From NCBI RefSeq assembly GCF_024508235.1, contig NZ_CP101943.1, positions 1,957,112 through 2,021,111 on the forward strand: a DNA stretch of 64,000 bases. Direction: 5' to 3'. Of the stretch, positions 1 through 64,000 are shown piece by piece. How positions within the stretch are numbered: the first letter of the stretch is position 1; each line of letters opens with the position of its first letter. A program made the position numbers and the translations under genes. Source of the stretch: Halococcus qingdaonensis (GTDB lineage: Archaea; Halobacteriota; Halobacteria; Halobacteriales; Halococcaceae). The notes under the pieces were generated by a model that saw only the letters and a list, made by a program, of their open reading frames with translations, was not told where the DNA came from and made no database searches.

Positions 1-546
1 CCCGATGATCGCGAGATAGAAGCCGATCCCGGTGCCGATGGCGTACTTCACCGGGGCGGGGAACAGTCTGATCACGTACGAGCGCGCGCCGATGGCCGTC
101 AGCAGGATGAAGATCACACCCTCGGTGAACACCGCCGCCAGCGCGGTCTGCCACGGAACCCCGATCGTGCCGATGACCGTCAGCGCGAAGAAGGCGTTCA
201 GCCCGAGCCCGGGCGCAAGCCCGAACGGACGGTTGGCGTAGAGCGCCATCACCAGCAGCGCGATCACCGACGCGACGATCGTCACGACCGTCAGCATCTG
301 TTGGACCTCAACCGGGGTGTAGCCCTGCATCACGATTCCGGGCTTGCCCTCACTGGGTATGCCGGCCAGTATCGCCGGGTTGACGACGATGATGTACGAC
401 ATCGCGAGGAAGGTCGTGACCCCCGCAACGATCTCCGTTCGGAGATCGGTGCCGTGCTCGTCGAAGCCGAAGTAGCTCGCGAGCGCGGTCGTTACCAACC
501 CACCCTCGCTCTCTCCACTCGCAGACTGCTTGTTACCACCTGCCAT
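1..546 (-). CDS. NCS2/AzgA-type purine permease, N-terminal part (cut by window edge)
   Basis: This is the first 182 codons of a polytopic membrane transporter that runs off the left edge. After a short hydrophilic head come the segment LATTFLAMSYIIVVNPAIL-like (TTFLAMSYIIVVNPAIL), and a later loop reading NRPFGLAPGLGLNAFFA. These are hallmarks of the nucleobase-cation symporter-2 branch that includes AzgA-type adenine/guanine/hypoxanthine permeases. The ATG at 546-544 is chosen because an AT-rich TATA-like stretch (about 570-580) lies roughly 28 bases upstream. It is divergent from a molybdenum hydroxylase of the xanthine dehydrogenase family, which fits purine uptake and oxidation. The substrate (guanine, xanthine or uracil) cannot be settled from this part. 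Confidence 0.85.
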   Translation of the reverse strand, partial: MAGGNKQSASGESEGGLVTTALASYFGFDEHGTDLRTEIVAGVTTFLAMSYIIVVNPAILAGIPSEGKPGIVMQGYTPVEVQQMLTVVTIVASVIALLVMALYANRPFGLAPGLGLNAFFALTVIGTIGVPWQTALAAVFTEGVIFILLTAIGARSYVIRLFPAPVKYAIGTGIGFYLAIIG

Positions 547-820
547 AATATGTTCCCATACTACCTACCGGCTTAATTGTTGGGGTCGTTCGTGAGTAAT
601 GATGTAATATAATTGAATATTGCCGCATATCGCCGCAGTCGGCCAGATATACGGCCTCAATACTGTGTATTTAATTATTAAGAATACAAACGATATCGTC
701 ACGAACCTTTTGGATAATAAACGTCTAGGCACAACAGTTATGTGTATCGAAACCACACCACAGCCAGACGTCTCACGGCGGGAGCGCCCCGCTGAACGGC
801 GATAAACAACCTAAACGACC
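547..820. promoter_or_regulatory. AT-rich divergent promoter region between permease and molybdenum hydroxylase genes
   Basis: This stretch of about 270 bases is far richer in A and T than its surroundings, especially 600-720. It separates two divergently transcribed genes. A TATA-like AACAATTAAG (reverse-strand reading near 570-580) fits the permease start. No coding frame here looks protein-like. No operator palindrome stood out. Confidence 0.5.
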
Positions 821-1369
821 ATGACAGTAGAAATCGACCTCACGCTCAACGGTGAGGAACGGACCTTCGAGGCCGAGCGGTCGGATTCGCTGCTCGACGT
901 CCTCAGGAAGAACGGGTACACCGGCGCGAAACGCGGCTGTGACACGGGTAACTGCGGCTTCTGCACCGTCACCGTCGACGGTGAATCGACGATGTCCTGT
1001 ATCGAACCGGTCGCGACGATCGACGGGGCGACCGTCGAGACGATCGAGAGTCTCGGCAGCCAGGACGATCTCCACCCGGTGCAGTCGGCGTTCGTCGACA
1101 ACGCCGCACTCCAGTGTGGGTTCTGCATCCCTGGGATGATCATGCGCTCGCAGAACTTCTTGGAGGAGAACCCCGATCCCGACAGGGAGGAGATCCGCGC
1201 GGCGCTCTCTGACAACCTCTGTCGCTGCACCGGCTACGAGAAGATCCTCGACGCCGTCGAGGACGCGGCCGAGCGGATGGACGGCGACACCGCGGTCGCC
1301 GCCGACGGTGGCCAGCCCGTCGACGATGTATCCTGTTCGGGCTGTGGCTGTGGGGTGAACGATGAGTAA
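821..1369 (+). CDS. Molybdenum hydroxylase [2Fe-2S] small subunit (xanthine dehydrogenase / CoxS family)
   Basis: This 182-residue protein carries two [2Fe-2S] clusters that pass electrons from the molybdenum site. The plant-type ferredoxin cluster is C40, C45, C48 and C60 (GCDTGNCGFC then C60). The second, in the helical domain, is C99/C102 (QCGFC) and C134/C136 (NLCRCTGY). The family norm is about 160 residues. Here there is an extra tail ending in CSGCGCGVNDE, whose three further cysteines are not part of the standard clusters. Its last 8 bases overlap the start of the large subunit, so the two are co-translated. No FAD (CoxM-like) subunit gene is adjacent. Confidence 0.9.
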   Translation: MTVEIDLTLNGEERTFEAERSDSLLDVLRKNGYTGAKRGCDTGNCGFCTVTVDGESTMSCIEPVATIDGATVETIESLGSQDDLHPVQSAFVDNAALQCGFCIPGMIMRSQNFLEENPDPDREEIRAALSDNLCRCTGYEKILDAVEDAAERMDGDTAVAADGGQPVDDVSCSGCGCGVNDE

Positions 1370-3815
1370 ACCCGACGACGCCGGCAGCAGCGAACGCCAG
1401 CACACCGCCGCGGCCGAGAGCGAGCACCCGATGGAGGTCGAGGAAGCGCCGAACAACCGCAAGCCAGCGAGCGATCGCCAGACGATTGCCGAGCGCGAGG
1501 AGAAAGACGACGCGCGCAAGATCGTCACCGGCGAGTCGAAATACACCGCCGACTACGCCCAGCATTTCCCCGATCTCGCCGCGGGCTCGGTGCTGCGCTC
1601 GGACATCGCACACGGGCGCGTGACCGATATCGACACGAGCGCCGCCGAGGAGATGGAGGGCGTCTACGCCGTCGTCACGCCCGACTCGGAAGAGGTACCC
1701 GACAAACCGTACACCTCCTCCGGCCAGCCCTACCCCGAGCCGAGCCCGTGGGACCTGCACGTGCTCCGGCGGGAGGTCAACTACGTCGGCGATCCGATCG
1801 CGGCGGTCGCTGCCGTCGACGGCGACACCGCCGACCGGGCGACGCGCGCGATCGAGGTCAGCTACGAGGAAGAGGAAGGTGTCTTCGACACCGCTGCGGC
1901 GACCAACCCCGACGCGCCGCAGATTCACGATCCTGACAACATCGAGAACAAGCAGCCCGGCGCGGACTACGAGCGCAACATCGAATCGCACATCGAGGGC
2001 GAGATCGGCGATGTGGCGGCGTCGTTCGAGGCCGCAGCCGACAGCGACGACCGGATCGTGACCGAAACGGAGTGGGAGCTTCCCTACCAGTCACACTGCG
2101 TCCCCGAACCACACACGACGATCGCCCACCGCGATGAGGACGATCGCTATCACCTCATCACGAGCACGCAGGTGCCCTACCACACGCGCCGCCAGCTCTC
2201 GCATCTGTTCGACGTGCCGATCAGGGACATCCGTGTGAGCAAACCCCGCATCGGTGCCGGCTTCGGTGCAAAGCAGTCGATGCTGATCGAGCCGATCACG
2301 GTCGCGCTGATGGAGGCCGCTGGCCGGCCGGTGAAGCTCGAAACGACTCGCCGCGAACAGTTCTACGCGCTGCGCTCGCGCCGGCCCGCCCGCGTGCGCA
2401 TGCGCAGCGTCGTCACCGACGAGGGCGACGTCGAGGCGCTCGATCTGTCGACGGTGACGAACTCCGGGGCGTACGGGCCACACGGGATGACGGTCGGCAG
2501 CTCGGTCGGCTCGAAGCCGCTGCCGCTGTACACGCACGCGCCGAACATCCGCTTCTCGGCGACGGCGGTCCACACGAACCTCCCTGTCGCGGGCGCGATC
2601 CGCGGCTATGGCGCGCCACAGGGTCACTTCGCCCTCGAAGGCCACATGGACGAGGTCGCCCACGAGCTCGACATGGATCCCCTGGAGCTTCGCGCGCGCA
2701 ACCGCATCGAGGAGGGCGACATCGACGACGCCTCCGGCGTGCTCTCGGGCGGCGAGCACACCCGCCGGATCCGCTCGTGCGGGCTCGACGAATGTATCGA
2801 GCGCGGGAAAGAGGCGATCGGTTGGGACGACGTCGAACAGCCCGACGAGGAGCATCTCCACCGGGCCTGTGGCGTCGCACTCACCGCACAGAAAAGCGGT
2901 GTCGCCGGCGACGAGCTCGGTGCCGCACACATCAAGATGAACGAGGACGGCTCGTTCATCCTTCAAACTGGGGCCGTCGATATCGGTCCCGGCGCGGACA
3001 CCGCGATGGCCCAGATCGCCGGCGAGGTGCTCGGAGCACCGCCCGAGGACGTTCTCGTCCAGGCGTCGGACACGGACATCTCACCGTTCGACTACGGTGC
3101 CTACGCCTCCTCGACGACGTACGTCACCGGTCAGGCGGTCAAGAAAGCCGCCGAGAAGGCACGCACGCAGCTGTTGACGTTCGCCGCGAAGCTGCTCGAC
3201 GAGCCTCCGGAGACGCTCGAAGCGCGCGATGGCGCGGTCCACGCCGAGCGCACCGGCGAGTCAGTCACGCTCGAAGAGGTCGGCTACGGCTCGATCTACG
3301 GCGACGACGAGCGCGCGCAGGTGATGGGTGAGGCGAGCCACAGCACCGACGAATCGCCGCCGCCGTTCGGCGCACAGTTCGTCGACGTCACCGTCGACGA
3401 TCGCACCGGCGAGTTCGAGATCCACGATCTCGTCTACGCCGTCGACTGTGGCGTCGCGATCAACCCGGACCTCGTCGAAGGTCAGATCGAGGGCGCGCTG
3501 CACATGAGCTACGAGCTCGCCGTCTCCTCGGGCTACTCGTTCGACGAGGACGGCACGCCCGAAACCCTCGGTTTCCGTGACTACGGGATGCCGACGGCCG
3601 ACGACCAGCCGCCGATCGAGTCGATCATCGTCGAGACCCACGAGCCGACGGGGCCGTTCGGCGCGAAATCCGTCGCCGAGATCCCGGTCAACGGCGTGCC
3701 GCCGGCGCTGAGCAACGCCATCCGCAACGCCGTCGACGTTCGTGTCAGCGACCTGCCGATCACCGCCGAGAAGATCGCGGCGAAGCTCGACACGGCGGAC
3801 GAGGCCGCCGACTGA
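1362..3815 (+). CDS. Molybdenum hydroxylase large subunit (xanthine dehydrogenase / aldehyde oxidase family, molybdopterin-binding)
   Basis: This 817-residue catalytic subunit binds the molybdenum cofactor. After a disordered acidic first 45 residues come the a/b hammerhead domain (KIVTGESKYTADY onward, about 50-170) and the Mo-binding domains. The latter contain GAGFGAK, IRGYGAPQGHFALE and the C-terminal GPFGAKSVAE, whose Glu is the usual catalytic base. The family oxidises purines, aldehydes or CO. The CO dehydrogenase active-site loop with its selenyl/S-Cys motif is not seen, so a xanthine- or aldehyde-type substrate is more likely, and the neighbouring purine permease favours purine. A T-run follows the stop. 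Confidence 0.88.
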   Translation: MSKPDDAGSSERQHTAAAESEHPMEVEEAPNNRKPASDRQTIAEREEKDDARKIVTGESKYTADYAQHFPDLAAGSVLRSDIAHGRVTDIDTSAAEEMEGVYAVVTPDSEEVPDKPYTSSGQPYPEPSPWDLHVLRREVNYVGDPIAAVAAVDGDTADRATRAIEVSYEEEEGVFDTAAATNPDAPQIHDPDNIENKQPGADYERNIESHIEGEIGDVAASFEAAADSDDRIVTETEWELPYQSHCVPEPHTTIAHRDEDDRYHLITSTQVPYHTRRQLSHLFDVPIRDIRVSKPRIGAGFGAKQSMLIEPITVALMEAAGRPVKLETTRREQFYALRSRRPARVRMRSVVTDEGDVEALDLSTVTNSGAYGPHGMTVGSSVGSKPLPLYTHAPNIRFSATAVHTNLPVAGAIRGYGAPQGHFALEGHMDEVAHELDMDPLELRARNRIEEGDIDDASGVLSGGEHTRRIRSCGLDECIERGKEAIGWDDVEQPDEEHLHRACGVALTAQKSGVAGDELGAAHIKMNEDGSFILQTGAVDIGPGADTAMAQIAGEVLGAPPEDVLVQASDTDISPFDYGAYASSTTYVTGQAVKKAAEKARTQLLTFAAKLLDEPPETLEARDGAVHAERTGESVTLEEVGYGSIYGDDERAQVMGEASHSTDESPPPFGAQFVDVTVDDRTGEFEIHDLVYAVDCGVAINPDLVEGQIEGALHMSYELAVSSGYSFDEDGTPETLGFRDYGMPTADDQPPIESIIVETHEPTGPFGAKSVAEIPVNGVPPALSNAIRNAVDVRVSDLPITAEKIAAKLDTADEAAD

Positions 3816-3837
3816 ACAGCCGCCGACAGCGCCGAAC

Positions 3838-3862
3838 GCAGTTCTCGCGACTTTTTTTCTCT
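3838..3862 (+). terminator. T-rich terminator after the molybdenum hydroxylase operon
   Basis: A run of seven T (CTTTTTTTCT, 3851-3860) follows a GC-rich stretch about 35 bases after the stop codon of the large subunit. Archaeal transcription ends at such T-runs without needing a hairpin. Confidence 0.5.
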
Positions 3863-3959
3863 GCGCAGCAGTGAGGGTGAAGCGAACTTCCGATATTCAT
3901 CCGACGAACGACCGAACCGTTTTCCGTCCCTGCCGTTCCGACATAGGGAAGAGCGATCA

Positions 3960-5822
3960 ATGGCACGCGTCGAACTCCTCGTTGCGCTCGTCGCCCTGGT
4001 GTTCACGATCGGCATCTTCGCACAGGTGCTGGCCGATCGCTACCGCATCCCGAGCATCATCTTCCTCATCGTCGCCGGGATCGTCCTCGGCCCCGAGGGG
4101 CTCGGTATCGTCACGCGCGAGGCGTTCGGCGTCGCGCTGCCGGTGATCGTCGATCTCTCGGTCGCGCTCATCGTCTTCGAGGGGGCCTTCCACCTCCGCT
4201 ATGAGGACCTCAAGGCGACGCGGTCGACGCGACTTCGTCTCATCACCGTCGGCGCGCTGATCTCGCTGGTCGGTACCGCGATCGCCGTCAGGGTCGCACT
4301 CGGCACGCCGTGGGATCTCGCCTTCCTGATCGGCTCGTTGCTCGTCGCGACCGGCCCGACCGTCATCGACCCGATCCTCGATGTGGTCGCAGTGCGGGAC
4401 TCCGTGGCGAACGCACTCTCGTTCGAGGGCGTCGTCAACGACGTGACCGCGGCGATCCTCGCGTACGTCTCATTCGAAGTCGTGCTCGCCGAACAGCCGA
4501 CGCGAATTGCCTTTCTCGAGGAGTTCGCCGCACGACTCGCCATCGGGATCGTCGTCGGCGCACTCGTCGCGGTCGTTCTGCGGTCGCTGATCCGGGCGGT
4601 CGATCGCGCGGCGGGCAACGCCGCCCAGAACGCACGCCTGCTCGCTCTCGCGGGTGCGTTCGTCGCCTACGCCGGGGCGACGCTGCTCGCTGAGGAGGCC
4701 GGCATCGCTGCGGCCGCCACCGCCGGTCTCGCGCTCGGCAATCTCGACGTTCCCTACAAGGAGACGATCAGCGAGTTCAAAGGTGACGTCACCACGCTCC
4801 TCCTCTCGTTCGTGTTCATCGCGCTGGCCGCGCTGCTGTCGTTCGACGACATCGCCGCGCTCGGCGTCGGCGGGCTGGTGGTCGTCGCCGCGGTGATGTT
4901 CGTCATCCGGCCACTCCTGGTGTTCGTCTCGACGCGAGGCCACCAGTTCAGCCGTGACGAGCGCCTGTTCATGAGTTTCGTCGGGCCACGCGGGATCATC
5001 CCCGCATCGGTCGCGACGCTGTTCGCCGTCGAACTCACGGACGCCGGGCTGCCGGAGCAGGCGACGACGCTCGTCGGGACGGTGTTTCTCGTGATCCTCG
5101 CGACGGTCGTCCTCGAAGGTGGATTGGCACCATATATTGCGTCGGCGCTCGACGTGGTGCCCATGCAGATCGTCATCGTCGGCGGCGGTACGGTCGGACG
5201 CGGCCTCGCCGAACGGTTCGACGCACACGGTGAAAACCCGGTCCTGATCGAGAGCGACGCCGACATCGCCCGTCGGGCGCGCGACGACGGCCATACGGTC
5301 CACGTCGGCGACGGGACCGTCGCCGAGACGCTCCGCGATGTCGTCGTCGCCGACGCGAAACTCCTCGTCGTCGCGACCGGCGACGACGACGCGAACCTGC
5401 TGGCCGCACAGCTTGCCCGCTCGACGTTCGACGTCGACCACATCATCGCACGGGTGAACGAGCCGGAGAACACCGATGCCTTCGAGGATCTCGGGGTGCG
5501 TGCGATCTCGCCAACGGAATCGGCGATCTGGGCGATCGACAACCTCGTCGAGCGTCCCGCACTCCTGAAGTGGACCGTCGAGTTGGGACAGTCGGGCGAC
5601 GTCCGCGAGGTCGACGTCACCGCCGACGCGGCCGTCGGCCGGTCGATCGCCGCGGTCAGAAACGATCTCCCGAGCGAGTGTCTGCTCGCGCTCGTGAACC
5701 GCGACGGCACGAACCACTATCCGGGCGACGATTTCGATCTGGAGCGTGGCGATACCGTCACGCTGCTCGGTCGGACCGAGGCCGTCGACGACGCCCGCGC
5801 CCTGTTCGCGCGGGCCGGGTAG
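3960..5822 (+). CDS. CPA-type Na+(K+)/H+ antiporter with C-terminal RCK (TrkA-N and TrkA-C) domains
   Basis: This 620-residue membrane protein has about twelve hydrophobic segments in residues 1-400, with NhaP/CPA1-like features such as YRIPSIIFLIVAGIVLGPEG and a later FVGPRGIIPASVATLFA. A Rossmann RCK domain starts at about residue 402 (QIVIVGGGTVGRGLAERF, with D in GDGTV). A TrkA-C domain follows at about 540-620 (REVDVTADAAVGRSIA to GDTVTLLGR). It likely exchanges Na+ or K+ for protons across the cell membrane, with nucleotide or cation gating through the RCK part. It stands alone with its own promoter gap and is transcribed toward a convergent SWIM-domain gene. Confidence 0.88.
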   Translation: MARVELLVALVALVFTIGIFAQVLADRYRIPSIIFLIVAGIVLGPEGLGIVTREAFGVALPVIVDLSVALIVFEGAFHLRYEDLKATRSTRLRLITVGALISLVGTAIAVRVALGTPWDLAFLIGSLLVATGPTVIDPILDVVAVRDSVANALSFEGVVNDVTAAILAYVSFEVVLAEQPTRIAFLEEFAARLAIGIVVGALVAVVLRSLIRAVDRAAGNAAQNARLLALAGAFVAYAGATLLAEEAGIAAAATAGLALGNLDVPYKETISEFKGDVTTLLLSFVFIALAALLSFDDIAALGVGGLVVVAAVMFVIRPLLVFVSTRGHQFSRDERLFMSFVGPRGIIPASVATLFAVELTDAGLPEQATTLVGTVFLVILATVVLEGGLAPYIASALDVVPMQIVIVGGGTVGRGLAERFDAHGENPVLIESDADIARRARDDGHTVHVGDGTVAETLRDVVVADAKLLVVATGDDDANLLAAQLARSTFDVDHIIARVNEPENTDAFEDLGVRAISPTESAIWAIDNLVERPALLKWTVELGQSGDVREVDVTADAAVGRSIAAVRNDLPSECLLALVNRDGTNHYPGDDFDLERGDTVTLLGRTEAVDDARALFARAG

Positions 5823-5840
5823 CGATCGACAGTCGGGAAA

Positions 5841-6185
5841 TCAGAGGAATTCGCGGACGTCGGAGTACCACATCTCGTGGTGATCGAGCGCGCCGACGCG
5901 GCGGGCGATGGCAGCGGCGAGGACGTGCCAGCAGCGCTGGCTCTCGTCGTCGGCGTCGAGGTTGTAGGCGGAGTCCTTGCAGGTACAGCCGCCGTCCTCG
6001 ACGACGTACTCGTCGGAGTGGCCCACCACGACGGTGAAATCGAGATACTGCTTGACACGCCGTTCGGCGACCGCCTCGATGGCTCTGACGCCGCGGTCGC
6101 CGTGCGCGTCGATGATGCGCTCGGTGATCGACGGATCGAGCTCGCCGGCGTCGTCGAGCGCGCGCTGCCACTCGGTTTCGGTCAC
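5841..6185 (-). CDS. Small SWIM-type zinc-finger protein
   Basis: This 114-residue protein has a C-terminal SWIM zinc finger, CxC(n)CxH: GGCTCKDSA ... SQRCWHVLAAAIA (about residues 70-100). SWIM domains bind DNA or proteins. Haloarchaea carry many short stand-alone versions of unknown role. I chose the GTG at 6185 (VTETEWQRAL) rather than the upstream ATG near 6311. The longer form would run through the promoter and start of the divergent ABC gene, and its N-terminus is not protein-like. Confidence 0.75.
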   Translation of the reverse strand: MTETEWQRALDDAGELDPSITERIIDAHGDRGVRAIEAVAERRVKQYLDFTVVVGHSDEYVVEDGGCTCKDSAYNLDADDESQRCWHVLAAAIARRVGALDHHEMWYSDVREFL

Positions 6186-6262
6186 AGCGGGCGTTCGCGC
6201 CGGCGGATGAAAACCCGTTCGATGGGCGGGGCGGGATGTTCGGACGACGATCAAGTCGGATG

Positions 6263-6275
6263 AAAATATTTTTAC
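6263..6275 (+). promoter_or_regulatory. TATA box of the ABC exporter operon
   Basis: AAAATATTTTTAC is centred about 28 bases before the ATG at 6298, preceded by GATG resembling a BRE. This spacing predicts a leaderless transcript starting at or next to the start codon. Confidence 0.65.
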
Positions 6276-6297
6276 GACGATTGACTGATTTTCCCGT

Positions 6298-7032
6298 ATG
6301 CCGCCCGCCATCGAAACCGACGGCCTGACGAAGCGGTTCGACGAGACGACCGTCGTCTCGGGGGTCGATCTGACGGTTCCCGCCGGCTCCGTCTACGGCT
6401 TTCTGGGGCCGAACGGCGCGGGCAAGACGACGACCATGCGGATGCTGACGACGCTCGTCCGGCCGACGAGCGGGACGGCCCGCGTCGCCGGCCACTCGAT
6501 CGAGAATCGCGAGGCAGTAGTTTCGGAAATCGGCTTCCTCCCCGAAGAGCCGCCGCTGTACGACGAACTCACCGCACGCGAGCAGCTGCGCTACATCACC
6601 GATCTCCGTGATATGGACGGCGACGACCGCATCGAGACGCTGCTCGACCGTCTCGATCTCGCCGCCGACGCGAACGAGCGGGTCGGAACGTACTCGAAGG
6701 GGATGAAACAGAAGACGGCGCTGATCCAGGCGCTCGTCCACGAGCCGAGCGTAGTCTTCCTCGACGAACCGACCTCGGGGCTCGATCCACGCGCCGCACG
6801 CACGGTCTACGACCTCATCGGCGAACTCACCGACCGCGGTGCCACCGTCTTCCTCTCGACTCATATCCTGCCCGTGGTCGAGCGACTCGCCGACACCGTC
6901 GGCGTGCTCAGCGACGGATCGCTCGTCGCGGAAGACTCGCCGGAGCGACTCACCCACCGCGCCGAGGAGGAGCGCACACTGGAGGACGCCTTCCTCGACG
7001 TGACGAGCGAGCGGCCGGTGGAAGCCCAATGA
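6298..7032 (+). CDS. ABC transporter ATP-binding protein
   Basis: This 244-residue ATPase subunit has Walker A GPNGAGKTT (about 37-45), Q-loop FLPEEPPLYDEL, signature YSKGMKQK (the usual LSGGQ replaced by YSKGM, common in the ABC-2 export group), Walker B VVFLDEPTSGLDP and switch His in FLSTHIL. It overlaps the membrane subunit by 4 bases, so the pair forms an ABC-2-type exporter. The substrate is unknown. Confidence 0.93.
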   Translation: MPPAIETDGLTKRFDETTVVSGVDLTVPAGSVYGFLGPNGAGKTTTMRMLTTLVRPTSGTARVAGHSIENREAVVSEIGFLPEEPPLYDELTAREQLRYITDLRDMDGDDRIETLLDRLDLAADANERVGTYSKGMKQKTALIQALVHEPSVVFLDEPTSGLDPRAARTVYDLIGELTDRGATVFLSTHILPVVERLADTVGVLSDGSLVAEDSPERLTHRAEEERTLEDAFLDVTSERPVEAQ

Positions 7033-8672
7033 ACTGGCCAACGGTCGGGCGGAGTCTCACCATCGCGCGCGTCGAGTACCGCCGGAGCCTGCGTGCGATG
7101 GCGCAGAACACGACGCAGCTGCTCGGCTTCGGGCTCTTTCTCCTGCTGTTCGTCGGGCTGCCGACGGTCGGCGGGAGCTATCTCGCCTACACGGCCGGCG
7201 AGCGACTGATCGACACGCTGCCGGTGCTCGATGGGGCGCGCAGCGCGCTCGCGCTGGCGTGGCTCGGGCCGGTGTTCCTGATCGCCCAGCGCGCCGTCGG
7301 CAAGACCGCCCGAATCGAACACGAGACGGGCATGCTGACGACCGTGCCGGCTCCCGACGTTCTCGGGGGATTGCTGCTCGCCGAGACCGCACGCGTGCTC
7401 TCGATCGTGGCGGTGCCGGTCGTCGTGGTGGCGAGCGCGCTCGCACTCGGCATCGGCGCGCCGACGGCGTTCGTCAGCGTCGTCGTGGCCTTCCTCGCGG
7501 TGTTCGCGACGGCGCTGCTCGTCGGCCACATCGTGGGCGTGCTGATCAAGATCGTCGTCGGCCAGTCCGAACTGCTCACGCGCTACAAGTCCGTCATCGC
7601 TGTCGTCGCCCTGCTCGCGTACTTCGTCGCGGTCTCCTCGGAGACGGTCGGGCGCGCGCTGGTCCAGCTGTCGGCGCTGCTGCGGGATGCGCCGACGGCG
7701 TGGTTCGGCGACCTGCTCGTAGCCGGGATTCCCGGCGTCACGCCGTCGCTACCACGGATGGCCGGTGCGCTCGCGCTGGTCGCGATCGGCGTCCCCCTTC
7801 TGCTGGCGATCGACGTGCGCGCGGCCGAGCGGCTCTGGTACGCCGACAGGGCACAGCCGGGCACACGGACCTACGAGGAGACCGACACCGACGCAACGGT
7901 GCTCTCGCGGATCGCCGCGGGTCCGACGCGCGCGGTCGTGGAGAAGGTCTGGCGGCGGACGAAGCGTGCGCCGATCCGGCTCATCTACGTCGCCTACCCG
8001 CTCTTCTTCCTGTTCGCGCCGCTCCAGCAGGCGTTCACCACGGGATCGGTGCCGACGTCGCTGCCGATCCTGCTGGCGCTGTACGGGGCGTGGGCAGTCG
8101 GCGCGGCGGCGCTCAACCCGTTCGGCGACGAGGGAGCACTACTGCCGGTGACGCTCACGACCGGGGTTCGTGGCGGGCAGTTCGTGCGCGGACACGTCAT
8201 CGCAGTGGCGACGGTCGGCCTGCCGCTCGTCGTCGTGGTGACGGGGGTCGCCGGCGTGCTGAGTCCGCTCGCGCCGGCGCGCTGGCTGCTGCTCATCGCC
8301 GTGAGCGCGGTGCTCTGTCTCGTCGGCCCGCTCCTCGCGCTGGCGATCGGCACTCGGTTCCCACGGTTCGGGGCGGTCAGCATCAGCCAGAGCCGGGAGG
8401 TGGTGATCCCGAGCAAGACCGCCTTCGCCTGCTATACGGTCGCGGTGGCCGTCGGCGCTCTCGGGGCCGCGGTCGCGCTGATCCCGGGCGGTGCAGCCGT
8501 TCTCTCTGCCCTCATCGAGATCATCGCGGGGTTCGCCGGCCTCTCGATCGCTATCGCCCCGCCGGTGCTCCGCGTCATCGGCGCTGCCGCCGCCATCGGG
8601 CTCGTGGTCGTCGCCCCACCGCTCGCCTATCGGTACGTTGCCAGACGGTTCGAGCGCTACACGCTCGCGTGA
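7029..8672 (+). CDS. ABC-2-type exporter membrane protein
   Basis: This 547-residue protein has around twelve hydrophobic segments, including LLGFGLFLLLFVGLPTVGG near residue 35, several in 170-330 and a cluster at 340-540. Length and layout match the large permeases paired with ATPases of the CcmA/NatA kind. It is the second gene of a two-gene operon with the ATPase (ATGA overlap). The long hydrophilic stretch at about 275-310 is likely a cytosolic loop. The exported substrate is not evident from the sequence. Confidence 0.85.
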   Translation: MNWPTVGRSLTIARVEYRRSLRAMAQNTTQLLGFGLFLLLFVGLPTVGGSYLAYTAGERLIDTLPVLDGARSALALAWLGPVFLIAQRAVGKTARIEHETGMLTTVPAPDVLGGLLLAETARVLSIVAVPVVVVASALALGIGAPTAFVSVVVAFLAVFATALLVGHIVGVLIKIVVGQSELLTRYKSVIAVVALLAYFVAVSSETVGRALVQLSALLRDAPTAWFGDLLVAGIPGVTPSLPRMAGALALVAIGVPLLLAIDVRAAERLWYADRAQPGTRTYEETDTDATVLSRIAAGPTRAVVEKVWRRTKRAPIRLIYVAYPLFFLFAPLQQAFTTGSVPTSLPILLALYGAWAVGAAALNPFGDEGALLPVTLTTGVRGGQFVRGHVIAVATVGLPLVVVVTGVAGVLSPLAPARWLLLIAVSAVLCLVGPLLALAIGTRFPRFGAVSISQSREVVIPSKTAFACYTVAVAVGALGAAVALIPGGAAVLSALIEIIAGFAGLSIAIAPPVLRVIGAAAAIGLVVVAPPLAYRYVARRFERYTLA

Positions 8673-9042
8673 GTCCAGAGTCGAATCGGATTTTCCCAAC
8701 TACCTGAATCAAATCGGTAGCGGTGGCGCGCGATGAATCCGGCCGGAGGCCGGAGAACGCGCGAGGGATGAGCGAACGACCGAAGGGAGTGAGTGAATCG
8801 GCTGGGGAGGTATGTGGGCTGTGCGGGGCGGTGCGGTTTCTCATTGTCGTCAGGATCGGGGCTGTCAGGACAGCCGTTTCAGCCGTCTCGTAGACCGCTG
8901 CTGTCGAACCAAGCAAATAATCCTGATCAAGATTCAGTTTCGGTCGATACGCTTGGACCATACTCGACGACCTGATGAAAATGGAAGAGCATCATGCGAT
9001 CCAGGACAGACCGTTTTTCGCGCTCGAAGACCGATCGGCGCT
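8673..9042. repeat. Intergenic region holding one copy of a dispersed haloarchaeal-type repeat
   Basis: There is no convincing gene in these 370 bases. About 8760-8895 resembles, in inverted orientation, the stretch at about 29585-29710. Both share CGCGCGAGGGATGA, a run of GAGCGAA-like units, AATCGG(C/T)TGGGGAGG and a later GTCAGGA, spaced alike. Each copy sits directly downstream of a stop codon. The end of the region (about 8915-9042) should hold the trm1 promoter, but no clean TATA box was found. Confidence 0.6.
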
Positions 9043-10149
9043 ATGCACGTCACCGAAGGCGGTCTCGACCTCACGGTGCCCGAACAGCCGGAAGCGGGCA
9101 TCGGCGAGGGCGTCTTTTTCAATCCCGAGCAGGAGCTCAACCGCGACCTCACGGTGGCGGTGCTGCGGGCGGTCGGAGAGGACTGCGACTCGTATCTCGA
9201 TGCCCACGCCGCGACCGGTGCACGGGGCGTCCGTGCCGCCGGGGAAGGGTACGAGGTAACGCTCTGTGATCGTGATGGGGATGCGACCGAACTCTGTCGG
9301 ACGAACCTCGATCGGAACGGGCTCGACGGGGAAGTCGTAAACCGGAACGTGAACGCGCTGCTCTCCGAGGAGGGGTTCGACGTCGTCGATCTCGATCCGT
9401 TCGGCACGCCGATCCCGTTCGCCGACGCCGCCTTCCGGGGTGCGCGCGATCTGGTCTGCGTCACCGCGACCGACACCGCGCCGCTGTGCGGAGCGCACAA
9501 GGAGAGCGGCGTGCGCTCGTACAGCGCCGTCCCGCAGAACACGGAGTATCACGCCGAGATGGGACTCCGGATCCTCCTGGGTGCGCTCGTCCGCACCGCC
9601 GCCCGGTACGACGTCGCCGCCATCCCGGTGCTGAGCCACGCGACGAGCCACTACGTCCGGACGTATCTCTCGCTCTCACGGCGGGCCAGCGACGCCAACG
9701 AGGCACTCGACGGGATGGGCTACGTTCACCACTGCTTCTCGTGTCTCCACCGCGAGAGCCAGGAGGGGCTCATCGCACACCCGCCCGATTCGTGCCCGGC
9801 CTGCGGCGGGCGGGTACGGACCGCCGGCCCGCTCTGGCTCGGCCCCGTTCACGAAAACGAATTCCTCGCGCGCGTTCGCGAGCACGTCACCGACGAGATG
9901 GGCACCGCCGGGCGCGCCCGCGACCTCCTCGAGACGCTCGATGGCGAACTCGATTTGCCCACCCATTACGATCAACACCGCCTCTGCCGGCAGTGGACGC
10001 GCTCGGCGAGCGCGATGGACGACTTCCTGACCCGGCTCCACGAGGCGGGTTACGAAGCCTCGCGGGCGCACTATCATGGCACGGCGTTCAAGACCGACGC
10101 AACGGTCGCCGAGATCGAACGCGCGACCACGACAGCCGACACCGCCTGA
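9043..10149 (+). CDS. trm1: tRNA (guanine(26)-N2)-dimethyltransferase Trm1
   Basis: This 368-residue enzyme methylates G26 of tRNA using S-adenosylmethionine. Visible are the Rossmann methyltransferase core ([11 protein letters not shown] near 60, then the catalytic DLDPFGTP near 125) and the C-terminal zinc region with [10 protein letters not shown] and CPACGG. The open frame continues upstream to 8812, but that part is not protein-like and includes the dispersed repeat. The ATG at 9043 ([14 protein letters not shown]) matches the usual family start and length. The gene stands alone. Confidence 0.92.
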
Positions 10150-10250
10150 CCGATCGATACAGCCTGAGCAGCAGATACGGTCCAATCAATCGACACGTTC
10201 CGGTCAGTCAAATCGAAGTCGGTGGGGTTCATGTCGGGGCACGCTGAACG

Positions 10251-11099
10251 GTGGGTGTGCAGACCGGCAGTACCACAAGCTCGCGGACGGACGACCTGCT
10301 CTCGATCGGCAGAACGGTCGTCGCGGTCGCCAGACAGGAGCAGATCACGCTCATGGCCGCGAGCCTCGCCTACTACCTCTTCACCGCGCTCGTTCCCCTA
10401 CTGCTCTTTTCGGTCATCGCGCTCTCACTATTCGGTCACGGCCTGCTCGGGCAGCTCTCGGGCACGGCATCGGGAACCGTCCTGCCGAGCGGCGTCTCGG
10501 TGCCGAAGACGCTGCTCGCGAACACCCAGGGTCGGTTCCGCGCGGCGGTGCTCGGCGCGGTCATCCTCGCCTGGAGCGCGCTCAGGACGTTCGGCGCGCT
10601 CGACGGCGCGTTCGCGGCCGTCTACGACGAGCGCGAGGAAGTCTCGATCGTCGACAAGGCGGTCGACGCAGTAGTCGTGTTCGTCACCGTGGGGCTCGCG
10701 GCCGTCGCACTCGCGCTCGTCGGCGGCGCGCTCGCGCTCACCGTCAAAGATCGGCTCCTCTTGCGAGTGGTCAGCCCGCTGTTCCTGTTCGTCACGCTCG
10801 CGGTCGTCTTCGCCCCACTCTACTACCTCCTGCCGGAGGTCGAGGGAGTCACGCTCGGCGAAATCCTTCCCGGAACGCTGCTCTCAGCGTTCGTCTGGAC
10901 GGTCTCGGCGGTCGTCGTCCGGCTCTACGCGACGACGTCGAGCAGCGTGCAGTTCTACGGCGTCGCCGGCGGACTGTTGCTCCTGTTGACCTGGCTCTAC
11001 GTCGGCGGGCTGGCGCTGCTGGTCGGTGCGGCGCTCAACGCCACGCTCGCTGATCGCGTCGATCCCGATGCCGAGTGGCTGCCGACGGCTCATCGGTGA
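10251..11099 (+). CDS. YihY/BrkB-family membrane protein, copy 1 of 3
   Basis: This 282-residue protein has six transmembrane segments and the family signature near the N-terminus (LMAASLAYYLFTALVPLLL, about 35-55). It also carries PLYYLLPEVEGV and the final GLLLLLTWLYVGGLALLVGAALNA. The family was once called RNase BN in error. Members are polytopic membrane proteins of uncertain, possibly transport, function. Start is a GTG (VGVQTGSTTSS). Copies 2 and 3 follow directly on the same strand. Confidence 0.85.
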   Translation: MGVQTGSTTSSRTDDLLSIGRTVVAVARQEQITLMAASLAYYLFTALVPLLLFSVIALSLFGHGLLGQLSGTASGTVLPSGVSVPKTLLANTQGRFRAAVLGAVILAWSALRTFGALDGAFAAVYDEREEVSIVDKAVDAVVVFVTVGLAAVALALVGGALALTVKDRLLLRVVSPLFLFVTLAVVFAPLYYLLPEVEGVTLGEILPGTLLSAFVWTVSAVVVRLYATTSSSVQFYGVAGGLLLLLTWLYVGGLALLVGAALNATLADRVDPDAEWLPTAHR

Positions 11100-11155
11100 C
11101 CGACGGCAGCGCCGGGCACGGGTCGTACTTACGTATCGATCACCAAAGCGGGTCC

Positions 11156-11968
11156 GTGTCGAGGACCGACGACGTCGTGGCCGTTCTTGCCGACGTCATC
11201 GCGCTCGCGCGCCGCGAGCGAATCGTTCTGACCGCGGCGAGCCTCGCGTACTTCACGTTCATCTCGCTGGTGCCGCTGCTGTTGTTGCTCGTGGTCGCGA
11301 TCTCGACGCTCGCCGGCGATGCGCTCGCGATACGTGCCATCATGCGGGCGACACGAACGCTCGTGCCCGAGAACGCCGAACTGTTACAGGGGATCGTCTT
11401 CGGCGCGGCCGATCGGGGCGCGACGATCCTCAGCGCTGCCGTGTTCCTCTGGGGCGCACTGTTGACCTTCCGGGCGCTCAACACCGCTTTCAGCGGCATC
11501 TACGGCATGCAGGGCGAGCGCTCGCTGGTGGGAACCCTCGTCGACATCGTGCTCGTGTTCGTCGTCATCGTCGTCGCGGTGGTGGCGATGGTCGTCGGCG
11601 GCGTCGTGCTGTCGCTGTTCGTCGAAACCCGGCTGTGGAACACCCTCGGACCAATCGTCGTCTTCGCCGTGTTCACCGTCGTGTTCGTCCCGCTCTACTA
11701 CATCCTGCCCGACGTCGACAGCGGCGTGGTGGAGATCCTTCCAGGGACGATCTTTGCGGCAGCTGCGTGGACCGTTCTCCAATCCCTGTTCGGCTACTAC
11801 GCCTCGATCTCGACGCTACCGCAGCTCTACGGCGCGGCCAGCGCCGTGCTGTTGATCCTCGTCTGGCTCTACGTCGGCGGATTTGCACTGCTCACCGGTG
11901 CGGCGCTCAACGCGACGCTCGCCGATCGCGTCGATCCGGACGGGGGTTGGCTGCCTATCGATCGGTGA
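11156..11968 (+). CDS. YihY/BrkB-family membrane protein, copy 2 of 3
   Basis: This 270-residue paralogue of the neighbours has VLTAASLAYFTFISLVPLLL near residue 25 and the same VLLILVWLYVGGFALLTGAALNA end. The GTG at 11156 aligns with the start of copy 3, and a TATA-like TACTTACGTATC lies about 28 bases upstream. The open frame itself extends back to 11075, overlapping copy 1, but that extension lacks counterparts. Six membrane segments are predicted; function is unknown. Confidence 0.83.
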   Translation: MSRTDDVVAVLADVIALARRERIVLTAASLAYFTFISLVPLLLLLVVAISTLAGDALAIRAIMRATRTLVPENAELLQGIVFGAADRGATILSAAVFLWGALLTFRALNTAFSGIYGMQGERSLVGTLVDIVLVFVVIVVAVVAMVVGGVVLSLFVETRLWNTLGPIVVFAVFTVVFVPLYYILPDVDSGVVEILPGTIFAAAAWTVLQSLFGYYASISTLPQLYGAASAVLLILVWLYVGGFALLTGAALNATLADRVDPDGGWLPIDR

Positions 11969-12018
11969 GCCGGACTGCTTCCCGCCGATTTATGTACCCG
12001 TCGGTCGAATGCGCGGTC

Positions 12019-12879
12019 GTGAGTACCAGCGCGCGCGTGACCTCCTTCGGTCGGACGTTCGTCGGCGAAGTGCGGGACAAGGAGATCACGTTCCTCGCCG
12101 CGAGCCTCGCGTACTACGCGTTCGTCTCGCTGATCCCGCTCGTGTTGCTGTTGCTCGTCGCCGTGTCGTTCGCCGGCGGGGACGCGATGGCCGACCGCAT
12201 CGCACAGGCGGCGGGTGGCGCGCTCTCGCCGAGCGGACAGGGACTCGTGAGCGATGCCATCAGCAATCGGAGCGGGGCCGGCGGTGCGACCATCGTCTCC
12301 GTACTCGCCTTGCTCTGGAGCGCGCTCAAGGTGTTTCGCGGGCTCGATACCGCCTTTTCGCGGGCCTACGGGCGTGATTCGCCGGATCTCGCGACACAGC
12401 TGAAAAACGGTCTTATCACGCTCGTCGCGGTCGTGCTCGGCATCGCCATCACCGTCGGCGTCGGGGCGATCGTCTCGCTCTCGCCGGTCGACGTGACAAT
12501 CGCGGGCATCTCGGCGGTCAGCCTCGCCGGCACGCTGGCGACGCTGCTCGGCCTCGCGCTCACGCTGTTACCGCTCTACTACTTCCTGCCGGGCGGCGGC
12601 GTGACCGTGCGCGAGGCGCTCCCGGGCGCACTGTTCACCGCCGTCGGCTGGACAGTTCTCCAGATCGGCTTCCGGTTCTACGCCGCCAACGCCGGTAGCT
12701 ACGAGGCCTACGGAGTGATCGGCGCGGTGCTGTTGCTCGTCACGCTGCTGTATTTCGCCGGGATGATACTGCTGCTCGGCGTGGTGTTGAACGCGGTTCT
12801 CGCCGGGCGGATCGGTGGGGCGGACGAACCGAGCGACGAGGGGTTGGCGGCGCGGCTGAAAGCCGGAGGCAGACCATGA
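12019..12879 (+). CDS. YihY/BrkB-family membrane protein, copy 3 of 3
   Basis: This 286-residue third paralogue has TFLAASLAYYAFVSLIPLVLL near residue 25, PLYYFLPGGGVTVREALPG and VLLLVTLLYFAGMILLLG. I prefer the GTG at 12019 (VSTSARVTSF) because TTTATGTA at 11990-11997 would then be a TATA box about 26 bases upstream. An in-frame ATG at 11992 lies inside that box. It ends in an ATGA overlap with the next gene, so the two are likely translated together. Confidence 0.82.
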   Translation: MSTSARVTSFGRTFVGEVRDKEITFLAASLAYYAFVSLIPLVLLLLVAVSFAGGDAMADRIAQAAGGALSPSGQGLVSDAISNRSGAGGATIVSVLALLWSALKVFRGLDTAFSRAYGRDSPDLATQLKNGLITLVAVVLGIAITVGVGAIVSLSPVDVTIAGISAVSLAGTLATLLGLALTLLPLYYFLPGGGVTVREALPGALFTAVGWTVLQIGFRFYAANAGSYEAYGVIGAVLLLVTLLYFAGMILLLGVVLNAVLAGRIGGADEPSDEGLAARLKAGGRP

Positions 12880-13340
12880 ACGAGGACACTGAATCCGACC
12901 ACGACGAAGCGACGGACGAAGAGTCGACGGTGAGCGAGGCGGTGCGCGAGACCGACCACGATCGCGAGAGCGACGACCGGAACGCGACCCTCGACGACGT
13001 CGAGGCGTTGCGCGAGGACGTCGTCGCGTTCGCCGACGAGGTCGAAGAACGCATCATCAAGCGCGACACGCTCAAAAGTGATCTGAAGCAGTACGTCCGC
13101 AAGCGCCAGCGCCGCGGTCACGCGCGCGGCTGGGGCCCCTATCTCGTGCTTCTCTACGGCACCGCCATGACGATCGGTGCGTTCGCTTATCTCGACGGGG
13201 GCTGGGCGATCCTCGCGATGCTCGTCGTCTGGCTCTCGACGCTCGGCCTCTACGTCCTGATGGTGCTCGTCGGGCTCGCCGGCGCGGCGCTCGGCGCGCC
13301 GGGACGGCTCACCGATCGGATCCGGGACTTTCGCTCGTAG
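12876..13340 (+). CDS. Small membrane protein with charged N-terminal helix, unknown function
   Basis: This 154-residue protein has a very acidic first 45 residues, a probable coiled coil (about 43-85, VEALREDVVAFADEVEERI onward), a basic patch KRQRRGHARG, and two hydrophobic segments (about 90-110 and 112-135). It overlaps the third YihY gene by 4 bases and abuts the PAP2 gene with no gap, so the three appear to be one transcription unit. I do not recognise a named family; an accessory to the YihY protein is a guess from context. Confidence 0.65.
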   Translation: MNEDTESDHDEATDEESTVSEAVRETDHDRESDDRNATLDDVEALREDVVAFADEVEERIIKRDTLKSDLKQYVRKRQRRGHARGWGPYLVLLYGTAMTIGAFAYLDGGWAILAMLVVWLSTLGLYVLMVLVGLAGAALGAPGRLTDRIRDFRS

Positions 13341-14252
13341 ATGCGCGGCCTCGGGGTCACCGAGGCGCTCGACGCGCTCCCCGACGCGTTCAGACTCGTG
13401 TTCGCCGTTCTCACGCAGCTCGCCGACGTCTGGTTCGTTCTCGGATTGCTCACACTCGTCTACTGGTTCGGCGAGCGGCCGCCGCTCTCGCTCCCGCGCG
13501 AACGCGGGGCGTTGCTGATCGCGCTCGCGTTCGGCGGGCTCTCGCTCATTGTCGTGGCGAAACAGTTCTTCGCGCTGGCACGACCACCGCTGGCCGGCGA
13601 AGCCACGGCGATCGAGCACGTGCCCGGATTCCTCCACGCGATCTACACCAACGCGGCGACTGCGACGGGCTACGGCTTCCCGAGCGGCCACGCGCTCACC
13701 GCGACGGTCGTCTGGGGCGGGCTCGCCGCCGTTCTCGACGTCGGGACGCGCACCCGCCGCGCGCTCGTCGCCGGAACGATCGTCGCCGTCGTCTGTCTCG
13801 CGCGACTCGTGCTCGGCGTCCACTACCTCGTCGACGTGCTCGCCGGCGTCGCACTCGGGCTGGCGTATCTCGGGGCCATCCTGGCGCTCGCCCGCGGACG
13901 GGCACGACGAGCGTTCTGGATCGCCGCGGCCATCGCCGTGGTGGCGCTGCTCGGGACGGTAAGCGCCGACGGCGCGCTGGCGCTCGGAGCGACCGCGGGC
14001 GCGCTCGCAGCCTGGGAAGTCCTTGGTGATCGACTGGCGAGCAGCGGTTCGATGGGGCTCGGCACCGGCGTTCTCGGAATACTCGTCCTCGGCGGCGGCT
14101 TCGTGGCGGTCTACCTGCTCGACGTCGGCGTAGTGATCATGGCGCTCGCCGGCATGGTCGTCGGTGCGGGCGTCGTCGCGATGCCGGTTCTCGGTGAACG
14201 GCTCGGTCGGCGGAGAAAGGGTGACGGCGCGACTCAGAACGTTTCCAGATAG
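13341..14252 (+). CDS. PAP2-superfamily membrane phosphatase
   Basis: This 303-residue protein has the three phosphatase motifs: K(x6)RP in [10 protein letters not shown] (about 74-82), PSGH in [12 protein letters not shown] (about 113-117) and the (S/A)R(x5)H(x3)D motif [13 protein letters not shown] (about 153-165). The first residue of motif 3 is Ala rather than the usual Ser. About eight membrane segments, more than the family's six. PAP2 members remove phosphate from lipid or polyprenyl substrates at the membrane. It starts immediately after the preceding stop codon and converges on glnA with a 19-base overlap at the 3' ends. Confidence 0.86.
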
Positions 14253-15604
14253 CGCTCCTTCTCCCACTCGCTGACCGACACGCGGTAGTCCATCACCTCG
14301 GAGCGCTTGGCTTCGAGGAACTTCTCGGTGACGTGCTCGCCGAGCGCGTCGGTGACGACCGAATCGGCTTCGAGCGCGTCGAGCGACTGTGAAAGCGTCG
14401 TCGGCAGCGTCTCGATCCCGTGTTCGGCGCGGCGTTCGGCGTCGAACTCGTAGATGTTCTCGCGCACCGGATCCGGAACCGCGAGACCGCGCTCGATGCC
14501 TTCGAGACCGGCGTGGATCATCACCGCGAGCGCGAGATACGGGTTACAGGAGGGGTCCGGCGAGCGGAGTTCGACCCGCGAGGCCGCGGGCGTGCGCGCG
14601 GCGGGTTTGCGAATGAGCGAGGAGCGGTTGCGGTCCGACCACGCGATGTAGACCGGTGCCTCGTAGCCCGGCACGAGCCGTTTGTAGCTGTTGACCGTGG
14701 GGTTGCAGACCGCCGTGATTGCCGGCGCGTGCTCCAGGATCCCAGCGAGGAACTGTTTGGCCGTCCCGCTCAGATCGAACTCGTCGTCGGGATCGTGGAA
14801 GGCGTTCTCGCCGCCCGAGAAGAGCGAGAGGTGCGTGTGCATGCCCGAGCCGTTGACGCGCGCGATCGGTTTGGGCATGAAGGTCGCGTGTAGATCGTGT
14901 TCGGCCGCGATGGCACGCACCACGGCCCGGAAGGTGGCGACGTTGTCGGCGGTCGTGAGCGCGTCGTCGTAGGTGAAGTTGATCTCGTGTTGGCCCGCGG
15001 CGACCTCGTGGTGGGAAGCCTCGATATCGAAGCCCATCTCCTCCAACCCGTAGATGATGTCGCGGCGCACGTCGCTCGCGAGGTCCTTCGGGGCGAGATC
15101 GAAGTAGCCGCCCGCGTCGTTCGTCACGGTGGTGGCGCTGCCGTCCTCGGCCTGTTCGAACAGGAAGAACTCGGGTTCCGGTGCGGCGTTGATGTCATAA
15201 CCCATCTCGGCGGCGCGGTCGATCGCGCCCTTGAGCACGCCGCGCGGGTCGCCGACGAACGGTTCGCCGGTCGAGGTGTTCATCACGTCGCAGATGAGCC
15301 GCGCGCTCGCGGTGCCGTCGTCGTGGTCGCGCCACGGGAGGACGGCGAACGTCGACGGGTCGGGCGTGAGCCGCATGTCCGATTCCTGGATCCTGACGTA
15401 GCCCTCGATGCTCGAACCGTCGAAGTAGATTCCCTCGGCGAAGGCCTTCTCGGCCTGCGTGGCGGGGATCGAGACGTTCTTGACGGTGCCGAGGATGTCC
15501 GTGAACTGGAGCCTGAGGAAGTCGACGTTCTGTTCGTCGATCTCTTCGAGAACGCGCCTGGCGGCCGCGGAGAGGCCGTCAGAGTTCGGTGTTCCGTTTG
15601 TCAT
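14234..15604 (-). CDS. glnA: Glutamine synthetase type I
   Basis: This 456-residue enzyme joins ammonia to glutamate with ATP. Landmarks are the N-terminal beta-grasp domain ([20 protein letters not shown]), the metal-site EPEFFLFE region (about 142-149), GQHEINF, the [12 protein letters not shown] loop (about 255-266), NRSSLIRKP and the substrate-binding [16 protein letters not shown]. Length matches type I-alpha enzymes, and no adenylylation tyrosine loop was noticed. It is divergent from an Lrp-type regulator gene, a pairing expected for nitrogen control. Confidence 0.96.
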
Positions 15605-15729
15605 CGTTTGTGCCTACTCAGTAGGATACCACCGGAGACAAAAGCCCTACTGTTCGTCGCAAATATTGATTACGCGGGGAAAACTGGATGTTCGTAAAGT
15701 TTTACTCCCCGGCCGCGAAACGCGCTGCA
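15605..15729. promoter_or_regulatory. Divergent glnA / lrp promoter region
   Basis: These 125 bases separate the two start codons. AT-rich AAATATTGATTA (15660-15671) and GTAAAGTTTTAC (15694-15705, a perfect 12-base palindrome) stand out. The palindrome lies about 25 bases before the lrp ATG and could serve as the TATA/operator zone for self-control by Lrp. Confidence 0.5.
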
Positions 15730-16185
15730 ATGACCTACGAGAACCTCGACACGGAGCTGGTGAACGCGCTGCTCGACGACGGGCGGGCGAGCCTGCGGAG
15801 TCTGGCCGACGAGCTCGACGTCTCGGTCACGACGGTGTCGAACCACCTCTCGAATCTCGAAGACGACGGCGTGATCCGGGGCTACGTGCCGGTCGTCGAC
15901 TACGCCGGCCTCGGTTACGACGTGACGGCGATCCTCCAGCTCAAAGTCGAAGGGAGTTCGCTGCCCGACATCACCGAGCGCCTCCGCGAGCACGACCAGA
16001 TGCTCTCGGTCTACGAGGTGACCGGCGATCACGACGTCGTCGCCATCGGCAAGTTCCGGGACACCGACGAGATGAACGATCGCATCAAAACCCTGCTCAC
16101 CGATCCGGACATCAACGAGTCGAACACGAACATCGTTCTCAACACCGTGAGCGAACACGAACAGTTCGAGCTCGATACTGATTAG
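15730..16185 (+). CDS. lrp: Lrp/AsnC-family transcription regulator
   Basis: This 151-residue protein has an N-terminal winged helix-turn-helix ([31 protein letters not shown], here split as [20 protein letters not shown]) and a C-terminal RAM ligand-binding domain (about 65-150, with [10 protein letters not shown] and [15 protein letters not shown]). I chose ATG 15730 over 15688, which lies in the promoter palindrome region and adds 14 residues not seen in the family. Divergence from glnA suggests it responds to amino acids such as glutamine or glutamate. It converges on the DUF5658-like gene with a 4-base overlap. Confidence 0.88.
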
Positions 16186-16520
16186 ACGACCGCAAACGCG
16201 ACCAGCAGGTTCAGTCCCGTCACGCCGATCCCACCACCGATGAGGACGGCGAACCAGACACGCCAGCCAGGGACGGTTCTGATGAATCGCTCGCCGGCGA
16301 GCGCGATCGCACCCGCTGCGATCGCGCCGCCGAGCTGCACGGCGAACGCGAGCGCCGGCATCGACAACAGCGATCTGATGAACGGGTTCGCCTCCAGATG
16401 CGCGCCCGCGAACTCCGCGGCCAACAGCGTCGAGAGCCCGTCACAGACGCCCCAGACGACGACCACCGCGATCACCAGCTCGGCGTACGCCGGCCGCTCG
16501 CAACGAAAACGGTGGCTCAT
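16182..16520 (-). CDS. Small membrane protein (DUF5658-like)
   Basis: This 112-residue protein has three hydrophobic segments (about 15-35, 55-75, 88-110). The pattern [20 protein letters not shown] then NPFIRSLL is typical of a family of small archaeal membrane proteins that I associate with DUF5658; the number is from memory. The function is unknown. It converges with the Lrp gene and stands alone. Confidence 0.7.
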
Positions 16521-16827
16521 GGCTGTCCCAATGCATTACAACAGTAAATCGTCGCTGGCTAGTCACTGAAAAATCGACCTCGGCGTCGGTCGCCGAGTGG
16601 TTACGGTGCGGTCGCAGTTGCGACACGACCGGAGACCGGTGAACACCGCAGCCCTGGCGGATGAAGGGCGAGGCGCGCGGAGCGCGCCGAGGGCTTCTGC
16701 GGTGCAGGTGCGGTCGTGGTGCGGTTGCGGCCACGGTGCAGTTTGCGGTCGCGGTGCGGTTTGCGGTTTTTCCCCAAGTTTTTGCGAACGAGCGGCCGGT
16801 AGGCCGCGAGTGATGCAAAAAGTGGGG
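16521..16827. repeat. Intergenic region with low-complexity GGTGCGGT repeats
   Basis: This region of about 300 bases follows the thermosome stop codon on the other strand. Between about 16595 and 16770 the words GGTGCGGT, TTGCGGT and GGTGCAG recur irregularly many times. Inside it is an inverted GCGCGCGGAGCGCGCC-like core (about 16672-16690). CGGCCGGTAGGCCGCGAG (about 16794-16811) echoes the GGCCGGAGGCCGGAG seen at 8741-8755. No protein-like frame is present. It may act in transcription termination of the thermosome gene. Confidence 0.5.
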
Positions 16828-18525
16828 TTACATCATGCCGCCCATACCGCCCATGCCGCCCATTCCGCCCATGCCGCCCATGCCGCCGGGTGCGCCGCCG
16901 GGGCCGCCAGCGGGCGGACCGCCGTCGTCGCCGTCGTCGGTCTGGCCGCCCTTGAGATCGCCGGCCGCGATGACGTCGTCGATGCGGAGGATCATCACGG
17001 CGGCCTCGGTGGCCGACTCGATGGCCTGCGTTTTGACGCGGAGCGGTTCGACGACGCCGTCCTCTTCCATGTCGACGACGTCGCCGGTGTAGGCGTCGAG
17101 ACCCGTCGTGGTGTTACCGCCGTCGTGCTGACTGCGGAGTTCGACGAGCGAGTCGATCGGGTCGAGCCCGGCGTTCTCGGCGAGCGTGCGCGGGATGACG
17201 TCGATCGCGTCGGCGAACGACTCGACGGCGAGCTGCTCGCGGCCGCCGACGGAGTCGGCGTAGTCACGCAGGCCGAGCGAGAGCTCGGTCTCGGGTGCGC
17301 CGCCGCCGGGTAGGACCTTGCCGTCTTCGAGCGTGACGCGCACGACGCCGAGCGAGTCCTCGATGGCGCGCTCGATCTCGTCGACGACGTGCTCGGTGCC
17401 GCCGCGGAGGATGAGCGTCACGGCTTTTGCGTCCTCGACGTCCTCGACGAAGATGCGCTGATCGCCCGCGATGTTGCGCTCGGCGACGCTCCCGGCGTAG
17501 CCGAGGTCGGACTCCTCGATGTCGTCGAGGTTCGAGACGACGTGTGCGCCGGTCGAACGGGCGAGACGGTTGATGTCGCTCGATTTCGCGCGGCGGACGG
17601 CGAGGATGCCTTCCTGGGCGAGGTAGTGCTGTGCCATGTCGTCGATGCCGTCCTGACAGAAGACCACGTCAGCGCCGACGGCAACGAGCTGGTCGACCAT
17701 CTCCTCGAGCTGCTCCTCCTCCTGGTCCATGAACTCCTGGAGCTGGTCGGGGTCGGTGACGTTGACCTCGGCGTCGATCTCGGTCTCCTTGACCTCGAGG
17801 GCGGAGTCGAGCAGCGCGACGTTCGCGTCCTCCTTGAAGTAGGGCATGTTGTCGTGGACGCGCTCTTTGTCCACGATGACGCCCTCGACGAGTTCGGACT
17901 CGTCGACGCTGCCGCCGACGGCCTTCTCGACCTGGATGTTGTCGGTGTCGATACCCTCGTCGTCGCTGATGGCGGTCACGGCGCTGACGACGAGCTCGGC
18001 GAGCAGGTCACGGGAGTTCTCGGCACCCTTGCCCGTCATCGCCGTCGCGGCGATCTGTTCGAGGGTGTCAGTGTCCGACTCGTCGACGTCGATGGCGGTC
18101 TCTTCGAGGATGTTCTTGGCTTCCTCGGCGGCCTCGCGGTAGCCCTGTGCGAGCGTGGTCGCGTGGATGTCCTGATCGAGGAGATCCTCGGCCTTTTCGA
18201 GGAGCTCGCCGGCCTCGACGACGGCCGTCGTGGTGCCGTCGCCGACCTCGTCCTCCTGTGTCTCGGCGACTTCGACGATCATGTTCGCCGCCGGGTGCTC
18301 GATGTCCATCTCCTTCAGGATGGTGACCCCGTCGTTCGTGACGACGACGTCGCCCGCGTCGGAGACGAGCATCTTGTCCATCCCTTTCGGGCCGAGCGTC
18401 GTCCGAACCGCTTCGGCGACCGCCTGACCCGCCGTGATGTTCATCGACTGTGCGTCCTTGCCGGACGTCCGCTGTGAATCGTCCGAGAGTACGATGAGGG
18501 GCTGGTTACCCATCTGCTGAGCCAT
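16828..18525 (-). CDS. Thermosome (group II chaperonin) subunit
   Basis: This 565-residue chaperonin subunit forms the double-ring folding machine. Landmarks are [12 protein letters not shown] (about 40-52), the ATP-binding GDGTTTAVV (about 94-102), LPGGGAPE and the nucleotide-contacting [12 protein letters not shown]. The C-terminus is a Gly-Met-rich tail ([11 protein letters not shown]...MM) that points into the ring cavity, as in many haloarchaeal thermosomes. I chose ATG 18525 (MAQQMGNQP); an in-frame GTG lies two codons upstream. The gene is monocistronic. Confidence 0.96.
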
Positions 18526-18550
18526 AGTCACCTACCGATTGATTGGAGTT

Positions 18551-18559
18551 CTACATAAA
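18551..18559 (-). promoter_or_regulatory. Proximal TATA box of the thermosome gene
   Basis: On the minus strand TTTATGTAG lies 26-34 bases before the ATG at 18525, predicting a short-leader or leaderless transcript. A second strong box, GTATATAAG (18631-18641 on the same strand), sits about 110 bases upstream and could be an alternative, perhaps heat-responsive promoter. It lies at the very end of the upstream gene. Confidence 0.55.
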
Positions 18560-18639
18560 AGCATCGGTATTGGCCAGCGTGTTCGCTCACGTCCGCCGGT
18601 TCGACGGTGTGCTATCGCACCGCAGACGGCCCTTATATA

Positions 18640-19605
18640 CTAAAACCGATCGAGTCCCGCCTGTCGGCGCTGGCGTCCATCGGGATCGGCCACCCACGAC
18701 GAGCGCCGCTCGCGTTCCGCGTCGACATCGACATCGGGTGGGGCCGCGGGTTCGTGACCGGCACACTCGACGCCACACTCGGCCGCCGGATGGACGAACC
18801 GTCCCTTCCACTCACAGTACGGTATCCCACGCGCGCCCGAGTATTCGCCGTCCGCCACCTTTGCGCAGTGCGGAAAGTCGTCGATGCGCCAGCCCTTCCC
18901 GTAGGCACGCTCGGCGATGCAGCGGCGTGCCCGTGCCTTTTCGGCTGGTTTCACCGGATCTATCGTCGTTCTCGTCGGTCGGCGATCGCCGATGTCGATG
19001 CCGTGTGCGGACGGTGAGAGCGGCGTCGGTTCGCGCAGCACCTCCCGAGTTCCCCGATCGGGATCGAACCGCCAGACGCCCACCTCGTCGGGGATCCGGT
19101 GGAGGTGCGCGCCGGTCACGTGCGAGGCGGTCGCAAGGATCACTTCGTCGAGCAGTCCGAGGCTCACGTCCCGCCGGAGCTGGGCTTCGAGAGCACCCGG
19201 ACGACCGAGATCGGGTTTGTTCTCGATACCCACCAACTTCCCGAACCAGTCGTCGGGATAGCGCGCCGTCTGGCGAACGTATTCGCGCCCGCCGCGGCGC
19301 TCGCGCTCGAAGAAATCGATCTCGATCGCCCGGTCGGTCGCGGTTCGTGCCCGCTCAGGATGGCAGTCGAAACTATCCTTCCAGTAGCGCGCCGTGCCGA
19401 CGCCGACGGCGCTCTCGATCGCGGTGTCGGGGATCTCGTGCGGGGTGAGTCGCGCCCGTGCGTCGAAATCGGGGCCGGGTTCGACGTGGACGATATCCAT
19501 CACCCGGTTGCCGTTGAGGCTCGTGCCGAGCTGGCGGCTCACGATCCCCTCGACGTCGGCTTCGAGACGGGCACACAGCGCTAGCTCGAACGCGAACTCG
19601 CGCAC
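18640..19605 (-). CDS. DUF5787-like haloarchaeal protein with C-terminal cysteine cluster
   Basis: This 321-residue protein starts REFAFELALCARLE, a pattern I associate with haloarchaeal DUF5787. A nuclease-like middle includes RQLGTSLNGNRVMDIVHVEPGPDF (shown here as NGNRVMDIVHVEPG) and IENKPDLGRP, where the D...E(N)K spacing is reminiscent of PD-(D/E)XK nucleases. The last third has cysteines C-x17-C, then PYC and CGVECAGH, a likely Zn or Fe-S site. The GTG at 19605 is chosen as the first start matching the family; the frame is open to 19728. Function is unproven; nuclease is an inference. Confidence 0.7.
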   Translation of the reverse strand: MREFAFELALCARLEADVEGIVSRQLGTSLNGNRVMDIVHVEPGPDFDARARLTPHEIPDTAIESAVGVGTARYWKDSFDCHPERARTATDRAIEIDFFERERRGGREYVRQTARYPDDWFGKLVGIENKPDLGRPGALEAQLRRDVSLGLLDEVILATASHVTGAHLHRIPDEVGVWRFDPDRGTREVLREPTPLSPSAHGIDIGDRRPTRTTIDPVKPAEKARARRCIAERAYGKGWRIDDFPHCAKVADGEYSGARGIPYCEWKGRFVHPAAECGVECAGHEPAAPPDVDVDAERERRSSWVADPDGRQRRQAGLDRF

Positions 19606-19652
19606 GGTGTGACTAACGGCGGACGGGGCAAAAACGTCGCGCTCGCTGCAGT

Positions 19653-20336
19653 TCAGACCCCGAGCTCCGCGGCGAGATCGTGAATGCCCTCGATCGTGAG
19701 GGCCGGATCGCCGCCGAACGGCTCCCACGGTTGATCGTCGCGATCGATCCAGACACCCTGCATGCCAGCGTGTTCTGCTCCTTGGATGTCGAACCAGCCC
19801 GCCGAGACGTGAGCAATCTCGTCGATCGGCGTGTCAGTGCGCTCGGCCGCGTGGCGGTAGAGCGAGGCGTCGGGCTTGAACGTGCGAATCTCGTCGGCGC
19901 TCACCGTGTCCGCGACGAGATCGCCGATGGCGGCGCTCTCGATCATCGAATCGAGCATCTCCGGGTTCCCGTTCGAGACCACGTAGCAGTCGTAGCCGCC
20001 GTCGTTGAGCCGCTCGATGCCGTTGCGTACGTCGTCGAACACATCGAGGTCGTGGTACGTTTCGAGGATCGCCTCGCGTTCGTCCTCGGTGAGATCGATA
20101 TCGTGGGCGGCGAGTGCGGCCGACAGCGCGTCGCGCAGGATCTCATAGAAGGGCTGGTATGCGTCGAGATCGCCGGCGACGAACGTGTACGCCAGCGAGC
20201 GCTCGCGCCAGAGCGTCGACACCGGTTCCGGGTTCGCGACGTGCTCGGCGAGCGCGCGCTCGACGCTCTCGACGTCGACGAGCGTACTGTACGAATCGAA
20301 AGTCACAGTTGTGACCTGATCAGGATCGAGGGCCAT
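19653..20336 (-). CDS. HAD-superfamily hydrolase, type II haloacid-dehalogenase-like
   Basis: This 227-residue protein has HAD motif I FDSYSTLVD (about 14-22, with Asp nucleophile), motif II VVSNGNPEML (about 117-126), motif III Lys in TFKPDASLY (about 155) and motif IV HVSAGWFDIQGAEHAG (about 173-188). The Asp-x-Tyr variant of motif I and the cap layout place it with L-2-haloacid dehalogenases, though many such proteins are phosphatases. It lies downstream of, and on the same strand as, the ferritin-like gene but 100 bases away. Confidence 0.86.
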   Translation of the reverse strand: MALDPDQVTTVTFDSYSTLVDVESVERALAEHVANPEPVSTLWRERSLAYTFVAGDLDAYQPFYEILRDALSAALAAHDIDLTEDEREAILETYHDLDVFDDVRNGIERLNDGGYDCYVVSNGNPEMLDSMIESAAIGDLVADTVSADEIRTFKPDASLYRHAAERTDTPIDEIAHVSAGWFDIQGAEHAGMQGVWIDRDDQPWEPFGGDPALTIEGIHDLAAELGV

Positions 20337-20435
20337 ACACGAGCCAGTCGATGGTGGCTCTTCAACGCTTGCAGCGAAAAAGTGGTGAGCGGGCGTCAGC
20401 GGGTCGATCGAGCGGCCAGCGATGGCCCCGGCGGA

Positions 20436-21377
20436 TCAGTCGTCAGTGACGTCCTTCGCGTAGCCACCGAGCAGTTCCGTGACCTGATCGAGGCTGTCGA
20501 CGCCCTTGATGAACGGCGCGGCGCGGTCGACGACCTCCTGGACGCTCAGTCGCGGCTGGAACGCCTCGGGGAACGGGTTGCGAGCGCCCGAGCCGGCCGG
20601 AAACGGACTGTTGAGCACCCGAAGGTAGCTCGCGTGGCGGTTCTCGACGCCGTGGATCTGTGCGGCCGCCGCGAGATACTCCTCGGTGTCGACCGTCGGT
20701 GCAGCGCCGGTGTAGGCTCCGGCACCGGTGTCTTCGAGCGCCTGCGCGAGGCCGACGAACTCGACGGTGCCCTCGTAGGGGAACTCGAACTCGAGGTCAC
20801 TGGCGAAGTCCGGATTGCTGCCGACCTCTTTGAGCACACCTTCGAGCGCCTCGACGTGAGCCTGCTCGTGGTCGCGGATCTGCTGGAAGCGCTGGAAGGT
20901 GGAGTAGCGTCGGGAGGGGTTGGCGAACTGCGCGGCGATGTCCGAGCGTTCGATGTCGTGCTCGCCGAGCTGACCGCCGTTACCGTTGCCCTCCGTCCCC
21001 ATCTTGCCGACCGGCGCGGTGCCGACCGCCTCGGTGTAGAACGTGGCTTCGAGCCGTTCGAGGATCAGCGCGAACTTCACAATTTGAACGTCGGTGAGCG
21101 CGCCGTAGCCGAACTCGTTGGCGTCCTCGTAGTCCGAGTCGGAGTAGGGCTGTTCGCCGTGGGCAGCCGCCGCGGTGCCGCTGCCGAGCGCACCGAGGGC
21201 GGCGGCACCGGCCCCGACTTTCGCGGTGTTCGAGAGGAAGTTCCGCCGCGAGCGGAGTTCGTCGCCGATGCGGCCGAGTGGACCGCTCTTGCCGTCGGTC
21301 GTGGCGGTTTCGTTACGATCGAACTCCTCGTCGTCTCGTACTGTACGACCCGTGTCGGTGGTGGCGTCATCGGTCAT
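20436..21377 (-). CDS. Tat-exported ferritin-like domain protein
   Basis: This 313-residue protein has a twin-arginine signal (RSRRNFLSNTAKVGAGAAAL, about 37-56) after an acidic lead, so it is exported folded. The mature part is a four-helix ferritin-like domain with helices ending in ERLEATFYTEAV and RDHEQAHVEALEGVL (metal-ligand-type E and ExxH). A second pair follows at VEFVGLAQALEDTG and HGVENRHASYLRVL. This is the family of bacterial and archaeal dessication- or stress-related proteins (PF13668 type). ATG 21377 is preferred to 21404. A promoter-like ATTAGTATT lies about 45 bases upstream. Confidence 0.82.
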   Translation of the reverse strand: MTDDATTDTGRTVRDDEEFDRNETATTDGKSGPLGRIGDELRSRRNFLSNTAKVGAGAAALGALGSGTAAAAHGEQPYSDSDYEDANEFGYGALTDVQIVKFALILERLEATFYTEAVGTAPVGKMGTEGNGNGGQLGEHDIERSDIAAQFANPSRRYSTFQRFQQIRDHEQAHVEALEGVLKEVGSNPDFASDLEFEFPYEGTVEFVGLAQALEDTGAGAYTGAAPTVDTEEYLAAAAQIHGVENRHASYLRVLNSPFPAGSGARNPFPEAFQPRLSVQEVVDRAAPFIKGVDSLDQVTELLGGYAKDVTDD

Positions 21378-21477
21378 GGTATGCCCCGTGCTTTCGCACA
21401 CCACTATTCAGATTGATAACACGTATTAGTATTTCCCTGATTCGGACCCAAATTCGTGCCGAGTCGATGGACAGTCG

Positions 21478-22008
21478 TCAGGAGCGCTCGATGACCCGGA
21501 GGGTACGGTTCGTGCCGTGGCGGACGACGAACTCGTAGTCGGTCACGCCGTAGGGCAGTTGGACTTTCGCGGTGTAGCGCGCCAGCCCGCGACAGCTCCG
21601 GTTGGCGGCGTCGGTCGCCCGGTGATCGATCGAGAGGACGAACGTTCCGGGCGAACGCCTGCTGATGGTCGGTTCGGTGAGCACATTGGCGGCGTCCGGC
21701 AGGCTCACGTTGCCGGTGATCTCCAGATGGCGCGCGCCGAGCAGGCGGTAGCCCTCGATGGAGGCGTTGTTGCTCGCGTTGGGCGTACAGCCGGCGGCAG
21801 TGGTCGTCGACTCGAAGACGCTTGCCTCGTCGGCGACGACGTTGCCCGGCGAGCCGGCCGCGGCCTGAAACATGAGCGGATCGAAGACGAACACCGCGAC
21901 GGCGATCGCGGCGAGGGCGAACACCGCGAGCACGAGCAGCGGCGCGAGGACGTTCGACAGCGTTCCGAGAGCAGCCATCGCCCGCTCGCGGCCCGACGGG
22001 TCCGACAT
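21478..22008 (-). CDS. Membrane-anchored extracytoplasmic protein, unknown function
   Basis: This 176-residue protein has one N-terminal membrane segment (LLVLAVFALAAIAVAVFVF, about 24-43) followed by a predicted external domain rich in N-glycosylation-type Asn-x-Ser/Thr sites (NAS, NVS, NRS, NRT). It contains two cysteines (about C74 and C143). The domain has alternating beta-strand character and reads like a small immunoglobulin- or jelly-roll-like fold. No family recognised. It is divergent from the aIF2 gamma gene. Confidence 0.68.
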   Translation of the reverse strand: MSDPSGRERAMAALGTLSNVLAPLLVLAVFALAAIAVAVFVFDPLMFQAAAGSPGNVVADEASVFESTTTAAGCTPNASNNASIEGYRLLGARHLEITGNVSLPDAANVLTEPTISRRSPGTFVLSIDHRATDAANRSCRGLARYTAKVQLPYGVTDYEFVVRHGTNRTLRVIERS

Positions 22009-22146
22009 GAAATTACGGTTACGGAGCACGAAACATAACCGTTTCCCCGGTGATGGATGGTCCATTCGGCCTCGAACGGCGGCCGTGATATATGGAACAG
22101 CAGGTTTATGAACGACTCGGGGCATAGTTGCCCTATTACTTTCGAG

Positions 22147-23391
22147 ATGACACGGAACCACCAACAACCGGAGGTGAACATCGGGCTGGTCGGCCACGTC
22201 GACCACGGGAAGACGACGCTCGTGCAGGCGTTGAGCGGCTCGTGGACCGACCAGCACTCCGAGGAGATGAAGCGCGGCATCTCCATCCGGCTCGGCTACG
22301 CCGACGCCACATTTAGAGAGTGTCCCGGGATGGACGCACCCGAACGATACACTGTCGACGAGGAGTGTCCGGACGGCAGCGAGAGCGAGCCCCTCAGAAC
22401 TGTGTCGTTCGTCGACGCACCGGGCCACGAGACGCTGATGGCGACGATGCTCTCGGGCGCGTCGATCATGGACGGCGCGGTGCTCGTCGTGAGTGCGACC
22501 GAAACCGTGCCACAGGCCCAGACCCAGGAACATCTGATGGCGCTCGATAGCATCGGCATCGACAACATCGTCATCGCCCAGAACAAGGTCGATCTCGTCG
22601 ACAACGATCGCGCGCGCACGAACTACGAAGAGATCCAGGAGTTCGTCTCGGGAACGGTTGCCGAAGACGCACCCGTCGTCCCCGTGAGCGCCGGCCAGGA
22701 GGTCAACCTCGACCTGCTGATCCAGGCGATCGAAGAGGAGATCCCGACGCCCGAGCGCGATCCGGACGCCGCCGCACGGCTGCACGTCGCCCGGAGTTTC
22801 GACATCAATCGTCCGGGAACGCGCGCCGACGAGCTGCTCGGCGGCGTGCTCGGCGGCAGTCTCGTCGCCGGCGAACTCACCGCCGACGAGGAGATCGAGC
22901 TCCGCCCGGGTCGCGAGGTCGAACACGGTGGCCAGACGGAGTGGCAGCCGATCACGACCGACGTGCGCTCGCTGCAGGCCGGCGACGAGTCCGCCGAGAG
23001 CGTGACACCAGGCGGCTTGCTCGGCGTCGGCACCGGGCTCGATCCGAGTCTGACGAAGGGTGACGGGCTCGCCGGGCAGATCGCAGGCCCGCCGGGCTCG
23101 CTCCCGCCGACGCGCGAGGCGTTCACGATGGAGGTCTCGTTGCTCGATCGGATCGTCGCCAGCAGCGACGACGGGGAGAGCACGGACGTCGAACCCGTCT
23201 CGACCGGCGAGCCGCTGATGCTGACCGTGGGGACCGCCACGACGGTCGGCTCGGTCACGAGCGCGCGCGACGACGAGTGTGAGGTCGCGCTCAAGCGGCC
23301 GGTGTGTGCGGCCGCCGGCGCGAACATCGCCATCAACCGCCGGGTCGGAGCGCGCTGGCGACTCATCGGCGTCGGCACGCTGACCGAATGA
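22147..23391 (+). CDS. Translation initiation factor aIF2, gamma subunit
   Basis: This 414-residue GTPase brings initiator tRNA to the ribosome. G1 [10 protein letters not shown] (about 16-25), G2 near [11 protein letters not shown]3 DAPGHE (about 96-101) and G4 QNKVD (about 150-154) are intact. The zinc-knuckle loop (ECPGMD ... EECPDGSE) has only two of the usual four cysteines. ATG 22147 gives the family length (about 410). Upstream frame to 22057 is non-conserved promoter sequence. It heads an information-processing operon with four tightly linked genes. Confidence 0.96.
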
Positions 23392-23768
23392 ACGAGAGGG
23401 TGCTCATGGACACGAACGCGCTGATGATGCCCGTCGAATGCGACGTCCGCGTCTTCGAGGAACTCGATCGGCTGCTCACCACGCCCGAACCGCTCGTGCC
23501 GCGAGCAGTGCTCGACGAACTCGACGCGCTTTCGGGGAACCACGGCGAGGAGGCCGTCGCGGCAAGCGTCGGACACGACCTGAGCGAGCGCTGTCGACCG
23601 ATCGAACACGAGGCGACCGAGGCCGACGACGCCTGCGTCGAACTCGCCGGCGAGCGCTGCGAACTGGTCTGTACGAACGACCGCCCGCTGCGCGAGCGCG
23701 TTCTCGAACGGGGTGTGCCGGTCATCGGACTGCGCGGACGAAACACGCTAGCGATCACGGAGCCATAA
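23388..23768 (+). CDS. PIN-domain protein of the archaeal rRNA-processing (Fcf1/Utp24-like) type
   Basis: This 126-residue protein has the PIN acidic residues: D in MDTNALMMP (8), E in VLDELDAL (about 45), and C-terminal [18 protein letters not shown] with D near 98. It overlaps aIF2 gamma by 4 bases (ATGA) and its last base is the first of the rpoE' ATG, so it belongs to a conserved information-processing operon. The family is thought to cleave RNA, in rRNA maturation; that role is inferred from the operon, not shown. Confidence 0.85.
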
Positions 23769-24343
23769 TGTACAAACGAGTTAGACTTACGGATACGGTA
23801 GAGGTACCGCCACAGCTGCTCGCGGACGTCTCCGCGGGGATGGTGAAACGACTGTTGCAGGACAAGCTCGAAGGGCGCTTAGACGAGGAGGTCGGCAGCA
23901 TCGTCAGCGTCACCGAGGTCCACGACATCGGCGACGGGCGCGTGCCGCCCGGCCGGCGCGACCACGAGGGGTCGGTCTACTACGAGGCGGAGTTCGACGC
24001 CGTCACCTTCGACCCGCAGATGCAGGAGGTCATCGACGGCGAGGTCGTCGAAATCGTCAACTTCGGCGCGTTCGTCGGCATCGGTCCGATCGACGGCCTA
24101 CTCCACGTCTCACAGATCAGCGACGAGTATCTCGCCTACGACGAGGACGGCCAGATGCTCGCCTCGCGCGAGTCGGACCAGACCCTCGGCGTCGGTGATT
24201 CCGTGCGGGCACGCATCGTCACCAAGAGCATCGACGAGCGCAACCCTCGGGACTCGAAGATCGGTCTCACGGCGAAACAGGTGGGATTGGGCAAGCACGG
24301 ATGGCTCCGCGAGGAGCGCGAACCCGCGGCGGCGGGTGAGTGA
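23768..24343 (+). CDS. rpoE1: DNA-directed RNA polymerase subunit E' (Rpo7)
   Basis: This 191-residue subunit pairs with Rpo4 to form the polymerase stalk. The N-terminal half is the RNAP-docking domain ([18 protein letters not shown]) and the C-terminal half an S1/OB RNA-binding domain (about 80-165: DGEVVEIVNFGAFVGIGPIDG, with GLLHVSQI). The start ATG shares one base with the preceding stop region, and spt4 starts 3 bases past its stop. Confidence 0.96.
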   Translation: MYKRVRLTDTVEVPPQLLADVSAGMVKRLLQDKLEGRLDEEVGSIVSVTEVHDIGDGRVPPGRRDHEGSVYYEAEFDAVTFDPQMQEVIDGEVVEIVNFGAFVGIGPIDGLLHVSQISDEYLAYDEDGQMLASRESDQTLGVGDSVRARIVTKSIDERNPRDSKIGLTAKQVGLGKHGWLREEREPAAAGE

Positions 24344-24345
24344 GC

Positions 24346-24543
24346 ATGGCGACCAGACGCGTCTGTCGCGAATGCCATCGCGTGCTCGACTCGCCCGACC
24401 AGCAGACCTGTCCGGCCTGCGGATCGTCGAGCCTGACCGAGGACTGGGCGGGCTACGTGGTCATCGCCCACCCGGAAACGAGCGAGATCGCCAGCGAGAT
24501 GCAGGTCACCGAGCCCGGGCGTTACGCGCTGAAGGTGCGTTAG
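24346..24543 (+). CDS. spt4: Transcription elongation factor Spt4 (RpoE'')
   Basis: This 65-residue zinc protein binds Spt5 (NusG) to keep RNA polymerase moving. The Zn site is C9-x2-C12 (CRECHRVL) and C23-x2-C26 (CPACGSSSL), followed by the conserved ED(W)AGYVVIAHPE. It lies between rpoE' and the CoA kinase gene in the order typical of archaea. Confidence 0.95.
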   Translation: MATRRVCRECHRVLDSPDQQTCPACGSSSLTEDWAGYVVIAHPETSEIASEMQVTEPGRYALKVR

Positions 24544-24544
24544 C

Positions 24545-25114
24545 GTGGCCGGCGGCGAGGGCGGATCGGACGATCCCGACGTGTTGCTCACGCTGCCCGA
24601 CGAGCTCCGCGGCGCGTTCAAAGACCCCCTCGGTCCGATCCACACCGACGCGAGCCGTCTCCGTCCCGACCTCGGCGACCCAGTAATAACGGTCGGCGAT
24701 GTCGTCACCCGCCATCTCACCCGGACCGGCGTGCGCCCGGATCTCGCAATCGTGGACTGGGTGACCGAGCGCGAAACCTTGCCCGAGAGCGAAAAACCGG
24801 ATATCACGGGCTACGGCGAGCGCATCGACGTCGAGAACCCGGCAGCAGGACTCTCGGCAGCCCTCCTACGCGCGCTCGGCCCCGGTATCGAGCGGGGCGA
24901 GAAGACGGTCATCGTCGTCGACGGCGAGGAGGACCTGGCGACCGTCCCCGTGCTCGCGGTCGCCCCCGACGGCGCGAGCGTCGTCTACGGCCAACCCGGC
25001 GAGGGAATGGTCCACGTCCCGGTCGATGACGAGGCACGGATGCGGGCGCGCGAACTGCTCGCGGAGATGGACGGCGACGACCAGCGAGTGCGAGACGCGC
25101 TCGGCGGATTCTGA
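24545..25114 (+). CDS. GTP-dependent dephospho-CoA kinase (DUF359 family)
   Basis: This 189-residue enzyme makes the last step of coenzyme A synthesis in archaea, phosphorylating dephospho-CoA with GTP. Family hallmarks are PLGPIHTD, ITVGDVVTRHL (about 50-60), the conserved VDWVTER (about 72-78) and the C-terminal DGEEDLATVPVLAVAPDGA and VVYGQPGEGMV blocks. Start is GTG 24545, one base after the spt4 stop. It ends the aIF2 gamma operon. Confidence 0.93.
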   Translation: MAGGEGGSDDPDVLLTLPDELRGAFKDPLGPIHTDASRLRPDLGDPVITVGDVVTRHLTRTGVRPDLAIVDWVTERETLPESEKPDITGYGERIDVENPAAGLSAALLRALGPGIERGEKTVIVVDGEEDLATVPVLAVAPDGASVVYGQPGEGMVHVPVDDEARMRARELLAEMDGDDQRVRDALGGF

Positions 25115-25186
25115 CGGAGCGTTCGAGCGACCACGAGCACATCCGATCGGGGAAATCGTTTTGTTCACCGTCGAACTATTGGTTGT

Positions 25187-25660
25187 ATGAACCGTCGTCG
25201 GTCCGTTTCGTTCGTCCGTGACGTCGTGGTCGCGACGGCGGTCGTCGTCGGGCTGTACGGGCTGGCGTTCGTCGAGTTTCAACCCGTTCAAATCCCCGGC
25301 TACTTCCTCATCGTGGGCTTCGATATGCTCGAAGCGACGCTCGGATCCGCAGGCTCGAATTACGACGTACTGTTTTACGCGTATCTGATCGGGTTGGGCG
25401 TGGTCAGCGGTGGCTTCGGCCATTTCCTCCGTGCGTGGACGGACGACGAGGTCCCCAACTGGCGACGCGGAGTGGCTGGCGCGCTCATCGTGGCAGGACT
25501 GCTGGCGTTTTCGTTCGCACTACTGGTGCCCGTCGGCCCCTCACAGTTGACGCCGGTTCTCATCGCCAGTGTGACCGGGCTGCTCTCGTTCGTGGTCGCA
25601 GGGTGGGTTACAGGGATGCTCGATCGAAACGGGATCGGTATTCCAGCGGACCGCGGATAG
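25187..25660 (+). CDS. Small polytopic membrane protein, unknown function
   Basis: This 157-residue protein has four to five hydrophobic segments: about 12-32, 40-55, 65-85, 95-115 and 122-145. Few charged residues otherwise. No recognised family. It has its own promoter gap (CGTTTTGTTCACCG about 30 bases before the ATG). It could be a stand-alone haloarchaeal protein. Confidence 0.65.
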   Translation: MNRRRSVSFVRDVVVATAVVVGLYGLAFVEFQPVQIPGYFLIVGFDMLEATLGSAGSNYDVLFYAYLIGLGVVSGGFGHFLRAWTDDEVPNWRRGVAGALIVAGLLAFSFALLVPVGPSQLTPVLIASVTGLLSFVVAGWVTGMLDRNGIGIPADRG

Positions 25661-25813
25661 CGAGGGCGTATCGGAGCAGTTGTCCCCACATGACAAACCA
25701 TTATTAAATGGCAGTTCGATCGATAGATTGGTGTGTGTTGGCGGTAGTGGTGACAACGGCTCGATCGTCGTGTCGAGCGGAGTAGTGAACGACGAAAACG
25801 AGCGGTACGCATC

Positions 25814-26314
25814 ATGGACGAACTCACCGATCCCGGGACCCTGCGCGAGCGCGACGACATCGAGTTCTGCGAGATGGCTCCCGAGACACACCAGAGCCAT
25901 TTCGAGCTGTACGAATCCATTGCGGGACTGGCAATCGTGGGCGTCACCGACGCGGACGGACGGCTGCTCCTCCTGGAACACGAGGACGCACCGTATCCGA
26001 CGCTGCCCTACGGGAGGGTGGCTCCGGCGGACAGGTGGGTAGCGACCACGCGGGCGACGGTCGCGGATTCGACCGGTGTTGCAGTCACCGTCGACGATAT
26101 GCGCCGAGTGCGCCACCACACCTACCGATCCGAGGCGGACGAAGAGACGACGGGCTACGACGTCGTCGTCGCTGCGTCGCCCGAGGGAGATGGCGATATC
26201 CCAGCAGAGGCAGGCCAGGAGTGGGTTCCAACGTGGCGCGACACCGCGACGATCGACCTGCCGGACGAGCCGGACAACGACGTGCTGAACGACATTCGAC
26301 TGTTCGTGGACTGA
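25814..26314 (+). CDS. NUDIX-like domain protein lacking a full Nudix box
   Basis: This 166-residue protein has a NUDIX-fold beta pattern ([20 protein letters not shown], about 37-56, here [19 protein letters not shown]). The expected GX5EX7REUXEEXGU box reads [23 protein letters not shown], keeping only traces, so hydrolase activity is doubtful. A family of such haloarchaeal proteins is annotated as NUDIX-like. It precedes the S24e gene by 83 bases on the same strand. Confidence 0.65.
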
Positions 26315-26397
26315 AATGCGAGACGACGAAACGAACCTGCCGTTCGGCTCCGTGACTCGAAATCCTTTTGGCTGCGACAGGAGGACTGTTGACCAAC

Positions 26398-26721
26398 ATG
26401 GACATCGAGATCACCCGAGAGGAGGAGAACCCCATGCTCCATCGGACCGACGTGCGCTTCGAACTTACTCACGACGAGGAGACGCCGTCGCGGCTCTCCG
26501 TTCGCGACAGTCTCGCCGCGCGACTCAACAAGGACGCCGGCGAGGTCGTCATTCACGAGCTCGACACGGCGTTCGGGATGCGCACGACGCTCGGCTACGC
26601 GAAAGTCTACGACTCGGCCGACGACGCCCGCGAGGTCGAGCAGACCTACATGCTCGAACGCAACAAGATCGGCGTCGACGAGGAAGACGACGAGGCGAGC
26701 GCCGAGGCGGAGGAAGCCTGA
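26398..26721 (+). CDS. rps24e: Small ribosomal subunit protein eS24
   Basis: This 107-residue ribosomal protein has the family motifs [26 protein letters not shown]-like ([19 protein letters not shown]) and GYAKVYDS, followed by an acidic tail typical of haloarchaea. The ATG 26398 matches the usual MDIEI start; the frame is open 10 codons further up. Its TGA shares a base with the eS31 (S27ae) start, an obligate pair in archaea. Confidence 0.95.
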
Positions 26722-26855
26722 TGGCCCGCCACGAGCTCTACGACGAGGACGGCTCGACCGACCGTGAGCAGTGTCCCCGCTGTGGCGACGCCTTCCTCGC
26801 CGCCCACGACGACCGTGTGCACTGCGGGCGCTGTGGCTACACCGAGTGGAACTGA
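26721..26855 (+). CDS. rps27ae: Small ribosomal subunit protein eS31 (S27ae)
   Basis: This 44-residue protein has a four-cysteine zinc ribbon, CPRCGDAFL (C18, C21) and CGRCGYTEW (C35, C38). It lacks the ubiquitin fused to it in eukaryotes, as usual in archaea. It sits in translational overlap with eS24 and upstream of the Kae1-Bud32 gene. Confidence 0.95.
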
Positions 26856-26912
26856 GGCGATGGCCCGACCCGAGGCGAACCGCATCGTGAAAGCGCGACC
26901 GGCGACGAAGCC

Positions 26913-28517
26913 GTGAGCGAGCGACTGCGCGTCCTCGGCATCGAGGGCACCGCGTGGGCGGCGAGCGCGGCGCTCTACGACACCGAGACCGACGACGTGT
27001 CGATCAGTTCCGACGCCTATCAGCCCGACAGCGGCGGCCTTCACCCGCGCGAGGCGGCCGAGCACATGCGCGAGGCGATCCCGGTGGTCGTCGAGGAGAT
27101 TCTCGGCGAAGCCGATTCGATCGACGCCGTCGCCTTCTCGCGCGGGCCCGGTCTCGGCCCGTGTCTGCGCATCGCGGGGACGGCCGCCCGCGCGCTCGCG
27201 CTCTCGCTCGACGTGCCGCTCGTCGGCGTGAACCACATGCTCGCCCACGCCGAGATCGGCCGGCATCGCTCGGGCTTCGATGCACCCGTCTGTCTGAACG
27301 CCAGCGGCGCGAACGCCCACGTCCTGGCCTTTCGAAACGACCGCTATCGCGTGCTCGGCGAGACGATGGATACCGGGATCGGCAACGCGCTCGACAAGTT
27401 CACCCGCCACGTCGACTGGTCGCATCCCGGCGGGCCGAAGATCGAGCGCGCCGCCCGCGACGGCGAGTACGCGGAACTCCCCTACGTCGTCACCGGGATG
27501 GACTTCTCGTTTTCGGGCATCATGAGCGCCGCCAAGGAGGCCGTCGATGGCGGGACGCGGATCGAGGACGTCTGTTTCTCCTTGCAGGAGACGACGTTCG
27601 CGATGCTCGCCGAAGTGGCCGAGCGCGCGCTCTCGCTGACGTCGAGCACCGAGCTCGTCCTCGGGGGCGGGGTCGGGCAGAACCAGCGACTGCAGGCGAT
27701 GCTCGGCGAGATGTGCGAGGCTCGCGGCGTCGATTTCTTCGCGCCCGAAGCACGCTTTCTGCGCGACAACGCGGGCATGATCGCCGTGCTCGGCGCGAAG
27801 ATGGTGGCGGCGGGCGACACCATCGCGGTCGCGGACTCGCGGGTCGATTCTGGGTTCCGCCCCGATCAGGTGCCCGTGACGTGGCGCGAAGAAACGGAGA
27901 CACAGTGGAGCGAACGCCCGACCGAGGACACGTTGCAGGGGGCCGAAGCGCTGGTCGAGATCGACGGCGAGCGCGTGCGAAAGCGCCGTCTGCCGAAGTC
28001 GTATCGCCACCCGACGCTCGACGAGCGACTGCGCCGCGAGCGCGTCGTGCTCGAAGCGCGCCTCACGAGCGATGCGCGCCGGCAGGGGGTGCCGACGCCG
28101 CTCGTCCTGGACGTCGACACGGCAGAAACGCAGCTGACCGTCGAGTACGTCGGCGAGAGCGATTTCCGGGCGGTGCTCGACTCGAAGGAAGGGATGGCTC
28201 GCGTACGCGACGTCGCCGACCATCTCGCGACGCTGCACGGGGCGGGCATCGCCCACGGTGATCCGACGACGCGCAATGTCCGCGTTAGCGGGTCGGGAGA
28301 CGACCGAACCTACCTCATCGATTTCGGGCTCGGTCACTACACCGACGACGTCGAAGACCATGCGATGGACTGCCACGTCTTCGAGCAGTCGCTCGCGGGC
28401 ACGGCGGCCGATCCCGAAGCGCTCCGTGAGGCGTTCGAGGCGGCGTACGCTGAAGTGGGTGACAACGACGTGCGAGAGCGCCTTCGCGCGATCGAGGGGC
28501 GCGGGCGCTACCAGTAA
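26913..28517 (+). CDS. KEOPS Kae1-Bud32 fusion (tRNA t6A37 threonylcarbamoyltransferase and atypical kinase)
   Basis: This 534-residue fusion makes t6A at position 37 of ANN-decoding tRNAs. Kae1 (about 1-325) is an ASKHA protein with the metal-binding HxxxH in VNHMLAHAEIG (H108, H112) and GGVGQNQRL. Bud32 (about 335-534) is a small RIO-like kinase with RLPKSYRHPTLD, catalytic HGDPTTRNV and the DFGLG metal loop. The fused form is known from methanogens and haloarchaea. Start is GTG 26913, 57 bases after eS31, so likely the same transcript. Confidence 0.95.
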   Translation: MSERLRVLGIEGTAWAASAALYDTETDDVSISSDAYQPDSGGLHPREAAEHMREAIPVVVEEILGEADSIDAVAFSRGPGLGPCLRIAGTAARALALSLDVPLVGVNHMLAHAEIGRHRSGFDAPVCLNASGANAHVLAFRNDRYRVLGETMDTGIGNALDKFTRHVDWSHPGGPKIERAARDGEYAELPYVVTGMDFSFSGIMSAAKEAVDGGTRIEDVCFSLQETTFAMLAEVAERALSLTSSTELVLGGGVGQNQRLQAMLGEMCEARGVDFFAPEARFLRDNAGMIAVLGAKMVAAGDTIAVADSRVDSGFRPDQVPVTWREETETQWSERPTEDTLQGAEALVEIDGERVRKRRLPKSYRHPTLDERLRRERVVLEARLTSDARRQGVPTPLVLDVDTAETQLTVEYVGESDFRAVLDSKEGMARVRDVADHLATLHGAGIAHGDPTTRNVRVSGSGDDRTYLIDFGLGHYTDDVEDHAMDCHVFEQSLAGTAADPEALREAFEAAYAEVGDNDVRERLRAIEGRGRYQ

Positions 28518-28549
28518 ATCACTTAACGGGGGCGGTCGTAGCGGGACGC

Positions 28550-28825
28550 ATGGCAGACGAACGACCACCGTCCGGCGAGATATTCGGCGTCCCGTACAAC
28601 TTCGAGCGACCGAGCCTCGGGCGGATGCTGTCGGCATACTGGCAGCCTGACGAGGAGATGCTGGTGAAGAAGCCGTTCGGCGTCGGCTACACCCTCAACC
28701 TCGCCAACTGGCGGTCGTGGGTCGCACTCGCGGTCGTGGCCGCACTGCTCGTCCAGGAGAACCGTGGCGAGGACGAGAGCTACGGGGACGAGGAGGAAGA
28801 GCCGGTCGAAGTCATCGTCGACTGA
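28550..28825 (+). CDS. Small DUF5808-like membrane protein
   Basis: This 91-residue protein begins with GEIFGVPYNFERPSLGRML, then a block KPFGVGYTLNLANWRSW with one hydrophobic segment (about 58-75), and an acidic tail. The pattern matches small haloarchaeal proteins I know as DUF5808 (name from memory). Function unknown. It lies between the KEOPS fusion and the ITPase genes, 32 and 45 bases away, probably co-transcribed. Confidence 0.72.
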   Translation: MADERPPSGEIFGVPYNFERPSLGRMLSAYWQPDEEMLVKKPFGVGYTLNLANWRSWVALAVVAALLVQENRGEDESYGDEEEEPVEVIVD

Positions 28826-28870
28826 GAACCGGACCGACGGCTACTTTTCCGCGACTCGCCGAGAGCGGCC

Positions 28871-29503
28871 ATGCTCCAATACGTGACGACCAACGAGGGA
28901 AAGGTCCGCGAGGCTCGCGACTACATGGCCTGCGAGCAGTTCGACTTCGACTACACCGAGATCCAGAGCGACGAGCTCGGCGCGATCGCGGCCCACGGCG
29001 CGCGCGAGGCCTATCGCGAGGCTGACGCACCGATCCTCGTTGACGACGCCGGGCTGTTCGTCGATGCACTGGGTGGCTTTCCCGGCCCCTACTCCTCGTA
29101 CGTCGAGGATACCCTCGGCATCGAACGCGTCCAGCGACTCGTCGCCGACGAGGAAAACCGACGGGCGGCCTTCCGCTGTGTGCTCGCCTACTGCGACGGC
29201 AAGGAGTTCGCGGCGAGCCCCGACCCGGTCGATCGAGACGACCGCGCGCTCGCTGCTGCGGGTGATGGGAACGACGAAAGCGACTCCGGACTGCCCGTGA
29301 AGCTCTTTTCGGGCACCGTTCGCGGGCGGATCGTCCCGCCGCGCAGCGAGGGCGGGTTCGGCTACGATCCGATCTTCGAGCACGAGGGATCGACGATGGC
29401 CGAGATGGCCGTCGATGAGAAGAACGCCATTTCCCATCGCGGGCGCGCGCTGGCGAAATTCGGCGAGTGGTATCACGAGCGACGGGCGGCACGAACGGAG
29501 TGA
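28871..29503 (+). CDS. Non-canonical purine NTP pyrophosphatase (RdgB/HAM1 family)
   Basis: This 210-residue enzyme hydrolyses ITP, dITP and XTP to clean the nucleotide pool. Landmarks: TTNEGKVREAR (about 5-15), DDAGLFVDALGGFPGPYSSY (about 58-77), GGFGYDPIFEHEG and the C-terminal KNAISHRGRAL. A low-conservation insertion of about 12 residues (PDPVDRDDRALAAAGDGNDE region, about 118-140) makes it slightly longer than usual. Followed directly by a dispersed repeat. Confidence 0.93.
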   Translation: MLQYVTTNEGKVREARDYMACEQFDFDYTEIQSDELGAIAAHGAREAYREADAPILVDDAGLFVDALGGFPGPYSSYVEDTLGIERVQRLVADEENRRAAFRCVLAYCDGKEFAASPDPVDRDDRALAAAGDGNDESDSGLPVKLFSGTVRGRIVPPRSEGGFGYDPIFEHEGSTMAEMAVDEKNAISHRGRALAKFGEWYHERRAARTE

Positions 29504-29798
29504 GGGCCGCCGGAGAGCGAACGGGCTCCGCCCGTGAGCAGAGAACGATCCGTGAGCGAAGCGAGTAATCCCTCGAATGGAGGAAAAGCTGGATTGCTGA
29601 CTGGCGGCGACAGCAGAACAGCCACCGTGCGAGACGACGAGTCCTGACGAAAACGAGAACCGCACGCCACACCCTCCCCAACCGATTCCTTCGCTCACTT
29701 CGTTCGCTCAGTCATCCCTCGCGCGAGTCGCTTCGGACGGCGCTCGCTGCGCTCACGCCGCTCCGCTCCCGCGCGCCACTGGCTTGGGGGGTGTGTCG
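29504..29798 (-). repeat. Intergenic region with second copy of the dispersed repeat
   Basis: This stretch of about 300 bases has no convincing gene. Read on the minus strand, about 29710 down to 29585 matches in order the elements found at 8760-8895 on the plus strand: CGCGCGAGGGATGA, GAGCGAACGAAG-type units, AATCGGTTGGGGAGGGTGTG, GCGGTTCTC and CGTCAGGACTCG. Around 29725-29775 the sequence is also rich in CGCTCGCTGCGCTCACGC-type inverted words. The copies are diverged with small indels. Confidence 0.6.
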
Positions 29799-29805
29799 AT
29801 GTATC

Positions 29806-29824
29806 GTGCAGATCGAATCTGCAC
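29806..29824. promoter_or_regulatory. Perfect 8+3+8 palindrome ahead of the acetyltransferase gene
   Basis: GTGCAGATCGAATCTGCAC is an exact inverted repeat with a 3-base centre. It lies about 25 bases before the GTG at 29850 used here as the acetyltransferase start, so it could be an operator. If translation starts at the ATG 29799 it would instead be coding. Confidence 0.4.
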
Positions 29825-29849
29825 GACCGTTCCGTTTGACCGTCTACGG

Positions 29850-30323
29850 GTGCAGATCGGGGATGTGTACGTTCGCCCCGCAACCCGAACGGACCGCACC
29901 GCGCTGGCGGAGCTCCACACGGCTGCCGTCGAGGCATTCGGTCCCGACGGCTACGCTGCAGAACAGGTGGACGAGTGGGCTGGAGCCGACGAGCGCTCGC
30001 CGGCGGACTATACGGTCGACGCCGCTGGCGAGCATTTCACCGTTGCCGTCAGAGAGGGTGCGGTCGCCGGCTTCGGCCACCTCGTTCTCGATGTGGAGGA
30101 GGTTCACGCCGTCTACGTCCATCCGGACCGCGCACGCCGCGGCGTCGGAAGTGCGCTGCTCGCCGAGTTAGAGGGGTATGCCCGCGGTCACGGCTGCACC
30201 GGACTCGCCCTCCAGTCGTCGCTGAACGCCGTCGAGTTCTACGAGCGAGCAGGCTACGAGCGAGTCGGTGGGGGCGAAAGCCCGGGCGGACTGGCGGTCG
30301 TCGAGATCGAAAAAGAGCTGTAA
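29850..30323 (+). CDS. GNAT-family N-acetyltransferase
   Basis: This roughly 157-residue protein has the acetyl-CoA binding motif A VHAVYVHPDRARRGVGSALL (about 85-104, with R/Q-x-x-G-x-G/A as RRGVGS) and motif B LQSSLNAVEFYERAGYERVG. The start is uncertain: the frame is open to 29784, an ATG lies at 29799, GTGs at 29850 and 29865. VYVRPATRTD is the usual family opening, so a downstream GTG is preferred. It ends one base before the convergent PIN gene. The substrate is unknown. Confidence 0.83.
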   Translation: MQIGDVYVRPATRTDRTALAELHTAAVEAFGPDGYAAEQVDEWAGADERSPADYTVDAAGEHFTVAVREGAVAGFGHLVLDVEEVHAVYVHPDRARRGVGSALLAELEGYARGHGCTGLALQSSLNAVEFYERAGYERVGGGESPGGLAVVEIEKEL

Positions 30324-30324
30324 C

Positions 30325-30795
30325 TCACGCGCGCGGGTCGCGATCCGGACCGGGGTAGTCGCCGCCGACGATGGTGGGGTAGAGCGCTTCGGGATCGAAC
30401 AGTCCGCAGAACCCGGCGGGATGTTTGACGCTCGTGGCGACGTGCTCGCGGATGCGGACGCCGGTCTCGGCCGTGCGGAGCGACTCGTCGAACGAGAGCA
30501 GGTGGGCGGCGTCACCCGCTGCCGCCGAGGCGAGCGCCGGGTGATCCTCTGACGGGTGGTCGATACACACACGGAGATCGTCGATGCGCTCACGCCAGTT
30601 GTCGGCGAGAGAAGGGTCGGCGAGTTGCGCGATGACGGCGTGTGCGTCGGCGAGCAGCGGATCGCTCGCGACGAGCGAGACCCAGGAATGCGCGCGCACG
30701 AGATCCAGGGCATTGCGGGCGTCGCCATCAACGAGGAGGTCGGCCGCGAGCACGTCGGCGTCGGCGACGACGCGCGCCGGATCAGGTTCATCCAT
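30325..30795 (-). CDS. PIN-like domain protein (putative nuclease)
   Basis: This 156-residue protein opens VVADADVLAADLLVDG (acidic D about 11), has VASDPLLADAHAVIAQL and, later, DAAHLLSFDESLR, where the D in SFDE fits the third PIN acidic site. The layout suggests an RNA-cleaving PIN domain. Its ATG overlaps the end of a 39-codon ORF by 8 bases (GATGGATGA), an arrangement usual for toxin-antitoxin pairs. No name is certain; a housekeeping role is equally possible. Confidence 0.65.
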   Translation of the reverse strand: MDEPDPARVVADADVLAADLLVDGDARNALDLVRAHSWVSLVASDPLLADAHAVIAQLADPSLADNWRERIDDLRVCIDHPSEDHPALASAAAGDAAHLLSFDESLRTAETGVRIREHVATSVKHPAGFCGLFDPEALYPTIVGGDYPGPDRDPRA

Positions 30796-30907
30796 CGCTG
30801 CGCTCCCCGTTCGTCCGCTGCTCGACGAGCGTGCTCTGGATGGCATCGATCGTCACGTCGTGTTCGCTGGCGCGCTCGAACAGTTCCACCCATGAAGAGT
30901 CGGGCAT
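30788..30907 (-). CDS. 39-residue protein overlapping the PIN gene; possible antitoxin or cofactor
   Basis: A 40-codon frame encodes MPDSSWVELFERASEH... ending ERSDG, a charged amphipathic helix pattern with HDVTIDAIQSTLVEQ in the middle that could be a small HTH or a dimerising helix. It overlaps the PIN start by 8 bases, the two frames being offset by one. The amino-acid composition is haloarchaeal and acidic. I infer translational coupling. Function is not shown by sequence. Confidence 0.5.
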   Translation of the reverse strand: MPDSSWVELFERASEHDVTIDAIQSTLVEQRTNGERSDG

Positions 30908-31012
30908 GGGAGAACTCCGGTCGCCGTCGACAAAACGGCTTGCGCTCGATTCGGTGTTCGTCCGGACCCGCGGCCCGGAACGACTATTGCCACGACGGGC
31001 GAGCGGGAGGGC

Positions 31013-31981
31013 ATGAGCATCGTCGTCATCTCGACCGGCGGCACGATCGCCTCGACCGAGGCAGCCGACGGCGCTGCCGCGCCCGATCTGACCGGCGAGG
31101 AGCTCGTCGCGGCGATCCCGGAGCTAGGATCGGTCGCCGACGTGCGGACCCACGAGTTCACGAACGTGCCGAGCCCGCATCTGACGATCGACCGAATGCA
31201 GGCGCTGTCGGCGCTATGTGCCGAATACGACACCGACCCGTCGATCGACGGCATCGTCGTCACGCACGGCACCGACGTTCTCGAAGAGACAGCGTACTTC
31301 CTCGATCTGACCTACGGCGGGGAGACGCCGGTCGTGCTGACGGGCGCAATGCGCAATCCATCGCTCGCGAGTCCCGACGGATCGGGGAACCTGCTGGCGA
31401 GCGTCCGCACGGCGGCGAGCGAAGGTGCACGCGATCGCGGTGTCCTGGTCTGTCTCGACGACCGCGTCCACGCCGCACAGGACGTGACGAAGACGAACAC
31501 GATGGCGCTCGATAGCTTCCGCTCGCCCGAGTTCGGCCCGCTCGCGACCGTCGACGAGAGTCGCGTCGTCTGGCATCGCGCCGTCGCGGACGGTGGACCG
31601 GTGTTCGACGTTAGCGACGAATCGCTGACGAACGACGTCCACGCCGTGACCGTCACGGCGGAGATGCCCGTGGCACAGCTCGATTGCGCCAGGGGGGCCG
31701 CCGGGCTCTGTCTCGCGACGACCGGCGCGGGCCACATCCCGCCGACGATCGTCCCTGCGCTGGAGGAGCTCCGCGATGCTGGCGTCCCGCTGGCCGCCAC
31801 GAGCCGCTGTCCCGAGGGGCGACTCGCGCGAGAGACCTACGGCTTCGAGGGGAGCGAGCGAACGCTCCAGGAACTCGGGATCTACTACGCGGCGCGAAAC
31901 CTCCAGAAGACGCGCATCGCGACCGTCGTCGGGCTGGCCGCCGACGCGCTGGACGAGCTGTTCGAGCGACCGGAGCGGTGA
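31013..31981 (+). CDS. L-asparaginase (type I/II family)
   Basis: This 322-residue enzyme hydrolyses asparagine to aspartate and ammonia. The first catalytic threonine lies in ISTGGTIAS (about 6-14), the second in VVTHGTDVLEETA (about 81-93). The fold follows the family, with VLTGAMRNPS and RFSDGPAN-like LASPDGSGNLLAS. Length matches the 320-340 norm. No signal peptide, so cytoplasmic. Divergent from the PIN pair. Confidence 0.92.
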   Translation: MSIVVISTGGTIASTEAADGAAAPDLTGEELVAAIPELGSVADVRTHEFTNVPSPHLTIDRMQALSALCAEYDTDPSIDGIVVTHGTDVLEETAYFLDLTYGGETPVVLTGAMRNPSLASPDGSGNLLASVRTAASEGARDRGVLVCLDDRVHAAQDVTKTNTMALDSFRSPEFGPLATVDESRVVWHRAVADGGPVFDVSDESLTNDVHAVTVTAEMPVAQLDCARGAAGLCLATTGAGHIPPTIVPALEELRDAGVPLAATSRCPEGRLARETYGFEGSERTLQELGIYYAARNLQKTRIATVVGLAADALDELFERPER

Positions 31982-32066
31982 GAGAAGTCGGCGAGGACAG
32001 AGCAGTGACTCGAACGTGTCGGTCGAGGAGGAATACTGTTTTCGTCGAGCACTCCCCACCACCGGT

Positions 32067-32495
32067 GTGAGCACTGCTACCGACGACGATCCGAACGGCC
32101 ACAAACGACCGCTCCGCTACATGATGGGCCTCCTCTACATCGGTGCGGGCATACTCCATTTCGTCGCACCGAGGGTCTACACGCGGGTCGTACCGCCACG
32201 ATTTCCCAAACCGGTCGCGCTCGTCTACCTCTCCGGGCTCGCCGAGATCGTTCTCGGAAGCGGCGTGCTGCTGCAGCGGACGCGGCGTCGCTCCGCGTGG
32301 GGGATCATCGCGCTGTTGGTTGCGGTCTTTCCGGCGAACGTCCAGATGGCGACGAGCGACGTGGCGACCGATGCGGTGCCCGACCGGATCGAGGGGATCG
32401 CGCGGGCGGCACTATGGATTCGACTCCCGCTCCAAGGGGTCCTGATGCTCTGGGCGTGGTGGTATACGCGTTCGACCGCTGAAACGACCGAGTGA
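32067..32495 (+). CDS. DoxX-like small membrane protein
   Basis: This 142-residue protein has four hydrophobic segments, from MMGLLYIGAGILHFVAP (about 14-30) to LPLQGVLMLWAWWYT (about 118-132). The GAGILHFV and FPKPVALVYLSGLAEI patterns match the DoxX/YphA-like family. The role is unknown. Start is GTG 32067 (VSTATDDDP); the frame runs further upstream without family resemblance. It lies 85 bases after the asparaginase gene. Confidence 0.75.
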   Translation: MSTATDDDPNGHKRPLRYMMGLLYIGAGILHFVAPRVYTRVVPPRFPKPVALVYLSGLAEIVLGSGVLLQRTRRRSAWGIIALLVAVFPANVQMATSDVATDAVPDRIEGIARAALWIRLPLQGVLMLWAWWYTRSTAETTE

Positions 32496-32623
32496 GAGTG
32501 GAGTAGTTTTCAACCATACACAATCATCTGAACGATCGACATGGACCACCATTCCGTATTGCAGTATGGGATTTATGGCTGGGTCGCACGGCGCTTTTAC
32601 CCGCGGCAGGCCAAGGGCGAGCG

Positions 32624-33529
32624 ATGGTGCGCAACGTCGCAAGCGAGATGGCCGATCTCGACACGGAGGACTTCTATCTCCTCTCCGGCGTCGAGCAGGG
32701 GATGCGGTTCAGCGAGTGGGTCAACCGGAGGAAACTACCCGACTTCGCCGATCTCACGCCGGAAAATGTCGATTACCATCTCGATCGCTGTGCGGACCGG
32801 GGGTTGCTCGAACGCCGGACCATCCAGTACGAGGGCTACAAGCTCACCTTCGAGGGGTACGACGCGCTCGCGCTCCACACGTTCGCCGAGCGCGGCACCA
32901 TCGAGGGAATGGGTGCACCGCTCGGCGTCGGCAAGGAAAGCGATGTCTACGAGGTCGCCTCCTACACGCCGTTCGCGCTCAAGTTCCACCGCGAAGGCTA
33001 CACCAACTTCAGGGAGGTGATGAAAGAGCGCGAGTACACCGCCGACCGCGAGCACGTCTCCTGGATGTACACCGCCCGCAAAGCCGCCGAACGCGAATAC
33101 GACGCGCTCGAAACGCTCTACCCCGAGGTATCGGTCCCCAGACCGGTCGATCAGAACCGCCACGCGGTCGTCATGGAGAAACTCGCCGGTGTCGAGCTCT
33201 CGTCGGCGGCACTCGACGCCGAGCAGGCGGCCGGCGTCTGTGATCTCGTGTTGCAGGAGGTCGCGACGGCCTACGAGGCGGGCTACGTCCACGCCGACAT
33301 GAGCGAGTACAACGTCTTCGTCGCGGACGACGGCGTAACCGTCTTCGACTGGCCACAGGCCGTCCCGACCGATCACGCGAACGCGACCGAGTTCCTCGAA
33401 CGCGACGTCGAGAACCTGCTCGGCTACTTCACGCGGAAGTATCCGAGCGCCATGCCGACGGTCGACGCCGAACGGATCGCCGACGCCATCGTCGAGGAAA
33501 CGTTCGAACAGTTAGAAGGCACCTCATAA
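32624..33529 (+). CDS. rio2: Rio2-type atypical serine/threonine kinase
   Basis: This 301-residue kinase has an N-terminal winged helix (about 1-85) followed by a RIO kinase domain: P-loop LGVGKESDVYEVA (about 100-112), VHADMSEYNVFV catalytic loop (about 222-233) and metal-binding VFDWPQAV. In Rio2 the last is usually IDFPQ; the Asp is kept. Rio2 acts in maturation of the small ribosomal subunit. TTTTACCC about 32 bases before the ATG may be its TATA box. Confidence 0.92.
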   Translation: MVRNVASEMADLDTEDFYLLSGVEQGMRFSEWVNRRKLPDFADLTPENVDYHLDRCADRGLLERRTIQYEGYKLTFEGYDALALHTFAERGTIEGMGAPLGVGKESDVYEVASYTPFALKFHREGYTNFREVMKEREYTADREHVSWMYTARKAAEREYDALETLYPEVSVPRPVDQNRHAVVMEKLAGVELSSAALDAEQAAGVCDLVLQEVATAYEAGYVHADMSEYNVFVADDGVTVFDWPQAVPTDHANATEFLERDVENLLGYFTRKYPSAMPTVDAERIADAIVEETFEQLEGTS

Positions 33530-33728
33530 ATCCCATACGACGATAGCAATTGCGTGGATTGCCGGCGCGCAGCGATCACTCGGCCACTCGTGGGTCGACG
33601 ACGAGAGAGACGACGTCCTGCACGAAATTACCGAGAACGCCGACGAGCACGATCACCAGGGAGGTGCCGAGAATCACCGGCATGTCCCGTGACTGGATGG
33701 CTGAAGTCGGCTAGATGGCCGCCGAATG
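33530..33728 (-). pseudogene. C-terminal remnant of a DppB-type peptide ABC permease
   Basis: On the minus strand about 33710 to 33576 encodes IQSRDMPVILGTSLVIVLVG then VLGNFVQDVV and LVVDPRVAE followed by a stop. This matches the C-terminal end of DppB/OppB permeases (RDyP...G, N...D..Y...DPR). Upstream the frame closes at a TAG at 33711-33713. The rest of the gene is missing, and mobile DNA lies next to it. I saw no partner subunits in the window. Confidence 0.7.
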
Positions 33729-35959
33729 CACAGACTGGGCGTTCGTTGCAGCCGTTTTCCTGATGTGCCAAACAAGCTGTGGATGGGGTCGGATCGCAAT
33801 TTCAGAATCATCGCATCAAAGCGCGAAACAAATATCTGCCCGATAGAGCTGTCGCTCACGAACGGGCTCACAGGGGGTTGACCGAGCCTCAGTCAGGCGG
33901 ATCTAGGCCGTAACACTGCTTGGCGACGGTCAGGAACTGGTTCGCGGCCACTCGCGGTGCGTACGTGCGGTTCTCGCCGTCGATGGCGAGTTTCACCAGC
34001 AGATCAACCAGCCGCCAGACGTTGTAGAGCACGCATGCGAACGCGAAATTGAAGAACCGATAGTCGCGCTCGGTCGAGGTGGTTCGCACCATGAAGTGCT
34101 TCTGCTTCTTGAACCCGTTCTCGATACCCCAGCGATGGCGATACCAGCGAATTAGCCGCTCGATCATGTGGACGAACGCTCTCGCGTCCATCTGCTGACC
34201 GTCGACGTCACCGGCGGTTACGTAGGGATGATTCGTCTCGAAGACGACGGTACCGGCAGTGTCAACGTCGCCGTTCTCTGCTTTCTGTTTGCGCTCTTCG
34301 ACTTCCTCTTCACGTTGGATGTCCGCGATCAGCCGTGAGAACGACATTCCTTCGCTCGGTTCACCCTCTATATCGTCGAACTCCCACTCGCCGCACATCT
34401 CTTGCCATACCTCCGAGAGACCGTTGTCTTCGTCCGCATCGTTCGAGCGCGACTGCTTCGGGAGGTAGACCTGCTTGCGCGTGGGTGTCCCATCGTCGGC
34501 CTCCTCCTCGGTGACGTGAAACCGTTCTCCGTTGCGGTACATCCACGCGATGATGTCGGCCTCGTCGCTATTGGTGTAGATACGCGTCGGGTTGAGGTAG
34601 TGGACGCCGTATTCCTCGCAGGTGCCTTTCACCGACTTGCTGTCGAACTCGCGGTCCATCATCACGAGATCGAGATTCACCATCTCGGTTGCCTCCGACA
34701 GGAGTTTCTCGACGATCTCGTCTTTCGATTGGCCGCGCACGCGCGGGATAGCGTCAAGCACCAGCGGAACATCTCTCCCAACGATTTTGAGCACCGCCCA
34801 CTGGTAGTACTCGTTTTGACCCCTGTATCCGAGGATGTCGTCCTCGTGACCCTCTGGGTCGCCGGTAAACGGGAACCCCTTGGTCACGTCGATGGCTGCC
34901 CAGAGCTTGCCGGTGAGTTCGCCGTGCTGGCGCGCACGGGCGATCAGCATCCGCGTGGTGTTGCGGAGCATCGAGCGGATGTCGTCGACCGAGAGCTTCC
35001 CGATCTGGTAGCGGTGAGTCGAACCTGTTGGGATACGCTCGCGCGTGGTATCGAGCGAGAACGACGCCGGGCCACTGCGCGCGTACATGTCCTCGCGCAT
35101 CCCCATGTAGGCGTGTTGCTCCCAGAAGGCGTTCTCGTGGATCTCCCAGTTCTGGCCGCGATCGAGTGCGAAGGCGTCGGTCACGAACGGCTTAGACTGC
35201 TGCCACACCTCGTCGGTCCTCTCGGCAACGAGCTGGTGTTCGGGACGGCTATCGACGTCGGATCCATCCGGATCGTCGCTGCCGATTCGGTCAGGAAGCG
35301 GAACCCCGCAGGTGCGTGCAGCCATCACAATCGCGTCGGCGCATGCCTGTACGGCGTCACGCAGGTCCTCGCTGAATCGTTCGTTCCATGCCCGCCAGAA
35401 CGTCGATTGATTCGGGAGCGTCTCGAAGCCGAGCTGACGACGGAGTGAGGGATGCGCTCGGAGATGGTCGTGGAGCGCGGTTTCGTCCCAGCTGTTGACC
35501 TCCTTGAGCAGGCACGCTCGAACCAGTAGCGCCATCGAATACGGTCCCGAGTACGGTGCGAGCGAATCATGGGTGGTGAACGTGAGGTAGTCGATCGGCA
35601 GATCACAGACCAGCGCTTCGACGTCGGCGTAGTCCTCACAATGCTCGCAGCGCGTCTGTGCGACGGTGGTGACGTCTGCGACGAATCCGCTGAGATCATC
35701 ACCTACACCATCGGCTTCGTCGTCGAAAAACTGTAACCGTCCGGTATTAGCGATGTCGGCGAGATCCGGTGAGAGGATCTCCGTGGTCCCGTTCGATCGG
35801 TCTGCGGCCGGTGGCTGCGTGTCGATACGTGTGTCCGGATCGGATGAGTCGGTCTCCGACGCTGAATGATTAGCCATGACATCTGAATCACCGTCATCAC
35901 AAGCTACCCGACAGACGGACGCTGGGCGATGTCTCGCCCGTTACGTGCGTCCAACTGTG
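33729..35959 (-). mobile_element. Putative insertion sequence with a 662-residue DDE transposase
   Basis: The element is set by imperfect ends only: left CACAGACTGGGCG at 33729 and, reading inward from the right, CACAGTTGGACG ending at 35959. Further in both arms carry CGT-containing words. I saw no clear target duplication, so the borders are tentative. It sits between the DppB remnant and a serine recombinase gene. Confidence 0.45.
33889..35877 (-). CDS. Large IS4-superfamily-like DDE transposase
   Basis: This 662-residue protein has a long acidic N-terminal region (about 1-100), including CEHC, then a transposase fold. The likely triad is D in WAAIDVTKGFPF, D in LVMMDREFDSKSV and E in the Y(2)R(n)E(n)K-like YRHRWGIENGFKKQKHF (about 585-600). 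Following it is FNFAFACVLYNVWRLVD, typical of DDE transposases. The protein is far longer than ordinary IS4 transposases. The frame is intact. Confidence 0.78.
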   Translation of the reverse strand: MANHSASETDSSDPDTRIDTQPPAADRSNGTTEILSPDLADIANTGRLQFFDDEADGVGDDLSGFVADVTTVAQTRCEHCEDYADVEALVCDLPIDYLTFTTHDSLAPYSGPYSMALLVRACLLKEVNSWDETALHDHLRAHPSLRRQLGFETLPNQSTFWRAWNERFSEDLRDAVQACADAIVMAARTCGVPLPDRIGSDDPDGSDVDSRPEHQLVAERTDEVWQQSKPFVTDAFALDRGQNWEIHENAFWEQHAYMGMREDMYARSGPASFSLDTTRERIPTGSTHRYQIGKLSVDDIRSMLRNTTRMLIARARQHGELTGKLWAAIDVTKGFPFTGDPEGHEDDILGYRGQNEYYQWAVLKIVGRDVPLVLDAIPRVRGQSKDEIVEKLLSEATEMVNLDLVMMDREFDSKSVKGTCEEYGVHYLNPTRIYTNSDEADIIAWMYRNGERFHVTEEEADDGTPTRKQVYLPKQSRSNDADEDNGLSEVWQEMCGEWEFDDIEGEPSEGMSFSRLIADIQREEEVEERKQKAENGDVDTAGTVVFETNHPYVTAGDVDGQQMDARAFVHMIERLIRWYRHRWGIENGFKKQKHFMVRTTSTERDYRFFNFAFACVLYNVWRLVDLLVKLAIDGENRTYAPRVAANQFLTVAKQCYGLDPPD

Positions 35960-36011
35960 GTGCGGTGAGTACTGTGTCATGGGTTGGTTTCTGCCGAGTA
36001 CGACGAACGTC

Positions 36012-36857
36012 TCACCACCCGGACATAGTGGGTTCGATTTCTCTGAGCCTTCGGCGGAGTCGGGCCATAATTTGAACTCGCTGTGAACGCTTCTCCCATA
36101 CGATACTATTTCGGTTTTTCTTGGATTCGACTGGATGTGTATCTCGGGCATCGAGTGGCGAGAGATCCGTCTCGCCGGCATCGACTTTCGCGCGTTCGAG
36201 CCGCCACTGATCGTTGTCGAACGGGATGTCGTAGTTTGCCTCGGCTCGTGCGAGGATGCTTCGAATCTTCGAGTCGGGTATCTCGAAGAACGCGGCAGTC
36301 GCCTTCTTCTCGCGGCCCTTGCAAACCTCGCGGATGAAGCTCTGGACACGGACGTACTCGGCGGGCACTTGCTGGAGGAACCCGTCCTCGACCGTGTAGC
36401 CGAACGGTGGTCGACCGACACGCTTGCCATCGGCGAGAGCGGCGTCGATGCCTTCCTGAACGCGTGAGCGGATCATCTTGCGCTCGGCGTCAGCGAACAC
36501 CATCATCATGTTGAGCATCATCTCGGCCATCCAATCGTCCTCTCCGACCGTCCCGATGGGCTGGTTCACGAGGTCGATGTCGATGTCTTTCTCGCGGAGA
36601 TCATCGACGAACCCGGCGAGGTCTGCGAACGATCGCCCGAGCCGGTCGAGTTCGTGGGCGACCACTACATCGTACTTGGCGACGTGCTCACGGAGACGCT
36701 GGTACTCTTCCCGTGAGGCAGAGGCTCCACTCTCGCCGAGATCGCAAAACCACTCGATCTGGTTGCCCTCCTCGCTGTACTTCTGGCGGATCGCACGCAT
36801 CTGGCGGTTTTCGTTTTGGTCGTCAGTCGAGACGCGGACGTAGGCGGCGATTTGCAT
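36012..36857 (-). CDS. Serine recombinase (resolvase/invertase family)
   Basis: This 281-residue site-specific recombinase has nucleophile Ser in AAYVRVSTDDQNENRQ (S10), the catalytic arginines in ELDRLGRSFADL (about 68-79) and a helix with MMLNMMMVFADAERKMIRSRV (here AERKMIRSRVQEG). A short HTH-like tail, GKRVGRPPFGYTVEDGF, follows at about 150. The last 90 residues are less typical. Start at ATG 36857 fits the family; the frame is open to 36896. Neighbouring the DDE transposase, it may belong to the same or another mobile unit. Confidence 0.85.
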   Translation of the reverse strand: MQIAAYVRVSTDDQNENRQMRAIRQKYSEEGNQIEWFCDLGESGASASREEYQRLREHVAKYDVVVAHELDRLGRSFADLAGFVDDLREKDIDIDLVNQPIGTVGEDDWMAEMMLNMMMVFADAERKMIRSRVQEGIDAALADGKRVGRPPFGYTVEDGFLQQVPAEYVRVQSFIREVCKGREKKATAAFFEIPDSKIRSILARAEANYDIPFDNDQWRLERAKVDAGETDLSPLDARDTHPVESKKNRNSIVWEKRSQRVQIMARLRRRLREIEPTMSGW

Positions 36858-37064
36858 AGTGAATTCGGACACCCTAACGACATCGCCGATCAGCATATAA
36901 AGTACGGGGGTTTTCTGGTCGATCTCGAAAACAGGTGTTTTTCATGCCGTTCATGATCTGCACGGGATGGAACTACGACAGATGAATGGCGATTTGGATT
37001 GCTTGATGATGGAGGCTGTTCTTGATCCGGAACGGAGTCCTCTCTGAATCGTGGTCACGAGGCG

Positions 37065-37820
37065 TCAATTATCTGCTTGGTCATTAGTGAACAACGCGAG
37101 AAGCTCGTCAGACACACCATCACGGGAGAAGACTGTCGCGAGGTCATCTGCCTGAATAACCGTATCCCCCCTGGGCGTAAGTATCGTGTTTTCTCGTTCG
37201 ATGGCAACGACTAACACGTCTGCACCAATCAATCCGTCATCGTTTGCTTCACGCAGTGTGCGGCCAGCGACCGGCGCGTTGGCTGAGACGGTGAGCGAGA
37301 CTACTTCAGCGTTCCCAGCGAGACTCATGAAATCAGCCATTGACTGTTCTGCGAATCCTTCTTCAGGACCGAATGGTTGATACGGAGTAACATATTCGCG
37401 CTGGAGCAACCCCTCGTCAACAATGTCGACGCCGAGTTCTGAAAGCGCCCTGCTCACTTGCGTGAGATCGCTTGTATCCGATCCGACGACAGTCACATGG
37501 AGACTTCCCTGCCCAGTCATCAGCTCCCGAACGTTCACGACGCCTGGAACTCGGAGCATCTGCTTTGCAAGCTTATCTCGCTCTGAAACATCTGCATCAC
37601 AGACAAGAACGTTCGTAAGAGAATCGTTAGCATGCTCGTAGTCGATAGATGCGTGATAGCCATTGATGATCCCACTGTCTTCCAGTTGGTTGATCCGGTT
37701 GCGTATCGTTCCGGCTGAGACGTTGACCTCCTCTGCAATCATCGGGGCGGAGGTATTGCGAGCGTCCTCAGCGAGGTGGTATAGAATACGCTTGTCAATC
37801 TCGTCAAGTCGGTTCGCCAT
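37065..37820 (-). CDS. Lrp/AsnC HTH regulator fused to a TrkA-C (RCK_C) domain
   Basis: This 251-residue protein joins an Lrp-type winged helix (about 5-50, with AEEVNVSAGTIRNRINQLED), a RAM-like middle (about 60-135) and a C-terminal TrkA-C domain (about 165-245, EVVSLTVSANAPVAGRTLRE to ILTPRGDTVIQADDLATVF). RCK_C domains bind nucleotides such as cyclic-di-AMP in K+ systems. It is divergent from the Usp/Trk genes, so it most likely controls them. ATG 37820 is chosen over 37859. Confidence 0.85.
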   Translation of the reverse strand: MANRLDEIDKRILYHLAEDARNTSAPMIAEEVNVSAGTIRNRINQLEDSGIINGYHASIDYEHANDSLTNVLVCDADVSERDKLAKQMLRVPGVVNVRELMTGQGSLHVTVVGSDTSDLTQVSRALSELGVDIVDEGLLQREYVTPYQPFGPEEGFAEQSMADFMSLAGNAEVVSLTVSANAPVAGRTLREANDDGLIGADVLVVAIERENTILTPRGDTVIQADDLATVFSRDGVSDELLALFTNDQADN

Positions 37821-38043
37821 GCATAGCATGGTTCCCGCGCCATCATACGTGTTTTTCACTCACTGTCCTCTGGACTCTCTGATCCAGTGTTTCAGTCCAC
37901 TACATCCCCCGACGAATAAGCATATCAGAGATATTGTCAGGCGTCTTTAATGAATCCCGTTCAGTGATCCGGTACTGGATCGGATTCGAATAACGAACAC
38001 ACTGCGTCAAAATTACTGATTCAGCAATAGAGGAGGTGAATTT
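37821..38043. promoter_or_regulatory. Divergent control region between the Lrp-RCK gene and the Usp gene
   Basis: These 220 bases are AT-richer than the core genome and separate oppositely oriented genes. GTGTTTTTC and AATAAGCATATCAG (about 37914-37927) are the most promoter-like words. The region ends with a strong Shine-Dalgarno, GGAGGTGA (38032-38039), four bases before an ATG that opens a 48-codon frame. Confidence 0.45.
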
Positions 38044-38190
38044 ATGGTCCTTCAGAAAAATGGTAGGGTATGTACGCTACTCCCAACCGGGCCCTCGATT
38101 CGCCTGTGGTACACTGCGGCGTTCGTGCGAACCATCAGAGATACACCACTGCTAGATCAGTGCGCTCACTCACGGGTGACTGAACAATGA
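38044..38190 (+). CDS. 48-residue ORF with perfect Shine-Dalgarno, coupled to the double-Usp gene
   Basis: ATG 38044 follows GGAGGTGA by four bases, the full complement of the 16S rRNA 3' end and unusual in a genome where most starts lack it. The frame reads MVLQKNGRVCTLLPTGP..., slightly basic and not very haloarchaeal, ending CAATGA, which overlaps the Usp ATG by four bases. It could be a small protein or a leader whose translation controls the Usp gene. I do not recognise it. Confidence 0.4.
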   Translation: MVLQKNGRVCTLLPTGPSIRLWYTAAFVRTIRDTPLLDQCAHSRVTEQ

Positions 38191-39107
38191 ATTCAGCAAC
38201 ACAGTATGGAACCGGGCTTTCTGAAGGCCAGTACCGTCTACTCGTTCCTGCCTTTATCGAAGACACACCGGAGGATACAGAACGACGCTTGCGGACTGCG
38301 GCGGCCATTGCTCGCGAACGTGGTGGGGGGCTCATGATAGCCTGTATTGCCAGATTCGCACGACAGACCCCACTCGATGCAATTCCATCGGATAATCCGG
38401 CTCTCGACGAGGCCCGTGATACAACAGCGGCGTACGTCGAGACTGCTGAGAAAACAGGTGTTCCAGCCGAAGGACATATTTATGTGACACACCGGGAATC
38501 GCCGTCAGTCCTCGATGCAGTCGAGAAGTACGACTGTAATGGAGTGCTGCTGACTGTCGAGGCTGGACACTCACAGCGACGACGCCTGCTCGGCGGGGAT
38601 ACAACCGAAAAAGTCGCGGCTCGTGCCGAGTGCGATGTCTTCGTCGAGAAACAAGCCACAGAGGACACACCGATTCAGCAAATCCTCCTCGCAGTGAGTA
38701 GCGGCCCACACTCAGAGATCGCTGCCAGAACGGCGCGTGCGATCGCCAACGATGTGGATGGACAGGTTGATATCGTCCATTTTCTCGATCAGGACGCTAC
38801 GCCGGCCGAACAAGACGATGGAGAGCAGATCATCGAGACAGCAAAACGGGATCTCTTTGATGACGGACAGGCCGAAACCAGCCTCGAATGTACAGAGCAC
38901 GTCGCTGAAGCGATCATTGATCGCTCGGATGAGTACGATGTCACGGTACTGGGGTCGCCGACTAGTGGTCTGCTCGAACAGTTCGTCTTCGGAACGGTCC
39001 CGGACTCAGTTACCCAACAAAGCGAGAATGCAGTGGTGATGGCCCAACACGACACTGGCAGTACGTCAGTGTATGACCGTTGGATTGCGGGTGACCCGAT
39101 TGAATGA
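38187..39107 (+). CDS. Tandem universal stress protein (two Usp domains)
   Basis: This 306-residue protein has two UspA-like Rossmann domains (about 15-155 and 165-290). The first reads YRLLVPAFIEDTPEDTERRL and ends CDVFVEK; the second reads QILLAVSSGPHSEIAARTAR and ends NAVVMAQ. ATP-type motif G-2x-G-9x-G(S/T) appears in degenerate form (GSPTSGLLEQFVFGTVPDS). Same order of domains as the tail of the neighbouring APC transporter, to which it is paralogous. Probable cytoplasmic stress or transport regulator. Confidence 0.83.
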   Translation: MNSATQYGTGLSEGQYRLLVPAFIEDTPEDTERRLRTAAAIARERGGGLMIACIARFARQTPLDAIPSDNPALDEARDTTAAYVETAEKTGVPAEGHIYVTHRESPSVLDAVEKYDCNGVLLTVEAGHSQRRRLLGGDTTEKVAARAECDVFVEKQATEDTPIQQILLAVSSGPHSEIAARTARAIANDVDGQVDIVHFLDQDATPAEQDDGEQIIETAKRDLFDDGQAETSLECTEHVAEAIIDRSDEYDVTVLGSPTSGLLEQFVFGTVPDSVTQQSENAVVMAQHDTGSTSVYDRWIAGDPIE

Positions 39108-39192
39108 GGCTGTTGAACAGCGCTGGTGAAACGAGCGAACTGAGCGTCAGAGCACTCCACCAGCTGCTCTCGATGCACACCGCCCACTATTG

Positions 39193-41637
39193 ATGATGAC
39201 TGATCCTACTCAAGAGACGACTTCGGCCGGAGATGAGCCGGGGGCAGTAGAGACGGAGCTCTCCAGAGATATGAGCCTCACTGACATCACGATGATCGGT
39301 GTCGGTGCGATGATCGGTGCCGGTGTGTTCGCGCTCACTGGCTTTGCCGCGGGCATCGCTGGCCCCGCGATCACAATGGCATTTGTCCTCAATGGAATCG
39401 TTGCGCTGTTCATTGCGATTTCGTACGCCGAACTCGGCGCAGCGTTCCCTGAGGCTGGCGGCGGCTATCTCTGGGTGAAAGAGGCATTGATTGATCCGAA
39501 TGGCTTCTACGCAGGATGGATAAGTTGGTTTGCTCACGCCGTCGCGTGTGCGCTTTATGCTGTGACCTTCGGTGTGTTCTTCACCGAGTTCTTCGTCGTC
39601 TTTACCGATCTCGGACGTGAATTCGCGCTCTTCGGGTTCCTTACACGCCCCATCCTCGAAAAGGCAATCGCAGTGGTGGTCATCGCCGCGTTCGCGTATA
39701 TCAACTATCGTGGTGCGGGAGAGACCGGGAGCGCAGAGTTCGTTGTCGTTGCTATCAAACTCGTGATTCTCGGTTTGTTCATTCTCTTCGGTGCTCTCGC
39801 TACATTCAGTAACCCGAACTGGCCGGCGACGTTCCTTTCACAGCCCAGGTTCGTTCCGGCTGGTATCGCCGGTATCATCGGTGCGATGGGCTTCACTATG
39901 ATCGCGTTCGAAGGATACGAGATCATTGTTCAATCCGGTGAGGAGGTCGTCAATCCGGGCGAGAACGTCCCCAAGGCGGTGTTCTACTCGCTTGTGATCG
40001 TGGTTCCGATTTACGTACTGGTCGCGTTTGCTCTCATTGGCGGGCTCGACATAACCCCTGAAATCCTTGATATTGCCGGTATCAGTAGGCCACCGGATCA
40101 AGTGTTCGTCTGGCAGGTACTACAAAATCTCGGCGAACTCGGGCTGATTCGCGCGGCTGAACAGTTCCTGCCGTACGGTGCTCTTCTTTTGATCGTCGCG
40201 GGGTTGGCTTCGACGACAAGTGCGCTCAATGCGACGGTGTACTCCTCTAGTCGAGTGTCGTTTGCGATGGGACGCGACCGCGTGCTGCCAGGGATGTTTA
40301 ATGATATCCATCCCGAGAAGAAAACCCCACATATCGCAATCTTCATCTCAATGATTCTCATCATGGCTATGGCGGTCGCGCTGCCTATCGAGAGCGTCGC
40401 TGCCGCGGCTGACATTATGTTTATTCTACTGTTTTTGCAAGTGAACTGGACAGTCATCAAAATGCGGAGCACTCACCCGGACCTCCCGCGCACCTTCGAG
40501 ATCCCGTACATGCCGTGGCCGCCGATCATTGGTATCGCTCTCCTGCTGATTCTGTTGCCGTTCATCATCTACGAACTCGGGCTGGAGGCCATCGGCGTCG
40601 GGACCAGCAACGAGGGTCTCATCGCTCTCGGCGTGACTGCGATCTGGATGGCTCTCGGCCTCATCATCTACTACGGGTATTCCTCAGAGAAGCAAGCCAA
40701 GAAGTTGGAGGAAGAAACCCCGACGCTCTCCACTGAACAGACACCTGCCAACCGTGGGTCTCAACTTGTCGTCCCTATTGCTAATCCTGAGAGCGCGGAG
40801 CCGTTGATGCGAAGTGCCATTGACATCGCCCGCGATATGGATGCCGAAATACACGTTGTCAGTGTCGTGACGGTTCCTCAGCAGACGCCGCTCAATGAAG
40901 GTCGGAGATTTGTGGATAACGAACGCGAGACGCTTGAGGAAGCGATGTCGATTGCCGAGGAGGCTGATATTCCTGTAAGAGGGACGATCCGTATTGGCCA
41001 CGATGTTGCCCCGGCCATTCTGAACACGGTCGAACAGCACGACAGCGATGCGATTCTCATGGGGTGGCGGGGTCGCAGCCGGCGTACAGACTTCGTGCTC
41101 GGTAGCAACGTCGATCAGGTCGTGACACAAGCCCAATGCAACGTACTCGTTGAACGAATCAGCCCCGTCGAAGACGTCGATTCGATCCTCCTACCGACGG
41201 CAGGTGGCCCCCATGCTGAGTATGCCGTAGGGATCGCTCGGGCGATCGCTCGTCCGCAGGACGCGCGTATCAACGTGGTATACGTAATCGATCCCGGAGC
41301 CGACGAAAACGAGCGCGAAAGAGCTCGTGAGCGGCTGGAATCGGCCACCGATGCCATCGGAAACTACGATCGCGTCGAAAGCACGCTTCTCGAAGGGATG
41401 AATATTTCCGAGCGTATCATCGAAGAGAGCGACAACCACGATTATACCGTCATTGGGGCCACGAGAGAAGGCCTGTTACAGCAGATCGTCTTCGGTGGTA
41501 TCCCCGAAGAGGTTGGGCGACGGGCAAAGCATACGGTGATCATGGCGAAGCGATACCAGGGACTCACGTCCCGCCTGACGCGCTGGTTCAGAAGCTGGAC
41601 ACCATCGAACGATGAAACCGAGGAGATCACACAATGA
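39193..41637 (+). CDS. APC-family amino-acid transporter fused to two Usp domains
   Basis: This 814-residue protein has twelve membrane segments in about 25-480, with APC signatures GVGAMIGAGVFALTGFAAG and AFEGYEIIVQSGEEVVNPGEN. Two Usp domains follow (about 525-655 and 660-785), the first with GWRGRSRRTDFVLGSNVDQV, a near-complete nucleotide motif, and the second with GATREGLLQQIVFGGIPEEV. The fusion suggests transport gated by nucleotide or stress. Start: the triple TTG-ATG-ATG at 39190-39198; ATG 39193 is used. It overlaps the next gene by 4 bases. Confidence 0.88.
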   Translation: MMTDPTQETTSAGDEPGAVETELSRDMSLTDITMIGVGAMIGAGVFALTGFAAGIAGPAITMAFVLNGIVALFIAISYAELGAAFPEAGGGYLWVKEALIDPNGFYAGWISWFAHAVACALYAVTFGVFFTEFFVVFTDLGREFALFGFLTRPILEKAIAVVVIAAFAYINYRGAGETGSAEFVVVAIKLVILGLFILFGALATFSNPNWPATFLSQPRFVPAGIAGIIGAMGFTMIAFEGYEIIVQSGEEVVNPGENVPKAVFYSLVIVVPIYVLVAFALIGGLDITPEILDIAGISRPPDQVFVWQVLQNLGELGLIRAAEQFLPYGALLLIVAGLASTTSALNATVYSSSRVSFAMGRDRVLPGMFNDIHPEKKTPHIAIFISMILIMAMAVALPIESVAAAADIMFILLFLQVNWTVIKMRSTHPDLPRTFEIPYMPWPPIIGIALLLILLPFIIYELGLEAIGVGTSNEGLIALGVTAIWMALGLIIYYGYSSEKQAKKLEEETPTLSTEQTPANRGSQLVVPIANPESAEPLMRSAIDIARDMDAEIHVVSVVTVPQQTPLNEGRRFVDNERETLEEAMSIAEEADIPVRGTIRIGHDVAPAILNTVEQHDSDAILMGWRGRSRRTDFVLGSNVDQVVTQAQCNVLVERISPVEDVDSILLPTAGGPHAEYAVGIARAIARPQDARINVVYVIDPGADENERERARERLESATDAIGNYDRVESTLLEGMNISERIIEESDNHDYTVIGATREGLLQQIVFGGIPEEVGRRAKHTVIMAKRYQGLTSRLTRWFRSWTPSNDETEEITQ

Positions 41638-41984
41638 ATTCCGACAACAATCCAACGCCACCAGATGCACTGCCGTCATCGATAGCAACCGAACTCAGCC
41701 AGCTCGATGGTGAAACACTCCGTGCTGCCCTCGATTATGGACAGGCTCTGTTGAACACTCGAACCTCATCGAAAATCGAAGCCGGGCCCAACGAGGAAAT
41801 CGTCTCCATCGAAGATCATGGAACCCATACGACCGTGATCAAGCGCGAGGATTGCGCTGATGGGTGCGATGAGTGCCCGCATGGACCGTATCTCTACCAC
41901 GTGCGATCGGAGGAACACATCAATGGTGAGGAGAACCTCCACTGGGTCTATATCGGGGAGGTGGTCGACGAATGTACATCGTGA
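41634..41984 (+). CDS. Small cysteine-motif protein inside the transporter operon, unknown function
   Basis: This 116-residue protein starts with a disordered part, then a helix LDGETLRAALDYGQALL, and ends in a compact module C-x3-C-x2-C-PHGPYLYHVR ... HWVYIGEV (about 80-110). The HGPYLY...YIG layout recalls DUF6788-like proteins from mobile elements. It overlaps the APC gene by 4 bases and trkA by 13, so it is made together with both. The job may be regulatory; that is inference. Confidence 0.6.
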   Translation: MNSDNNPTPPDALPSSIATELSQLDGETLRAALDYGQALLNTRTSSKIEAGPNEEIVSIEDHGTHTTVIKREDCADGCDECPHGPYLYHVRSEEHINGEENLHWVYIGEVVDECTS

Positions 41985-42682
41985 TCGTCGGCGCAGGTGA
42001 TATCGGCACACCCCTGATCGAGATCGCCACCGCTGGTGGTAACGAGGTCGTCGTGATCGAACGTGACGAAGCGAGGGCTGAGGAAGCCGCTACCAAATAC
42101 GACTGTCTCGTACTCAACGATGATGCGACGCTCAAGGACACGCTCGAAGACGCCGGAGCCGACCGCGCGGACGCACTGATCTCGTCGACCGAACAGGACG
42201 CAACCAACATCATGGTCTGCTTGCTTGCCCAGGAACTCGACGTCCCGAACGTCGTCTCAGTCGTTCATGACCCCGAACACCTGAACGTCTTCCGGCAGAT
42301 CGGTGTCAATGGAATGGAGAACCCACAGCGCCTTATCGCCGAGTATCTCTATCGCGCAGTGAAACGGCCGTCTATTGTCGACTTCATGCGTATCGGTGAC
42401 CAGGCGGAAATTTTCGAGATTAGCGTTGGCGAAGAAGCTTCCATCGCCGGTCAAACACTCACTGAAGCTGATACAGAGGGACTACTCCCCGAGGAGACGC
42501 TCGTCGTCGCTATCGATCGCAACGGTGAGGAACCGATTACCCCTCGTGGTGACACGCGTATCGAGGCGGGCGACTTGCTTGTGATATATTCGGCTAGGGG
42601 AGCGATACCAGAAGTCACGGATGTTTTCGGCCACTACGAAGATCATGCTGGGAGTCTGAGAAACAGACGTGAGCAGCGATAG
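41972..42682 (+). CDS. trkA: TrkA-type K+ uptake regulatory subunit
   Basis: This 236-residue protein has a Rossmann RCK_N domain (about 1-125, MYIVIVGAGDIGTPLIEIA with GxGxxG and E31 as adenosine-binding acid) and a TrkA-C domain (about 145-220, EIFEISVGEEASIAGQTL to GDLLVIYSARG). It gates the TrkH channel by binding NAD(H)/ATP. Its stop codon is directly followed by the ATG of trkH. The preceding gene overlaps its start. Confidence 0.93.
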   Translation: MYIVIVGAGDIGTPLIEIATAGGNEVVVIERDEARAEEAATKYDCLVLNDDATLKDTLEDAGADRADALISSTEQDATNIMVCLLAQELDVPNVVSVVHDPEHLNVFRQIGVNGMENPQRLIAEYLYRAVKRPSIVDFMRIGDQAEIFEISVGEEASIAGQTLTEADTEGLLPEETLVVAIDRNGEEPITPRGDTRIEAGDLLVIYSARGAIPEVTDVFGHYEDHAGSLRNRREQR

Positions 42683-44263
42683 ATGCGTCATGGATCCACC
42701 GTTGCCGGCATTCCCGCGGATCTCGCGACGATCGCCCGCGACATCGGCTCGCTGCTACTGATCGAGTCGGCACTTATGGGCGTCTCGGCGCTGGTCGGGC
42801 TTGCGTTCGGCGAGTACGGCGTCGCGCTCGCGTTCTTCCTCGCGACGCTGGCACCACTTGTGGTCGGCGGGGCCGCCAGGCACGTCTTCAGCGATGCGTC
42901 CGTCCCGCAGACGAAACATGGTATGGTGATCGCCGCCGCCGGCTGGCTGCTCACCGCGCTGTTCGGCGCACTCCCCTTTTTCCTCTCGGCACACCTGCTC
43001 TCGCCAGCCGCCGCGGCCACCTACGTCCCCGAGGGAGCGAGCTACACTGCATCGAGCCTCCAGTACTTCGCGAACCCGCTGCACGCCGTCTTTGAATCGA
43101 TGTCAGGCTGGACCGGCAGTGGGCTGACGATGGCGGTCCACGAGCCATCGCTGCCGCGCGCGCTGCTGTGGTGGCGCTCGCTCACCCAGTGGGTCGGTGG
43201 CGTCGGCGTGATCGTGCTTACCGTGTCGATCCTCTCGCGCTCGGGCAGCGGGAGCTACACGCTCTACCGTAGCGAGGCTCGCGAAGAGCGTATCCATCCA
43301 AGTATCGTTTCGACCGTACGAACGGTCTGGAAGATCTTCCTCGGCTACACTATCCTCGCCGTTATCGTCCTCTTCGGTGCACTGCTCGTGAGCGAGCCGC
43401 TGGCACCGGCCGCGGCCGCCTGGCAGGCCCTCAACCACGCGATGACCAGTCTGGCTACGGGCGGATTCTCGGTAACAGACAACTCGATCGCTACCTACGA
43501 CTCGCCGCTGATCGAGACCGTCCTGTTACCCATCATGACCCTCGGCGCGATTGCCTTCCCGGTTCACTACACCGTCCTCAAAAACCGCGATCTCCATGCG
43601 TTGTTCGACGACCTCCAGACACGCTGGCTGTTCGTTCTGCTTGGGGTGGGGGTCGCCGTTTTGACCCTCCAGAATTTCCAGACGTTCGCCCCGGCACTCT
43701 CGCTACGCGATTCAGCTTTCCAGTTCGTCAGCGCGCTCTCCTGTACGGGCTTTCAGTCCTCGCCAGTCGGTCAGTGGAGTGCAGGTGGGAAACTCATCAT
43801 ATCCGGCGCGATGGTACTTGGTGGAGCAGCTGGCTCGACGGTCGGTGGCATCAAGATCATCCGAGGCTACACGATCGCATGTGGCATCCGCTGGCAGTTC
43901 TCCCGCGTGTTCCTCCCTGTTAGTGCCGTCGTAAACACTCACATTGGCGACCGGCAACTCAACAGAGAAGAGATGGAACGCGAGTTCAGCGAGGCTGCTA
44001 TTGTGAGTTTGCTCTGGGTACTCGTTCTGATAGGAGGAAGTATTGCCCTCTCGAATCTGATCGGATCGGGATTCAGCTATGCGGATGCTCTATTCGAGGT
44101 GGCAAGTGCACAGGGCAACGTCGGGCTTTCGACAGGAATTACTGGCCCCTCGATGCACCCGATCGCAGAAGGTATGCTCGTGATCAATATGTGGATCGGA
44201 CGACTCGAAATCATTCCGGTACTCGTATTTGCTCGTTCACTGATCTACGGGCTCAATCCATAG
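42683..44263 (+). CDS. trkH: TrkH-type K+ transporter, copy 1
   Basis: This 526-residue K+ translocating subunit has four MPM repeats with the filter-like loops SMSGWTGSGLT (about 139-149), LATGGFSVTDN (about 257-267), SCTGFQSSPVG (about 352-362) and AQGNVGLSTGI (about 475-485). The Gly in each filter is conserved. It starts one base after the trkA stop, so the two form one complex. Codon GC bias is strong in the first two thirds and weaker toward the end. Confidence 0.93.
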   Translation: MRHGSTVAGIPADLATIARDIGSLLLIESALMGVSALVGLAFGEYGVALAFFLATLAPLVVGGAARHVFSDASVPQTKHGMVIAAAGWLLTALFGALPFFLSAHLLSPAAAATYVPEGASYTASSLQYFANPLHAVFESMSGWTGSGLTMAVHEPSLPRALLWWRSLTQWVGGVGVIVLTVSILSRSGSGSYTLYRSEAREERIHPSIVSTVRTVWKIFLGYTILAVIVLFGALLVSEPLAPAAAAWQALNHAMTSLATGGFSVTDNSIATYDSPLIETVLLPIMTLGAIAFPVHYTVLKNRDLHALFDDLQTRWLFVLLGVGVAVLTLQNFQTFAPALSLRDSAFQFVSALSCTGFQSSPVGQWSAGGKLIISGAMVLGGAAGSTVGGIKIIRGYTIACGIRWQFSRVFLPVSAVVNTHIGDRQLNREEMEREFSEAAIVSLLWVLVLIGGSIALSNLIGSGFSYADALFEVASAQGNVGLSTGITGPSMHPIAEGMLVINMWIGRLEIIPVLVFARSLIYGLNP

Positions 44264-44630
44264 GTTAACATCATCACCTATGAAATCGTACAGGTGAATT
44301 ACTCAAAGGAGCGATCTCGAATATAATTCTGACAGGGAAAATTTCGAAATGGGTCTTGCATGATAAATCCATCTAGCACTATTTCTGCTGTGAAAAAGCG
44401 CTGGCGCTCTACCAAGGCTAGTGTATAATGAATCCACTAACGTATATGAAGAAGACTGTCGAGGCAGGATTGAACGACACGTTCAACGGTTTGTGATATT
44501 GCGCTCGCTGCGCTTGACAGTATCAATCCGATAGATTTTTTTTTTCACATATCTACATTAGCGAATATAACACCTATTCTAGTAATCGTAGAGCGATGGA
44601 TTCATTCCAGCAACAGCCGCCAACGCGAAC
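44264..44630. other. Intergenic region between two trkH genes
   Basis: These 367 bases are AT-rich and carry no convincing gene. A run of ten T (about 44538-44547) could terminate the upstream operon. TTACATTAGCG and AATATAACACC (about 44553-44573) are likely promoter material for the second trkH. A phrase reading TTGGTAGAGCGCCAGCGC on the minus strand (about 44398-44415) resembles a tRNA D-arm but the rest of a tRNA is absent. Confidence 0.4.
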
Positions 44631-46193
44631 GTGGCTTCGAAGTGGTCGTCGAGTCGGCTGCGCGTCGATTGGCGGACGAGCATCGGTCTCGTCGGCACGG
44701 TCGTGAAGTATCTCTCGGCGACCCTGCTCATTCCGCTCGCGGTGGCGCTTTTCTACGGCCGTGACGTGCTGACGTTCGCCGTCGCGTTCGTCGTCACCGT
44801 GATCGTCGGACTGGCGCTCGAACGCGTCGAACCCGAGCCCGATCTCGGCACGCGCGAGGGGTTCCTGATGGTCGCGCTCACGTGGCTCGTCGTCGCGCTC
44901 GTCGGTACCGTCCCCTATCTCCTCGCGGGGATGGGCACCGGATCGACGCTCGCCCACCCGATCAACGCCCTCTTCGAGTCGATGAGCGGGTTCACGACGA
45001 CCGGCGCGACGATGATGGGCGAGATATCGTTCGCCCAGCACTCACACGCCCTCCTGCTCTGGCGACAGCTCACCCAGTGGCTCGGCGGCATGGGGATCGT
45101 CGTGCTCGCGGTCGCGATCCTCCCCGAACTCTCGGTCGGTGGCGCACAGCTGATGGACGCCGAAGCGCCCGGACCGGGCATCGAGAAGCTCACCCCGCGC
45201 ATCGCCGAGACCGCGCGCGTGCTCTGGCTGGCGTATCTCGGCCTCACCCTCCTGCAGATGGTGTTGCTCTACGGACTGCATCTCGCCGGGCTCGCCCCGA
45301 ACATGGGGCTGTACAACGCCATCGCGCACCCGCTCACGACGATGCCCACTGGCGGTTTCTCGCCCGAAGCCCGCTCGATCGAGGCGTTCTCGGCGGCGGT
45401 CCAGTGGCTCATCATCCCCTTCATGGCGGCCGCCGGGACGAACTTCGCGCTCATTTGGCACGTTCTGAGCGGTGAGCCACGCGAACTGATTCGTGACACC
45501 GAGTTCCGCTCGTACATCGGGGTCATTGGCGTCCTCACGGCACTCGTCGCGGGACTGCTGTTCACCGGGACGGGCATCGATATCGTCACCGATGCCGTAG
45601 CACCGATCATCGGCGAAGCCGAGGACTCGATCCGTCACGCCGCGTTCAACATCGTCTCGGTCATTACGACGACGGGCTACGCCAACATGGACTTCACCAC
45701 GTGGAGCGATCCCGCACAGTATCTCCTTCTTTTTGCGATGTTCATCGGTGGCTCGGCCGGTTCGACCGGCGGTGCGATCAAGGTCGTCCGCTGGGTCATC
45801 ATCGTCAAATCCCTCCGGCGCGAACTCTTTACGACTGTCCACCCTGAGGCCGTCTCGCCGGTTCGCCTCGGCGGCAGCATCATCGACGAACGCGCCATCC
45901 GCGGCATCTACGCGTTCACGCTGCTATACATCGTCTTCTTCTTCGTCGCCACCCTCCTGGTGGTTACCGACGCCTGGCGGATCGGCCAGCAACTCCCTGC
46001 TTTCGAGGCGATGAGTGCCGTCGCTGCAACCCTCGGCAACGTCGGTCCCGGCTTTGGCGCTGTCGGCCCGATGAACAACTACCTCGCCTTCCCGGCCAGC
46101 TCGAAACTGCTCATGACGTTCTTGATGTGGATCGGTCGGCTCGAAATCCTGCCCGTGCTCGTGCTGCTCACGCCGTCCTACTGGCGTACCTAG
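44631..46193 (+). CDS. trkH: TrkH-type K+ transporter, copy 2
   Basis: This 520-residue transporter has the four filter loops SMSGFTTTGATMM (about 120-132), MPTGGFSPEA (about 238), ITTTGYANMDF (about 345) and TLGNVGPGFG (about 464). It is more GC-rich than its neighbours and lacks an adjacent trkA, so it may share the TrkA upstream. A GTG at 44631 is the first usable start in frame; the frame closes 42 bases further up and the ATG at 44596 is out of frame. Confidence 0.9.
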   Translation: MASKWSSSRLRVDWRTSIGLVGTVVKYLSATLLIPLAVALFYGRDVLTFAVAFVVTVIVGLALERVEPEPDLGTREGFLMVALTWLVVALVGTVPYLLAGMGTGSTLAHPINALFESMSGFTTTGATMMGEISFAQHSHALLLWRQLTQWLGGMGIVVLAVAILPELSVGGAQLMDAEAPGPGIEKLTPRIAETARVLWLAYLGLTLLQMVLLYGLHLAGLAPNMGLYNAIAHPLTTMPTGGFSPEARSIEAFSAAVQWLIIPFMAAAGTNFALIWHVLSGEPRELIRDTEFRSYIGVIGVLTALVAGLLFTGTGIDIVTDAVAPIIGEAEDSIRHAAFNIVSVITTTGYANMDFTTWSDPAQYLLLFAMFIGGSAGSTGGAIKVVRWVIIVKSLRRELFTTVHPEAVSPVRLGGSIIDERAIRGIYAFTLLYIVFFFVATLLVVTDAWRIGQQLPAFEAMSAVAATLGNVGPGFGAVGPMNNYLAFPASSKLLMTFLMWIGRLEILPVLVLLTPSYWRT

Positions 46194-46367
46194 TGAGCCT
46201 GCCAGTTGATTCGCTCCTGAGGCCCAAACAGTTCTACAGGCCACCGATGGTAATGGGAAATGAAATAGTTGGTTGTAGACTCGTTACCTCGCGAAGGCTG
46301 TGTAGTAACTTCGGTAGAAACTCGAAGACCGAGTGGAGAGCGTAATCCATTTCTTCGACAATAGATG

Positions 46368-46643
46368 TCATTTTCTACATTTATTACGTAAAGTATAAAT
46401 GAATTTTACACTGGAGGAGTTGATTCCGACCCGAGTCGTGCATGAGCAATCTACCTGCCTAACTTCAGATACGACGAATACTGCTCCGAGTATGATGAGT
46501 GCCTCCGGCTTGATTGAGGTGACTTCGAGGATGGTAGCCCCAAGCAACACCCCGCCGGGAACACGCACATCGAGTAACTCACGCAATCGGTCTTTCCCGC
46601 CCTCGATAGCGTCTGTGGTGATATTCCGTTCCGAGTTGCTCAT
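46368..46643 (-). CDS. Small hypothetical membrane protein
   Basis: This 91-residue protein has an amphipathic N-terminus (ITTDAIEGGKDRLRELLDVR) and one hydrophobic segment (about 31-62, PGGVLLGATILEV ... LIILGAVFVVSEV). The last 25 residues are less haloarchaeal, and the AT content rises there, so the true end may have been altered. Not recognised. Confidence 0.45.
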   Translation of the reverse strand: MSNSERNITTDAIEGGKDRLRELLDVRVPGGVLLGATILEVTSIKPEALIILGAVFVVSEVRQVDCSCTTRVGINSSSVKFIYTLRNKCRK

Positions 46644-46864
46644 CTGATTTGGTTATATTCTCTCATCTGACATAGGGATGATGGTGCGGCCCGGGGTTTC
46701 ACGTCGACAGAACGGCGATCCTCAATAATCACACGAGATTCACCCTCTCGTGTGCATATCCACCGCCGAAGCCCTTCGGTTCGTGTCCGCTCTCCGAGAG
46801 ACGTCGGCCACACGTATGACGAGCGCATGACGCTGCGGCAGTTGATCGGTCGACCAGCACAGGT

Positions 46865-47151
46865 TTGAGAGCCTCGTGTGTACGAATCGGCCAGCGAATC
46901 CATACTGATGGGAAGTTCGCGTATCGGGAGGAACTCGTCGACGACGTCGCTGACCACTCGGGGAGAACACGCGCGTCGGCGCGGTTGAAGCCTCGTGTGA
47001 GTTCACGCAGGCGATGCTGCCGGCGCTCGCGGAGGCCGTCGAACACCCGGACATGACTGAGGAGCTGGCTGAGATATTGACCACGTGCGTCGTCGACGTC
47101 GAGTACCGCGTCGAGGCTGACGTGAGCGTTCGAGAGGGGGCACGAGAGACG
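46865..47151 (+). pseudogene. Frameshifted small gene, unknown family
   Basis: Two plus-strand frames join into a protein-like reading if one base is restored near 46970: frame one gives GKFAYREELVDDVADHSG, and the second continues ENTRVGAVEASCEFTQAML then PALAEAVEHPDMTEELAEIL and VVDVEYRVEADVSV. Composition and helix pattern are haloarchaeal, unlike shadow frames. The start is unclear (a TTG at 46865 opens the frame). It converges on the split zinc-finger gene and overlaps its end. Confidence 0.5.
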
Positions 47152-47310
47152 TCAGACGGGTTCCATCCATCCCCCGGAGAGCCGATTCCAGCACCTCGTG
47201 TGGAAAGCGTATTCTTCCACGCTATCCCGGTCGCTGGTCCGTCTATGTTCCGCCTCGACCCGAACGTGGTCGATGTCTCTTTCGACGTACCCGCCGCAAA
47301 TGGCACAGTG

Positions 47311-48713
47311 CATTCGTCTTTAGTTAGGACTCACACCCCGGTTGCGTAGCGGTAGCGAGCGTCTCTCGCAAGATCGGTCGTTGTTGGTGGATCTTCTGTG
47401 CATCTTCGATCAGCCGCTCCAACAACGGCGGTGGCGAGTAGCCCAGGTACTCGCCGAGTTCGTGGAGGATGAGCTGGGCGTGCGACCGGAAGGTCGCCGC
47501 CCAGCGTTCCAGTGGGAACACGATCTCGTCGTCAGCCTGCTCGGTGACCAGATCCAGCAGATCACGGCTCACCAACAGCGACAGCAACGCCGCGTACAGC
47601 AGAATCTCTACGACATCTGGATTGGTCGTGTCGAACTCGTCCAGTTCGTACTGCGTCTTCAACTCACGAAACAGTGTCTCGACCTCCCATCGGCACCGAT
47701 ACAGCGTCCCTAGATCCGCCGGGAGAAACTCTTCTCTCGGTAGATTCGTGATGTACAGGTGGTAGTCGTCGGCGTCCTCATTGCGGACGCCGACGACGCG
47801 GAATCGCTTCGTATCCCATGACCGCGTTCCCTCGTACTGACCTCGCTTGAACTCCGCTTCGACTTTTACGTCGATGTACTTCCGCGAGAGATCATCGATC
47901 ACGTTGTGGATCTGCTTGCCTTCTAAGGGAATGGCGCGGCCGCGCCATTCCCGTAATTCCGCTGTTATCACCGGATTCGCGCTCTTCTTCAGCCGACTCA
48001 CGAAGTAGCCGTCGTTCTCGTCGATCAACGCAAAGCGGCGGTACTTGAAGTACGCTAGATCGAGCAGAACGAGCCGTCCTTGCAGCCACGAACCCGTCTT
48101 GAACAACGTGCTGTCATGCGTTTTCTCGTCGGTTACGTCGAGCTGTTCGATAGTCTGGTCGGTGGCATTGTGGAGCAGGTGGAGCTTCGCTCCAGCCTGC
48201 TCCTCGTGACGGGCTTGGAACTCTTCAGAGAGAAACTCGTGCAACCGCAGCACCGTTCCATCAGCGATCATTACGTCTCTGAATCGGTCGATATCAGCGT
48301 CAACAGCGTCGGGAACAGCGACCTCGTCGAGGCCGCGCTCGACGAGGTCGCGGAGATACGCGGCGAGCGTAGGCGTCAACCGCTGATAGAAGCCGCCGGG
48401 TGAGATCGTTTCGTCAGCTGTCGAGTTGTAGCTGCGTCGGAAGCCAGCAAGTGTTCGGCTCTCGCCTGCGGCGAAGCCGAACACGAATGACCAGACGAGG
48501 ACAGGAATCTGAAGGTCACGGTCACGTTCGACCACGCCGAGTTCCTCGGCGTGCTCTTCGAGATACTCGGAGGGAAACAGTGTAGTGAGCCGACGCATAA
48601 TTCGGGATGAGGAGCCGTTGTCGTGCACAGACTCGGCTTCCTCATTCCTTCCAAAAACATTCCTCGATAAGCCGTCGCTGTCACGCGGTTCCTCGACTAA
48701 CTAAAGACGGATA
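47311..48713 (-). mobile_element. ISH8-like insertion sequence with target duplication
   Basis: Ends: left CATTCGTCTTTAGTTAGG (47311-47328) and right, reading inward, TATCCGTCTTTAGTTAGT (48713-48696), 15 of 18 matching. Flanks repeat ATGGCACAGTG at 47300-47310 and 48714-48724 (12 bases if the preceding A is counted). Length is 1402-1403 bp, the size of the ISH8 group as I know it. The intact transposase and exact flanks indicate a recent insertion. Confidence 0.88.
47324..48598 (-). CDS. ISH8-like IS4-family transposase
   Basis: This 424-residue DDE transposase has D in VMIADGTVLRL (about 111), D in GRLVLLDLAYFKYRRFALID, and the IS4 Y-(2)-R-(3)-E-(6)-K signature as LYRCRWEVETLFRELKTQY (about 320). 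The ATG 48598 (MRRLTTLFPSEYL) fits the family start; a GTG ten codons upstream is also possible. Full length and no stops, so likely active. Confidence 0.9.
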   Translation of the reverse strand: MRRLTTLFPSEYLEEHAEELGVVERDRDLQIPVLVWSFVFGFAAGESRTLAGFRRSYNSTADETISPGGFYQRLTPTLAAYLRDLVERGLDEVAVPDAVDADIDRFRDVMIADGTVLRLHEFLSEEFQARHEEQAGAKLHLLHNATDQTIEQLDVTDEKTHDSTLFKTGSWLQGRLVLLDLAYFKYRRFALIDENDGYFVSRLKKSANPVITAELREWRGRAIPLEGKQIHNVIDDLSRKYIDVKVEAEFKRGQYEGTRSWDTKRFRVVGVRNEDADDYHLYITNLPREEFLPADLGTLYRCRWEVETLFRELKTQYELDEFDTTNPDVVEILLYAALLSLLVSRDLLDLVTEQADDEIVFPLERWAATFRSHAQLILHELGEYLGYSPPPLLERLIEDAQKIHQQRPILRETLATATQPGCES

Positions 48714-48906
48714 ATGGCACAGTGTACCTTCGTCATTGGCCCTCTGTTTCGGTCTGATAGGTGGCGACCATGCTCAATCTTCCGGGCAGTCATCGAGCAA
48801 TACGGGCGCAGAACGATCCTACTACAAACTAACCCCATCTTTGGTTTCGCTGGGAGAGAACGATTCAACAGCAGGCTTATACCGCTCGGAAGACTTTCTT
48901 TTTGAT

Positions 48907-49011
48907 ATGAGCCTCGAAGAGACAGTTGATTATCTTGCCGAGGAACTCGACCTCGAGCGAAGCGAGCACGTCCGAGAGGTCGGACAGTTAGTCGCAGAGC
49001 TTCGCGACTGA
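48907..49011 (+). CDS. 34-residue acidic helix protein next to fic
   Basis: ATG 48907 follows GCTTATACC by about 30 bases, a leaderless-type promoter. The frame encodes MSLEETVDYLAEELDLE then RSEHVREVGQLVAELRD: two amphipathic helices with a haloarchaeal charge pattern. It ends one base before the stop of the convergent Fic-like gene. Could be a tiny regulator or antitoxin, but nothing in the sequence proves it. Confidence 0.4.
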   Translation: MSLEETVDYLAEELDLERSEHVREVGQLVAELRD

Positions 49012-49899
49012 TTAGAACAGTTCTCTGAAGTCCCGTTCGACGAGTCCTGTCTCCAGATACTCGATGAAGCCCTGCTTCGAGGGGCCTGATTGATCGATGA
49101 GTTTCTCTTTCGCTGCACGCTCAAGCACTGCACGAGCGAACTCCGTGCAGTGCTCTTCGTGGCGTTCAGCGTACTCCGAGAGGGCATCACGCCAGTGCAT
49201 ATCCAAATCAAACTCGGCTAATCGGATCTGGATTCCGTCTTTCCGCTCGGCGAGGTCGACACCGAGTTCTGCGAGATGCTTGAAACGAACGTTGTTCCGA
49301 CGGACCGTGATGAGCCGCTTAGAGTCGACGATATACGGATCGACCCACTCCTGCCAGGCCTCGTCGTCGAGGTGAGTGCGTGGCATCGCGAAGTCTGCAT
49401 CCACGCTCTCGATGCAGAACTGTAGCATGGCGATTCCCGTTCGGTGATTCGCGTTCGGGAGGGAATGACGGAGAATCAAGTTCGACATCAACTCGCCTGC
49501 CACCTCCGGGAGTGGATTCTCCCAGGAAACGTGCTCCAGCGCCTGCTCAATCTTCTGCGGTTCGAACTCTTTGTAGAGGTGAAATTCATCCGCTTCTCGG
49601 ACGTCCACAGCGGCTTCGAGCAATTCCACTAATCGAAAGGCGACGACTTGTCCTTCGTGGGAGAGCTCGGCAATTCGGTCGCTGAGCCACTCCTCATCGA
49701 AATCCATGTCTCTGGCAGCTTCGATCTCTGTCTCGCTCTCGTAGAGCACGTAGACGGGAGTATCAAACGGGTAACCCATGAGCTTGGTCGCGCCGTCCAG
49801 TTCTTCCCGTCGGGAAACCAAACCCGCTGGAGAGGCCGAACTGTATTTCAGCGAAAAATTCTCTGCCTCAGGGTGGTGGTAGTGGACGACGCGACCCAT
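49012..49899 (-). CDS. Fic/Doc-like domain protein
   Basis: This 295-residue protein has a Fic-like core: LILRHSLPNANHRTGIAML (about 140-158), corresponding to the HxFx(D/E)GN(G/K)R motif but reading H-S-L-P-N-A-N-H-R-T. His, Asn and Arg remain; the first Gly is Ala and the acidic residue is Asn, so AMP transfer may be changed or lost, or resemble Doc-type phosphorylation. The N-terminal 90 residues include a possible substrate or inhibitory region. It lies downstream of bax1-xpb on the same strand, 72 bases away. Confidence 0.72.
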   Translation of the reverse strand: MGRVVHYHHPEAENFSLKYSSASPAGLVSRREELDGATKLMGYPFDTPVYVLYESETEIEAARDMDFDEEWLSDRIAELSHEGQVVAFRLVELLEAAVDVREADEFHLYKEFEPQKIEQALEHVSWENPLPEVAGELMSNLILRHSLPNANHRTGIAMLQFCIESVDADFAMPRTHLDDEAWQEWVDPYIVDSKRLITVRRNNVRFKHLAELGVDLAERKDGIQIRLAEFDLDMHWRDALSEYAERHEEHCTEFARAVLERAAKEKLIDQSGPSKQGFIEYLETGLVERDFRELF

Positions 49900-49971
49900 C
49901 TCTACTGTTGTCGTCGTGATGGACTGGCAAATCAGCTCTGCATTCTTCAGTTGCAGCGTGGCAGTTCCTAC

Positions 49972-51324
49972 TCAGTGAACAACGGAGGCTGCCTGAACTG
50001 CATACTTCTCTGCGAGATCAACCACATCGTAGACGTGAATACCGGTTTTGAACCAAAGCAGCCTCTCAGCCCCGAGATCGATGTCCTCGCTCGTGCAGTC
50101 CAGTTCCTCGGATACCGCGAGCACCAGATTCTCTACATCGGCCTGCTGGATCTTGTCGAGTTTCTCCTCAAGATACTCGGGCGTCCAGAAGCCCACTATC
50201 TCGAGGATTGCCCGCCGGCTGTCAGGATGTTCCAGCGCGAAATCCGGTAGCAAGACCTCGGCACCCAGATCGATCACGTCGTCCTCGCGGACCAACTCCC
50301 AGTCGGTGTTCGCACGCTCCCACTTGTCAGCGAGCGTGCGTTCGAGGTCGCTGTCGTACCGGCTCCCACCGCTGTAGTGTGTTTGGAGCCCAGCCGTCTG
50401 ATCCAATGTGAGCTCGCGTGTTTCGTTCGCTGACTCGTCGACAAGAATCTCCGCCGTGAGGTCCCACCGTTCACAGTGAGGCAACGCGGGGAGGAAATTC
50501 GCCATCCGAATACCGTACTTGCGCGACTGCCGGAACAGCGAGGCCGGACCGTCCAGGATCGCTTCGTACCCAGCTGCGAGGTCCGTGCTCGACACGCGCT
50601 CGCCATGTTCGTCGATCGGATAGATCCGGTGCATCAGCCCGAACAGCTTCACGTAGCTGAATACCGTCGCAAACTGATCCCAGACCCGAATCCGCAGTTC
50701 GGTTGCGTCGTAGAGCACTGCCTGTGCGAGCGCGAGGTTATACCGGTTCAGCAGCCACTCAACGGTGAGTGCCTCACCTTTGTACGCCTCCTCGCTTTGA
50801 CCCGTCAACTGGGTCGTGCTGGTCGTCCCATCTGTATCCAGTTCGACCGACTCGGCGATCTGGTCGCCGAAGCGCACGAGCCGATTGTTCGCGTCGAGAT
50901 CCGCGTACATCCCCTGATGGCACTCCGCAAGCGAGATGCCGAGTTCGTCGGCGACTGCCGTGTAGACATCGAGCTTACGGGTATCCTCGTCGAGCGTCGG
51001 CTGCCGAACGATCGGATAGGAGTCGTTCGCACGCTCGAACAGTCGTTGACGGATCTCGTACGGCTCGGCTGCCGCCACCGTCTCGAAGTCGCACTCGTCA
51101 CGCAGCAGTTTCGCCAACCCCTGGATGATCTTGTAGTCGGTATCCGCCACCGTCAGCTGGTCGATCGCGGTGTCGAGGTCGGCCTTCGGATCACCCACGT
51201 GCGTCTCGAATAGCTCGACCAACTCGCTCGCCGTCTCTCGATACCGAGCGTCGTCGGGATCGATGAACAGCGGGGTTACCTCGCCGTCAGATGTCCGTGA
51301 GCGCGCGAGGTCCGCTGTCAGCAT
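49972..51324 (-). CDS. bax1: Bax1 (DUF790) nuclease partner of XPB
   Basis: This 450-residue protein is of the DUF790 family: start MLTADLARSRTSDGEVTP, middle YKGEALTVEWLLNRYNLALAQAVLYDA, and C-terminal RAILEIVGFWTPEYLEEKL with LLPDFAL (PD-(D/E)XK-like D...E.VGFW). DUF790 is known as Bax1, which binds archaeal XPB and cuts DNA next to the unwound region. Its gene starts 24 bases after the xpb stop, the standard arrangement. Confidence 0.9.
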   Translation of the reverse strand: MLTADLARSRTSDGEVTPLFIDPDDARYRETASELVELFETHVGDPKADLDTAIDQLTVADTDYKIIQGLAKLLRDECDFETVAAAEPYEIRQRLFERANDSYPIVRQPTLDEDTRKLDVYTAVADELGISLAECHQGMYADLDANNRLVRFGDQIAESVELDTDGTTSTTQLTGQSEEAYKGEALTVEWLLNRYNLALAQAVLYDATELRIRVWDQFATVFSYVKLFGLMHRIYPIDEHGERVSSTDLAAGYEAILDGPASLFRQSRKYGIRMANFLPALPHCERWDLTAEILVDESANETRELTLDQTAGLQTHYSGGSRYDSDLERTLADKWERANTDWELVREDDVIDLGAEVLLPDFALEHPDSRRAILEIVGFWTPEYLEEKLDKIQQADVENLVLAVSEELDCTSEDIDLGAERLLWFKTGIHVYDVVDLAEKYAVQAASVVH

Positions 51325-51348
51325 GGCTCATGTTCCATCATGGTCTGG

Positions 51349-52845
51349 TCACGCTCCTGCCTCGACACCTTCACGGCGACGCTGGGAGACGTAGTTCTCC
51401 ATCGTGTCTGTGGCGATGATCTCGTAGAGTCGTGCGGGCTGGCGTTCGTCGGTGGGCCGCAGGATGCGACCAAGACGCTGGGCGTACTGGCGTTTCGACG
51501 CGCTGCCAGAGAGGATGATTCCGACGTTGGCGGCGGGCACGTCGATGCCCTCATCAAGCACCTGCGAGGTCGCCAAGATCGAATACTCGCCGCTGCGGAA
51601 CCGTTCGAGGATCTCTGTGCGCTCGTCGGTCTTGGTTTGGTGGGTGATACACGGCACGATGAACTCTTGGGAGATCTCGTAAGCGAAGTCGTTGTTCGCG
51701 GTGAAGATGATCGTCCGATCGTCGTGATGGCGTTTGAGCAGCGTATCCAACGTGTCGAGTTTCTTCGCGGCCGTGCGCGCGAGATCCTCGGCACGCTGCT
51801 TGGCGATCAGTGCCCGCCGACCATCTGAATCGTAGGAGGTGTGCGCGAGGAACTCCTGATAGCCTTCGGCTTTCCAGAGGTCGAAATCGTGCGTGTCGAC
51901 GTACTCGCGATAGAGGCCGTACTCCTCGTCGTATTGGGAGCGCTCGTCGTCGGTCAACTCAACCTGCATATGGATGGTCTCGTACTCGCTGAGGTACTCA
52001 CCGGCGAGTTCGTCGACCGCCTCTTCGTAGACGACTGGGCCGATGAGCCCCGTCTCTTCGAGGAGTTCGTGAGCATCGTCGGCCCGTTCGTAGGTGGCCG
52101 TCAATCCGAGGCGATACGGAGCGATGGCCATCTCGGGGATCTGTCTATAGGTCGGGGCTGGCAGGTGGTGAATTTCGTCCGCGATCAGGAGGCCGAACTG
52201 GTCGCCGTACTCGTCGATATAGCGATACGCGCTGTCGTAGGTCGTCACCGTGATCGGCCTGATTTCATGCGTCCCGCCACCGAGCACGCCGATCGCCTGT
52301 TCGGGTCCGTCCCCTCCCTTGTGGGGCAGTTGGTCGCCGAAGGCGTTGGTGAGCGTCGCGTGCCACTGGTTCATCAGGTTGATCGTCGGCGCGACCACGA
52401 GCGTCCCGACACCAGCATCCGCGATCGCCTGGATGCCAAGAAACGTCTTCCCGCTCCCGGTCGGGAGCACGACACTGCCTCGTCGGTCATGGGTTCGCCA
52501 CGCATTGAGCGCCGCCTGCTGGTACTCGCGTGGCTCGATCTGGAGCGCCGGGTCGAGCGCAAGGGCAGGATACGCCCGGGCCGCGTCCTCGGCCGCAACA
52601 GTAGTCGACTGGATGGTTTCCTGCTGAGCTGGTTTCTCTACCGTAGAACCGGAGGTATTGCCATCCCATGCATCGACCCATTCGAGGAGGCTACGATAGC
52701 GATATGCGGGCGCGCGGTACTCCTTGACCCGGTCGTCCCACTCCACATATGGAACGTCCTCGCTGGCCTCTGGAAGTAGGAGCGTGCCCTCCTCGAACTC
52801 GATCCGCATCTGAGAGATACCACAGTCGGGACCCGAATAAGCCAT
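51349..52845 (-). CDS. XPB/Rad25 family DNA helicase
   Basis: This 498-residue superfamily 2 helicase unwinds or remodels DNA for excision repair. Motifs: Q-type REYQQAALNAW, Walker A LPTGSGKTFLG (about 157-166), DEIH box LLIADEIHHLP (about 250), LGLTATYERAD, GIDVPAANV and motif VI QRLGRILRP. ATG 52845 gives MAYSGPDCG; the frame continues upstream only because it runs into the inserted element. The IS701-type copy starts 5 bases upstream, separating the gene from its native promoter. Confidence 0.92.
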   Translation of the reverse strand: MAYSGPDCGISQMRIEFEEGTLLLPEASEDVPYVEWDDRVKEYRAPAYRYRSLLEWVDAWDGNTSGSTVEKPAQQETIQSTTVAAEDAARAYPALALDPALQIEPREYQQAALNAWRTHDRRGSVVLPTGSGKTFLGIQAIADAGVGTLVVAPTINLMNQWHATLTNAFGDQLPHKGGDGPEQAIGVLGGGTHEIRPITVTTYDSAYRYIDEYGDQFGLLIADEIHHLPAPTYRQIPEMAIAPYRLGLTATYERADDAHELLEETGLIGPVVYEEAVDELAGEYLSEYETIHMQVELTDDERSQYDEEYGLYREYVDTHDFDLWKAEGYQEFLAHTSYDSDGRRALIAKQRAEDLARTAAKKLDTLDTLLKRHHDDRTIIFTANNDFAYEISQEFIVPCITHQTKTDERTEILERFRSGEYSILATSQVLDEGIDVPAANVGIILSGSASKRQYAQRLGRILRPTDERQPARLYEIIATDTMENYVSQRRREGVEAGA

Positions 52846-52850
52846 ACTAA

Positions 52851-54093
52851 TTACTTGACTTCGCACGTTAGACGAACACCCCCTCGATCTGGTGCATGAG
52901 TTCGTCGGTGTCGCGGTCGGGACTGTTGAGTGCCCAGGAGAGAAGGTTCTGAACGCTTTCGCGGAAGGAGCGCTTGACGTCGTTGCGGAGTGAGCTCGCG
53001 CGTGCGAGAACCGTTCCAAGAGCGCTGTCTGCGGCACCGAGCTTCAGGAGGCTGTAGGCCAACATCAGCAGGTGCCAGTGCCGACTGGCACCTGCGGCGT
53101 GTCGGAGCTCGCAGTCTCCCAAACCGAGGTCCTGCTTGGTGTCCCTGAAGAACGTCTCCACCCGCCATCTCATCGCGTACAACTCGATGAGATGGCTTGC
53201 CGGCGCGTCGATCTTGTTCGAGACGATGTACTTCACGCTCGTCTCGCCCTCTTCGCCCGATTCCTTTTCGGTGATCAGCAACTTCACCTCCCCAAGACGG
53301 CTGACATCGCGTTTCTGCGTCCAGATGTGGTAGGTTTCACCTTCGATGGTGCGTGGGACTGTGTCGATGCGCTCGGCAAGCGCATCGATACGGATTCGTT
53401 CACCACCGTAGGTTACGCGTGCGTTGCTTTTGACCACTGAAACCCACTCTTTCCCGTAGGTTTCGAGATGGGTGACGAACTCTTCGGAGCAATAGCTCGT
53501 GTCGAAGAGATAGGTGTCCGCCGGGACACCTATCTCGATGAGTTCGTCGACGAGTTCGATGGCTAGCTCAACGCGTCGCTGTGCATCTTTTTCGTAGAGT
53601 CGGAAGCCGAGCGGGTAGGTGGTTTTTTCGTCGGCGTACAGCGCGTAGATGAGGTTCTGTCCCCAGATGTATCCTGGGACGGTGTAATCGTAGAATTTCC
53701 CGGCGTTGGGGATGTTCTCACCGACTTTGTGCGTGAAGGTGTCGTCGATGACGACGACACCTTCACTGCTCCATCTGGTATCGTCGGCTTGCTGGAGCAG
53801 TTCGAGTCGTTCTCGGTTGAGTTGGTTTTCGTCCCAGTCGTACTCGGTGAGGAACTTGTTGAGTGCGCGTTCGCTCTTCGCCGGAAGAACGTGGTTCGAG
53901 ATGCCTTGGACGGTCTTGTTGCTGGCGGCAACAAGACCTGTCACGTAGGTCTTGGCGTGGTGTTTCTGCCTCGTCGAGAAACACTCCAACTGGTCGATTG
54001 GCTCAGTACACGACAGGAACGACGTGATCGGTAGCATCGGCGTTTCACCCGCTCTCTACGCGCTCAGGCTACATAACGTGCGAAGTCAAGTAA
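52851..54093 (-). mobile_element. IS701-type insertion sequence immediately upstream of xpb
   Basis: Ends TTACTTGACTTCGCACGTTA (left, 52851) and its reverse complement at the right end (54074-54093, about 20 bases; 19-20 matching) bound a 1243-bp element. Flanking tetranucleotides are CTAA (52847-52850) and CTAG (54094-54097). Both fit the YTAR target known for IS701, but they are not identical, so a simple duplication is not proven. Confidence 0.8.
52868..54037 (-). CDS. IS701-family transposase
   Basis: This 389-residue DDE transposase has D in VVIDDTFTHKVG (about 96), D in YLFDTSYCSEEF (about 177) and E in MRWRVETFFRDTKQDLGLG (about 292), the expected order. Full length with no interruption, so it may be active. 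Transcribed in the same direction as xpb, it could supply read-through transcription to that gene. Confidence 0.88.
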   Translation of the reverse strand: MLPITSFLSCTEPIDQLECFSTRQKHHAKTYVTGLVAASNKTVQGISNHVLPAKSERALNKFLTEYDWDENQLNRERLELLQQADDTRWSSEGVVVIDDTFTHKVGENIPNAGKFYDYTVPGYIWGQNLIYALYADEKTTYPLGFRLYEKDAQRRVELAIELVDELIEIGVPADTYLFDTSYCSEEFVTHLETYGKEWVSVVKSNARVTYGGERIRIDALAERIDTVPRTIEGETYHIWTQKRDVSRLGEVKLLITEKESGEEGETSVKYIVSNKIDAPASHLIELYAMRWRVETFFRDTKQDLGLGDCELRHAAGASRHWHLLMLAYSLLKLGAADSALGTVLARASSLRNDVKRSFRESVQNLLSWALNSPDRDTDELMHQIEGVFV

Positions 54094-54408
54094 CTAGACA
54101 GCGCCACAAGAACACATACGACAAGTAATAATCACGGACATGCCCGTACTGCACATTTGGTGAAGAGTTCGAGTCAGACACCAGTCAGATTTCGAGCGGT
54201 ATTGACCCGCTTGGGGATATGAGTAACAAGAACGACGTGAATGATGTGACAGTAAGCCTGCTCGTAGCATCCAAACACGACGGGAGCCTTGTGAGCGTGG
54301 GTAGGGCTACTTTCGGTGGTCCACCTGATCGGAGTGCGGGTGAGAAGCCATTCGGAAAGGTAGAAATGAAAAAGAGTGTTTCGAGCGGTTCTGCAGATTT
54401 GTGATTAG
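54094..54408. pseudogene. Degraded small gene between IS701 and a membrane protein gene
   Basis: A plus-strand frame open from about 54130 encodes RTCPYCTFGEEFESDTSQ, then from an ATG at 54219 MSNKNDVNDVTVSLLVASK and ends at 54404 with SVSSGSADL. The CPYC lies upstream of any start codon in frame, so either a truncated small zinc protein or two pieces of decayed sequence. The end is 4 bases from the convergent stop of the next gene. Weak support; the region may simply be non-coding. Confidence 0.3.
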
Positions 54409-55203
54409 CTAGATCTGATTTTGCTCTTTGGTGGTGGACGTGTAGAATTTCACACGATATGTGAGCGTTACTGCTCGGACTATTGTTCCCACAATTACGA
54501 GGAACACCACGTATGAGAGAATTCCATCCGAAGGTATCGAACCGCTTGTCTGAACAAGAGCATTTTGTAGTCCTTCGACCGTCGTTGGAGTTCCGAACAG
54601 CAACCAATTCCCTGGGATCGCAACGACCGCACCAATGAGATTGAACAATATACTGAATCCAAGGACACTCGAGATGTTCTGGCGGACAACCGAATAACTG
54701 TACTTGAATGCACCTACAGCACCGGTATCGCTCACGACAACAGCGAGATCGAAAAATTGGAGGAAAAATAGTGGTAGTATGAAAAGTAGTAGAACCAGCG
54801 CAGCAATAACAACTCCAGCCCCGATTGGCCCAACCCCAGACAACGCGAAGATGCCGGCAAACGCTCCCCCAAGACCGATAATGGCTCCGAGAATGCCGAA
54901 CAGAACTCTTTGTAGTATCGTTGCACCTAGGAGCGTCACGTAGTATTCCCGGCCTTTCGCAAAGATCGTTGAAAGGGTTGCGTCAGCGGTAAGTGATCGA
55001 TCAATAAGACCAATCACCCCGGCAGTGAAAAACGGTGTCACAAGGAAAAACACAACCCCAAAGACGAGAATTCCGACTGTACTCAGCGTCTGCGCAACAG
55101 AGCTGATAGCACCGACGACAATGAGTGCGAAGACCCCGGCGAAGATGACAGGGTTACTCCGAAGCGTTTCGGGCGTGTTCTTGAGAGCAGAGATTGCACC
55201 CAT
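54409..55203 (-). CDS. Six-segment membrane protein (DUF4013/DUF7847-like)
   Basis: This 264-residue protein has six or more hydrophobic segments: about 20-45, 50-70, 95-125, 130-155, 180-205 and 225-250. Pattern LKNTPETLRSNPVIFAGVFAL at the start and DLAVVVSDTGAVGAFKYSY in the middle are typical of haloarchaeal membrane proteins annotated as DUF4013 or DUF7847; naming is from memory. Function unknown. ATG 55203 is preferred over 55275. Lower GC than the core genes. Confidence 0.7.
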   Translation of the reverse strand: MGAISALKNTPETLRSNPVIFAGVFALIVVGAISSVAQTLSTVGILVFGVVFFLVTPFFTAGVIGLIDRSLTADATLSTIFAKGREYYVTLLGATILQRVLFGILGAIIGLGGAFAGIFALSGVGPIGAGVVIAALVLLLFILPLFFLQFFDLAVVVSDTGAVGAFKYSYSVVRQNISSVLGFSILFNLIGAVVAIPGNWLLFGTPTTVEGLQNALVQTSGSIPSDGILSYVVFLVIVGTIVRAVTLTYRVKFYTSTTKEQNQI

Positions 55204-55575
55204 ATGTTCTCTTAGCTGTTGGAATGGTATAAATTCATGTGAAATTGTTCTCTTACGGCGATTTGTTAACCTCAACAGTCACTGAGATTGATGCCAAAAC
55301 AGATCTACTAAACAACCGAGTTCAAGAGTGCCGTCGAAGATGCTATCTATCATCTAATACGATCCTGACGGCCGGATTCTTGCCGTACTGGCCCCGAGAT
55401 CGATCTGGGGTCGGGCATGCATATCAATGCCCACCCCGCCGAAGCGGATTTTCGGATAGCTGAAACCATGCCAACCGTTCTATGACACCCTTTCGCTGTG
55501 CATTCTGTGTATGGCTCTCTTAGATCGTCATTTCTTTTCCGTGAATCTACTTTCAAATCTTCTCTCACTCATTAC
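55204..55575. other. Intergenic region without recognisable gene
   Basis: These roughly 370 bases of mixed composition lie between the membrane protein and an IS remnant. No frame on either strand looks protein-like. CGGCCGGATTCTTGCCGTACTGGCCCCGA (near 55370) is GC-rich but I do not recognise it. Probably decayed mobile DNA. Confidence 0.35.
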
Positions 55576-55694
55576 GCCGTGCGAGCGCAATTCTGGTATC
55601 ATGAGTTCCGAGAAATCATCCTAATGTTCGGTATCTCGAACATCGAACAACTTTGTGTGAAACTGTGATCACCGCGCCGTACCCCAATTCAACA
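55576..55694 (+). mobile_element. 3' remnant of an IS5-type element like that at 59220-60137
   Basis: This fragment encodes the last 30 residues of the IS5-type transposase at 59296-60111 (AVRAQFWYHEFREIIL then MFGISNIEQLCVKL, stop at 55666-55668). It continues to the inverted-repeat end CGCCGTACCCCAATTCAACA. Only a few differences separate the two copies. The rest of the element is missing, so it is a deletion remnant. Confidence 0.8.
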
Positions 55695-55802
55695 TGGCAT
55701 CTATGTGCCGCCTATAAATGGCCACAACGATGTTCATTCAAGTGACTGACTAGATATATCTCGAGCACCGTTTTCATAATGCCTGATGTGAACGGGAGTA
55801 GA

Positions 55803-55810
55803 TTTATGTA
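55803..55810 (+). promoter_or_regulatory. TATA box of the secreted repeat protein gene
   Basis: TTTATGTA lies 28-35 bases before the ATG at 55838, consistent with a leaderless or very short leader transcript. Confidence 0.6.
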
Positions 55811-55837
55811 TTAGCGGAATGTCGCAATTTGTGACGT

Positions 55838-57778
55838 ATGTCAAAAGAACACGTGAAGCGTGGTGCGATCGTTGTAATCGCACTGTTGACGGTCATCGGG
55901 ATGACCGCGACACCGGTGCTTGCAAACGACACTTCAGCCACTAACGACTGTGATCTGGTGGATGTCGATGGTGACAACAACAAGGTAAACGTCGACATGC
56001 AGAACAGTGACGTGAACATCGATTGTGGAGGCGGCGGTGGCGCTGGTGCTGCCAGTGGTGGCAGCGCTGACGACGCCAGTACGTCTGACGGTGGAGACGC
56101 TGCTGGCGACAGCGGCGATATGTCGGTCAACGTGAACGGCAAACAAGTCGACGTCAACGGTGATGAAACGGATGGCGGCGATGCCGGTGACGGAGCGGAC
56201 GCTAGTGCCCAAGCGGATGCTAGTGCCCAAGCAGACGGAGGCGATGGCGGCGATGGTGGCAACGGTGCGGATGGCAGCGACGGAGCGAGTGGTAGCGATG
56301 GGTCGGACGGCGGTAACGGCGCGGGCAGCAGCGATGGTAGTGACGGTGCAGACGGCAGCGATGGTGCGAACACCGGTAATGGTGGAGACGACACCGCCAA
56401 TACTGGCGACAGCGACAACGACCAGAACGTGGGCGACATCGACAACAGCTCCGTTCTGCAGTACCTCTTCAACTACGACTTCATCGATCAGAGCGAGGTC
56501 AACGCGGCGATCAACAACGAGAACATCTCCAACAGCACGATCATCAACAACATCGTCAACGGTGATCAAACGGTCAATCTGAACAGCGTGTACGTCGATA
56601 ACAGCGTCACGAACATTGACAACAGCACGAAGATCGTTGTCAACAACAACGGTACGATCAACGTCATCAACGAGAACGGTCCCGGTGACGTGGAAACGCC
56701 ACCTGGTGATGACGACACAACGACGCCGCCCGGCGATGGCGATGACAACGACACAACGACGCCGCCCGGCGATGGCGATGACAACGACACAACGACGCCG
56801 CCCGGCGATGGCGATGACAACGACACAACGACGCCGCCCGGCGATGGCGATGACAACGACACAACGACGCCGCCCGGCGATGGCGATGACAACGACACAA
56901 CGACGCCGCCCGGCGATGGCGATGACAACGACACAACGACGCCGCCCGGCGATGGCGATGACAACGACACAACGACGCCGCCCGGCGATGGCGATGGGAA
57001 CCTCACCGACATTTCGGTGACGAAGTCGGCAGGCAACGCCGTCATCGACCCCGACGCAAACGCGAACGTGACGGTCCAGTTCACGGTTACTGTGACGAAC
57101 AACGGGAACGAGACCGCTGAAGACGTGGTGGTTCAGGACGAAATGCCACTGCTGAGTGAAACCGACCTCGCCGATCTCGAAACGAGCGCCGTCGTGCTCA
57201 TTGACGGTAGCTCGGACAACGGTAACTACGATCCTGGAACCGGGAACTTCACGGTAGGATCACTCGCCCCAGGCGAGAGCGCAGAACTGGAACTCACTAC
57301 TGCGGTCGTCATCGTCGGCGACTCTGAAGTGAACAACACGGCAACGCTCCTTACGGACGACACCACTCCCGACAACAACGTGGGAACGGTCGAGTTCGAG
57401 ACGTTGGTCGGAGTGATCACGGAACCATTGGCAGACGTGTTCGAGAGTACGCTCGGGGAAGTACTCGATCCGGTGCTCAACGCGCTGGGAATCGACGACC
57501 TGACCAGCTTCCTCGAAGACGAAATCCTAGCGGGCAACGTCGACCTCGGTGAACTGGTCGATAGCCTCGATGGGGGTCTAACGGGAGTTATCGAGATCCT
57601 CGAAAACCTCACGGGTCAAAATTTCACTGGCGCGCTTCCAGCTGATGCTGGTGGTACCACATCGCAGGCAACCAACGGCTCATCACAGCTTGGATTCCCA
57701 TCTGGTGGCCTCGCATTCGGTGGCCTCAGCGTCTTGGGAATGTTCGGTAGCGTCCTGCTGTTGCAGCGGCGCGACTGA
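55838..57778 (+). CDS. Secreted, surface-anchored Asp/Gly/Asn-rich repeat protein
   Basis: This 646-residue protein has a signal peptide (GAIVVIALLTVIGMTATPVLA, cut near residue 30), then a DCDLVDVDGDNNKVNVDM unit ending in IDCGGGG (about 37-65). A Gly/Asp/Ser stretch follows (about 65-200), then Asn-rich beta-type repeats (about 205-285). Seven identical 12-residue units PPGDGDDNDTTT form a stalk (about 297-380). A DUF11-like adhesion domain (about 390-505) and a final hydrophobic segment with basic end (LAFGGLSVLGMFGSVLLLQRRD) complete it, resembling archaeosortase or membrane anchoring. Asn-x-Thr/Ser sites abound. Confidence 0.8.
   Translation: MSKEHVKRGAIVVIALLTVIGMTATPVLANDTSATNDCDLVDVDGDNNKVNVDMQNSDVNIDCGGGGGAGAASGGSADDASTSDGGDAAGDSGDMSVNVNGKQVDVNGDETDGGDAGDGADASAQADASAQADGGDGGDGGNGADGSDGASGSDGSDGGNGAGSSDGSDGADGSDGANTGNGGDDTANTGDSDNDQNVGDIDNSSVLQYLFNYDFIDQSEVNAAINNENISNSTIINNIVNGDQTVNLNSVYVDNSVTNIDNSTKIVVNNNGTINVINENGPGDVETPPGDDDTTTPPGDGDDNDTTTPPGDGDDNDTTTPPGDGDDNDTTTPPGDGDDNDTTTPPGDGDDNDTTTPPGDGDDNDTTTPPGDGDDNDTTTPPGDGDGNLTDISVTKSAGNAVIDPDANANVTVQFTVTVTNNGNETAEDVVVQDEMPLLSETDLADLETSAVVLIDGSSDNGNYDPGTGNFTVGSLAPGESAELELTTAVVIVGDSEVNNTATLLTDDTTPDNNVGTVEFETLVGVITEPLADVFESTLGEVLDPVLNALGIDDLTSFLEDEILAGNVDLGELVDSLDGGLTGVIEILENLTGQNFTGALPADAGGTTSQATNGSSQLGFPSGGLAFGGLSVLGMFGSVLLLQRRD
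56726..56977 (+). repeat. Seven perfect 36-bp tandem repeats coding PPGDGDDNDTTT
   Basis: The unit CCGCCCGGCGATGGCGATGA... is repeated seven times without visible change, preceded by a shorter degenerate unit and followed by a partial one. It encodes a Pro/Asp/Thr-rich stalk within the secreted protein. Perfect copies suggest recent expansion or gene conversion; copy number is likely variable among strains. It is not a CRISPR array because there are no spacers. Confidence 0.92.
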
Positions 57779-57900
57779 ACACTAACCGCGTTCCATTTTT
57801 GACGGCTGGTGTCGCTGCGACGGCGACACGCCCGAACGCGAAACAGCACAAAAATGAAAATGATTGGAAAATTCAACAAATTTCATTATCCATCACTGAG

Positions 57901-58785
57901 ATGGTACAGCAGATCATGACAGCAAAACGATTCACAATACTACTCATTGCACTCTGTACGCTTGCGGGGGCCGCAGTCGGCGGTGTCGCTTCGATACCGG
58001 TGGCCGGACCAACCACGCCGACGAACATGGCTGGTTCCACGATGAGCGATGCCGGGGACACCAACGACTCCGCGGCCCGAACGAGCGACTGCGATGTCGT
58101 CGATATCGACGGCAACGCCAACACCGTCTCGGTCAACCTCACGAACAACGGTTCGGCTGACGACTCCAACGCGAGTGTACAATTACGCTGTGGCATCGGC
58201 AATGCCACGACGATCGATCACGATCTCATCGACATCGATGGCGACGACAACACGGTGCGCGTCACCATTGCCAGTGAGAACGGCTCGGTCATCATCGGTA
58301 ACGGGACACGAACCCCTGGTCCGAGCCTCGGTGTCGCGCTCGGCTGTGGCGGCGGTGACGGGTTCACCGACTGTGACGCGGTCGATATCGACGGTGCCAA
58401 CAACTCGGTCGAACTCGTCGTTCGAAGCGACAACGGACGAACGATCTACGAGTTCGATGCGAGTGGTACCGAACGCGGTGCGAACGACGAAGATGACGAT
58501 GGTGACGGTCACGTCGACGAGGACGACGAGGGGAGTGCAGGCCCCTCCAACGATGACGACGACGGTGATGGTGCGATCGACGAGGACGATGAACCCGACG
58601 ACGGCGACGACGGTACCGACGATTTCGGAGGGAACGCCGAAGACGATGATGATGGCGACGGTCACGTCGACGAAGACGACGAGTCCGACAGCGGCAACTC
58701 GGACGATGTCGACAACGATGGTGACGGTGCAACCGACGAGGACGACGAAGCATCGCTCCCGGAAGCCAACTCAACCGACGACTGA
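57901..58785 (+). CDS. Secreted Asp-rich protein with three DxDxVDIDG units and acidic tail
   Basis: This 294-residue protein has a signal peptide (FTILLIALCTLAGAAVGGVA, about 10-30). Three copies follow of a unit reading D(C/H)D(V/L/A)(V/I)DIDG, then two residues, N(T/S)V: DCDVVDIDGNANTVSVNL, DHDLIDIDGDDNTVRVTI and DCDAVDIDGANNSVELVV. The upstream gene has one such unit. The tail (about 185-294) is DDDGDGHVDEDDE-like, a likely Ca2+-binding acidic array similar to thrombospondin type 3 repeats. No C-terminal anchor. An in-frame ATG also lies at 57916. Confidence 0.75.
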   Translation: MVQQIMTAKRFTILLIALCTLAGAAVGGVASIPVAGPTTPTNMAGSTMSDAGDTNDSAARTSDCDVVDIDGNANTVSVNLTNNGSADDSNASVQLRCGIGNATTIDHDLIDIDGDDNTVRVTIASENGSVIIGNGTRTPGPSLGVALGCGGGDGFTDCDAVDIDGANNSVELVVRSDNGRTIYEFDASGTERGANDEDDDGDGHVDEDDEGSAGPSNDDDDGDGAIDEDDEPDDGDDGTDDFGGNAEDDDDGDGHVDEDDESDSGNSDDVDNDGDGATDEDDEASLPEANSTDD

Positions 58786-58878
58786 GGCGCAATCGTCGTT
58801 TCCATCGAACTCATTCTTGACTTCGCGTGACTTCGGGCCGCGCACTAACTATAAGCCGCTCGCAGCCGTGCTATTGTC

Positions 58879-59219
58879 ATGTCCGAATCGAGCGAGACGG
58901 CGAGCGAGCCGTACCGAGTGTGCTCGAGACGGTCGTGACCGATCGCGGCGAGGGGACGGCAATCGTCTTCGCGCACGGGACGCTGATGGATCGAACGATG
59001 TACGACTCGCAGATCGACGCCCTCAGCGACGATTACCGGACGGTGGCCTACGATCTCCGGGCGCGGACCGACCAGTACGCGACCGAGTACGATCTCTACG
59101 ATCTCGCCGACGACATCGTCGCTCTGACCGATGCGCTCGACATCGACACGTTCGTCCTCTGTGGGATGTCGATGGACGGGTTCATGGCGTTGCGGTTCGC
59201 CGAGCGGTATCCTGTACTC
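58879..59219 (+). pseudogene. Alpha/beta hydrolase gene broken by a frameshift and an IS5-type element
   Basis: ATG 58879 (28 bases after ACTATAAG) opens MSESSETASEPYRV, but an extra TG near 58920 shifts the frame. The fold resumes in the second frame as LETVVTDRGEGTAIVFAHGT (oxyanion HGT), YRTVAYDLRARTDQY and nucleophile elbow LCGMSMDGFMALRFAERYP, where the usual G-x-S-x-G has D for the last small residue. The IS begins right after RYP, and no C-terminal part is found on its other side. Confidence 0.75.
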
Positions 59220-60137
59220 TGTTGAATAGAGGTACGGCGGCGGGATAGATCGTCACATCGGTAAGGCGAAGCCGAGGAAGACCGATATGGCGTAAGTGGA
59301 TCTCCTCGACTTCTTGAGGGACTGTAAGCGGCTTGCCATACAAGCATTGGGACCAACGCGGGCAAGCCCACCTTCGGAGGTTGCCCGCTGGAAGCATCTC
59401 GTCATTCACGGATATCGGCTCGAAGACGACCACAGCTACCGTGAAACCAAGAATCGGTTCCGGTGTTTCAGCGAGCTGCGTGAGATTCTCGGACTCGGTC
59501 TCAACGATGCTCCAGACTACACGACGATCTACAAGTCGTTCGATCGATTCAAGATGACGATCTGGCGGGCGTTGCTCCGCGTTTCAGCGGAGCAACTCCT
59601 GCAGTCCGGTCACGTCGCTCTCGACAGTACCTTCTTCGAACGTAGTCACGCCTCATCGTATTGCCTTCATCGAGCAGATCGAGATGTACAGACACTGAAA
59701 GTTGCGACATTAACCGATACGGAGTCACCTGCTGCGTTGGATCTACAGTGTTCGGTCGAGTGGAAGCACGATACGAAGCTCGGATCGCAGGTTGTTCGGC
59801 GGAACGCCGACGACCTGCTCTCAGTCGCCGCTGACAAAGGATTTCACGACTGGATGAGCAAGTTCGAATTCTACACGCTCGACGTTGACCCGCTTGTTCT
59901 CGAACGCGGATCCTCACTGGAGACAGTTGGCCATAACGCGCTGATTCGGGACGCTGGATACTCTCAGCGGTGGATGTCCGAAACTTCGCACTCAACAACC
60001 AAGCGCTCGCTCGGCTCCGCCGTGCGAGCGCAATTCTGGTATCGTGAGTTCCGAGAAATCATCCTGATGTTCGCTATCTCGAACATCGAACAACTCTATG
60101 AGAAACTGTGATCACCGCGCCGTACCTCAATTCAACA
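59220..60137 (+). mobile_element. IS5-type insertion sequence
   Basis: The 20-base ends are TGTTGAATAGAGGTACGGCG (left, 59220) and, inverted at the right (60118-60137), TGTTGAATTGAGGTACGGCG, one mismatch. Length 918 bp. Flanks (ACTC left, CGGC right) do not show a target duplication, and the hydrolase gene does not continue on the right, so a deletion or rearrangement followed insertion. Confidence 0.82.
59296..60111 (+). CDS. IS5-family-like transposase
   Basis: This 271-residue DDE transposase has D in GHVALDSTFFERSH (about 112), D in SVAADKGFHDWMSK (about 184) and a C-terminal E region SLGSAVRAQFWYREFREI. GTG 59296 (VDLLDFLRDCKR) is the first start in frame. Intact. The same family's C-terminal 30 codons are found at 55576-55668. 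Confidence 0.85.
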   Translation: MDLLDFLRDCKRLAIQALGPTRASPPSEVARWKHLVIHGYRLEDDHSYRETKNRFRCFSELREILGLGLNDAPDYTTIYKSFDRFKMTIWRALLRVSAEQLLQSGHVALDSTFFERSHASSYCLHRADRDVQTLKVATLTDTESPAALDLQCSVEWKHDTKLGSQVVRRNADDLLSVAADKGFHDWMSKFEFYTLDVDPLVLERGSSLETVGHNALIRDAGYSQRWMSETSHSTTKRSLGSAVRAQFWYREFREIILMFAISNIEQLYEKL

Positions 60138-60284
60138 CGGCAGTCAAGACAGTGAAAGAGCAGACTAGTCGCTGCCGTAGCGATAGTCGGCGTGATCGCC
60201 AGCGAGTCGCTCCGCGAGGTACTCTCGGTCGTGCTCGCGAAGCTCTTCGATCGCCTCACCGGCCTCGGCAAATCTCTTCGTCTA

Positions 60285-60776
60285 TCATGGTTCTCCGGTA
60301 TCTCCAGGGACTACAGTGAACCCGAGCGTCCGAAAATCACTGTCGAACGCAAAGATGTGCTCGACGCCGCGATCATCGGCGAGCACTCCAGTTAGCTGAT
60401 CCACGAGCGTTATCTCCTGATCGTCGTACCGGGCGAATTCATTGCGTGCAGCCGCGAACGTTGCAGGATCGGCCTGGATGACGTTGAAACTCCCCGCAGC
60501 GAGGATGTCACCAAGTGCTTGCGTAGCAGTCGCGTGATCAACCTTGTACAGTAACAGCGTTGCGAGCTCTGCGAGCACGAATCGAGTAGTGTACAGGGGT
60601 GAATAGGCGAGATCGCCTGTACGGATCGCTTGAAAGACCGCGCGAGCTGTCTCGTGGTACTCGTCACGCTCGTTGTAGTACGCGAAGAACGCCCCAGTAT
60701 CGATGAACAGCGGGTCGCTACGCACGTCAACGGCACTCGCGGAGGTAGGATCGGTACCGGTGTCGGCGCTACTCAT
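60285..60776 (-). CDS. PIN-domain toxin-like nuclease (VapC type)
   Basis: This 163-residue protein has PIN acidic residues: D in PLFIDTGAFFAYYNERDEYH (about 24), E in VLAELATLLL (about 69), and D in LTGVLADDRGVEHIFAFDSDFRTLG (two Asp). This is the VapC pattern of RNases that cut tRNA or rRNA. Its ATG overlaps the upstream HTH gene by 4 bases (ATGA). Toxin activity and partner are inferred from this layout. Confidence 0.8.
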   Translation of the reverse strand: MSSADTGTDPTSASAVDVRSDPLFIDTGAFFAYYNERDEYHETARAVFQAIRTGDLAYSPLYTTRFVLAELATLLLYKVDHATATQALGDILAAGSFNVIQADPATFAAARNEFARYDDQEITLVDQLTGVLADDRGVEHIFAFDSDFRTLGFTVVPGDTGEP

Positions 60777-61114
60777 TCTAGCGCGTCGGCGAGATACTCG
60801 TCGGTCTTCGTGGCGTCCGTCGGTTCAGCCGACGATCCGGGGTCGGCATCCCAGAACCCGTCATCAGGATCGATCTCGGCCGTCGCGCGTTCTTCGTCGT
60901 CGAGCCACCATACCGCCACCGCGCCGATCTTCTTGCGGTGGACTCGCCCTGCCTCCTCCAGCTTCCGGAGACGCTGGTCGGCACTCTGACGCGCAATGCC
61001 GAGCTGGTCGGCTACTTCGCTTGTTCCCGCTGGATCGTGCTCACGAACGGCCTCCAGGATGTCTGCATCCGTGTGATCCGGAGCGTAACGCCCGCGCTCA
61101 TCGCGTTCAGTCAT
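60773..61114 (-). CDS. Winged-helix DNA-binding protein, likely partner of the PIN gene
   Basis: This 113-residue protein has a winged HTH (about 15-60: ILEAVREHDPAGTSEVADQL, then RQSADQRLRKLEEAGRV) and an acidic C-terminus. The likely role is autorepressor and antitoxin of the overlapping PIN gene. ATG 61114 is favoured because ATTTAAC (about 61140-61146 on this strand) then lies about 28 bases upstream; a second ATG is at 61138. Confidence 0.78.
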   Translation of the reverse strand: MTERDERGRYAPDHTDADILEAVREHDPAGTSEVADQLGIARQSADQRLRKLEEAGRVHRKKIGAVAVWWLDDEERATAEIDPDDGFWDADPGSSAEPTDATKTDEYLADALE

Positions 61115-61192
61115 ACGACACGCTACACGCTCCGTCATGTTAAATCCATCTGCTACGGTGGCAGTCCGGGAAACAGACCCCACATGCTTCCG

Positions 61193-62023
61193 TCAGTCGT
61201 AGTCGCCGAGTCCAGTATCAGTATCTTCGGACGGTTCCTCAGCCTCTGAACTGCCGTCAAGACTGCTCTCCCCACTCTCTGCTCGTTCATCTGGTCCACC
61301 GTTCGCGCCAGCCTCGCCAGTCTCGCCAGGAGAGTGATCGACAGTTTCGACCGGATCGGGATCGCTGGCGGGCGAGTCGCCCGCAGACACATCCTGCTCT
61401 GCTTCGCTTGTAGTTGCACTCACAGAGTCGTCAGCGTCGGTGGCATCGAGACTTTCTAGCGCTTCGATGGCCGCCTCCCGATACGGAGCGAGCCGCTCAC
61501 CGTATTCGTCGCGTGCCATCTGCGCGTAGTCATTGATCTCCTCGTCGAACGCTTGGAGTCGGTCGATCGTCTGCTCGACCGTTTCGACTACCCACCGGTC
61601 GCGGGTCGATTCCTCGACTTCGCTGATCGACTCCGGCCGCACGGCGACGTTCGTGTCGCCGTCGTCGGTCTCGTAACTGCGCGGCTTCCCAACCACTGTC
61701 ACATACGTCGGCGTCTCGATCTGCCGCAGCGTGCTCGCCGCCTCCGGTTGATACTGGCCCGCGTAGACGTAGAACGTCCCCGTTGGATCAACCACCCGTC
61801 CCTGCCAGTATTCGCTGTCGGAGCCGACGTCCTCGGTCTCGGTCAGCGTCCCCGCGAAAAACAATCGGTTGACCCGATCGCCCGTCGGCAGTAGCGTGTA
61901 GTTCGGCGCGAGTTCATCCTCGGACTCTTTGAACGTGTATGTCGCGTCGTTGAACTCGCGAGCGAATAGCCGCTTGGCGACCTCTCGCCCCGTCGACTCA
62001 CTCGTGTCTGGACTGGAGCTCAT
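61193..62023 (-). CDS. rpap: RPA-associated protein (Rpap, COG3390)
   Basis: This 276-residue protein starts with an OB-fold-like domain (about 10-165: EVAKRLFAREFNDATYTFKE, RLFFAGTLTETEDV, WQGRVVDPTGTFYVYAGQY) and ends in an acidic, disordered tail (about 195-276). COG3390 proteins work with the RPA encoded beside them in DNA repair in haloarchaea. Its ATG is directly adjacent to the RPA stop codon, so the two are coupled. Confidence 0.88.
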   Translation of the reverse strand: MSSSPDTSESTGREVAKRLFAREFNDATYTFKESEDELAPNYTLLPTGDRVNRLFFAGTLTETEDVGSDSEYWQGRVVDPTGTFYVYAGQYQPEAASTLRQIETPTYVTVVGKPRSYETDDGDTNVAVRPESISEVEESTRDRWVVETVEQTIDRLQAFDEEINDYAQMARDEYGERLAPYREAAIEALESLDATDADDSVSATTSEAEQDVSAGDSPASDPDPVETVDHSPGETGEAGANGGPDERAESGESSLDGSSEAEEPSEDTDTGLGDYD

Positions 62024-62949
62024 CTATAGCGACCTCGCTGTGATCAGCACTTCTTCGAAATCCATCCGCGCACCGAGCTTCTCGTACTCATCGACCAGCA
62101 CGTATCGGCCGAGTTCTGGCCCGCTGACCCGGTAATACTGCCCGAGCACGTCCTCACTGATATCGTCGGCCACGACTGTCGTATCCAGCGCGTCCATCGC
62201 CCGCTCTTTGGCTTCATCGAGCGTGATGTCCGCAAACTCCTCGGTCATCTCCCGATTGAAAATCACCTCGTGAACCTCGCTCCCGCTATCGAGAACGCCT
62301 TTGATCCGAAGGTCGAACTCTCCCTCGACCTCGCCGTGTTCGGAACAACGCCCGTTCTGGAGTACGCGCGTACAGTCCTCCATGGGACAGCGCTTGATCA
62401 GCCCACTCCCGCTTTGGATATCGATCAGCGCACCCTCAATCTCGGTGGTGTTGTCGCCGACCTCGATCTCTTCGTCCACTTCCTCGATGTGGTGGTCCGG
62501 TTGAGTTTCACCGAGAACTGACCCTGACACTCGTCGGTGACGACGTTGCCCAGTTGGTACACCGACCCTTCTTCGATCGTGGGCAAGTCGGATTTCGCCC
62601 ACGAGGTGAATTTGATCCGCCCGGTTTCGTCGCCCACGAGGCCGACCTGTGCGATCGCATCGCTGCGTGGCTCCCACAGTTCGACGACCTTTGCGGTGAT
62701 ATCGACCCATTCTTCCGCCGCGTTGATACTGCCGATCTCGCGCTGTTCGTTCGCGTCACTCAGCGAGTCCTGATCGACGTCGGCCTCGTCGTAGTAGCTG
62801 CTGGTGACGCTGCGGCGCGCTTCCTCGATGGGCACTTGATACTCGTTGACCAGCGTTTCGAGGCGTTCTTCGACCTCCTCGACAGTAATCTCCAGCTGAT
62901 CGGCGAACTGGTCGTGGATCTCTTCGGCGTGTGAATGCACTTCGGTCAT
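62024..62949 (-). pseudogene. Replication protein A (RPA3-type, OB folds and zinc finger), frameshifted
   Basis: Two frames together encode a normal single-strand DNA-binding protein of about 308 residues. Frame one (62949 to about 62505): MTEVHSHAEEIHDQFADQLE through OB fold VDITAKVVELWEPRSDAIAQ and ending QGQFSVKLNRTT. Frame two (from about 62504): IEEVDEEIEVGDNTTEIEGA, zinc finger C-x4-C-x8-C-x2-H (CPMEDC...GRCSEHG), then second domain to the stop. One base is missing where ACCACCAC meets ATCGAG. Either a true mutation or a base-call error. Confidence 0.8.
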
Positions 62950-63261
62950 GGGTTATCTGCCTCCGCGTGTGTTCGATGGGAGACGCTCATCGTTAACGTC
63001 TCCCGAGTAAAAAACCGCGGAAAGGACAGTGAAAGTGGATCGGGCCGAGACCCCCGGTAGTATGATTCTGGATCGGGAATTGGACGACACTCATCGCTCG
63101 GACACTGAGTACACGGACAAGCAATGTGTCACGGCATGATCGACACGCTCACAGGCGAGTTGCGATTCGTGAGATTGAGTTCACCCCGAGATACAACGGT
63201 ATCTGGGATGAGTACTCCCCCCATTCAAGAACTGAAATCGATGCTCGACTCCGTTTTGAGG
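62950..63261. promoter_or_regulatory. Upstream region of the rpa-rpap operon with inverted repeat
   Basis: A perfect 8-base inverted repeat GGGAGACG / CGTCTCCC lies at 62978-62985 and 62997-63004 (11-base loop). Reading on the minus strand, a TATA-like TTTTTTACTC (about 63005-63015) precedes it, so the repeat falls around the transcription start and could be an operator or a 5' hairpin. The remaining 200 bases hold no recognisable gene. Confidence 0.5.
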
Positions 63262-63405
63262 CTATGAGAGCGTCTCCTCAGTCATCGGTTCGATATGCGA
63301 GGCGTGGCCGGTGTCATGCGTGTGCGTTTCAGCCTGTGTTTCTGCGCCGACCCGTGAAGGGTGAAAGCCGTACTCTCCACACGACTCGCAGATGATCTTG
63401 TACAT
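63262..63405 (-). CDS. 47-residue small zinc-finger-like protein
   Basis: The protein MYKIICESCGEYGFHPSRVG... has C-x2-C near the N-terminus and a His-rich second half (THTHDTGHASHIEP), a common haloarchaeal mini-protein pattern for zinc binding. TATA-like GTATATGATA lies about 30 bases before ATG 63405, as in leaderless genes. The function is unknown. Confidence 0.65.
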   Translation of the reverse strand: MYKIICESCGEYGFHPSRVGAETQAETHTHDTGHASHIEPMTEETLS

Positions 63406-63470
63406 GGGTTGATTGCTCCGCGACCCACTATTATCATATACAATCATTAATGTTTTGGCCGTATTCACTG

Positions 63471-63989
63471 TCACTCATCGAACGAACTCGCCGGCGAGAA
63501 CTCGGTCAACTCCTCGATTTCCTGTTCTAAGCGGTCGACTTCCTGGCGCAGGACATCCGCTTCGGGATCGTCGCTGACTGCCAAGCGGTCCTTGAGCCCC
63601 TGCAAGCGCGTCTCCTTGCGTTCGTCGTCCACCTCGGCTTTCCGCACGTACTCGCTCTCGGAGACATTGTAGACGGCCGATTCGGGCACTGAAACGACAT
63701 CCAGCGCTTCCTCTACCTTGTTTCGATCGACGCCGAGCAGTCGCTCGCGATCGATGCCCGTCTCTGTGAACGCCTCGAGCACTTCTTCGTCACCTTTCAG
63801 CGAGCGGTTCCTCCGCGTTGTTCGCTGGACCGACCCGTACTGGCCGTGCACCGGCCGGTCGTGTCCGACCCGCTCCAAGAGCACGTCGGTCACATCCTTG
63901 CGCAGGTCGTTAGCGTTGCGCTGGACGTCCGACAATAACGTGTAGAAATTCACCAATACGGGCGTCTCGACGCTATCGAGAGCGCTCAT
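63471..63989 (-). CDS. Helical protein of unknown function
   Basis: This 172-residue, mostly helical protein has LSDVQRNANDLRKDVTDVLL, a basic patch QRTTRRNRSLKG (about 55-66) and a C-terminal coiled coil (about 125-165: ERKETRLQGLKDRLAV then ADVLRQEVDRLEQEIEEL). It may bind nucleic acids. The upstream gene lies outside the window; a larger operon is possible. No family recognised. Confidence 0.6.
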   Translation of the reverse strand: MSALDSVETPVLVNFYTLLSDVQRNANDLRKDVTDVLLERVGHDRPVHGQYGSVQRTTRRNRSLKGDEEVLEAFTETGIDRERLLGVDRNKVEEALDVVSVPESAVYNVSESEYVRKAEVDDERKETRLQGLKDRLAVSDDPEADVLRQEVDRLEQEIEELTEFSPASSFDE

Positions 63990-64000
63990 GTCCTCGCGTT

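Follow-up and report, generated by a model that had tools for sequence, protein, structure and literature searches.

Two neighbouring genes of Halococcus qingdaonensis, here called P1 and P2, encode proteins that share a short aspartate-rich unit. The question that the locus raises is twofold: what kind of structural element is this unit, and do the two proteins act together at the cell surface? In the following, 'the window' denotes the whole stretch of 64,000 nucleotides that was analysed, and all positions refer to it.

A shared unit in two predicted secreted proteins

The two adjoining open reading frames are present as originally predicted (Table 1); the listed start of P2, a TTG at 57799, lies too early, and the ATG of the orthologue in the congeneric genome G007 matches position 57916. 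Hydrophobic N-termini suggest that both proteins are exported, and a hydrophobic segment at the C-terminus of P1 probably serves as the membrane anchor that had been proposed, while NCBIfam revealed no named sorting signal at this terminus. In P2, which has no anchor, the signal peptide is followed by three units and these by a tail of about 104 residues. The tail is acidic and carries four DxDxDGxxDxxD/E loops, in keeping with the Ca2+-type tail expected of it. The first reading of the locus overlooked a Gly-X-Asp stretch and a DUF11 domain in P1 as well as the displaced setting of the genes between insertion sequences.

Table 1. Features of the P1-P2 locus and its flanks (positions in the window)
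Feature	Position	Strand	Description and basis
IS remnant	55575..55690	+	matches the 3' end of the downstream IS copy (60018-60133) with 93% identity
P1 gene	55838..57778	+	646 aa; predicted exported, C-terminally anchored stalk protein; ORF; homologues in seven genomes of one genus, its own included
P1 signal peptide (predicted)	55838..55924	+	about aa 1-29, ...TPVLA/ND; hydrophobic N-terminus kept in orthologue; helix H3-23 in model
P1 unit	55946..56026	+	DCDLVDVDGDNNKVNV with degenerate partner stretch DVNIDCGG; dN/dS 0.079 against G007
Gly-X-Asp/Asn stretch	56165..56416	+	10 strict triplets in a row at aa 134-163; degenerate relative to homologues (15-26 triplets)
Asn/Ser/Val-rich conserved region	56426..56680	+	VGDIDNSSVLQYLF...NSTIINNIVNGDQTVNLNSVYVDNSVTNIDNS; conserved alignment block
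36-bp minisatellite	56712..56996	+	7.9 copies, 100% matches; codes for TTTPPGDGDDND linker
DUF11 domain	57008..57391	+	aa 391-518; PF01345, 59.5 bits against a cut-off of 24.6; strands modelled
P1 C-terminal hydrophobic anchor (predicted)	57689..57775	+	RRD end; by sequence
P2 gene	57916..58785	+	predicted exported protein, three units and acidic tail; ORF and orthology
P2 unit 1	58087..58137	+	regex, unit profile, DUF3060 rung matrix
P2 unit 2	58216..58266	+	first Cys replaced by His; regex, unit profile
P2 unit 3	58369..58419	+	regex, unit profile, DUF3060 rung matrix
P2 acidic tail	58471..58782	+	four DxDxDGxxDxxD/E loops; 87% identical in orthologue; common to a G007 nuclease
Alpha/beta hydrolase 5' fragment	58926..59213	+	broken before transposase; intact copy at 0.39 Mb of own genome
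DDE transposase, downstream IS copy	59296..60111	+	

The unit has the general form D-x-D-x-[VI]-D-[VI]-[DE]-G-x-x-N-x-V. Across 14 units D1, D3, D6, G9, N12 and V14 are invariant, and the aspartate at position 8 is nearly so. The predicted count of one unit in P1 (DCDLVDVDGDNNKVNV, beginning at residue 37) and three in P2 (DCDVVDIDGNANTVSV, DHDLIDIDGDDNTVRV and DCDAVDIDGANNSVEL) holds. Residue shuffles almost never yield the pattern (1 in 50,000 for P1, 0 in 200,000 for P2), which excludes chance as its source. The units of P2 are spaced more closely than the 60-100 residues claimed, namely by 43 and 51, and the bracketing by cysteines is complete in two of the four, the P1 unit and P2 unit 1, but not in P2 unit 2, where a histidine takes the place of the first cysteine, nor in P2 unit 3, which is devoid of the second. 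The dN/dS ratio of the P2 unit region is 0.43 in comparison with G007.

Probable relationship of the unit to DUF3060

The unit had been regarded as undescribed. It matches the cysteine-bearing rung of DUF3060 (PF11259), a domain of secreted proteins or lipoproteins of actinobacteria, far above controls though below the Pfam cut-off, and the Pfam, profile and matrix comparisons with this domain rule out an entirely novel unit. P2 scores 19.9 bits against the Pfam model (gathering cut-off 23.1) and the best single unit 15.6 bits, while P1 has no DUF3060 match in Pfam. For comparison, DUF3060 matches were collected from 27 of 197 actinobacterial genomes and the coding ones were read; genuine members contain VDVQGDSNQVQV-type cores that recur with a period of 17-18 residues. 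A profile comparison between the unit and these genuine sequences reached a score of 25.0 with a probability of 77%, against a maximum of 17.5 in 200 column shuffles, 9.0 for the reversed profile and 9.5 for DUF11.

A matrix of 15 residues was built from 11 actinobacterial DUF3060 Cys-rungs, none of them from the haloarchaeal family under study. Applied to the 44,953 15-mers of 136 haloarchaeal ORFs, it placed 13 haloarchaeal units in the top 13 ranks, with scores of 29.0 to 10.5, followed by a next best 15-mer at 6.3. The resemblance does not extend to every unit: P2 unit 2 and the two units of G011 score 4.5-5.7, no better than background, and the listed top of the matrix includes none of the second units of G001, G004 and G005. 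Set side by side, a DUF3060 rung reads CDDVDVDGSGATVTF and the P1 rung CDLVDVDGDNNKVNV, and the matrix and profile tests find in the units the rung pattern C-x-x-h-x-h-x-G-x-x-x-x-h-x-h. The two groups have in common the core C-x-x-[VI]-x-[VI]-x-G-x-x-N-x-V-x-[VF] and their occurrence in proteins that are, or here appear to be, exported.

What sets the haloarchaeal proteins apart, besides their archaeal origin and sub-cut-off scores, is the isolation of the rungs. Instead of tandem rungs every 17-18 residues, the spacing is 32 or 34 in two-unit proteins, which is about twice the DUF3060 period, and 43 and 51 in P2, with weak intermediate strands at most between the units. Here the rungs are also fused to a Gly-X-Asp stalk or an EF-type tail. 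A second Cys-bearing strand (VxVxC), as in DUF3060, seems to be present nonetheless: short VxLxCGxG stretches lie between the units (VQLRCGIGN and VALGCGGGD in P2, VNIDCGGGG in P1) and, read by eye, resemble the DUF3060 strand VVVDC. An AlphaFold model of the P2 unit region, computed with seven sequences, predicts a strand-turn-strand for each unit (pTM 0.60, with block pLDDT reaching 83 in the cores of the units) and extra short strands at the VxLxCGxG stretches. Foldseek comparison of this model with the PDB and with viral models returned nothing significant, and the search of the PDB by sequence gave no match. Homology between the unit and DUF3060 is probable yet unproven, because beta-helix rungs can converge and VxVxGxxNxVxV patterns recur in beta-helices generally.

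The aspartates of the unit invite a different interpretation, namely a lineage-specific Ca2+-binding loop unrelated to DUF3060, the proteins serving in ion buffering or mineral binding at the surface. The invariance of Asp 1, 3 and 6, with position 8 nearly invariant, would suit such a loop, as would the four EF-type loops that P2 carries as well. However, the aspartates alternate with valine or isoleucine in the manner of a beta-strand, the conserved glycine, asparagine and valine together with the cysteine positions fit the DUF3060 rung, and a high aspartate content is a general trait of haloarchaeal proteins. We therefore regard a Ca2+ loop of separate origin as unlikely and treat the unit in what follows as a putative rung.

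The proposed stalk of P1 and the acidic tail of P2

The model of the whole of P1 is mostly below a pLDDT of 50 and informative only for DUF11 and the C-terminal helices. By its place in P1, a helical region follows DUF11 and precedes the hydrophobic C-terminus. P1 resembles other DUF11 surface proteins in containing the full domain but differs from them in that DUF11 is one stem module rather than the entire protein. The copy number of the minisatellite that encodes the linker is probably strain-variable.

The Gly-X-Asp stretch is more conspicuous in six homologues of P1, where 15-26 uninterrupted triplets carry aspartate at nearly every third position. Its glycine periodicity exceeds that of shuffles, and the variation of codons within it means that it is more than a recent expansion of DNA. 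The six homologues pass the cut-off of Pfam Collagen (PF01391) with up to 59.7 bits, and NCBIfam models of Scl-type collagen-like adhesins match them too, whereas the P1 copy in the window, with its 10 triplets, has no Pfam Collagen match. Like the collagen-like adhesins Scl1/Scl2 and Lcl, P1 appears to be exported and C-terminally anchored, with a Gly-X-Y stalk and a non-collagen domain at the tip; unlike them, the P1 family has Gly-(A/S/T)-Asp triplets without proline, no LPXTG and a DUF11 domain in the stem, and its triple helix is putative.

Could the stretch be a true collagen triple helix, with the rung and the Asn-rich regions arranged in a trimeric fibre? The uninterrupted triplets of the homologues, their Pfam and NCBIfam matches and the varied codons speak for such a fibre, and bacterial collagen-like regions with little proline and many charged residues are able to fold (PMC8968730). 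Against it stand the absence of proline, an aspartate in nearly every Y position and the shortness of the run in the window copy, as well as similar runs elsewhere in the order, such as a (GSD)n spacer after an apparent lipoprotein cysteine (L155) and a run in a large acidic protein (L145). Order-wide Collagen matches were rejected as support for a triple helix, many being antisense frames or simple linkers. Annotation of haloarchaeal DNA can be misled more generally, since a Pfam Collagen match frequently comes from an acidic linker (SGSSGSS...) read in antisense. Because like runs are ordinary linkers elsewhere in haloarchaea, the triple helix is unproven and a flexible acidic spacer at least as likely; a collagen fibre is in our estimate improbable, if fully compatible with a DUF3060-type rung at the tip of a P1 stalk.

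The tail of P2 is its most constrained part, with a dN/dS of 0.055 against G007 compared with 0.25 for the entire protein. Its four loops compare with an expectation of 0.012 in shuffled tails, and none of 20,000 shuffles reached four. The same tail forms the C-terminus of a secreted-looking Exo_endo_phos nuclease of G007 (L004:1489-3186, minus strand), with 88% identity over 96 residues, and this recurrence marks it as a separate, mobile C-terminal module. Its loops resemble those of thrombospondin type 3 and EF-hand repeats, but by sequence the flanking helices are missing, and Pfam calls neither an EF-hand nor a TSP3 repeat in P2. Ca2+ binding is putative, and the tail plausibly serves either this purpose or retention in the wall.

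Distribution, displacement and possible function

A search with a profile of the 14 units covered 392 genomes of the order. Matches with E of about 1e-4 or better are confined to one haloarchaeal family and nine genomes, the seven that encode P1 and two of another genus in the same family (G010 and G011), each with one exported-looking protein of two units. The G011 protein runs on into a region rich in Thr, Ser and Pro; at L138:4571-6079, likewise in a genus of the family other than that of P1, two units are followed by an extended Thr/Ser/Pro stretch and, at the C-terminus, by a repeat rich in strands, GGEVVVEDVRIEGGQF... A wider spread in the order was dismissed, as the matches with E of about 0.002-0.1 fall in unrelated proteins or frames and are taken as chance. 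No relatives were found in viral contigs or plasmids, nor any of P2 in the genome contigs of named organisms; in the contigs of named organisms the P1 family hit DUF11 regions alone, in proteins of other phyla.

The P1 profile has homologues in seven of ten congeneric genomes and none in the other genera of the family. For P2, the 18 genomes of the family yielded a single orthologue, in G007 (68% identical); there, too, P2 adjoins the P1 orthologue (76% identical) with the gene order preserved, and an alpha/beta hydrolase comes next. P2 thus occurs in two of the ten congeneric genomes and adjoins P1 both times. This conserved adjacency fits the proposed partnership, but five P1 homologues lack P2, which weakens the case for partners and eliminates an obligate pair: P2 may need P1, while P1 does not need P2.

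The P1-P2 segment has been displaced in the genome of the window. The P1 homologue of G004, G005 and G007 is located between purF and the GGPP synthase gene. That of G001 likewise adjoins purF, while G002 and G006 carry theirs at a different site. In the genome of the window, purF, the GGPP synthase gene and the intact hydrolase lie at 0.39 Mb with no surface gene between them, and P1, P2 and the 5' fragment of the hydrolase are found at 2.01 Mb. The fragment is 91.5% identical to the intact copy (L181) at the DNA level, and one insertion sequence borders the segment on both sides in the same orientation (a remnant at 55575-55690 and a copy at 59296-60133). The empty purF site, the broken hydrolase and the flanking insertion sequences together indicate displacement, whether through an old duplication or through transfer from a closely related genome. 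Further upstream, adjacent genes for a DUF790 protein and an XPB-type helicase (49972-53037, minus strand) neighbour an IS701-family transposase (52868-54037).

Such a history, and the presence of P2 in so few genomes, would also suit an accidental or decaying companion that travels with P1 on the IS-flanked segment and has no joint function with it. Purifying selection on P2 and above all on its tail, the shared unit and the same placement in G007 argue against this reading; a mere companion is in our view doubtful, albeit the least doubtful of the alternatives.

The explanation that we prefer, and in which we place about even confidence, is that the unit is a beta-solenoid rung of the DUF3060 type, though a divergent one, P1 a surface stalk with a rung at its tip, and P2 a secreted accessory with Ca2+ loops, the whole serving adhesion. 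Each rung would be a strand-turn-strand with valines facing inward and aspartates outward, present in one to three copies per surface protein. P1 would be exported by means of its signal peptide and held by the C-terminal hydrophobic segment, so that DUF11, the Thr/Pro/Asp linker, the Asn-rich region and the Gly-X-Asp spacer follow from the membrane outward and the N-terminal rung forms the tip. The three rungs of P2 would offer open beta edges, and the four EF-type loops of its tail probably bind Ca2+. Stacking of the open edges of isolated rungs, P1 on P1 or P1 on P2, together with contacts of Ca2+-loaded tails to the acidic wall, could then hold neighbouring envelopes or cells together. What the analysis shows is the architecture of the proteins, their conservation, the likeness to rungs and the gene neighbourhood; the fold, Ca2+ binding, the stacking of rungs and adhesion are inferences. 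A bolder version is that of rung complementation, in which single rungs are the sticky tips of archaeal collagen-like stalks and the three-rung, Ca2+-loaded P2 completes a solenoid between the stalks of adjacent cells; we consider this a long shot.

The walls of Halococcus are sulfated polysaccharide envelopes rather than S-layers (PMC13321033). The haloarchaeal S-layer signal family has no match in the genome of the window, a result in keeping with a place in this polysaccharide-walled genus but no proof of it, and one that lends candidate envelope proteins of the genus some value; proteins attached to a polysaccharide wall are of interest. DUF3060 itself has a single passing mention in the literature searched. 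The relationship proposed here would link this unstudied bacterial domain, reduced to isolated rungs as its smallest form, to surface proteins of archaea, and the fold and binding of such rungs are testable on pieces of 30 residues.
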